A stretch of 27,922 nucleotides of DNA. It comes from a virus. The position numbers were made by a program, and so were the translations under genes. The notes under the pieces are model-generated. The model was not told the DNA's origin. It did no database searches and was given only the letters and a program-made list of their open reading frames with translations. This document shows positions 1 through 27,922 of the stretch, piece after piece; positions within the stretch are counted from its first letter, which is position 1, and every line of letters starts with the position of its first letter. The DNA lies in the IMG/VR virus record IMGVR_UViG_3300008113_006343, positions 1 to 27,922 of that record; one strand, written 5' to 3'.

Positions 1-125
1 ACACATTAGCAACCCGTGTTGGTCGTGTTATCGGTGCTGGTTCTTTAACAGGTTCCGGTGTTTGGACATTCACAGCAGGTGGTACACTAACAGTTACAGC
101 GCCAACAACATTGTACGCACTATAA
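1..125 (+). CDS. C-terminal end of a phage structural protein (partial)
   Basis: An open frame enters from the left edge (codons from base 3) and ends at TAA 123-125, followed at once by TAG in the next bases. The 40 visible residues are rich in Gly, Thr, Ser and Val (for example RVIGAGSLTGSGVWTF) and alternate in a beta-strand-like way, ending TTLYAL. This composition fits the tip of a tail-fibre or other virion protein. No domain can be named from so little. A strong terminator follows 28 bases later, so this is the last gene of its transcription unit. The structural role is inferred from composition and neighbourhood only. Confidence 0.6.
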   Translation, partial: TLATRVGRVIGAGSLTGSGVWTFTAGGTLTVTAPTTLYAL

Positions 126-153
126 TAGTTAATTCTCAGGGATGGGAAGCATT

Positions 154-176
154 AAAGGACCTTCGGGTCCTTTTTT
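154..176 (+). terminator. Rho-independent terminator, UUCG loop
   Basis: A perfect 8-bp stem AAAGGACC / GGTCCTTT (154-161 and 166-173) closes a TTCG tetraloop, and the T-run continues to 176. It closes the transcription unit of the upstream structural gene and separates it from the late promoter box at 191. Confidence 0.9.
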
Positions 177-190
177 GTTAAGTACAAATA

Positions 191-198
191 TATAAATA
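191..198 (+). promoter_or_regulatory. T4-type late promoter box TATAAATA
   Basis: Exact match to the T4 late promoter -10 element TATAAATA, placed between a terminator and the first gene of the next block. Transcription would start near 204, giving a leader of about 70 nt before the ATG at 275, which has its own ribosome-binding site (GGAG at 264-267). The rest of 177-274 shows nothing else I can name. Confidence 0.75.
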
Positions 199-274
199 AA
201 TGTAATAGGCAAACAACCAGGCACTTAAATTAGGCACATGTCCTACGGGAACTTGACCAATACGGAGTAACTGG

Positions 275-646
275 ATGCCCTCTCAAGCAGAACGACTAGC
301 TATAGTCGAAACGAAAGTAGTAAACATAGAAGACAAAATTGACGCTATAAAAGTAGACGTCAAAGATCTACATGATTGTTTAGACAATACTCGAGACCTT
401 CTCGATGCAAAGCTAGACCAAATGATGCTCGAATACAGAGAAAATCGAGATCGTTACTATCAAGTGCTTGAAGATAACAAAACTGATGCTGAACTAGCTC
501 ACGCAAGTCTAGCAGCTAAAATATCAAACTTAGAAAAACTCAAAATAAAAGTAACCATCGGAGTAGTCGCTGTCATTGCTTTTATAGCAGGTACTGGATA
601 CTTAACTCTTGAGCAGATAGCTAAAATTGTAGTTAAACTTAGCTAA
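275..646 (+). CDS. Small coiled-coil protein with C-terminal membrane helix
   Basis: 123 residues. Residues 5-90 are a charged, heptad-like helix (IEDKIDAIKVDVKDLHD) that should form a coiled coil. Residues about 92-112 (VTIGVVAVIAFIAGTGYL) are a single membrane helix, followed by a short tail. GGAG at 264-267 lies 7 nt before the ATG. It is the first gene after a consensus late promoter, so late expression is likely. A tail-anchored coiled coil with cytoplasmic bulk could be a lysis accessory (spanin- or antiholin-like) or a membrane-tethered structural protein. No family was recognised and I assign no function. Confidence 0.75.
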   Translation: MPSQAERLAIVETKVVNIEDKIDAIKVDVKDLHDCLDNTRDLLDAKLDQMMLEYRENRDRYYQVLEDNKTDAELAHASLAAKISNLEKLKIKVTIGVVAVIAFIAGTGYLTLEQIAKIVVKLS

Positions 647-670
647 CTCATACCCATACGACTAGAATTA

Positions 671-692
671 TCAGAGTAGTTAAATACTCTGA
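671..692 (+). promoter_or_regulatory. Dyad overlapping a late-like box and the start codon
   Basis: TCAGAGTA (671-678) and TACTCTGA (685-692) form a perfect 8-bp inverted repeat with a 6-base spacer. The sequence GTTAAATA (679-686), a weak match to the late box NATAAATA, fills the spacer and enters the right arm. The last base of the right arm is the A of the start codon at 692. It could be an RNA hairpin at the start of the message or a protein-binding dyad over the promoter. Confidence 0.45.
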
Positions 693-1066
693 TGATTTAC
701 AAACTTTATACGCTAGCAGATATTACAGAAACTGGGCAATATAGGTCAAGATCTGATCTCGAACGACTACAGCAACAGAACTTTGATACAGTAATCCAGA
801 CAATTGGATTAGCTGGTAACATTGATACTTACAAAAAACCAGAAATAACTAACGGTGATATATTTGGAAACAAAGATCTTCGATGCTGGTATTTTGAATG
901 GACAATGGAACGAGAACAAGTGTTTGAACACTTAGGAGACGAACTATTTAGACTTAAAGAATTGTTTGAATTTGTTCCTATAATAGTAAATCTTACTGAA
1001 TCTGTATCTTTCGAAAAACCCATGTTTAACCTTGGCCGAAATATCATTTTTGATTTTATGCCATAA
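692..1066 (+). CDS. Conserved T4-like phage protein, unknown function
   Basis: 124 residues. The pattern resembles a small protein I recall from T4-like marine phages: an N-terminal YKLYTLADITETG, a middle NFDTVIQTIGLAGN, an aromatic WYFEWTMEREQVF and a C-terminal FVPIIVNLTESVSF. That family has no assigned function. No catalytic motif, signal peptide or membrane helix is visible. No Shine-Dalgarno sequence precedes the ATG, which sits 5 nt after a GTTAAATA box and inside an inverted repeat, so initiation may be leaderless. It lies in a block of late-type genes, suggesting a virion or assembly role, but that is inference. Confidence 0.8.
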   Translation: MIYKLYTLADITETGQYRSRSDLERLQQQNFDTVIQTIGLAGNIDTYKKPEITNGDIFGNKDLRCWYFEWTMEREQVFEHLGDELFRLKELFEFVPIIVNLTESVSFEKPMFNLGRNIIFDFMP

Positions 1067-1069
1067 ATA
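1062..1069 (+). promoter_or_regulatory. Late promoter box CATAAATA, predicted leaderless
   Basis: CATAAATA matches the late consensus NATAAATA. Only 5 bases separate it from the ATG at 1075, so a T4-like start point 5-7 bases downstream falls on the start codon. The box overlaps the last codons of the upstream gene. Confidence 0.6.
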
Positions 1070-1074
1070 TACTA

Positions 1075-1824
1075 ATGCTATTAAGAGAATTTAAACTAGA
1101 CAGTCTTGTAGGATCAGCAGTTCAGTTTCATGATCAGTTGAATCCAAAGCTTTGGCGCGGCCGAGAGCTTGACCCTAAGGTTCGATTTAAATTACTTAAG
1201 ATAGCTAAACATTTTATTGATTTTATTAACATACCTAGTATTAGACTTAGAGATATTACAATATCTGGATCTAATGCTGCTTATACATATACAGCAACAT
1301 CGGATATAGATTTACATCTAGTAGTTGACATACCTCGTGCTGCCGAGTATCATTTAAAGCCTTTATTTGATGCTAAAAAGAATCAATATAACTTTAACCA
1401 TGATGTTAAAATACACGGTATAGATGTAGAAGTTTATGTACAACCTAGCACAGATAAGCATCATAGTGCTGGCATATATAGTGTATTAGATAATGAATGG
1501 CTCAGCGCACCCAAGGCAGAAAAGGCCAACATTGATGGTAGTGATGTAGAGCTTAAAGTTAAAAGTTATCTTAATAAAATTAAAATGGCACTTAGAACTA
1601 GAGACCTTGATGCTGCAAATGCTATCAAAGACGAAATAGGCAAATTAAGAAAAAGTGGATTAGATCGTGCTGGAGAGTTTTCAGTAGAAAATATAGCATT
1701 TAAAGTATTACGTGCTAAAGGTTATATAGATCAATTACGCCAACATATTTACGATTTAGAGGACGAGGCCCTTAGCCTGGAGAACATGTATGAAACGCAA
1801 CGAAATCATAGTATACGAACATAA
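1075..1824 (+). CDS. Nucleotidyltransferase-fold protein (Pol beta superfamily)
   Basis: 249 residues. Residues 63-84 carry the superfamily signature: G65-S66 followed by SDIDLHLVVD, giving two metal-binding aspartates (D77 and D79). A third candidate is D117 in GIDVEVYV. This is the layout of minimal nucleotidyltransferases. The C-terminal half (150-249) is helical and charged, and probably binds a partner or nucleic acid. The substrate cannot be told. The start is the ATG just after a CATAAATA box, with no ribosome-binding site. The 3' end overlaps the next gene by 35 nt. Whether the protein is active or a structural relative of the fold is open; the three carboxylates argue for activity. 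Confidence 0.8.
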   Translation: MLLREFKLDSLVGSAVQFHDQLNPKLWRGRELDPKVRFKLLKIAKHFIDFINIPSIRLRDITISGSNAAYTYTATSDIDLHLVVDIPRAAEYHLKPLFDAKKNQYNFNHDVKIHGIDVEVYVQPSTDKHHSAGIYSVLDNEWLSAPKAEKANIDGSDVELKVKSYLNKIKMALRTRDLDAANAIKDEIGKLRKSGLDRAGEFSVENIAFKVLRAKGYIDQLRQHIYDLEDEALSLENMYETQRNHSIRT

Positions 1825-2884
1825 GAAAGGCGTAAGAGCCGTCAAATATAACAAGAAGCCTCAAACTACTATTGAGCCTCCTAAGCCTCGTAACCCTGTA
1901 GCTAAGAATGCTGGTGCAGCAATCGGCGGCGGTGCAGCTGGCGCCCACACTGATAAAAAGAAAGCTGCTAAGAGCGGTGAAGTAAAACACAAGGCAAAAG
2001 CATTAGATATGGCAGAAGGATACAACCCTAACAGTGCTAGTGCTGAACATCGTCGTAGCCTAGACGATCATACACGTCAAACATTAAAAGCAAAAGCAGA
2101 AGCACCGGATGCTACTGACCGAGATAAAGAACGATATCAAAATTATCTAGACAGAAAAGAACAAATGCGTAGAGACTACGATGCTCGTATGGAACGCGAA
2201 GCGATTGAACAAGAAGGATCATACAACAGTCGTAATCCAGATTTAATGAGCCCTAATGATTACGATCGTTATCAACAAGATCAAATGGACTATGACAAAC
2301 GTTCTTTTAAACGTGCAGAATTACAGCACGAGTTAGGGCACGAAGACGATCCCGACTTTGAGCGCAAGATGCGTCAGCAACAGATGGATAGAGATCGAGG
2401 ACCGTGGTTTATTAAAATTAACGGTAAAATTTTAAAAGTTAAAGGTGAACCAAAAGTATTTGACTGGAAGAAAGGTGCTAACAACTACGCTCTAGCTGTA
2501 TTAAAGAACAAGCCAGAGTTACAGGGTAAAATCATGCTAACCAAAAAAGGTGAAGATGATGTAGCAGAAGCCGGACAAGAAGTAGGAACTATCAGTAAAG
2601 TAGATCCTATGACTAAGAAAGCTACAGTAACTAAGTCAGACGGGTCTAGCATGGAAATTGATAGTTCAGCTCTTAAACCTACTCCAGACGGCAAAATGCA
2701 AATGGACGTACCTGACTCAGATGAAATGAAATCGGGCACTAAAGTTGTTAGTACAGAAGGTGCTACAGAAGAAGAAATGATGGCACCTCCTACAGATAGT
2801 TCAAGTCCAATTCCAGGCGATAACGACCACGATGAGATCAGCAAACTATTAGTTAAAAGATTACGTAGGCTAGCAGGGCTATGA
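1790..2884 (+). CDS. Hydrophilic phage protein, likely head-associated
   Basis: 364 residues, very charged and mostly low complexity. Residues 36-70 form a basic Gly/Ala/Lys stretch (AGAHTDKKKAAKSG). Residues 80-200 are Arg/Glu/Asp/Gln-rich and probably helical. A compact segment near 204-245 (GPWFIKINGKILKVKGEP ... NNYALAVLKNKPEL) looks like a folded module that I recall in other phage proteins. The tail (250-350) is acidic and Ser/Thr-rich, ending in a basic helix. GGAG at 1779-1782 supports the ATG at 1790, inside the end of the previous gene; the stop overlaps the next start (ATGA). A scaffold or internal-head role is inferred from composition and context only. Confidence 0.75.
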   Translation: MKRNEIIVYEHKKGVRAVKYNKKPQTTIEPPKPRNPVAKNAGAAIGGGAAGAHTDKKKAAKSGEVKHKAKALDMAEGYNPNSASAEHRRSLDDHTRQTLKAKAEAPDATDRDKERYQNYLDRKEQMRRDYDARMEREAIEQEGSYNSRNPDLMSPNDYDRYQQDQMDYDKRSFKRAELQHELGHEDDPDFERKMRQQQMDRDRGPWFIKINGKILKVKGEPKVFDWKKGANNYALAVLKNKPELQGKIMLTKKGEDDVAEAGQEVGTISKVDPMTKKATVTKSDGSSMEIDSSALKPTPDGKMQMDVPDSDEMKSGTKVVSTEGATEEEMMAPPTDSSSPIPGDNDHDEISKLLVKRLRRLAGL

Positions 2885-3081
2885 AACTAAAAGATGTTCT
2901 ACATCAGTTCGAGATTTACACTAACAACGAAGAAGATAAGTTGTTAGAAGAGCTAACTTACGCTCGTCCTTTAAGTAGTTTTGACGAGCGAGACCAGTTC
3001 ACAATCGAAGGGTTGATCCGTAAAAGTTTGGTAATTAAGATAGGAGAGATTAATCCTAGAGTAATTGCTAATGACCGCTAA
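2881..3081 (+). CDS. Small conserved phage protein, possible winged helix
   Basis: 66 residues, starting in an ATGA overlap with the previous gene. The pattern NNEEDKLLEEL ... SSFDERDQFTIEGLIRKSLV ... PRVIAN suggests two or three helices followed by a short beta hairpin, as in small winged-helix domains; the segment FTIEGLIRKSLVIKI would be the recognition-helix/wing region. I recall similar small proteins in other T4-like phages without known function. DNA binding is an inference from the predicted fold. Translation is probably coupled to the upstream gene. Confidence 0.75.
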   Translation: MKLKDVLHQFEIYTNNEEDKLLEELTYARPLSSFDERDQFTIEGLIRKSLVIKIGEINPRVIANDR

Positions 3082-3490
3082 AGATTTAGAAAGATTTATC
3101 ACAGAAGAAATTAAACGAGAAATACCCCTAGTGGTTGTTTCTAATAGTTTATTGTTTTATAAAGATATTAAGATTAAACAATTAAAGTCAGGTAACTGGT
3201 GTTTGTTTAGTAAAACAGGGGATAAAATAGCCGAGTTTAGAATGCGTAGTACCGCTAGTCTAGCAGCTAAGTTTTATCACAAAACAGATTTTAAAAACTA
3301 TAACTGGGTAAAAATAATAGATTTTGAATACTGGCATAACTACACGGACGCAGAAATCTTTCAATATCGTAAAAAGCATACTAAAGACTTTGACAGACGT
3401 GATACCTTTACAGCTAGGTACGAAATGGCAAAGTCTAAAGCAGATCATTACAAGCAAGAAATAACCTCATTGTTTAAGGTTAACTTTTGA
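3071..3490 (+). CDS. Conserved phage protein, unknown function
   Basis: 139 residues from the ATG at 3071; a TTG two codons upstream is possible but less likely. The gene overlaps the previous one by 11 nt. A beta-rich first half (residues 20-60) is followed by a helical half with YNWVKIIDFEYWHNYTDAEIFQYR and YEMAKSKADHYKQEI. I recall this type of sequence from other T4-like phages, always unnamed. There is no signal peptide, membrane helix or catalytic motif. It ends with TGA, one of several TGA stops in the window that show the standard bacterial code is in use. Confidence 0.75.
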   Translation: MTAKDLERFITEEIKREIPLVVVSNSLLFYKDIKIKQLKSGNWCLFSKTGDKIAEFRMRSTASLAAKFYHKTDFKNYNWVKIIDFEYWHNYTDAEIFQYRKKHTKDFDRRDTFTARYEMAKSKADHYKQEITSLFKVNF

Positions 3491-3496
3491 TAAATA
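3489..3496 (+). promoter_or_regulatory. Late promoter box GATAAATA
   Basis: GATAAATA matches NATAAATA and overlaps the TGA stop of the upstream gene (3488-3490). A start near 3502 gives a leader of about 26 nt that includes a weak AGGGA before the ATG at 3528. Unlike several other late boxes here, this one would make a leadered transcript. Confidence 0.65.
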
Positions 3497-3527
3497 AAAA
3501 TAACAGTCTTTTAGGGATTATTTTAAA

Positions 3528-4430
3528 ATGCAAATCAAAGAATTAGCACATCCAAAAACGAGCCGAGCACTCAATGAAAGTGTTGCACAAAAATTTGGCT
3601 ATAAACTAAATTTAAATAGTTTCACTATGGAACAGCTACGTGCTGCTAGAGATAAAATTACTCGCCAGCTTGCTGAATTTGAAACCAGTAGAAACTATGA
3701 TGCTGTCTATGAAAGCAACGCTTATCAACGTGATCGTGCCCTATTAGACGTAATTACAGTAGCAATTTCAGAGCGTACACTTTCCCCAGGCGAAGAATCA
3801 AAGAAAGAAAAGTATGTTAAGGGAATGAAAAAGAAGTCAGGCGAATTTAAAAAGCGTTATGGCGAAAAAGGCGACGAAGTAATGCATGCCACAGCCACTA
3901 AAATGGCTAAGAAAGAAAGTATTGAAGAGGCAATGGAAGTGTTACGCTCTGTTCTTTCAGAAAGAACTCTAACAGAAGGCGAAGAAGAAAAGGCCGCTCT
4001 AATTATGAGCGCAAGAGATATGGTTGACAAGATTACAGGTTGGCTAGAAGATGTAGCTAGCATGAAGTCCGAGACTATGTTAGAATTAGTAGACTCTATA
4101 AGAGACGAACTAGGCAGTGAAGTCAGTGCTCAATTTTCAGGCAAGACAAAACCGGCACTAGATGAATTATACACAGCACTAGAAACAAGCAGAACCACAA
4201 TGGCGCAGGCAGTAGCAATCCTAACTGGTGAAGAAGCACCAGGAATGGGCGCAGAGTCTCCAGAAGGTATGCCAGCAGAGCTAGGTGCAGAAGCCATGCC
4301 TACAGGTGATGATTTTGCAGCAGCTGAACCTGCAGCTGGCGGAGAAGAAGCAGCAGGACGTATGAAGCGTGAAAGCGTTGAGTATAGTCGCAAGCTAGGC
4401 ACAATACTAAGTCAACCAAAAAAAAAGTAA
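3528..4430 (+). CDS. Internal-head/scaffold-like phage protein (frameshift upstream part)
   Basis: 300 residues in the zero frame. The N-terminus contains L15-N16-E17/S18, matching the T4 prohead protease rule (Leu/Ile-x-Glu, cut after Glu). A basic module at 93-130 (KSGEFKKRYGEKGDEVMHATATKMAKK) is a motif I recall from many phage proteins. The decapeptide SERTLSPGEE (81-90) recurs as SERTLTEGEE (144-153), framing that module. Residues 155-235 are helical, and 236-278 are an acidic Ala/Gly/Pro linker. The end is LGTILSQPKKK. The stop follows an A9G run, and a 108-residue frame with no start codon continues in -1, giving a 408-residue product if the ribosome slips. A capsid-core role is inferred. 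Confidence 0.75.
   Translation: MQIKELAHPKTSRALNESVAQKFGYKLNLNSFTMEQLRAARDKITRQLAEFETSRNYDAVYESNAYQRDRALLDVITVAISERTLSPGEESKKEKYVKGMKKKSGEFKKRYGEKGDEVMHATATKMAKKESIEEAMEVLRSVLSERTLTEGEEEKAALIMSARDMVDKITGWLEDVASMKSETMLELVDSIRDELGSEVSAQFSGKTKPALDELYTALETSRTTMAQAVAILTGEEAPGMGAESPEGMPAELGAEAMPTGDDFAAAEPAAGGEEAAGRMKRESVEYSRKLGTILSQPKKK
4418..4430 (+). other. Candidate -1 frameshift site A AAA AAG + stop
   Basis: Nine A residues (4418-4426) then G4427. In the zero frame this reads CCA AAA AAA AAG TAA, so the heptamer A AAA AAG is in the register required for -1 slippage, as in E. coli dnaX, with a stop codon right after it. In the -1 frame translation continues AAA GTA ACA GAA GGC for 108 residues to TGA 4751-4753. 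No strong downstream hairpin is evident; a weak TTAAT/ATTAA stem lies at about 4448-4463. Confidence 0.6.
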
Positions 4431-4531
4431 CAGAAGGCGCTGATAACTTAATTCGTGTATTAAACGCATTAAAGGCTCGTTCAGATTCCAAGGGCGTTCC
4501 GGGGCAATTTACCTGGGATGCCCTTTCTAAT

Positions 4532-4753
4532 ATGATGCGTAATTTCTCTGGCACTGCTATAGATTACGAAACATTTAAATCACAGTTTGACGCTGTACCA
4601 CAAATCAAAAACATTGTAGATAGATTTGACGGAAATGGTTTAGTACTCAAAACTAAAGAAAAACCTGAAGCTACTCGTTCGGACAAGAATAATACTGGAT
4701 TAGATCAAGCGGCCAGTCGAGCAGCGGCTAAATCACTTCAACAACCCGGTTGA
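4532..4753 (+). CDS. -1-frame C-terminal extension of the upstream protein
   Basis: The first possible start is the ATG at 4532 (73 residues), but the frame is open without any ATG, GTG or TTG back to 4427. The extra 35 residues (VTEGADNLIRVLNALKARSD, then GVPGQFTWDALS) look like ordinary protein and run smoothly into the downstream part (GTAIDYETFKSQFDAVPQIKNI). The zero-frame protein ends exactly where this frame begins, at the A9G run. The simplest reading is one 408-residue protein made by -1 slippage, or a continuous gene if the run is really A10. There is no ribosome-binding site at 4532. Confidence 0.6.
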   Translation: MMRNFSGTAIDYETFKSQFDAVPQIKNIVDRFDGNGLVLKTKEKPEATRSDKNNTGLDQAASRAAAKSLQQPG

Positions 4754-4778
4754 CAATTAAGTCATAGTGCTATATACT
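4750..4778 (+). promoter_or_regulatory. Near-perfect sigma70 promoter, predicted leaderless
   Basis: TTGACA (4750-4755), a 17-base spacer and TATACT (4773-4778). Counting 7 bases past the -10 puts the start at about 4785, on the ATG at 4784. The host RNA polymerase would use it early in infection. The -35 overlaps the stop codon of the upstream frame. Confidence 0.85.
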
Positions 4779-4783
4779 GTACT

Positions 4784-5473
4784 ATGACTTTACTTGTATC
4801 AAAATATAACTATAAACCACTCTCTAGAGACGATTCAACAGGACGCAGACTGTATCAAACACCAGACGGTGTTGCTGTTCCTAGCGTAACTACAATCTTA
4901 GATAAAACTAAACCAGCTGAAGCCCGTGAAGCATTAGCTCGTTGGAAAAAGGCTGTGGGCGAACAAAAAGCCCAAGAGATTACCACAGAAGCTGCCGGAC
5001 GTGGTACTCGTATGCACAAGTTTTTAGAAGATCATATTAAAGGGGTTGCTCTTAAAGAATCAGTAACTAATCCTTATGCACAACAAAGCTTAGATATGGC
5101 TCGTAAGGTTATAGCTGAAGGCTTCCCTAAAATTAATGAAGTATGGGGATCAGAAGTGCCCTTGTATTTTCCAGAACTATATGCGGGAACTACTGATTGC
5201 TGTGGTATACACGAAGGTGACGAAGCTATTTTAGACTTTAAACAGACTAACAAACCTAAGAAACTAGAGTGGATTGGTGATTACTTCTTACAGCTAACAG
5301 CCTACGCCCTAGCACACAACGAAGTACACGGTACAAACATACGCAAGGGCGTTATTCTAATGTGTAGCAAAGACTACGAGTATCAGGAGTTTATCCTAGA
5401 GCCCAAGGATTTTGACTACTGGACAGAAGAGTGGTGTAAACGTGTGGAGCAGTACTACCGTTTGAACAGCTAA
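4784..5473 (+). CDS. RecB-like PD-(D/E)XK exonuclease
   Basis: 229 residues. The motif order is that of RecB/MGME1-type nucleases: VPSVTTIL (33-40), RGTRMH with the conserved His (73-78), E124 in SEVPL, D138 in AGTTDCCG, the D151-x-K153 pair in ILDFKQ, and the Q170-x3-Y174 motif in DYFLQLTAY. These residues bind metal and DNA ends in the family. T4-like marine phages often encode such a nuclease for recombination or host-DNA breakdown. A consensus sigma70 promoter sits directly on its start codon, so expression should be early, unlike the late genes on both sides. No ribosome-binding site is present. Confidence 0.9.
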   Translation: MTLLVSKYNYKPLSRDDSTGRRLYQTPDGVAVPSVTTILDKTKPAEAREALARWKKAVGEQKAQEITTEAAGRGTRMHKFLEDHIKGVALKESVTNPYAQQSLDMARKVIAEGFPKINEVWGSEVPLYFPELYAGTTDCCGIHEGDEAILDFKQTNKPKKLEWIGDYFLQLTAYALAHNEVHGTNIRKGVILMCSKDYEYQEFILEPKDFDYWTEEWCKRVEQYYRLNS

Positions 5474-5495
5474 ATATCGTATAACGAGGATATTT
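5469..5495 (+). promoter_or_regulatory. Late-like box and hairpin over the tail-fibre RBS
   Basis: GCTAAATA (5469-5476) matches the core of the late box at 6 of 8 positions. AAATATC (5472-5478) and GATATTT (5489-5495) form a perfect 7-bp stem with a 10-base loop. The right arm takes in the end of the ribosome-binding site CGAGGA (5485-5490). If transcribed from upstream, the hairpin could limit translation of the fibre gene; if transcription starts near 5482, the left arm is lost. Confidence 0.4.
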
Positions 5496-5497
5496 CA

Positions 5498-7123
5498 ATG
5501 GCTGTTGTACAAATAAGCAGAATTCAACTACGCAGAGGCAAACGCAATGAAGGTAGTGGACTACCTCAGCTGGCCAGCGGAGAATTAGCATGGTGTGTAG
5601 ACACACAGGAGTTGTTTATAGGCAATGGTGCTGTATCAGAAGGTGCACCTGCTGTAGGTAATACTAAACTGTTGACCGATAAAGACAGCCTACTTGACCT
5701 AGGAACATACGGCTATAAAGCAGATGTTGCTGCCATACAAACAGGCTCAGATGTCAATTTCCCTGTAGTCCGTACATTACAGCAAAGATTTGATGATCGA
5801 GTTACTAATCCTGCTTATGGTATTGAATCTAGCGGTCTTAATCAATACGAAAAGATTCAACGTGCCATTGACAATCTGTTCCTTGACATGGCCTACGAAG
5901 TTGAAAAAAGTAGAGTTGTATTAGAGTTTTTACCAGGTACATACACATTTAATCAAACAATTTATTTGCCTAGTTATGTTTCTATTGTAGGCGCTGGTTC
6001 TCAAAAAACAGTCTTTAATTATACTGGCACAGGAACAGCGTTTGAGTTTGTTAACGATACATCTACAAAGACAGTCCGTAGTTCTATTAATTCAACAACT
6101 TATCTTAATCAGCCTAAACATACCTTGCTAAAAGGGTTTACTATTAACACTACTGGTAATGCTGTAACTGCAATTAAATTAAATGCAGTTCGAGATTCAC
6201 AATTTATAGATTTAGAAATTACTGGATCTTATAACGACTCTTCAGCATCTTTAACAGCTACTAGCAACGGTTTAGCCATGTATGCTTTAAGTGCTATTAT
6301 CACATGTCAACGTAACATTTTTGATAATTTCAGCATTAACGGTTTTGCTAATGCTGTATTTGCTAAACAAGATATTCGTAATAGTAAATTTATTAATGGT
6401 CAACTGGTCAATCATAGACAAGGATTTTATTTTGGTATAGGTGCTGATGGTATATCGGTCGGTGAGCAGTTTGGACCTCGTTACATTACTATTGAAAATT
6501 GTTACTTTGAAAATATTGACCTTGAAGGCATTTATATAGCCAAAGGTTATAGCAATCGATCAGTTTCAAATACTTTTGTTAACGTTGGTAGCAATGGCGG
6601 CGGTTATCAAGATAACGAATCAAGCATTGTAAGATTTACCACTACTGGTAATACTTCAGAGTTAGATAACTTTGACAGATCAAATCCTGTAACAGCTTCT
6701 CAGGATCTTGAACAGGCAAACTTTGGATTAGTTTACAAACGAGAAGTTAGTGGAAAGGCATTGTATGCTAAGAAAGAACCTAGAACAATTACCTTAACCT
6801 ATAACACTTCGCTTACAAACTTATTCCGTTTACCTACAGTAGAAACTACAAGCTTTGAAATTAATTATGTTTTAGAAAGCACATTTTATACACAGGTAAG
6901 AAGAGGCCGAATTCTTATTTCTTATGACAAAGATGCTGACACACTACAAGTATCAGACGAATATGAATATACCGGTTCGACTAATGAAGACACAAGGATT
7001 GTATTCAATGCCTCATCAGCAGCTTCTACTGATTCAGTTATGATTCAATACATAAACAATAATACATTTGACACAAATATTAATCCAACAATAATGACTT
7101 ATACATATAGTGCTTTAAGTTGA
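5498..7123 (+). CDS. Tail fibre/spike with beta-helix domain
   Basis: 541 residues. The N-terminal RIQLRRGKRNEGSGLPQL plus ASGELAWCVDTQELFIGNG is the repeat-like head domain found at the start of many phage fibres (the major-tropism-determinant N-terminal type). Residues about 110-360 look like a pectate-lyase-like right-handed beta-helix: GTYTFNQTIYLPSYVSIVGAG, then repeated turns rich in Asn, Ile, Gly and Val (NCYFENIDLEGIYIAKGYSN). The C-terminal 150 residues are beta-rich without a named domain. The protein is probably trimeric and may bind or degrade a surface polysaccharide. No catalytic residues are claimed. RBS CGAGGA precedes the ATG. Confidence 0.85.
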   Translation: MAVVQISRIQLRRGKRNEGSGLPQLASGELAWCVDTQELFIGNGAVSEGAPAVGNTKLLTDKDSLLDLGTYGYKADVAAIQTGSDVNFPVVRTLQQRFDDRVTNPAYGIESSGLNQYEKIQRAIDNLFLDMAYEVEKSRVVLEFLPGTYTFNQTIYLPSYVSIVGAGSQKTVFNYTGTGTAFEFVNDTSTKTVRSSINSTTYLNQPKHTLLKGFTINTTGNAVTAIKLNAVRDSQFIDLEITGSYNDSSASLTATSNGLAMYALSAIITCQRNIFDNFSINGFANAVFAKQDIRNSKFINGQLVNHRQGFYFGIGADGISVGEQFGPRYITIENCYFENIDLEGIYIAKGYSNRSVSNTFVNVGSNGGGYQDNESSIVRFTTTGNTSELDNFDRSNPVTASQDLEQANFGLVYKREVSGKALYAKKEPRTITLTYNTSLTNLFRLPTVETTSFEINYVLESTFYTQVRRGRILISYDKDADTLQVSDEYEYTGSTNEDTRIVFNASSAASTDSVMIQYINNNTFDTNINPTIMTYTYSALS

Positions 7124-7126
7124 TCT

Positions 7127-7549
7127 ATGCTGATCAAAGACCGTACACAAGTCTCTACCCTTTGGTATAATTTAAGGCGACAGTTAGAAAACGATTTAAC
7201 ACCGTTCGAAACTGTCGCTAATTTTTTCGAACAACTACCAAAGGTCAAAATATATACCGACCCCTATGATCCTGACACATGGCCGACACCATGGGAACTC
7301 ATTGACGAAAATGAATACTGTCAGTTCAACATCTTATTAGGTATATGTTACACCATTCAATTAACCGAGCGTTTTAAGAATTGTCATCCAAAGATAAATG
7401 TAGCTATTGACACAATCAATAAAACTGTGTATTATCTTCTTATAATAAACGATAAAGTATATGGTTACGATTCAAATTGGATCGAAGCCTCAGCTCTACC
7501 TAAGTCGTTGAAAATACAAAAGATGTATGCAATGAAAGAGCTGCACTAA
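7127..7549 (+). CDS. Phage protein of unknown function
   Basis: 140 residues, starting 3 nt after the fibre gene stop, so translation is probably coupled. Notable segments are YTDPYDPDTWPTPWELIDENEYCQFNILL (Trp/Pro/Asp-rich) and TIQLTERFKNCHPKINVAIDTINKTVYYLLIIND, which suggests an alpha/beta domain with a beta-hairpin end. I recall WPxPWEL-containing proteins next to structural genes in marine phages, without known function. No signal peptide or membrane segment is present. Given its place it may be a fibre assembly partner; this is inference from position only. Confidence 0.7.
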   Translation: MLIKDRTQVSTLWYNLRRQLENDLTPFETVANFFEQLPKVKIYTDPYDPDTWPTPWELIDENEYCQFNILLGICYTIQLTERFKNCHPKINVAIDTINKTVYYLLIINDKVYGYDSNWIEASALPKSLKIQKMYAMKELH

Positions 7550-7573
7550 ATACGTCCTAGACTTTAAAAAATT

Positions 7574-8626
7574 ATGACAAACATCACCGTTATTAAAAGA
7601 AATGGTTCTAAAGAACCCTTAACAATAGACAAATGGCAGACACAAGTAGCTAAGGTTTGCCAAGGCATAGCAGATGTTAGTCAATCAATGGTAGAAATAA
7701 AAGCACAACCACATTTTTACGACGGAATCACTACTAGAGAAATTGATGAAATAACTCTAAGAGCTATTGTTGATCTTATTGATGTTGAGCACAATCCAGA
7801 CATCGGTCATACTAATTATCAGTATGTAGCAGGAAAACAACGTGTTAGTATGTTACGCAAAGATGTATATGGGTCTTACAATGTTCCTCGACTGTATGAT
7901 ATAGTTACAAAGAATGTAGCCACTGGTCTTTATACAAGTGAACTGTTATCATGGTACACTGAAGAAGAGTGGAACAAGATGGATACATTTATTGATCATA
8001 GTAAAGATGAACAATATGGCTATGCTGCTATTGAACAATTGATTGAAAAATATCTTGTACGTAATCGCAGTACAAAAGAAATTTATGAAACACCACAAGT
8101 GAGATATATAATTGCAGCCGCAACAGTATTTCACAAAGAAGAGCCACATAGTGCTCGAATGAAGTACATTAAGGAATACTATAATGCTGCGAGTGATGGT
8201 CTATTTACTCTTGCTACTCCCGTGCTTGCTGGTCTTGGAACTCCTACTAAACAATTCAGTTCTTGCGTTCTTATTCGCAGTGATGATGATTTGGACAGTA
8301 TATTTGCTAGTGGAGAGATGATGGCCAAATATGCTAGCAAACGTGCTGGCATTGGACTAGAGATTGGACGCCTACGCCCGTTGGGATCTCCTATTAGGGG
8401 AGGTGAGATAATGCACACCGGCATGATTCCCTTCTTAAAGAAATGGTTCGGTGATTTACGTAGTTGTTCGCAAGGAGGTATTCGCAATGCAAGTGCTACT
8501 GTTTTCTATCCTATTTGGCATCATCAGTTTGATGATCTTATTGTACTTAAGAACAACCAAGGAACAGACGAAACCCGAGTCCGTCATATGGATTATGGGG
8601 TTGTGCTTAGTAGTTTCTTCTGGTGA
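7574..8626 (+). CDS. nrdA: Ribonucleotide reductase alpha subunit, N-terminal part
   Basis: Class Ia NrdA, which reduces ribonucleoside diphosphates to deoxy forms. This 350-residue part holds the N-terminal ATP-cone region (residues 1-95), the first redox cysteine C231 (QFSSCVLI) and the conserved SPIRGGE and SCSQGG motifs. Alignment from memory with E. coli NrdA runs colinearly through RVRHMDYGV and across the stop: TGA at 8624-8626 occupies one residue position (codon 351), and homology continues at the next codon to 9919. The whole frame is 782 codons, E. coli NrdA being 761 residues. The ATG lacks an obvious ribosome-binding site; a weak ACTAAATA lies at 7545-7552. Confidence 0.9.
   Translation: MTNITVIKRNGSKEPLTIDKWQTQVAKVCQGIADVSQSMVEIKAQPHFYDGITTREIDEITLRAIVDLIDVEHNPDIGHTNYQYVAGKQRVSMLRKDVYGSYNVPRLYDIVTKNVATGLYTSELLSWYTEEEWNKMDTFIDHSKDEQYGYAAIEQLIEKYLVRNRSTKEIYETPQVRYIIAAATVFHKEEPHSARMKYIKEYYNAASDGLFTLATPVLAGLGTPTKQFSSCVLIRSDDDLDSIFASGEMMAKYASKRAGIGLEIGRLRPLGSPIRGGEIMHTGMIPFLKKWFGDLRSCSQGGIRNASATVFYPIWHHQFDDLIVLKNNQGTDETRVRHMDYGVVLSSFFW
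8624..8626 (+). other. In-frame UGA inside nrdA, leaky UGA-C context
   Basis: The codons read TGG TGA CGA. Flanking residues align with E. coli NrdA without gain or loss, so the TGA stands in for one amino acid (threonine in E. coli, probably arginine in near relatives). A single C-to-T change from CGA gives TGA. The next base is C, the context most prone to readthrough. TGA is used as a normal stop by at least five other genes here, so the genetic code is not changed. Confidence 0.85.
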
Positions 8627-8680
8627 CGATTTAAAAACAAAGAACAAATAACATTCTTTGATCCAAATGAAGTACCTGAC

Positions 8681-9919
8681 TTGTATGAAGCGTTCTATCA
8701 AAACACAGAACGCTTCGAAGAGCTTTACGTAAAGTACGAAAGGACTCCGGGCTTACGTAAGAAAACCATGTCCGCTGAAGAAGTATTCAAGTCGGGCATA
8801 CTGAAAGAACGTACTGATACAGGACGTATCTATCTAGTGTTCATTGACAACGTCATGAACCAAGGTCCGTTTGACCCAGAGTACCATACCATTTATCAGA
8901 GTAACCTTTGCTGTGAAATTCTTCTTCCTACTAAGTCTTTTAAGCGTTTGGATGACGCTGATGGTCGTATTGCACTCTGCACTCTCGGTTCAATCAATTG
9001 GGGAAGTTTCCGCAATCCTGAGGATATGCGTAGGGCTTGTCGTATTCTTCAGCGCAGTCTGTGTAACATACTTGACTATCAGGATTTCTTAAGTATTCAA
9101 AGTAAGTTAAGCAATGACGAAATACAGCCGTTAGGAATTGGTGTAACTAATCTTGCCTACTGGCATGCTAAACGAGGATTAAAATATGGTGATTCAGATA
9201 GTCTTGCAGACGTTAAGTCGTGGATGGAGCACCAGGCGTTCTATCTCACAGAAGCCACAGTCGACCTTGCCAAAGAAAGAGGCAAGTGTAAAGACTCGGA
9301 CAAAACTTGGTACGGACGAGGCATCTTCCCGTGGGAAAGACGAGCCAAAGGTGTAAATGAATTAACTAGCTTTGTTCCAGAGTTAGACTGGGAACCACTG
9401 CGTGAACAAATGAAAGAATACGGTGTCCGTAATGCTACCTTAATGGCTGTTGCACCAGTAGAATCAAGCAGTGTTGTTATTAACAGTACAAACGGCATTG
9501 AGCTACCCATGAGTCTAATTTCTACTAAAGAATCAAAAGCAGGTTCCTTTACACAGGTTGTTCCTGAATATCATAAACTTAAAAACAAATATCAACTAAT
9601 GTGGGAACAAAAAGATTGTCAAGGCTACTTAAAAACTGCGGCTGTGTTAGCAGCTTACATTGATCAAAGTATTTCAACAAACACATTTTACAATCCTGCA
9701 CACTTCCCTGATCGTAAAGTTCCTACAACATTGATTGCTAAAAATTTAATGCAGGCTCAGTTGTGGGGTTTAAAAACATTCTATTACAGCCTAATTAACA
9801 AAGCAGGCAGCAGAGCAGTAGAAGAACAGCAACCTAAATTAAACGGATTCCACGAGGCACCCTTTAACGGACATGAGATTGAATTTGTAGATGATGACTG
9901 TGAAAGTTGTAAATTATAA
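8681..9919 (+). CDS. nrdA: Ribonucleotide reductase alpha subunit, C-terminal part
   Basis: Same reading frame as the upstream part; it is open from 8627, and the first possible start is the TTG at 8681 (first ATG 8768). It carries the active-site set in whole-protein numbering: N444, C446 and E448 (SNLCCEI), the second redox cysteine C469 (IALCTL), the radical-path tyrosines in LKTFYYSL, and the C-terminal shuttle cysteines C776 and C779 (CESCKL). Both halves are needed for a working enzyme, so activity depends on readthrough, on assembly of two fragments, or on the stop being an error. The stop TAA overlaps the next ATG (TAATG). Confidence 0.9.
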   Translation: MYEAFYQNTERFEELYVKYERTPGLRKKTMSAEEVFKSGILKERTDTGRIYLVFIDNVMNQGPFDPEYHTIYQSNLCCEILLPTKSFKRLDDADGRIALCTLGSINWGSFRNPEDMRRACRILQRSLCNILDYQDFLSIQSKLSNDEIQPLGIGVTNLAYWHAKRGLKYGDSDSLADVKSWMEHQAFYLTEATVDLAKERGKCKDSDKTWYGRGIFPWERRAKGVNELTSFVPELDWEPLREQMKEYGVRNATLMAVAPVESSSVVINSTNGIELPMSLISTKESKAGSFTQVVPEYHKLKNKYQLMWEQKDCQGYLKTAAVLAAYIDQSISTNTFYNPAHFPDRKVPTTLIAKNLMQAQLWGLKTFYYSLINKAGSRAVEEQQPKLNGFHEAPFNGHEIEFVDDDCESCKL

Positions 9920-10569
9920 TGTTAGAAACTATTTGCGATATTATGGTAGACGCTTATAAGCGTAACTGGATTACCAGCCGTGATGGTAACGTAAGTATTC
10001 GTCACCACGACCGTGATCACTTTTACATTACACCTAGCGGTGTTCGTAAACAAACTCTACAGCCTGATCAGTTTAAGAAGATTGGCATTGAGAAAGGTTA
10101 CTATGATCAGCCTCCTCGTCTGTATCATGCCAGTAAAGAACTACCCTATACTGAAATCAGTGCCAACCTAAAGCCAAGTGGAGAGCTACCATTACATTTT
10201 GGTTTACAACGAGAAATGGGACAGCATACAGGGGAAGTCCGTGTCGTAGTACACGTTCATCCTACATACTGTATTGCCGCAATGCATGCCGGTATTGATT
10301 TGAGTACAGTCAGTGCGGCATTTCCAGAACTCAACCGCTATACTAAGGTAGCACCTAATGTTGGAGATGTTGCTCCTATTAGTCAAGAGCTTGCGGATCA
10401 ATGCCATAAGCAGTTACAATTAGATAAAGACGGTAATATTGCCTATGACATAGTAGGCATCAAAGGGCACGGAGTAGTTGCTATTGACACAACACCATGG
10501 CGTGCCTATGAACATATCGAACGATTAGAACACATTTGCAAGATAGTACTTGCATCAGGAAAATATTAA
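9919..10569 (+). CDS. Class II aldolase/adducin-family protein
   Basis: 216 residues, starting and ending in TAATG overlaps between nrdA and nrdB. Family landmarks are SRDGNVSIR (20-28), the phosphate/substrate segment ITPSG, the acid E89 in KPSGELPLH, and the zinc ligands H112 and H114 (VVHVHPT) and H184 (KGHGVVA). L-fuculose-phosphate aldolase and ribulose-phosphate 4-epimerase share this arrangement. The substrate is unknown. Its place inside the ribonucleotide reductase operon suggests a link to phosphorylated sugars or nucleotides (for example a deoxyribose or ribulose phosphate), but that is inference. All metal ligands are present, so it should be active. Confidence 0.9.
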   Translation: MLETICDIMVDAYKRNWITSRDGNVSIRHHDRDHFYITPSGVRKQTLQPDQFKKIGIEKGYYDQPPRLYHASKELPYTEISANLKPSGELPLHFGLQREMGQHTGEVRVVVHVHPTYCIAAMHAGIDLSTVSAAFPELNRYTKVAPNVGDVAPISQELADQCHKQLQLDKDGNIAYDIVGIKGHGVVAIDTTPWRAYEHIERLEHICKIVLASGKY

Positions 10570-11681
10570 TGAGCAAACAACAATACAATTTACACACAAA
10601 GACAGACTACCTGAGCCGTAAGATGTTTCTGGATCCAGCTGGTCCTGTGACTATTCAACGATTTGAGGAAGTCAAATACAACAAGATTGCAGACTTTGAA
10701 AAGACAGCACGTGGCTTCTTTTGGGTTCCAGAAGAAATTAGTCTAACCAAAGATGCACAAGATTTTAAGGATGCATCAGATGCGGTTAAACATATATTCA
10801 CCAGTAATCTGCTTAGGCAAACTGCTCTTGACAGTTTGCAAGGTCGCGGCCCTAGTCAAATCTTTACTCCGGTCATAAGCCTACCAGAGTTGGAAGCATT
10901 GGTCTACAACTGGACATTTTTTGAAACAAACATTCACAGTCGTAGTTACAGTCACATCATTCGTAATATCTACAATGTGCCAAAGGAAGTGTTTGCTACT
11001 ATTCACGACACTAAAGAAATTGTAGACATGGCATCAAGTGTTGGTCGTTACTATGATGACTTGCACAGATTAAATTCTTTAAAAGAAATAGCTGACCCAA
11101 CAAAAGAAACAGTTATAGAGGCAGCACACATTAAAGCAATCTACCTAGCACTTCACGCAAGTTATGCATTAGAAGCATTCCGCTTTATGGTTTCATTTGC
11201 TACAAGTCTTGCTATGGTAGAAAATAAAATCTTTATTGGCAACGGTAATATCATTAGTCTAATTCTACAAGATGAATTACTACACAAAGGTTGGACTGCT
11301 TTCTTGATTAATCAAGTAGTTAAAGAAGATCAACGATTCGCTCAAGCGGCACAAGATTGTCAAGACGAAGTAATTCAAATTTACCGAGATGTTATTTTAG
11401 AAGAAAAAGGATGGGCAGACTACTTGTTCCAAAAAGGTCCTGTTATTGGTCTTAATGCTAATATTTTAAAAGATTTTGTTGATTATACTGCCGCTGATGC
11501 ACTTAAAGCTATTGGTATAAAGTACTGGAACGCTGCTCCAAAAACTACACCTATTCCGTGGTTTAACAAACACAGCGATACTAGTAAAAAACAAACTGCC
11601 TTACAAGAAAACGAATCAACTAACTATGTTATCGGCGTTATGAGCGATGCTATTAACTACGATGAATTACCTGCACTATAA
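10569..11681 (+). CDS. nrdB: Ribonucleotide reductase beta subunit
   Basis: 370 residues; the ATG overlaps the stop of the aldolase gene. It forms the diiron-tyrosyl radical partner of NrdA. Ligand landmarks are D88 (ALDSLQG), E119 and H123 (FFETNIHSRSY), the radical tyrosine Y127, the Glu in YALEAFRF, and the EXXH of LILQDELLH. E. coli and T4 have ETIHSRSY with three positions between Glu and His; here ETNIHSRSY has four, one residue extra right next to the metal site. The C-terminal NYVIGVM carries the tyrosine of the radical path. The conserved catalytic set is otherwise complete. Confidence 0.95.
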   Translation: MSKQQYNLHTKTDYLSRKMFLDPAGPVTIQRFEEVKYNKIADFEKTARGFFWVPEEISLTKDAQDFKDASDAVKHIFTSNLLRQTALDSLQGRGPSQIFTPVISLPELEALVYNWTFFETNIHSRSYSHIIRNIYNVPKEVFATIHDTKEIVDMASSVGRYYDDLHRLNSLKEIADPTKETVIEAAHIKAIYLALHASYALEAFRFMVSFATSLAMVENKIFIGNGNIISLILQDELLHKGWTAFLINQVVKEDQRFAQAAQDCQDEVIQIYRDVILEEKGWADYLFQKGPVIGLNANILKDFVDYTAADALKAIGIKYWNAAPKTTPIPWFNKHSDTSKKQTALQENESTNYVIGVMSDAINYDELPAL

Positions 11682-11692
11682 AGGAAATAAAA

Positions 11693-11941
11693 ATGAAAGC
11701 TGTTATATGGAGCAAATATCACTGCCCTTATTGCGATCAGGCAAAGGCATTATTAAAATCTAAAAATATTGAATTTGAAGAACGTAAAATTGGCGATGGG
11801 TATACTAAAGAAGAATTATTAGAAGCAGTTCCTAATGCTAGAACTGTGCCACAAATTTTCTTAGATGAAAAACTAATTGGCGGATTTAACGAATTACAAA
11901 TCTACATTCAAAACAACATGGAGCCGCAAAGCTCATTCTAA
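11693..11941 (+). CDS. Glutaredoxin
   Basis: 82 residues with the CPYC dithiol active site (C11-C14), the cis-proline segment TVPQIF and the glutathione-binding GGFNEL. RBS AAGGA lies 12 nt after nrdB. It would reduce the NrdA C-terminal cysteines using glutathione, as T4 NrdC and host Grx1 do, which fits its place in the reductase operon. The length is typical of class I glutaredoxins. Confidence 0.95.
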   Translation: MKAVIWSKYHCPYCDQAKALLKSKNIEFEERKIGDGYTKEELLEAVPNARTVPQIFLDEKLIGGFNELQIYIQNNMEPQSSF

Positions 11942-11950
11942 AGGACACAC

Positions 11951-12265
11951 ATGCTATTACAAAAATCAAAATTTGACTCTGGAGACATCGTTAGTTTAAA
12001 GTTGACTTCGGGAGAAGAAATTGTTGGAAAATTCGTCAGCGAAGATATGATGGAATTTGTGCTTACCAAAGTCGTTATGTTAGCTATGACACAAAAAGGT
12101 GTAGGTATGGCACCTTATATGGTTACTGTTGATCCGGATAAGGAATATGCAATTAACAAACAAGCGATTATTATGAAAGCGCCTACCGATAAAGAAATTG
12201 CAGATCAGTACATATATCAAACTACAGGAATACAACCTGTAAGTGCAGGAAGTATTATTAAATAA
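11951..12265 (+). CDS. Small beta-barrel (Sm/SH3-like) phage protein
   Basis: 104 residues. The first part (SGDIVSLKLTSGEEIVGKFVSED, 10-32) has the strand-turn-strand pattern of Sm-like barrels, where SGEEIVGK resembles the loop of Sm1 motifs. A hydrophobic strand (VVMLAMTQKGVGMAPYMVTVD) and a short helical tail follow. Similar small proteins are common beside nucleotide-metabolism genes in T4-like marine phages. A role in RNA binding is possible from the fold, but no evidence is decisive. RBS AAAGGA overlaps the stop of the glutaredoxin gene. Confidence 0.8.
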   Translation: MLLQKSKFDSGDIVSLKLTSGEEIVGKFVSEDMMEFVLTKVVMLAMTQKGVGMAPYMVTVDPDKEYAINKQAIIMKAPTDKEIADQYIYQTTGIQPVSAGSIIK

Positions 12266-12282
12266 ATTTTTACCAAACGTCT

Positions 12283-12310
12283 TTGTAAATTAACTAATTT
12301 CCTGTAGTAT
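12283..12310 (+). promoter_or_regulatory. Possible sigma70-type promoter, leaderless
   Basis: TTGTAA (12283-12288), a 16-base spacer and TAGTAT (12305-12310) place the start at 12317, the A of the next start codon. TATAAA at 12310-12315 is an alternative -10 but lies too near the ATG. No ribosome-binding site separates it from the gene. The match is weaker than that of the promoters at 4750 and 19594. Confidence 0.45.
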
Positions 12311-12316
12311 ATAAAC

Positions 12317-12814
12317 ATGAACATATATTTAGACATGGATGATGTAGTTGCCGACTGGATGGGATATGCTAGAAAATATCTTAGAATGGGATGGCAACAA
12401 GGAGAGATGGTTCCAGAAAATCAATGGAATCGTCTCAAAGACGATCAACGTATGTATAGCAAGTTGGACCTTAAGGAAGGAGCCAGAGATCTTGTTGAAT
12501 GGTGTCAAACATACATAAAACAAAATCCAAAAACAGGATTATTTTTCTTAACCGCAGTGCCGCATAATAACGATATGCCTTACAGCTTTCATGATAAAGT
12601 AGAATGGGCACAAAAATATTTTCCAGATATCCCTGTGTTCTTTGGTCCGTACAGTCATGATAAATGGATACGGTGTGAAAGCCCTGAAGACATCTTAATT
12701 GACGATCGAAGATCTAATAACGAAGAATGGATTAGAGCCGGCGGCCGGGCTCACCTATACCGAACTTGGAATGATTGTAAGGTATGGTTAGAAAACGAAT
12801 TAGGAGTTCTATGA
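12317..12814 (+). CDS. HAD-family 5'(3')-deoxyribonucleotidase-like protein
   Basis: 165 residues. HAD motif I is YLDMDDVVADW with nucleophile D6 and acid D8. Motif II is the Thr in FFLTAVP, and a Lys before the end serves as motif III (SHDKW). Motif IV is ILIDDRRSNN. These are the features of 5'(3')-deoxyribonucleotidases, which remove phosphate from dNMPs and similar substrates. Next to ribonucleotide reductase it may tune nucleotide pools or recycle modified nucleotides. The 3' end overlaps the next gene by ATGA. Confidence 0.85.
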   Translation: MNIYLDMDDVVADWMGYARKYLRMGWQQGEMVPENQWNRLKDDQRMYSKLDLKEGARDLVEWCQTYIKQNPKTGLFFLTAVPHNNDMPYSFHDKVEWAQKYFPDIPVFFGPYSHDKWIRCESPEDILIDDRRSNNEEWIRAGGRAHLYRTWNDCKVWLENELGVL

Positions 12815-13989
12815 AGGTTGCAGTTATAGGTGCAGGCATTGCAGGATTAACCGCAGCATACTTCTTAGCCAAAGACGGGCATGAAGTTCATGTATTCGAA
12901 AAAGAAAACGGGCCAGCTGAAAAATGTAGTTACGCTAATGGAGGACAAATCTCTGTAAGCAATTCAGAGGTATGGACTACTTGGGCTAATGTACGTAAAG
13001 GCATCAAATGGATGTTTCAAAAAGACGCACCTTTGCTTATTAGGCCTGAACTAGATTTTGATAAAGCTATTTGGTTAACTAAGTTTCTATATCATACTGC
13101 AAGTAACGACTATATTCGTAATACTATAGAAACTATTCGTATGGGTATTGAAAGTCGACAAGCGTTAATGCAGATTGCCTCAGACGAATCTATAGATTAT
13201 GATCAACAATATAATGGTATACTGCACATTTATAAAAACTCCAACTACTTTATACAAGCTCAACAGATTAAAGAGTTGTATAATGCCTACGGTTGTGAAT
13301 GGGAAATACTAGACTCGTATCAGGTTTATGATCAAGATCCTGCTCTAAGAGACATGCGAGGTATTGTTGGCGGAGTATATACTTCTAGTGATTGGACTGG
13401 TGACATACACAAGTTTTGTCTAGAGCTTACTAAAGTTTTACAAGAAAAATATGGTGTATTGTTTAGCTACGAGTATGAAAAATATTTTGTAGATACATAT
13501 GGGCATGACATTACTGTCATAGCCGCAGGCGTAAATAGCCCATCTATAGCTAGATCGTTTGGAGATAATTTACCTATATACCCTGTTAAGGGATATAGTA
13601 TTACTATACCAGCAGTTAACGATATTAATTATTTGGCTATGCCGCAGGTCAGCTTGCTAGACGACGAAGCCAAAATTGTAACTAGCACCTTGGGTAACAG
13701 ACTCAGAGTTGCGGGTACCGCAGAGCTAGCAGGACATAACTATACTATACGTAAAGACAGAATAGAACCGTTGGTGCGTTGGGTTAAAACAAACTTCCCT
13801 CACATTGAGATAGCAGATTACAATGAGTGGGCTTGTTTAAGACCTATGACACCAAATATGATGCCCATTGTAGGTCAAAGCAAAGTCAAAGACAATGTGT
13901 ACTACCATACAGGACATGGACATCTAGGTTGGACACTGTCTGCAGGAACGGCTAAGAAGTTAGCCAAACTCATTAAAGAAAGGATATAA
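12811..13989 (+). CDS. dadA: FAD-dependent D-amino-acid dehydrogenase-like oxidoreductase
   Basis: 392 residues from the ATG at 12811, supported by AGGAG at 12802-12806. The FAD-binding GAGIAG (7-12) and the EKE end of the second strand are clear, followed by SYANGGQIS, which is characteristic of DadA. The C-terminal RPMTPNMMPIVGQS and GHGHLGWTLSAGTA are the family's second flavin-contact segments. E. coli DadA has 432 residues, so this one is compact. DadA deaminates D-alanine and related D-amino acids and passes electrons to the membrane. In a phage it could draw on D-alanine from peptidoglycan, but the exact substrate is unproven. Confidence 0.85.
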   Translation: MKVAVIGAGIAGLTAAYFLAKDGHEVHVFEKENGPAEKCSYANGGQISVSNSEVWTTWANVRKGIKWMFQKDAPLLIRPELDFDKAIWLTKFLYHTASNDYIRNTIETIRMGIESRQALMQIASDESIDYDQQYNGILHIYKNSNYFIQAQQIKELYNAYGCEWEILDSYQVYDQDPALRDMRGIVGGVYTSSDWTGDIHKFCLELTKVLQEKYGVLFSYEYEKYFVDTYGHDITVIAAGVNSPSIARSFGDNLPIYPVKGYSITIPAVNDINYLAMPQVSLLDDEAKIVTSTLGNRLRVAGTAELAGHNYTIRKDRIEPLVRWVKTNFPHIEIADYNEWACLRPMTPNMMPIVGQSKVKDNVYYHTGHGHLGWTLSAGTAKKLAKLIKERI

Positions 13990-13990
13990 C

Positions 13991-14191
13991 ATGAGTCAAA
14001 ATAAATTTTCAGAATTCACAAAAATCGTAGAAGCTATGGAAGGCGACTTTGAAAAGTTTTACGACAAAGAAGTAGGTGCCGCAGGTACTCGCGTTCGTAA
14101 GCATTTACAAGAACTTGCCAAAATGTGCAAAGAAACTCGTAACGATGTTACCGCAGTTAAAAACGCTCGTAAAGAAGCATCTGGCAAGTAA
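13991..14191 (+). CDS. Histone H1-like DNA-binding protein (Hc1 type)
   Basis: 66 residues. The sequence FTKIVEAMEGDFEKFYDKEV, then AAGTRVRKHLQELAKMCKETRNDV, matches the conserved N-terminal helical domain of bacterial histone H1-like (Hc1) proteins. The usual long Lys/Ala-rich tail is missing; only KNARKEASGK remains. It is likely to bind DNA or modulate the nucleoid. ATG lies one base after the dadA stop, and its upstream AAGGA overlaps the dadA end. Family membership is confident; the role in infection is not known. Confidence 0.85.
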   Translation: MSQNKFSEFTKIVEAMEGDFEKFYDKEVGAAGTRVRKHLQELAKMCKETRNDVTAVKNARKEASGK

Positions 14192-14242
14192 TTGTCAACG
14201 AAATACCCGGTAAATACGTTATATACTTACAAGGGGTATATT

Positions 14243-14545
14243 ATGAAAAGATTTTTAACTGTTCTATTACTAACTATTAGTGCTACAGCATTTGCTGGTC
14301 CGCATCATGGGCACGGGTTTAGACATCACGGGCATTGGCAGGGTGGACATAATAATTGGATTGCACCTGCTATTGTTGGCGGAGTTGTGACTTATGTACT
14401 AACTCGTCCGCAACCAGCACCTGTTATTATAGAACAACAACCTGTAATCGTGCAGCCTACACAAACGTGTACTGAATGGCGAGAAATTCAAAAACCAGAC
14501 GGTACTATCTACAGAGAGAGAACTTGCTATGGCATACAGCGATAA
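14243..14545 (+). CDS. His-rich secreted protein, host-like
   Basis: 100 residues from the ATG at 14243, preceded by AAGGGG at 14231-14236; a longer frame from 14192 lacks a signal and an RBS. Residues 1-18 (KRFLTVLLLTISATAFA) form a Sec signal peptide with an AFA-G cleavage site. The mature protein begins with eight His in a short Gly-rich stretch (GPHHGHGFRHHGHWQGGH), then a hydrophobic segment (IAPAIVGGVVTYVL), a Pro/Gln stretch and two cysteines. Such proteins occur in the periplasm of beta/gamma-proteobacteria. A metal-binding role is plausible from the His cluster. The 3' end overlaps iscU by 17 nt. Confidence 0.8.
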   Translation: MKRFLTVLLLTISATAFAGPHHGHGFRHHGHWQGGHNNWIAPAIVGGVVTYVLTRPQPAPVIIEQQPVIVQPTQTCTEWREIQKPDGTIYRERTCYGIQR

Positions 14546-14885
14546 AGTAGTTGATCATTATGAAAATCCCAGGAATGTCGGATCTTTTGACAAGACTGAT
14601 ACTAATATTGGTACTGGTATGGTTGGCGCACCTGCTTGCGGCGACGTCATGAAATTACAAATAAAGGTAAACAATGAAGGTATCATTGAGGACGCAAAAT
14701 TTAAAACGTATGGGTGCGGTTCGGCAATCGCAAGTTCATCACTCATTACGGAGTGGGTCAAAGGTAAGACGTTGGATGAAGCAGGATCTATTAAGAATTC
14801 TGAAATCGCCGAACATCTTGCACTCCCCCCAGTTAAAATACATTGCTCAATTCTTGCTGTTGGACTGACCTTTTTACAGATATAG
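14529..14885 (+). CDS. iscU: Iron-sulfur scaffold IscU, C-terminally truncated
   Basis: 118 residues. The scaffold residues fall at the same numbers as in E. coli: C37 (PACGD), D39, C63 (YGCGSAI), H105 and C106 (KIHCSILA), and the HscA-binding LPPVK is intact at 99-103. After CSILA the usual last helix (EDAIKAA...) is missing and is replaced by VGLTFLQI, which is read out of frame from the next gene. The sequence up to that point is extremely close to proteobacterial IscU, suggesting recent transfer. The cluster-binding site is complete, but loss of the final helix may destabilise the protein. No host partner (IscS, HscA) is in the window. Confidence 0.9.
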   Translation: MAYSDKVVDHYENPRNVGSFDKTDTNIGTGMVGAPACGDVMKLQIKVNNEGIIEDAKFKTYGCGSAIASSSLITEWVKGKTLDEAGSIKNSEIAEHLALPPVKIHCSILAVGLTFLQI

Positions 14886-15439
14886 ATAATAAAAAATTAT
14901 ACAATACTTGCTTAATGGTAGAGCGGGCTTTATTAACATTTCTGCCATACGAAGAGGGCGATTACGGTTGTCCTACTAGTTACTACCATAGAGCATATAA
15001 TCTTTTTAGTTTTCCCTGCACTGAATTACAAAAGCTTCATTCCAACATATCTAAAGTAATGTCAACACTAGTTGATGAGCAACTTTATGTTAGATGTTGG
15101 GTAAATCTATTTAAAAATTCAAAACGGATTGATTGGCATAGTCATTTTGAACCTGAGTTCAATGCATACCACGGGTTTTATTGTGTAAACACTGAGGATA
15201 TACCTTCTTATACAGAATATAATATTCCCGGGCATGACATTTTAAAAGTTGATAGCAAAAACGGGTTATTAGTATTAGGCAAATCAGCAGGCGATAAACA
15301 TAGAAGCTCAGAGTGGCAACACGCAGATAAGTACAGAGTAACCATTGCATTTGATGCTGTCCCAGTTGATAAATTAAGACCTAGAGACGACTTTGATGGA
15401 CTAATAATGCACAATTTTATTCCTTTGGCAAAATGTTAA
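14843..15439 (+). CDS. 2OG-Fe(II) oxygenase-like protein, N-terminally truncated
   Basis: Open frame of 198 residues from a TTG at 14843 that lies inside iscU; the first ATG is 14915. Family features are the HxH pair H99 and H101 (IDWHSHFEP), the distal H160 and R165 (WQHADKYRVTIAFD), and a beta-rich core, as in phage 2-oxoglutarate/Fe(II) oxygenases. The first dozen residues read through iscU sequence in another frame and look non-native, while homology-like sequence starts at LFTDIDNKKL. There is no ribosome-binding site. The likely history is a deletion fusing iscU to this gene. Its substrate is unknown. Confidence 0.75.
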   Translation: MLNSCCWTDLFTDIDNKKLYNTCLMVERALLTFLPYEEGDYGCPTSYYHRAYNLFSFPCTELQKLHSNISKVMSTLVDEQLYVRCWVNLFKNSKRIDWHSHFEPEFNAYHGFYCVNTEDIPSYTEYNIPGHDILKVDSKNGLLVLGKSAGDKHRSSEWQHADKYRVTIAFDAVPVDKLRPRDDFDGLIMHNFIPLAKC

Positions 15440-15753
15440 CTTTAACACCTACAGCAGCAGAAAAGATAAAAAAACAATTAGAACGTAGAGGCAAGGGACT
15501 AGGTATTCGGATAGGTGTTAAAACTACAGGCTGCTCAGGGCTTGCCTATGTTCTTGAATATGTAGACAAAGTATTTGAAGGCGATTGTATTTTTGAATCC
15601 AGCGGTGTACATGTTTATGTAGACGGCAAAAGTATAGCTTACATTACTGGATTAGAAATGGATTGGGTCCGCAATGGTCTCAATGAAGGATTCGAATTCC
15701 GAAATCCAAACGAAAAAGATCGTTGTGGATGTGGCGAAAGTTTTAGAGTATGA
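15433..15753 (+). CDS. iscA: A-type iron-sulfur carrier IscA
   Basis: 106 residues. The three ligand cysteines are C34 (TTGCSGLAY), C98 and C100 (RCGCGESF), one position off E. coli IscA (35, 99, 101). The length matches the family. The start overlaps the oxygenase stop by 7 nt. With iscU nearby it gives the phage two parts of an Fe-S assembly route, which could serve ferredoxin-dependent or iron-rich enzymes encoded elsewhere in this window. Confidence 0.93.
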   Translation: MLTLTPTAAEKIKKQLERRGKGLGIRIGVKTTGCSGLAYVLEYVDKVFEGDCIFESSGVHVYVDGKSIAYITGLEMDWVRNGLNEGFEFRNPNEKDRCGCGESFRV

Positions 15754-16085
15754 ATTTTTGGTCTAGAGACGATACTAAAGAATGGATTTCTCAACTAGAG
15801 CATAGAGTTGAAGACATTGATTATTATCTACGTCGAACTGTTGACTGGTGTGAACAGAACGGTGTTTGGGATGATGATAAAGTTTTTGGATTAGCATTTG
15901 TCACTGTGCTTTGGGTATGTCACATGCGTGGCGAAGATGTAAGTCGCAAAGAAATTATTGAAATAATCGGAATCAAAGATTGGGAAGATGCTGAAGATGC
16001 TGTAATGGACTTAGGCGACCGTCTTAGTAGTGTAGATCACGAAGAAATGCTCCAAATTGTGGCAAATTCACTATATAAAGACTAG
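15750..16085 (+). CDS. Unknown helical acidic protein
   Basis: 111 residues, starting in an ATGA overlap with iscA. All-helical by pattern, acidic and Trp-rich: WISQLEHRVEDIDYYLRRTVDW, WDDDKVFGLAFVTVLWVCHMRGE, WEDAEDAVMDLGDRL. It resembles a small helical bundle. There is no membrane helix (the hydrophobic stretch AFVTVLWVCH is short) and no catalytic motif. The operon position ties it to the Fe-S genes but does not show a function. Confidence 0.7.
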   Translation: MNFWSRDDTKEWISQLEHRVEDIDYYLRRTVDWCEQNGVWDDDKVFGLAFVTVLWVCHMRGEDVSRKEIIEIIGIKDWEDAEDAVMDLGDRLSSVDHEEMLQIVANSLYKD

Positions 16086-16111
16086 ACTTTTGCCAAAATA
16101 GAGTATATAAT
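16083..16111 (+). promoter_or_regulatory. Possible sigma70-type promoter before a GTG gene
   Basis: TAGACT (16083-16088, 4 of 6 matches), a 17-base spacer and TATAAT (16106-16111) predict a start at 16118, the GTG that opens the next gene. A second -10-like TATACT lies at 16111-16116. The -35 overlaps the stop codon of the gene before. Confidence 0.4.
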
Positions 16112-16117
16112 ATACTG

Positions 16118-16540
16118 GTGTCCATTACTATCGGTATGAATTCTATGAGTATGCATCTCGAAGGCCCGTGGTTAAGTACTACAGGTAAGCGTAAAGGTAA
16201 ACCAAAGTTTAGAAATGCTGAAGAAGCAAGGAAGGCTAGAGATTTGGAACAAAGTTGGAAAGAGCTCCAGAAAAAATGGGGATTAGAAGCAGAAGATCGC
16301 AAGCGAAAGCAAGCTATGTCTGCACCTACTTGGTCGACTCCTAATACAGTATATAGGCGTGACACTGGTCCTAAAATCCCTAGCCTAAATGGTGGTGCAG
16401 ACATGAGTCCTGCTATCAAGGCAGCACCTAAGGTCTACACCGGTACTAAGATTAAAGGTATTGGTACTATGCATAAAAGCAATGCAGTTCCCATCTTTAC
16501 AGATGACGAAGCAAGAGACATTGCCAACATGCGTAGATAA
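16118..16540 (+). CDS. Conserved phage protein of unknown function
   Basis: 140 residues from the GTG; ATG at 16136, 16145 or 16151 would shorten it by 6-11 residues. The start is uncertain because no ribosome-binding site is clear, and the true one may be MHLEGPWLSTTGKRKGK. The body is basic and Pro-rich (WKELQKKWG), and the end PKVYTGTKIKGIGTMHKSNAVPIF is a strongly conserved phage signature I recall from large myoviruses, with no known function. No enzyme motif is visible. Confidence 0.8.
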   Translation: MSITIGMNSMSMHLEGPWLSTTGKRKGKPKFRNAEEARKARDLEQSWKELQKKWGLEAEDRKRKQAMSAPTWSTPNTVYRRDTGPKIPSLNGGADMSPAIKAAPKVYTGTKIKGIGTMHKSNAVPIFTDDEARDIANMRR

Positions 16541-16571
16541 TATTTTTAACATCCCGCGTAAAGGAGGAAAA

Positions 16572-17105
16572 ATGATACGCACTATAATCAAAGTTGTTCT
16601 TGTCTGCCTCGGTCTAGCTGTTGCTGGATGGATTGGCTACAAGGTAGTAAAATTTAAGTTAGATGGTAGCAAGGAAATTAATATCAAAATGAGTGCTGTT
16701 ACCGCAGAAGTTCGTAACAAGCAGTTAGAATGTCTTGCTCGTAATATCTACTATGAAGCAAAAGGTGAACCTTTTGAAGGAAAAGTTGCAGTAGCACAGG
16801 TAACTATTAATCGAATGGAAAGTGGTTTGTTTCCTAACGACCTATGTAAAGTAGTTTATCAAAAGAACATAGTCTATGACAAAGTTCTGTGTCAGTTTAG
16901 TTGGTATTGTGAAGGACCTGCCAAAATACCGCCTAAGCATACAGCCGCTTATCGTGAAAGCGAAATTGTAGCTAGACAAGTTTTGTTAGAAGGGTTTCGA
17001 CTACCTAGCCTAACTAAGGCGTTATATTTTCACGCTAAACATATTAACCCAAAATGGGATCGTGAGAAGGTAGCAGTAATTGGCGGACATATTTTTTATA
17101 GATAA
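16572..17105 (+). CDS. SleB-type cell wall hydrolase (endolysin candidate)
   Basis: 177 residues from the ATG at 16572 with AAAGGAGG just upstream. Residues 5-25 form one N-terminal membrane helix or signal anchor (VVLVCLGLAVAGWIGYKVV). The SleB domain follows: NIYYEAKGEPFEGKVAVAQ with catalytic-type E62, CQFSWYC, and the terminal HINPKW ... IGGHIFYR. SleB enzymes are lytic transglycosylases or amidase-like hydrolases of peptidoglycan. The anchored form suggests export to the periplasm, perhaps a signal-arrest-release endolysin. The next gene encodes a membrane protein that could be its holin. Confidence 0.9.
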   Translation: MIRTIIKVVLVCLGLAVAGWIGYKVVKFKLDGSKEINIKMSAVTAEVRNKQLECLARNIYYEAKGEPFEGKVAVAQVTINRMESGLFPNDLCKVVYQKNIVYDKVLCQFSWYCEGPAKIPPKHTAAYRESEIVARQVLLEGFRLPSLTKALYFHAKHINPKWDREKVAVIGGHIFYR

Positions 17106-17114
17106 GGAGATAGT

Positions 17115-17438
17115 ATGACTTTTGCATCATTGCGTGAATTAGTAAATGTTAAAAGAATGGCTGACAGTATTCGTGAGAATATTGGACATCTTAGTGCAGA
17201 AACATTAGGTTGGATTGCTGTAATTTTAGTGCATATGGCTACTATTCCTACATTAGTGGCTGTACTAACTGGACTTACAGAAAAATTACCGCCAGTTGAT
17301 CTAGTTGGATTAATTTGGCTAGGGTTGTTCTTTTTCTTTGTAAGAAGCGTTATTGCCAAAGATCTGCTTAATATTATTACTATTGGATTTGGATTCTTTG
17401 TACAGGCTATGCTTTGTGCATTGATCATTTTCAAATAA
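17115..17438 (+). CDS. Three-helix membrane protein, possible holin
   Basis: 107 residues with three membrane helices, about 33-55 (WIAVILVHMATIPTLVAVL), 65-82 (LVGLIWLGLFFFFV) and 87-106 (IITIGFGFFVQAMLCALII), and a charged N-terminus. This topology fits class I holins, and the gene follows directly after the SleB hydrolase. RBS AAGGAG is at 17104-17109. Similar proteins occur widely in marine T4-like phages, often unannotated. Holin function is inferred from topology and context; a non-lytic membrane role is equally possible. Confidence 0.75.
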   Translation: MTFASLRELVNVKRMADSIRENIGHLSAETLGWIAVILVHMATIPTLVAVLTGLTEKLPPVDLVGLIWLGLFFFFVRSVIAKDLLNIITIGFGFFVQAMLCALIIFK

Positions 17439-17441
17439 AGC

Positions 17442-17481
17442 AAAGTTCCTATAGTAAGGTATTATTATAGGAGTTTTTTTT
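17442..17481 (+). terminator. Rho-independent terminator
   Basis: A 12-bp stem with two G-T wobbles (AAAGTTCCTATA 17442-17453 with TATAGGAGTTTT 17466-17477) closes a 12-base loop and is followed by eight T from 17474 to 17481. It ends the lysis-like unit. The next late box begins 2 bases later. Confidence 0.85.
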
Positions 17482-17482
17482 C

Positions 17483-17490
17483 CATAAATA
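17483..17490 (+). promoter_or_regulatory. Late promoter box CATAAATA, predicted leaderless
   Basis: CATAAATA immediately follows a terminator, and the ATG at 17497 lies 6 bases downstream, where a T4-like late transcript would begin. It should drive the unit from 17497 to bS21 at 19597. Confidence 0.75.
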
Positions 17491-17496
17491 TTTGTT

Positions 17497-18903
17497 ATGA
17501 AAATTACGTTGGCTGATAAATTTATCGCCTGGCTTACACTAATTTGTGGTCTGTCACTAAGTGCTGTAGCAATCTATTACTCTGTAGCTGGATTGGTTAG
17601 TATTTTTGCCGCCGCAGTTGTTCCTATTATTATAATGGGTGCAGTTCTAGAAATTAGCAAGCTGGTAGCGACTGTATGGTTAAAACAGAACTGGTTTGTT
17701 GCTCCTCGAGCAATCAAGGCCTATTTGCTCGCGGCCATTGCCCTATTAATGTTTATTACATCGATGGGTATCTTTGGTTACTTGTCAAAGGCTCACACTG
17801 ATCAAAGTTTAGTCAGTGGTGATGTTCAAAGTAAGATTGCTCTTTACGACGAAAAGATTAAGACTGAAAGGGAGAACATAGATGCTTCAAGACGTGCTCT
17901 TAAACAAATGGACGAAGCTGTGGACCAAACTATGTCTCGCACTGATTCGGAAAGAGGAGCAGAACGAGCTGTACAAATTAGGCGCCAACAACAAGCAGAG
18001 CGAGCTAGACTCCAAAAAGATATTGCTACTGCACAGAGCAACATTAGTAAACTTACCGAAGAACGATCACCCATTGCTGCCGAAGTCCGTAAAGTTGAAG
18101 CAGAAGTTGGACCGATCAAGTACATAGCTAAACTTATCTACGGTGATAATCCCGATGCTAATCTTTTAGAAAAAGCAGTAACCTGGGTCATCATTATGAT
18201 TGTTGTTGTATTTGATCCGTTGGCTGTTATTATGTTGTTGGCCAGTCAATATAGTTTTCAATGGTTTAAAAAACAAGAAGAAGAACATCCACCTTACTAT
18301 GTCGCCGATGTAGGAGAAAAACCTACACCTGACGAACTAGAAGATGACGGAGTGCGTGAACCTTGCCCAAAATGCGGAACGTCAATGTTAGACGCACCTG
18401 GCATTGGCGTGTATTGTCCAAATAAAGAATGTGATGTATTCGACGGCCCAAAAAGTTATCTAGCTGAACAAGAAGATAAAGATGCAGTATGGCCGTTTCC
18501 TACATACGATGAGATAACCCCAAAAGAAAACCTCACAACTCATCATCCTGACACACATCCATATTTGCGTGAAGGTTTTAAATATCCGCCCGGATGGATG
18601 TTTCAACCACCGTTAGTTGGTAAAATTGAAGAACCAACACAGGAAGAACTTAAACCAATTACTAATGAAGAAATTGATGCCCAACTAGATAAGGATTTGA
18701 ATGATGATATAGAGTTAAGCGATGAAGAGAAAGAGGCTAGACGCCGCTGGAAGGAAAATCATCCTGATTCGACTATTAAGCAACAAGAATATCTTAAAGA
18801 TGTAGGTAGAATTGATAAGTTACCCTGGGAAGACGAATCAAAAAAAAAGAGCAAGTACATAGTCAAGGAAGACAATCATCAAGTCAAGAAGACAAAGGAT
18901 TAA
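17497..18903 (+). CDS. Large membrane/coiled-coil phage protein with zinc ribbon
   Basis: 468 residues in the zero frame. Membrane helices lie at about 11-32, 33-52, 75-95 and 226-248. Between the third and fourth is a long coiled coil (110-205, KIKTERENIDASRRALKQMD). After the last helix a cytosolic zinc-ribbon-like pair (C290/C293 and C307/C312) is followed by an acidic, Pro-rich tail. Similar membrane proteins are common but unnamed in marine phages. The zero-frame tail after 18849 is a Lys-rich run (SKYIVKEDNHQVKKTKD). An A9G slippery site leads to a better -1 ending of 39 residues, giving 490 residues and a stop at 18966-18968. Confidence 0.8.
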   Translation: MKITLADKFIAWLTLICGLSLSAVAIYYSVAGLVSIFAAAVVPIIIMGAVLEISKLVATVWLKQNWFVAPRAIKAYLLAAIALLMFITSMGIFGYLSKAHTDQSLVSGDVQSKIALYDEKIKTERENIDASRRALKQMDEAVDQTMSRTDSERGAERAVQIRRQQQAERARLQKDIATAQSNISKLTEERSPIAAEVRKVEAEVGPIKYIAKLIYGDNPDANLLEKAVTWVIIMIVVVFDPLAVIMLLASQYSFQWFKKQEEEHPPYYVADVGEKPTPDELEDDGVREPCPKCGTSMLDAPGIGVYCPNKECDVFDGPKSYLAEQEDKDAVWPFPTYDEITPKENLTTHHPDTHPYLREGFKYPPGWMFQPPLVGKIEEPTQEELKPITNEEIDAQLDKDLNDDIELSDEEKEARRRWKENHPDSTIKQQEYLKDVGRIDKLPWEDESKKKSKYIVKEDNHQVKKTKD

Positions 18904-18968
18904 CCTACATTCAAAATGCTGAACAAGATTCTAAATCATTGTGGCAGAGAATTAATAAGAATAAGTAA
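18840..18968 (+). other. Candidate -1 frameshift site and C-terminal extension
   Basis: Nine A (18840-18848) then G: TCA AAA AAA AAG AGC in the zero frame, so A AAA AAG is again in slippery register. The -1 frame continues GAG CAA GTA CAT for 39 residues, ending GLTYIQNAEQDSKSLWQRI-NKNK and TAA at 18966-18968. The next gene starts 4 bases later (18973). The zero-frame alternative stops at 18903 and leaves an awkward gap to that start. The layout therefore favours the -1 ending. Confidence 0.6.
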
Positions 18969-18972
18969 ATTT

Positions 18973-19383
18973 ATGAATCTTGGTAAAATTAATTTAATTA
19001 CTCCCCCGGATAAGTTGTTTAATTTAAATCCGGGGATTTTACTGATTAAGCCTAGTGTTAAAGTTAAAATGCACTTTCAACAATTGCTTAGTCAAGTTGA
19101 CGAAGATATCAATGTTTATATTTTTGATACAGACGAAACAAATACTGAATGGATGTTAAGTGTATGTCAACAAGCTGACATAATTATTATTGATATCGAT
19201 AATTGCGATGCAGTTACTAAATCATTTGTAAGTTTTATGTTGGCACAACCAAATGTACATTACTTAACTAGTGACGAAAACACTCCATACAATTTAATCA
19301 GTAGAAACAGAATATATAATCTAGACTGGATACTAGATACACTAAAGGAAGATGACGAGGAAGATGATGCAACAGAAGATTAA
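18973..19383 (+). CDS. Conserved T4-like phage protein, unknown function
   Basis: 136 residues from the ATG at 18973, chosen because the family pattern begins [22 protein letters not shown] there; a longer frame opens at 18916. It reads as an alpha/beta protein: [30 protein letters not shown], then [20 protein letters not shown] and [10 protein letters not shown]. The pattern resembles a Rossmann-like or receiver-like fold with acidic loops. I recall similar unnamed proteins in T4-like marine phages. The tail [11 protein letters not shown] is acidic and overlaps the bS21 gene. Confidence 0.8.
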
Positions 19384-19597
19384 AGGCACAGCAGTTATTT
19401 TAAAAGAAGGCGAGGACGTTCATCGTGCCTTACGCCGTTTCAAAAATAAAGTAGAAGACTCCGGAGTGCTCAAAACACTTCAAAAGACAGAGTTTTATGA
19501 AAAGCCCACTACAGAACGTAAACGTAAAAAAGCGGCTGCGGTAGCTCGCTACCAAAAAAAGATGGAAAAAGAACAATTACCTAAAAAAATGTATTGA
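19367..19597 (+). CDS. rpsU: Ribosomal protein bS21
   Basis: About 76 residues. The family core is unmistakable: [18 protein letters not shown], then [20 protein letters not shown] and EQLPKKMY. bS21 sits on the 30S platform beside the 16S 3' end, which carries the anti-Shine-Dalgarno. Phage copies are known from marine phages and are thought to swap into host ribosomes. The start is one of three closely spaced ATGs (19352, 19364, 19367); GAGG at 19357-19360 fits 19367 best. It overlaps the previous gene and would be transcribed from the late box at 17483. Confidence 0.93.
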
Positions 19598-19622
19598 CAC
19601 GCATTCATAATTACTGTATAAT
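19594..19622 (+). promoter_or_regulatory. Perfect sigma70 consensus promoter, predicted leaderless
   Basis: TTGACA (19594-19599), exactly 17 bases, TATAAT (19617-19622): a full consensus match. Seven bases past the -10 is 19629, the A of the next start codon. No leader or ribosome-binding site would be present. The -35 overlaps the stop of bS21. Confidence 0.93.
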
Positions 19623-19628
19623 ATAAGA

Positions 19629-20204
19629 ATGAATACAGACATTATGATTGACCTCGAAACGTTAGATACTGGTCCTAACGCAACTATTCTCACTATCGGA
19701 GCAGTTAAATTTGATCCGTTTGGTGACGACATTAAAGAACCCAGCAGTGAAAAGTTCTATGTAAGAGTAGATCTGGATAGCTGTAACGAGCTAAAGCTTG
19801 ACGTTAGTAACGATACTATCGATTGGTGGAGTCGCCAAAGTAAAGAAGCACAAGAAGAAGCATTCAGTACTGATGGTAGAATTCATATTAGAGAAGCAAT
19901 GAATCAACTTTACAGTTTTTGTTGGGGTGCTAAACGTGTATGGAGTCACGGTGCAGCTTTTGATATTGTGATTTGCGAAAATGTTTTTAAGAAACTACAA
20001 AAAGCAGTACCGTGGACTTACTGGCAAGTTCGTTGTACTAGAACTTTGTTCGACATTGGAATTAATCCAGAAAGACCTCCGGTACTCAAACACCATGCTC
20101 TCGAAGACGCATGGAATCAAGCAGTAGGTGTTCAAAATACTTACAAGAAGTTAAGGACTGCTAGCGGCATTGATGGTCAACTTTTTAACCCATTAGCAAG
20201 ATGA
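19629..20204 (+). CDS. DEDDh-type 3'-5' exonuclease
   Basis: 191 residues. Exonuclease motif I is D8-x-E10 (MIDLETLD), motif II D112 ([10 protein letters not shown]), and motif III H155 and D160 (KHHALEDAW). Spacing and the WWSRQS segment resemble the Rv2179c-type exoribonuclease family (PF16473), seen in several large phages. It could degrade RNA or DNA 3' ends; the substrate is not set by sequence alone. The gene sits under a perfect sigma70 promoter whose start point is its own start codon, so it is an early gene. It overlaps guaC by ATGA. Confidence 0.88.
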
Positions 20205-21292
20205 GAATTGAAGACGAAATCAAATTAGATTTTAAAGACGTATTAATTCGTCCTAAGCGTTCAACACTGTCTACTCGTAAAGATGTTGAACTAGCTAGAA
20301 CTTATAAGTTCAAACACAGCGGTACAGAATGGACAGGAATTCCTGTAATGGCAGCTAATATGGATGGTGTTGGCACACTTGAAATGGCAAAAGCATTATG
20401 GGATCATCGTATGTTTACCTGCTTGATTAAGTCATACAATGAAGATGACTTATGCGATTTAGCACAAGAGCTTGGCGGTAATTATTTTGCTGTTAGCACA
20501 GGTACTAGTGATAGTGATTTTTTAAAACTGCGAAGAATTATAAATGCCTATCCAGAGATACATTTTATTTGTATTGATGTAGCTAACGGATATCAAGAAC
20601 GGTTTGGCGACTATGTACAAAAAGTACGTCAAACATTTCCTCATTGTACAATTATTGCAGGTAACGTTGTTACCGCAGATATGACACAGGAGTTAATTTT
20701 ACGTGGAGCAGATATCGTTAAAGTTGGTATTGGTCCTGGCAGTGTATGTACTACTCGTGTACAAACTGGTGTTGGGTATCCTCAACTCTCAGCTATCATC
20801 GAATGTGCAGATGCGGCTCACGGTCTCGGTGCTCACATTATTGCTGACGGTGGTTGCACTTGCCCCGGTGACATTGCAAAAGCTTTTGGTGCTGGTGCAG
20901 ACTTTGTAATGCTAGGCGGTATGTTTGCCGGCCATGATGAAGGTGGTGGTCAAGTGGTGACCAAATACTTTAATCCTAAAGGTGAGCAATTTATCAGCGG
21001 CCGTGACACTTATGAGTTTTGTGCTACCAAAGAACAGTTTGTAGAATTTTATGGTATGAGCTCAGACACTGCTATGAACAAGCATCACGGTGGTGTTGCC
21101 AATTATCGCAGCTCAGAGGGTCGCACTGTACAAGTTCCTTACAGAGGTCCTGTAAAAGATACAGTATTAGATATTTTAGGCGGTCTACGCTCAACTTGCA
21201 CTTACGTTGGGGCAGCTAGTTTAAAACAATTATCTAAGTGTACAACATTTATCCGCGTCAATAGACAAATAAACGACGTTTTTCTGAGATAA
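20201..21292 (+). CDS. guaC: GMP reductase
   Basis: 363 residues of the IMP dehydrogenase/GMP reductase barrel. Landmarks are the N-terminal [22 protein letters not shown], and the catalytic loop [11 protein letters not shown] with C183 (E. coli GuaC uses C186). The phosphate-binding [13 protein letters not shown] and the later [14 protein letters not shown] complete the site. There is no CBS domain, which distinguishes it from IMP dehydrogenase. It converts GMP to IMP and ammonia with NADPH, shifting host guanine nucleotides toward adenine, a sensible trait for an AT-rich phage. It is co-transcribed with the exonuclease. Confidence 0.93.
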
Positions 21293-21295
21293 ATA
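21288..21295 (+). promoter_or_regulatory. Late promoter box GATAAATA upstream of dnaK
   Basis: GATAAATA overlaps the last codons and stop of guaC. A start near 21301 would give a 5' leader of about 65 nt that begins with the first hairpin at 21301. It is the best promoter candidate for dnaK. Confidence 0.6.
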
Positions 21296-21300
21296 AATTT

Positions 21301-21361
21301 GTAAAACGCTTCGGGTTTTACAAGGGGCATGAGCCCAAAACTATCTTGCTTTTTAAGGAGA
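21301..21361 (+). promoter_or_regulatory. dnaK leader: ROSE-like RNA thermometer candidate
   Basis: Three hairpins in series. First: GTAAAAC (21301-21307) with GTTTTAC (21315-21321), capped by C-TTCG-G. Second: GGGC (21325-21328) with GCCC (21333-21336), loop ATGA. Third: TCTTGCTT (21344-21351) with the ribosome-binding AAGGAGA (21355-21361), loop TTT, one bulged G at 21348 and a U-G pair. The third has the U(U/C)GCU to AGGA pairing with unpaired G that defines ROSE thermometers. Weak pairs and a small loop would open on warming. Confidence 0.65.
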
Positions 21362-21366
21362 AATAT

Positions 21367-23250
21367 ATGAGCAAAGTAATCGGTATCGATTTAGGTACAA
21401 CAAATTCGTGCGTAGCCATTATTGAAAATGGCACAACTAAAGTAATTGAAAACTCTGAAGGCGCACGTACAACTCCAAGTATTGTAGCTTACGCAAATGA
21501 AGAAATCCTTGTAGGAGCTTCAGCAAAACGTCAAGCAGTAACAAACCCCAAAAACACTATCTACGCAAGTAAGCGACTAATTGGACGAAAGTTCAAAGAA
21601 CAGGCTGTGCAAAAAGATATTGATCTTATGCCATACGAGATTATGGAAGCTAAAAACGGCGATGCATGGGTTCGTGCTAACGGCAAAGAATTAGCTCCTC
21701 CACAGATTTCGGCAGAAGTTCTTCGCAAAATGAAAAAGACTGCTGAGGACTATCTCGGTCATGAAGTTACACAAGCTGTAATTACAGTTCCTGCTTACTT
21801 TAATGATCAACAACGTCAAGCAACTAAGGATGCAGGACAAATTTCTGGTCTTGAAGTATTGCGTATTATTAACGAACCAACCGCAGCCGCTTTAGCCTAT
21901 GGTGTAGACAAAACAGACAAGAAAGATCGTAAGATTGCTGTGTATGACCTAGGTGGTGGTACATTTGACGTATCAATTATTGAAATTGCCAACGTTGATG
22001 GCGACAAACAAATTGAAGTATTGTCTACAAACGGTGACACATTCTTAGGTGGTGAAGACTTTGATCAACGCATTATGGATTTCTTAGTAGAAGAATTCAA
22101 GAAAGAACAAGGCATCGATCTTACCAAAGACATGCTAGCATTACAACGTCTTAAAGATGCCGCTGAGAAAGCAAAAATCGAACTGTCAAGCAGTGCTCAA
22201 ACAGATGTTAACTTGCCTTACATTACAGCAGACGCTAGCGGTCCTAAGCACCTTGTAGTTAAACTTACTCGTGCTAAGTTAGAAAGCCTTGTAGACGAAT
22301 TAATCCAGCGTAGTATTAAGCCATGTAAGGTTGCTATGTTAGATGCTAAAGTAACTGCTGACGATATAGACGAAGTTATCCTTGTAGGCGGTATGACTCG
22401 TATGCCTAAAGTACAAGAAGCTGTTGAGCAATTGTTTGGCAAGGCACCCCGCAAGGATGTTAATCCAGATGAAGCAGTGGCAGCAGGTGCGGCAATTCAG
22501 GGTGCTGTTCTAGCTGGTGACCGTAGCGATGTTCTGTTGTTAGATGTTACACCATTAAGCTTAGGTATTGAAACTATGGGCGGCATTATGGCCAAGTTAA
22601 TCAACAAGAATACAACTATTCCTACAAAACATAGTCAAACCTTTTCAACAGCTGATGACAATCAACCAGCTGTTACAATTAAAGTATTCCAAGGTGAGCG
22701 TGAACTAGTTCAGCATAACAAGCTGTTAGGCGAATTCAACTTAGAAGGAATTGCGCCAGCACCTCGAGGCATGCCACAGATTGAAGTTAGTCTCGACATC
22801 GATGCCAACGGCATTATGCATGTCAGTGCTAAGGACAAGAACACTGGAAAAGAAAACAAGATCACTATCAAGAGTGACAGCGGACTTAGCAAAGAAGAAA
22901 TTGATCGTATGATTCAAGAAGCTGAGACCAATGCTGAAGACGACAAGAAAAAGCGTGAAGAAATTGAAACACGTAATATGGTAGATGCACAGATTCATAG
23001 TATCCGTAAGGATATGACTGAAGTAGCAGATGCAATTAGTCAAGAAGAAAAAGACAAAATTGAGACTGCTATCACAGATCTTGAAACTGCTGTTTTGGAA
23101 AACGATAAGGATAAGATTACTCAAAAAATCAGCGACCTTATTGCTGCCACCGAACCAGTACAAAAAGCCAAAGCCGCCAAAGCCAACGAACCAAAAGTTG
23201 ACGATGGCTTTACTGAAGCTGAAGTTAAAGAAGTTAAAGATCCAGTTTAA
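21367..23250 (+). CDS. dnaK: Hsp70 chaperone DnaK
   Basis: 627 residues from the ATG at 21367 (E. coli 638); an in-frame TTG at 21346 lies within the leader and is not used. The nucleotide-binding domain opens [14 protein letters not shown], with [30 protein letters not shown] and [12 protein letters not shown]. The linker [14 protein letters not shown] and the substrate-binding domain ([15 protein letters not shown]) follow, then a helical lid and a EVKEVKDPV tail like the EEVD-type end. All ATPase motifs are intact. No dnaJ or grpE is in the window, so host partners are needed. A full-length phage DnaK is unusual. The leader suggests temperature control. Confidence 0.97.
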
Positions 23251-23272
23251 CACAGACACAGTTATTATATTA

Positions 23273-23321
23273 AGGGGTGCTCAGGTGAGGCCCCTAACAA
23301 TTCTTGCTTATTAAAGGAGAA
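23273..23321 (+). promoter_or_regulatory. hsp20 leader: ROSE-like RNA thermometer candidate
   Basis: First hairpin: AGGGG (23273-23277) with CCCCT (23291-23295), extended inside by CTC/GAG (23280-23282 with 23287-23289). Second: TCTTGCTT (23302-23309) with the ribosome-binding AAGGAGA (23314-23320), loop ATTA, plus an extra U-A pair outside (23301-23321), one bulged G (23306) and a U-G pair. The order, pairing and bulge are the same as in the dnaK leader while the loops differ, which suggests conserved function. Confidence 0.65.
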
Positions 23322-23327
23322 CTTAAA

Positions 23328-23768
23328 ATGACAACATTAACAAGATTTGACACACAAAGCCTAGCCAAGGCTCTAGTTGGCTTTGATCGAATGTTTGATA
23401 CTTTCGAACATAGATTTGCTAATCAACTAGCAACTAATTATCCACCCCATAACGTTATTAAAACTGACGATACCCATTATGTTATCGAAATTGCAGTAGC
23501 CGGTTTCAAACGTAACGAAATTGCTGTTGAAGTTGAACAGGATATTTTAACTGTTCGCGGAGCCAGCGACACATTAAATGAATCAGTAACTCGTCAGTAT
23601 CTTCATAGAGGTCTAAGTAGCAGAGACTTTGAACGTAGCTGGCAACTTGCTGAGCATATGGTAGTCAAGGGTGCTGAAATTCGAGACGGTGTACTCACAA
23701 TCAATCTTGAGTATGTGATTCCGGAAGAAAAGAAGGCACGTATCATTGACGTTGTAGAGGTTAAGTAA
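23328..23768 (+). CDS. Small heat-shock protein Hsp20 (IbpA-like)
   Basis: 146 residues from the ATG at 23328; an upstream in-frame TTG lies inside the leader. The alpha-crystallin domain spans about 38-130: HYVIEIAVAGFKRNEIAVEVEQDILTVRG, the segment FERSWQLAEHMVVKGAEI, and the closing GVLTINLEYVIPE. A short C-terminal tail (RIIDVVEVK) carries an I-x-V-like motif used for oligomer contacts. It binds unfolding proteins without ATP and hands them to DnaK, encoded just upstream. T4-like marine phages often encode Hsp20. Confidence 0.95.
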   Translation: MTTLTRFDTQSLAKALVGFDRMFDTFEHRFANQLATNYPPHNVIKTDDTHYVIEIAVAGFKRNEIAVEVEQDILTVRGASDTLNESVTRQYLHRGLSSRDFERSWQLAEHMVVKGAEIRDGVLTINLEYVIPEEKKARIIDVVEVK

Positions 23769-23774
23769 TATAAT
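23746..23774 (+). promoter_or_regulatory. Strong sigma70-type promoter for clpS
   Basis: TTGACG (23746-23751), 17 bases, TATAAT (23769-23774): 11 of 12 consensus positions. The -35 lies inside the end of hsp20. The predicted start is about 23781, leaving a 34-nt leader with a GGAGAAA ribosome-binding site before clpS at 23815. Confidence 0.75.
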
Positions 23775-23775
23775 A

Positions 23776-23795
23776 GAGGGAAGGAAACTTCCCTC
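23776..23795 (+). other. Perfect GNRA hairpin between hsp20 and clpS
   Basis: GAGGGAAG (23776-23783) and CTTCCCTC (23788-23795) form an 8-bp stem with a GAAA tetraloop. There is no T-run, so it is not a standard terminator. On read-through RNA from hsp20 it could protect the upstream message end or set expression of clpS; a transcript from 23781 would lack its left arm. Confidence 0.7.
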
Positions 23796-23814
23796 ACTTC
23801 CATGGAGAAATAAA

Positions 23815-24117
23815 ATGGCAGCTACTGATATCGTATTAGACGAAAAAATCAAACAAAAAATTGAAGAACCTAAAAAATGGAAGGTTATTCTATTAAATGA
23901 CGATCATACTCCGATGGATTTTGTAATTGGAGTACTTACTGAAATCTTTAAACACACTCAAGAAACAGCTAAAGATATCACAATAAAGATACATACAGAA
24001 GGCAGCGGAATTGCTGGCGTTTATAGCTATGAGATTGCTGAAGTAAAATCTGTAGAAACTGTAAACCTTGCTCGTTCAAATGGATTTCCTCTGCAAATCA
24101 AAATGGAGGAAGAATGA
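23815..24117 (+). CDS. clpS: ClpS adaptor
   Basis: 100 residues. The N-degron pocket is present: LLNDDHTPMDFVIGVL with N28, D29, D30 and M34, and H60 in KIHTEGSGIAGVYSYEIAE. The flexible N-terminal segment (1-20) that enters ClpA is kept. ClpS delivers proteins with N-terminal Phe, Leu, Trp or Tyr to host ClpAP. A phage copy could redirect this proteolysis, perhaps against host or surplus phage proteins. RBS GGAGAAA precedes the ATG. It overlaps the heme oxygenase gene by ATGA. Confidence 0.95.
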   Translation: MAATDIVLDEKIKQKIEEPKKWKVILLNDDHTPMDFVIGVLTEIFKHTQETAKDITIKIHTEGSGIAGVYSYEIAEVKSVETVNLARSNGFPLQIKMEEE

Positions 24118-24662
24118 GTTTAAAAGAGCTCACACACGAACAGCACAGAACAGCCGAGACACAGCCTTTTGTCAAGGTATTATTTTCTGGCAAGATAGAT
24201 CCAAAGATTTATGCTATCTATCTTTTTAATCAACACAGAATGTATGACGTATTAGAAGCCTGCGCTATGATGCACGGGCTTCTAAACGATTATCCTACAA
24301 TTCGTAGAAGTCCAAATATTTTTTCAGATTTTGAAGAATTATGGGAAGACAAAAACAGTCGTCCCAACATATTACCTTCAACCGATCGTTACATCAAATA
24401 TGTAATGTCGATTAAAGATGATCCTAAAAAGTTGTTGGCACACTTATATGTTAGGCACTTTGGAGACCTAAGCGGCGGACAAATGATAGCCAAACGTGTT
24501 CCAGGAAACGGTAAGTATTATCAATTCGATGGTGACACTGATCAAATCAAAAATATACTTAGACAAAAATTAGATGATAGTCTGGCAGACGAAGCTCGTG
24601 TTTGCTTTCAATATGCTACTGAATTTTTTCAAGACATGATGAGTGTAGTAGATGCAAAGTAA
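24114..24662 (+). CDS. ho1: Heme oxygenase
   Basis: 182 residues of the canonical HO-1 type. The proximal heme ligand is H11 in THEQHRTAE. The distal helix motif GDLSGGQMIAKRV is complete. The length is short, lacking a membrane tail, as in cyanobacterial and phage enzymes. It opens heme to biliverdin IX-alpha, iron and CO using ferredoxin electrons. The next gene reduces biliverdin, so the pair forms a pigment pathway; released iron could also feed the iron proteins encoded here. Its 3' end overlaps the next gene by 11 nt. Confidence 0.93.
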   Translation: MSLKELTHEQHRTAETQPFVKVLFSGKIDPKIYAIYLFNQHRMYDVLEACAMMHGLLNDYPTIRRSPNIFSDFEELWEDKNSRPNILPSTDRYIKYVMSIKDDPKKLLAHLYVRHFGDLSGGQMIAKRVPGNGKYYQFDGDTDQIKNILRQKLDDSLADEARVCFQYATEFFQDMMSVVDAK

Positions 24663-25338
24663 AGTTTGGGATACGCTGATTAATATCCAGCAATTACTAG
24701 AAAGGAAGTTTAATGAAACAGGCACAGAAGTCTTTGAGACGGGTATGGATCGCTTCAATAGCCCTGGTTGGGTTAATCGTGTTTGGACCAGTAGCAGTTA
24801 TCGTAGGGCTCACGTTGATGTTGTGGATGCTAGGGAGACCAAAGGTCTCTGGATGATGCATTGTTGTGTGTTCCCGCATACACACAATCCTGCTCCTATA
24901 TTTGGTTTTGATGTTATTGCTGGCAAAAACAAAATTACAGGTTGTTTTATAGACTATAGTCCTGCAGGCGATTCGGAGCATCCTATGTTAGAATGGTTTG
25001 CAGATGAATCTAACAAACTAGACTGGAACAAGAAACGTAAACTACCAGACTGGGCTGAGCGTATCTTTAGTTCTAGCATGATTGCCGCAGGTAATGTAAG
25101 TGATGAAACTGAATTAGCACAAATAGAAAGCCTTGCACAAACTGCTATCAATCATTATTTAGAAACTGTGGGCGAAACTAATCGCACAACAGATAACACA
25201 GCACATGAGCAAAACTACTATGCTCAGAATCAAAAAATGAATCCTCATACTCCTAAAGTTATGACTAGCTTAGGACTAAATGAGGAAGATGTTAGGGTCT
25301 TTATACAAGACTGTTTATTTCCTGAGATTAAATTATGA
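24652..25338 (+). CDS. pcyX: Ferredoxin-dependent bilin reductase (PebS/PcyX-like)
   Basis: 228 residues, the length of phage PebS/PcyX. Family features: VWTSSSYRRAHVDVVDAR, the substrate pocket MMHCCVFP and PIFGFDVIAGKNKITGCFID with a catalytic-type Asp D87, the DYSPAG loop, and the C-terminal QNYYAQNQKMNPHTPKVM. These enzymes reduce biliverdin with ferredoxin. PebS and PcyX do a four-electron reduction to phycoerythrobilin; PcyX was described from uncultured oceanic phages not linked to cyanobacteria. The symbol pcyX is my best guess; PebS, PcyA or PebA cannot be excluded without a tree. It follows ho1 directly, as in those phages. Confidence 0.85.
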   Translation: MQSKVWDTLINIQQLLERKFNETGTEVFETGMDRFNSPGWVNRVWTSSSYRRAHVDVVDARETKGLWMMHCCVFPHTHNPAPIFGFDVIAGKNKITGCFIDYSPAGDSEHPMLEWFADESNKLDWNKKRKLPDWAERIFSSSMIAAGNVSDETELAQIESLAQTAINHYLETVGETNRTTDNTAHEQNYYAQNQKMNPHTPKVMTSLGLNEEDVRVFIQDCLFPEIKL

Positions 25339-25994
25339 GTGATTTTACAAAAAATATTTTTGCTACACCAGTATACGCAGCAGTTAGTGATAATGTTGCT
25401 ATCCAAGAACTTATTTGTAACCTATTGTACAAATGGAAAGAAGAAACCTTTGATAAAATGAAAGCATCGGGTGTTCCTATGAACGGGCTTATGAGCTATC
25501 ATTGGGATCTTAACACAGAATCTAACAGCAGAACTGATTTTGAAAAATTTGGTATTACCACATTTTATACCGGTAATCTAGCAGAAAACCCAGAGTGGGC
25601 TCCAGTAGTACAGTTTATACAAAACGTATCTTCTGGACTCCTTGATAGCGATTATCAAGGAAAAATTGCAATTACAAATATGTGGGCTACAATTTATCCT
25701 AAAGGTTCTTATGTTCCTGAGCACATACATAACAATAGCCTTTTTAGTGGTGTTTATTATGCTAAAGCTGAACCTTATTGCGGTAATTTAGTATTCAAAG
25801 ACCCTGCGTATGTGGCTAAAAGCATGAGTTCCAAAATTGCTAGTGGGTTTCCTACAGTACCTATTGTGCATACTCAAGAAGTTGAAAGCGGATTAATGAC
25901 GCTATTTCCTAGTTGGCTTCCACATATGAGTCAGCCAAACGAGTCAGAATCTGACAGAATTATTGTAAGTTTTAATCTAGATTTTCCTAGTTGA
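25335..25994 (+). CDS. 2OG-Fe(II) oxygenase, marine-phage family
   Basis: 219 residues, overlapping the bilin reductase gene by ATGA. The family (TIGR02466/PF13759-type) is widespread in marine T4-like phages. Iron and cosubstrate residues are H130 and H132 in VPEHIHNN, H197 in FPSWLPHMSQ, and R208 in DRIIVSFN. The substrate is unknown. Being translationally coupled to the bilin genes it may act on the same pathway or simply share iron; no evidence decides. It is only distantly similar to the truncated oxygenase at 14843. Confidence 0.9.
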   Translation: MSDFTKNIFATPVYAAVSDNVAIQELICNLLYKWKEETFDKMKASGVPMNGLMSYHWDLNTESNSRTDFEKFGITTFYTGNLAENPEWAPVVQFIQNVSSGLLDSDYQGKIAITNMWATIYPKGSYVPEHIHNNSLFSGVYYAKAEPYCGNLVFKDPAYVAKSMSSKIASGFPTVPIVHTQEVESGLMTLFPSWLPHMSQPNESESDRIIVSFNLDFPS

Positions 25995-25999
25995 TCTCT

Positions 26000-26007
26000 A
26001 ATAAATA
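26000..26007 (+). promoter_or_regulatory. Late promoter box AATAAATA, predicted leaderless
   Basis: AATAAATA matches NATAAATA just after the upstream stop. Seven bases separate it from the ATG at 26015, where a T4-like late start would fall. No ribosome-binding site is seen. Confidence 0.65.
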
Positions 26008-26014
26008 GTTAACT

Positions 26015-27637
26015 ATGAGATCACACGACTTTATCTTCGAAGCTAGCCTAGCACCAAAAACATTTTATAAGCGTGACCGCTTACAAAATTTAGTAAAACG
26101 TCTTGCTGAAAAAGACGATTTTATGACCACAGATGGCGAATATGTTAAAATACCTGTTACTAGAGATGAATTAACATATTTGCGAGATCTTCTTAGAACA
26201 AACTATGATGCTCAAGGTAATGTTATTACCAACAAACGTATGCCAAACACTATCGGCGGAGTTCCTCTTAGTAAGTTAATGAAAACTAATGACTTTGGCG
26301 GCAAAGGCGGTATCGGAGCCAAAGGCGAAGCAGAAGGTAAAGCTAACATAGGGCCTACTACAGAAGCAATGAAAGCTATTGCTATCTTTACTAGACTAGT
26401 TAATAGAAATAAGCCATCTATTGATGTTAATGATTGGCGTCGAGTTGCTAGCATTATGAAAGATAATGCAACAGATGTTCGAGAAAAAGGTAAAACTGTA
26501 TCTACAACATCAAGCGAAATGTCTAAGAGAGTCTACGATGCTAGCAAGAAAGTTCAAGACATAATTAAGTTAAACATACAATTAAGCACACCACCTTTTC
26601 TACGTGCAGTTGATGTCAACGAAGCTGACAAACAAGCCTGGGGAACTCTACAGGGTATTATTAATTACGTAAATTCAGAATCGGATGTACAAAAATATAA
26701 TAGATTCTTTACTAACAATAATAAACGAGATCCTTTAAACATTGGCGTAGTTGGTATAGGTGGAGACAAAGTAGACATTCTTGCTACTAGAACAGAACCA
26801 AACGGCGACGAAAGACCTTTAAGTCATTTAAGTATGAGTATTAAAGCTGGCAGTTCTATGTACGAACAATCAAGCGGTATGAATACTGAAGGTATTGAAA
26901 AACTCTATGATATATTAGGAATAGATCCTTTATCAGCAGCTGATGCTATGAGAGCCACAGGTTTTGTAAGCAAAGATAAGAAAAAAGAAGATACACCTGA
27001 ACAAGCAAAGGCTCGAGTTGCAGCAGTTCAAGAAATTTATCAAATATTAGGTATGCAGTTAGAAACTTACATTAATTCAAAAAATGATAACGGTGAAGCT
27101 GACTACATTCAAACTTTTTTAGGTAAACTAAAAAACAGTATTCAAGGTGATCAACGATTAGTATATGTAAACTTTGATGCAAGAGGTACATATAATAAAT
27201 TAAATCCGCAGGTTATTGATATTTTAGCCAAACATATCGATCTAGGTGTTACTGTAGATATGGAGTCTAAGTCTACACCTTATATCTATATCATAGATAA
27301 AATTAGCGGCAAACCTATTATTCACATACGATTAGCAATACTAAAATCGGGTAGAATGACTAATACATTTGAATTAGACTATCTACTAGATTTAGTGCGT
27401 GATGCGTTGAAAAAGAACAATGCTGCTACAGCTCAAACTCAGCAGCAACCAGCAGTATCTACTGATACTAAAACGCAACAACCAGCAGTATCTACACAAG
27501 AAAAACCTATTAATTTAGGCCCTACAGATGCAGAACCTGGTAAAGTACCTACAAAAACCAAAACTGGTCCAAAAAACAAACCTGTTGCAACAACACCTGT
27601 TTCGGATATTGAAGACGAAGCGCCAGTAAAAGTATAG
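26015..27637 (+). CDS. Large phage protein with capsid-targeting-like N-terminus
   Basis: 540 residues. The start MRSHDFIFEASL mirrors the capsid-targeting peptides of T4 internal proteins (MKTYQEFIAEA), with I7-F8-E9/A10 fitting the T4 prohead protease rule (Leu/Ile-x-Glu). Residues 245-290 read DKVDILATRTEP ... LSHLSMSIKAGS, a D...(x)K layout seen in PD-(D/E)XK nuclease folds; this is only suggestive. The last 80 residues are Pro/Thr/Gln-rich with a direct repeat (QQPAVST twice) and are probably disordered. I infer a protein packed in the head and delivered with DNA, under a late promoter. Confidence 0.75.
   Translation: MRSHDFIFEASLAPKTFYKRDRLQNLVKRLAEKDDFMTTDGEYVKIPVTRDELTYLRDLLRTNYDAQGNVITNKRMPNTIGGVPLSKLMKTNDFGGKGGIGAKGEAEGKANIGPTTEAMKAIAIFTRLVNRNKPSIDVNDWRRVASIMKDNATDVREKGKTVSTTSSEMSKRVYDASKKVQDIIKLNIQLSTPPFLRAVDVNEADKQAWGTLQGIINYVNSESDVQKYNRFFTNNNKRDPLNIGVVGIGGDKVDILATRTEPNGDERPLSHLSMSIKAGSSMYEQSSGMNTEGIEKLYDILGIDPLSAADAMRATGFVSKDKKKEDTPEQAKARVAAVQEIYQILGMQLETYINSKNDNGEADYIQTFLGKLKNSIQGDQRLVYVNFDARGTYNKLNPQVIDILAKHIDLGVTVDMESKSTPYIYIIDKISGKPIIHIRLAILKSGRMTNTFELDYLLDLVRDALKKNNAATAQTQQQPAVSTDTKTQQPAVSTQEKPINLGPTDAEPGKVPTKTKTGPKNKPVATTPVSDIEDEAPVKV
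27446..27495 (+). repeat. 17-bp direct repeat in the C-terminal linker
   Basis: CAACCAGCAGTATCTAC occurs at 27446-27462 and again at 27479-27495, period 33 bp, encoding QQPAVST twice. It lies in the disordered tail of the large protein and probably arose by recent tandem duplication. Confidence 0.85.
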
Positions 27638-27656
27638 TTTTATTCCTTTAAAGCTA

Positions 27657-27664
27657 TATAAATA
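27657..27664 (+). promoter_or_regulatory. T4-type late promoter box TATAAATA, predicted leaderless
   Basis: Exact TATAAATA, the second perfect box in the window. The ATG at 27671 begins 6 bases later, where the transcript should start. No ribosome-binding site lies between. Confidence 0.75.
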
Positions 27665-27670
27665 GCATAC

Positions 27671-27922
27671 ATGGAAATATTAGCACTTTTATTCCTTTTT
27701 CAAATCAAGCACTGGTACGCTGATTTTAAGATCCAAACCTACATGCAGACTGTTAAGAAAGGCGTGTGGTTAGATCCTATCGGCATAAGCCATACTGTTG
27801 ATCATATCTGGACAACGTTAGTTGTTCTAATGATTTTTAATTTCTTTCATCCATTAAATGCATTTGTTATTGTTTTTATAGCTATAGCAGAAGGCATTTA
27901 TCATTACATGATAGATTACACT
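27671..27922 (+). CDS. Membrane protein, DUF3307-like (partial, runs off the end)
   Basis: 84 codons are open to the window edge. The sequence EILALLFLFQIKHWYADFKIQ plus YMQTVKKGVW, then GISHTVDHIWTTLVVLMIF and LNAFVIVFIAIAEGIYHYM, suggests three membrane helices. The FQIKHWYADFKIQ segment and the later His residues resemble DUF3307, a family of small membrane proteins in phages and bacteria with no known function. The ATG lies 6 bases after a consensus late box and has no ribosome-binding site. The C-terminus is missing. Confidence 0.8.
   Translation, partial: MEILALLFLFQIKHWYADFKIQTYMQTVKKGVWLDPIGISHTVDHIWTTLVVLMIFNFFHPLNAFVIVFIAIAEGIYHYMIDYT

Follow-up and report, generated by a model that had tools for sequence, protein, structure and literature searches.

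A ROSE-like leader in front of phage chaperone genes and its possible recognition by the phage Hsp20

Introduction

The closest validated relatives of the leader described here are the two-hairpin RNA thermometers of Pseudomonas ibpA (PMC3669281). Together with the Rfam family ROSE_3 (RF02523) these elements share with the phage leaders a hairpin I with a bulged G (GAUGCC..GGGUC), a second hairpin in which a U(U/C)GCU strand with a bulged G faces the Shine-Dalgarno (SD) sequence, and a small heat-shock protein (sHsp) gene as target. In the phage leaders, however, the SD stem is weaker, an extra hairpin is often present, A-type variants occur, dnaK and groES are additional targets, and a T4-like late promoter takes the place of sigma32. 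The families ROSE (RF00435) and ROSE_2 (RF01832) likewise mask the SD of ibpA or hsp genes by U(U/C)GCU with a bulged G, but they are longer and comprise three to four hairpins with stable stems.

In Escherichia coli, Cedecea neteri and Vibrio harveyi the IbpA protein represses its own translation via a ROSE-type 5'UTR, for which residue R93 is required (PMC10474464). The phage leaders resemble this system in that an IbpA-like sHsp is encoded directly after the leader and in that Y34, R93 and R97 are mostly kept; they differ by also preceding dnaK and groES and by a switch between G and A at the bulge that goes along with Ala or Thr at residue 54. Whereas IbpA binds its 5'UTR and represses, the indication on the phage side is indirect and consists in residue 54 tracking the bulge base.

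Temperature-sensing leaders have been described in phages for lambda cIII, SPbeta blyA (fourU) and the sigma70 gene of gut Caudoviricetes (fourU) (PMC11182007). These differ from the present leaders in their motif (fourU or alternative folds) and in their genes, none acting on chaperones. An earlier note on the DNA analysed here knew of no described phage thermometer of this type, which holds in so far as our searches turned up neither a ROSE-type phage thermometer nor one acting on chaperone genes, but has to be read beside the other phage thermometers that are known. Within the open-licence literature (subscription papers and preprints being outside the scope) no report of the element in phages was found.

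Two copies of the leader in one phage

The window analysed comprises the entire 27,922 bases of the IMG/VR record IMGVR_UViG_3300008113_006343 and has the gene content of a phage, including a ribonucleotide reductase and an exonuclease. Three plus-strand genes follow each other: dnaK (21367-23250, start ATG at 21367; Pfam HSP70; NCBIfam DnaK, 984.6 bits), an IbpA-like hsp20 (23328-23768; Pfam HSP20; top NCBIfam model IbpA with E=5e-36, under the curated cut-off) and clpS (23815-24117). A full-length GMP reductase-like gene (20201-21292; NCBIfam above cut-off) lies immediately 5' of the dnaK leader. A pigment-synthesis pair, haem oxygenase plus ferredoxin-dependent bilin reductase, occupies 24114-25338 on the 3' side of the chaperone genes and clpS; the top NCBIfam model for the reductase is phycocyanobilin:ferredoxin oxidoreductase, below cut-off.

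The earlier note had proposed a ROSE-like thermometer in the dnaK leader, with a last hairpin that masks the ribosome-binding site behind two stabilising hairpins. Reading of the sequence confirmed this SD-masking hairpin at 21344-21361 (plus strand, as are all leader features given below), where U21344-C-U-U-G-C-U-U21351 stands opposite A21355-A-G-G-A-G-A21361. The pairs are U21344-A21361, C21345-G21360, U21346-A21359, U21347.G21358, C21349-G21357, U21350-A21356 and U21351-A21355, with G21348 unpaired and a loop at 21352-21354. Both upstream hairpins were found in the sequence and in the folds. Hairpin I (21298-21324), which is also backed by covariation, has a long stem with a bulged G21308, a C-G pair and a UUCG tetraloop (cUUCGg), and hairpin II (21325-21336; GGGC-AUGA-GCCC) is optional across the family. 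The late-promoter-like sequence GATAAATA at 21288-21295, just 5' of the leader, resembles the T4 late promoter TATAAATA.

While the element in front of dnaK is real, the earlier note had overlooked a second copy in front of hsp20 in the same window. This copy consists of a hairpin I (23273-23295) with a bulged G23279 and an SD-masking hairpin UCUU[G23306]CUU / AAGGAGA (23302-23320), and is matched at 23273-23320 by the covariance model R1 (see below) with 43.9 bits and E=4e-10. The unpaired G21348 is likewise present as claimed, but a large group of phages, which the note missed, has an A at this position (UCUUACUU).

The window contains three instances of TTGCT-N2-8-AGGAG against 0.38 expected, and dnaK and hsp20 each follow one of them. 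A 100-nt fold of the dnaK leader gave z = -2.6, largely due to the upstream hairpins. The decisive support for the element beyond chance is comparative.

Occurrence across phages

Homologs were gathered solely by protein similarity before their leaders were read, resulting in 109 distinct leaders, 62 of dnaK and 47 of hsp20. Every one of them contains YUYR-CU followed by the SD at variable spacing, which is consistent with a hairpin loop between anti-SD and SD. The earlier note had regarded phage dnaK leaders lacking the pairing as evidence against its proposal; the pairing is kept in 62 of 62. The anti-SD reads UUGCU or UCGCU in 78 of the 109 leaders, among them both leaders of the window (UUGCU), and UUACU, UCACU or near variants in the remainder. 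The bulge base in this strand is G in 73% of the leaders and A in 27%.

As controls, 171 further distinct genes of the same loci whose SD contains GGAG were examined; the motif occurred once, before the clpS gene of the phage studied here. We considered clpS as a third gene bearing the element and rejected it: homologous clpS leaders form a plain hairpin that lacks the anti-SD motif, so that the match in the window is attributed to chance and clpS serves as an internal negative control. The gene may nevertheless be a regular partner of phage hsp20; the cultured jumbo Pseudomonas phage PA5oct (L286) has the same order hsp20-clpS, with the SD hairpin UCUUGCGUAAAGGAGA.

A gene-blind search of IMG/VR with the DNA pattern UCUUGCUU gave 123 matches, 103 of them before Hsp20, eight before DnaK (together 111 of 123) and one before GroES. 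In contrast, UCUUACUU as a plain pattern in IMG/VR was dominated by chance matches (chaperones 53 of 136) and was discarded. Whole-leader alignments with MAFFT (A1, A2) misplaced the stems and were replaced by a seed of six leaders of identical layout (alignment A3), from which R1 was built. In 807 kb R1 found 108 matches, of which 82 precede Hsp20, 23 DnaK, two GroES and one a rubredoxin gene located directly before hsp20. In this last locus (L015, 2231-2950) the hsp20 following the rubredoxin-like gene has an anti-SD motif of its own.

The complete records of 32 phages (genomes of 90-400 kb) carry zero to three copies each, and the extra matches inspected there precede another hsp20 and one small phasin-like gene. 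The latter, encoding 88 amino acids, follows a good copy (L322, 1718-2050, minus strand; 28.9 bits) and is the only clear non-chaperone target in the whole phage genomes examined. Cultured phages with the element include S-PM2, P-SSM3, P-HM1, Mosig and PA5oct.

A [TG]ATAAATA sequence was found 60-95 nt before the start codon in 78 of 101 dnaK and 65 of 217 hsp20 leaders, compared with 15 of 479 letter-shuffled upstream regions. Based on this position and on the analogy to T4 late promoters the transcript should start at hairpin I.

The protein-found leaders, the control genes, the blind pattern and the covariance model are four tests that do not share one bias. Taking them together, the conservation of the leader in chaperone genes is more than chance and not an accident.

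Structure and covariation

Within the covariance-model matches, each of the eight base pairs of hairpin I has changes in both strands. Counted across the complete structure, 97.3% of the cells are paired, compared with 82.1% after shuffling, and 248 double changes stand against 65 expected; none of 500 shuffles reached any of these measures, which come from an alignment fitted to the structure and hence biased in its favour. Slid structures drop to 58-73% paired. The pairing of the SD hairpin is unprovable by double changes since the SD sequence is fixed. Of 108 copies, 103 retain the U.G pair beside the bulge of this hairpin and five have C-G instead; since C-G would fit as well, a weak SD stem seems to be preferred. 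Hairpin I and the SD hairpin have the local motif Y[R]C / GG in common, and about half of the leaders, including that of the window dnaK, contain a further GGGC..GCCC hairpin between the two.

Predicted stability of the SD hairpin

The isolated SD hairpins of the window have predicted energies of -2.8 (dnaK) and -2.5 kcal/mol (hsp20) at 25 °C and of -1.4 and -0.9 kcal/mol at 37 °C, the latter two not reaching the -4.1 to -7.6 kcal/mol of the validated Pseudomonas elements. For G-type SD hairpins the medians at 25 and 37 °C are -2.8 and -1.2 kcal/mol; the same method yields -6.3 and -4.6 kcal/mol for E. coli ibpA.

In an RNA ending at the start codon the thermodynamic model forms the SD hairpin of the window between 10 and 42 °C. 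Between 5 and 45 °C the median unpaired probability of GGAG in leaders without coding sequence rises from 0.07 to 0.28, versus 0.43 to 0.57 for other genes. When 30 nt of coding sequence are included, the median probability of the SD hairpin amounts to about 0.01 for dnaK and 0.1-0.2 for hsp20, and for the window dnaK the model favours pairing of UUGCUU with GAGCAA of codons 1-3. This alternative pairing was rejected as a general conserved switch, given that A-type dnaK genes mostly start with AUGUCUAAG and that hsp20 genes lack it. Shuffling the anti-SD letters alone turned out to be useless as a folding control, as pyrimidine-rich shuffles still pair with GGAG.

The masking of the SD is therefore based on conservation and not on predicted energy. 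As the latter is too weak in context, the hairpin would have to be kept in place by co-transcriptional folding or by a bound protein, and switching by heat alone is, according to the model, energetically marginal and unproven.

Coupling between the bulges and residue 54 of Hsp20

The bulge bases of hairpin I and of the SD hairpin agree (G/G or A/A) in 271 of the 275 leaders in which both are readable. Two of the four exceptions come from the phage L252; L117 was parsed wrongly, and L100 lacks a clear hairpin I. A larger Hsp20 set comprises 234 G/G, 63 A/A and seven mixed leaders. Within one phage the dnaK, hsp20 and groES leaders share one type, again except for L252.

The bulge type is furthermore coupled to the Hsp20 residue equivalent to A54 of E. 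coli IbpA. With G-type leaders this residue is Ala (243 of 244), with A-type leaders mostly Thr (63 of 69); in the window protein it is Ala58 (codon 23499-23501, by alignment). Ser accounts for five of the exceptions, including L252, while L373 and L400 combine an A-type SD bulge with Ala54 and have G in hairpin I. This otherwise near-invariant column is the top separator among all Hsp20 columns (0.976; next 0.889). The same holds for dnaK leaders on the same contig: A/A goes with Thr in 40 of 40 and G/G with Ala in 101 of 101 cases, and the two discordant rows, from one phage, have Ser. In the Ser-54 phage (L252 / L311 / L398) the dnaK leader combines a hairpin I bulge A with an SD bulge G, the hsp20 leader the reverse; it is possibly an intermediate.

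The DnaK tree shows four joint changes of residue and leader type, two on well-supported branches. Independent traits simulated on this tree with three to six changes reached a maximum concordance of 0.978, compared with 1.0 observed. One variable column out of about 650 in DnaK reaches 0.967 as a lineage marker, which shows that lineage effects can come close to the signal of residue 54. A-type sequences fall within a single supported group of the Hsp20 tree and may have arisen one to three times. Due to the small number of independent switches, sign tests for the coupling cannot attain 0.05. We therefore regard the coupling of bulge and residue as a strong lead and not as proof. Since a thermometer predicts neither the agreement between the bulges nor that between bulge and residue, both couplings suggest a trans-acting reader.

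Among 226 phage Hsp20 proteins, the position equivalent to R93 is occupied by Arg in 203 and Lys in 22, that of Y34 by Tyr in 200 and Phe in 26, and that of R97 by Arg in 174 and Lys in 38. The Hsp20 of the window, the proposed reader, keeps all three as Tyr38, Arg99 (codon 23622-23624, by alignment) and Arg103. An AlphaFold model of the phage Hsp20 was of moderate quality (pLDDT 76).

Relation to bacterial ROSE elements

The ROSE-like architecture that the earlier note had described was found as stated: U(U/C)GCU faces the SD with an unpaired G, a stable hairpin lies upstream and chaperone genes follow. The comparison with ROSE covariance models, which the note had put forward as a check, had a divided outcome. 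At the gathering cut-off the Rfam scans gave no match in the window to ROSE, ROSE_2 or ROSE_3, whereas phage leaders gave sub-threshold matches to ROSE_3, the top ones (L021, 26.1 bits, E=0.095; L001, 23.9 bits, E=1; gathering score 43) being full-length and in register. The same type of scan recovers ROSE and ROSE_2 at bacterial ibpA loci (alphaproteobacteria, E. coli). With the features of ROSE present and the gathering cut-off missed, the element is named ROSE-like and is not a member of a deposited family. Nor is it a fourU element, as the strand opposite AGGA is UCUU[R]CUU instead of four U in essentially all leaders.

The deep Hsp20 alignment was too diverse for a scan of bacterial genomes, and a single-protein query gave 22 bacterial ibpA loci. 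Position 54 is Ala in every bacterial relative that protein similarity brought up, and the majority carry CUUGCUU or UGUUGCU as a G-type anti-SD 5' of the SD. Because R1 gave only marginal matches in bacterial genomes, direct descent is not claimed. One record assigned to a phage, MG065691.1 (L281, 2501-3500; Campylobacter phage A11a, labelled "UNVERIFIED"), contains a ROSE_2 element (100 bits) and an ibpB-like gene following an ibpA gene. Its ibpA gene presumably is that of E. coli, judging by its appearance, and the segment probably represents bacterial contamination of the phage record.

Possible modes of action

As the comparison shows, the leader combines a stable hairpin I with a weak SD hairpin, each carrying a bulged purine. 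With slightly better than even confidence we favour, from comparative data and the analogy to IbpA, a thermolabile operator at the level of translation that is bound by the IbpA-like Hsp20 of the phage and opened by heat or titration. In unstressed cells the weak hairpin would hide the SD, and the oligomeric phage Hsp20 would bind 5'-Y[R]C.../...GG-3' in both hairpins and thereby keep the leader shut. Heat would melt the SD hairpin and unfolded or aggregated protein would draw Hsp20 off, whereupon translation of hsp20, dnaK and groES would start. The net effect would be a phage-encoded feedback circuit responding to heat shock and aggregation, comparable to the control that E. coli IbpA exerts over its own mRNA. 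Somewhat short of an even chance, in our estimate, is the more specific proposal that the phage Hsp20 is a sequence-specific RNA regulator whose residue 54 picks the bulge purine (Ala for G, Thr for A, with Ser tolerant) and which runs an hsp20/dnaK/groES regulon opened by titration or heat. Against an operator for Hsp20 speak the 22 proteins with Lys at R93 that keep the element, although R93K abolishes repression in E. coli, the weakness of the SD hairpin, which the model mostly loses with 30 nt of coding sequence, and the few switches (four on the DnaK tree, two well supported) together with the discordant L373 and L400.

A pure ROSE-type thermometer for cool water, in which the SD hairpin melts on warming and no protein takes part, appears rather unlikely. 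The stability of the stem at about 15 °C would roughly equal that of the E. coli ibpA stem near 37-42 °C, the weak features of the phage stem (bulge and U.G) are conserved and the modelled folding energies depend on temperature. The two-hairpin ROSE-like elements of Pseudomonas indeed act in this manner, with hairpin II alone being sufficient and deletion of the bulged G locking the structure (PMC3669281). However, melting does not account for the match of the hairpin I bulge with the SD-hairpin bulge or with the Hsp20 residue, it requires less than the near-invariant UCUURCUU, and the hairpin is predicted not to form in full context. The resemblance of two hairpins with the same local motif to a two-site protein operator would also be compatible with another RNA-binding protein of the phage, such as RegA, or of the host; in S-PM2, P-HM1 and S-CAM1 regA is located just 5' of hsp20. 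We consider this improbable, given that no regA was identified beside the elements of the window, that the element accompanies hsp20, dnaK and groES and tracks the Hsp20 residue, and that its bacterial counterpart precedes ibpA. To a fixed attenuator, which would ensure low constant chaperone synthesis or protect the mRNA without any sensing, we assign a similarly small probability: mRNA stabilisation would agree with the weakness of the SD hairpin and with a stable 5' hairpin placed where transcription from a late promoter probably begins, but the element is confined to heat-shock chaperone genes in very different phages and is absent from clpS and other late genes.

Implications for phage biology

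Chaperone genes of phages (hsp20, dnaK and sometimes groES) share a ROSE-like leader that masks the SD, as judged from its conservation. Since no Rfam family reaches its gathering score, the element appears to be unannotated at present. The data indicate a large group of ROSE-like RNAs in aquatic phages, with cultured cyanophages and a pelagiphage among them. The hsp20 gene belongs to what is regarded as the core gene set of marine cyanophages. As many copies follow a T4-like late promoter, the chaperone regulon of these phages would be self-contained and independent of the host heat-shock sigma factor. The co-variation between leader and protein is a hint that the phage's own Hsp20 may read the leader, and the natural G/Ala and A/Thr pairs would provide matched and mismatched partners for studying how IbpA-type sHsps recognise RNA.
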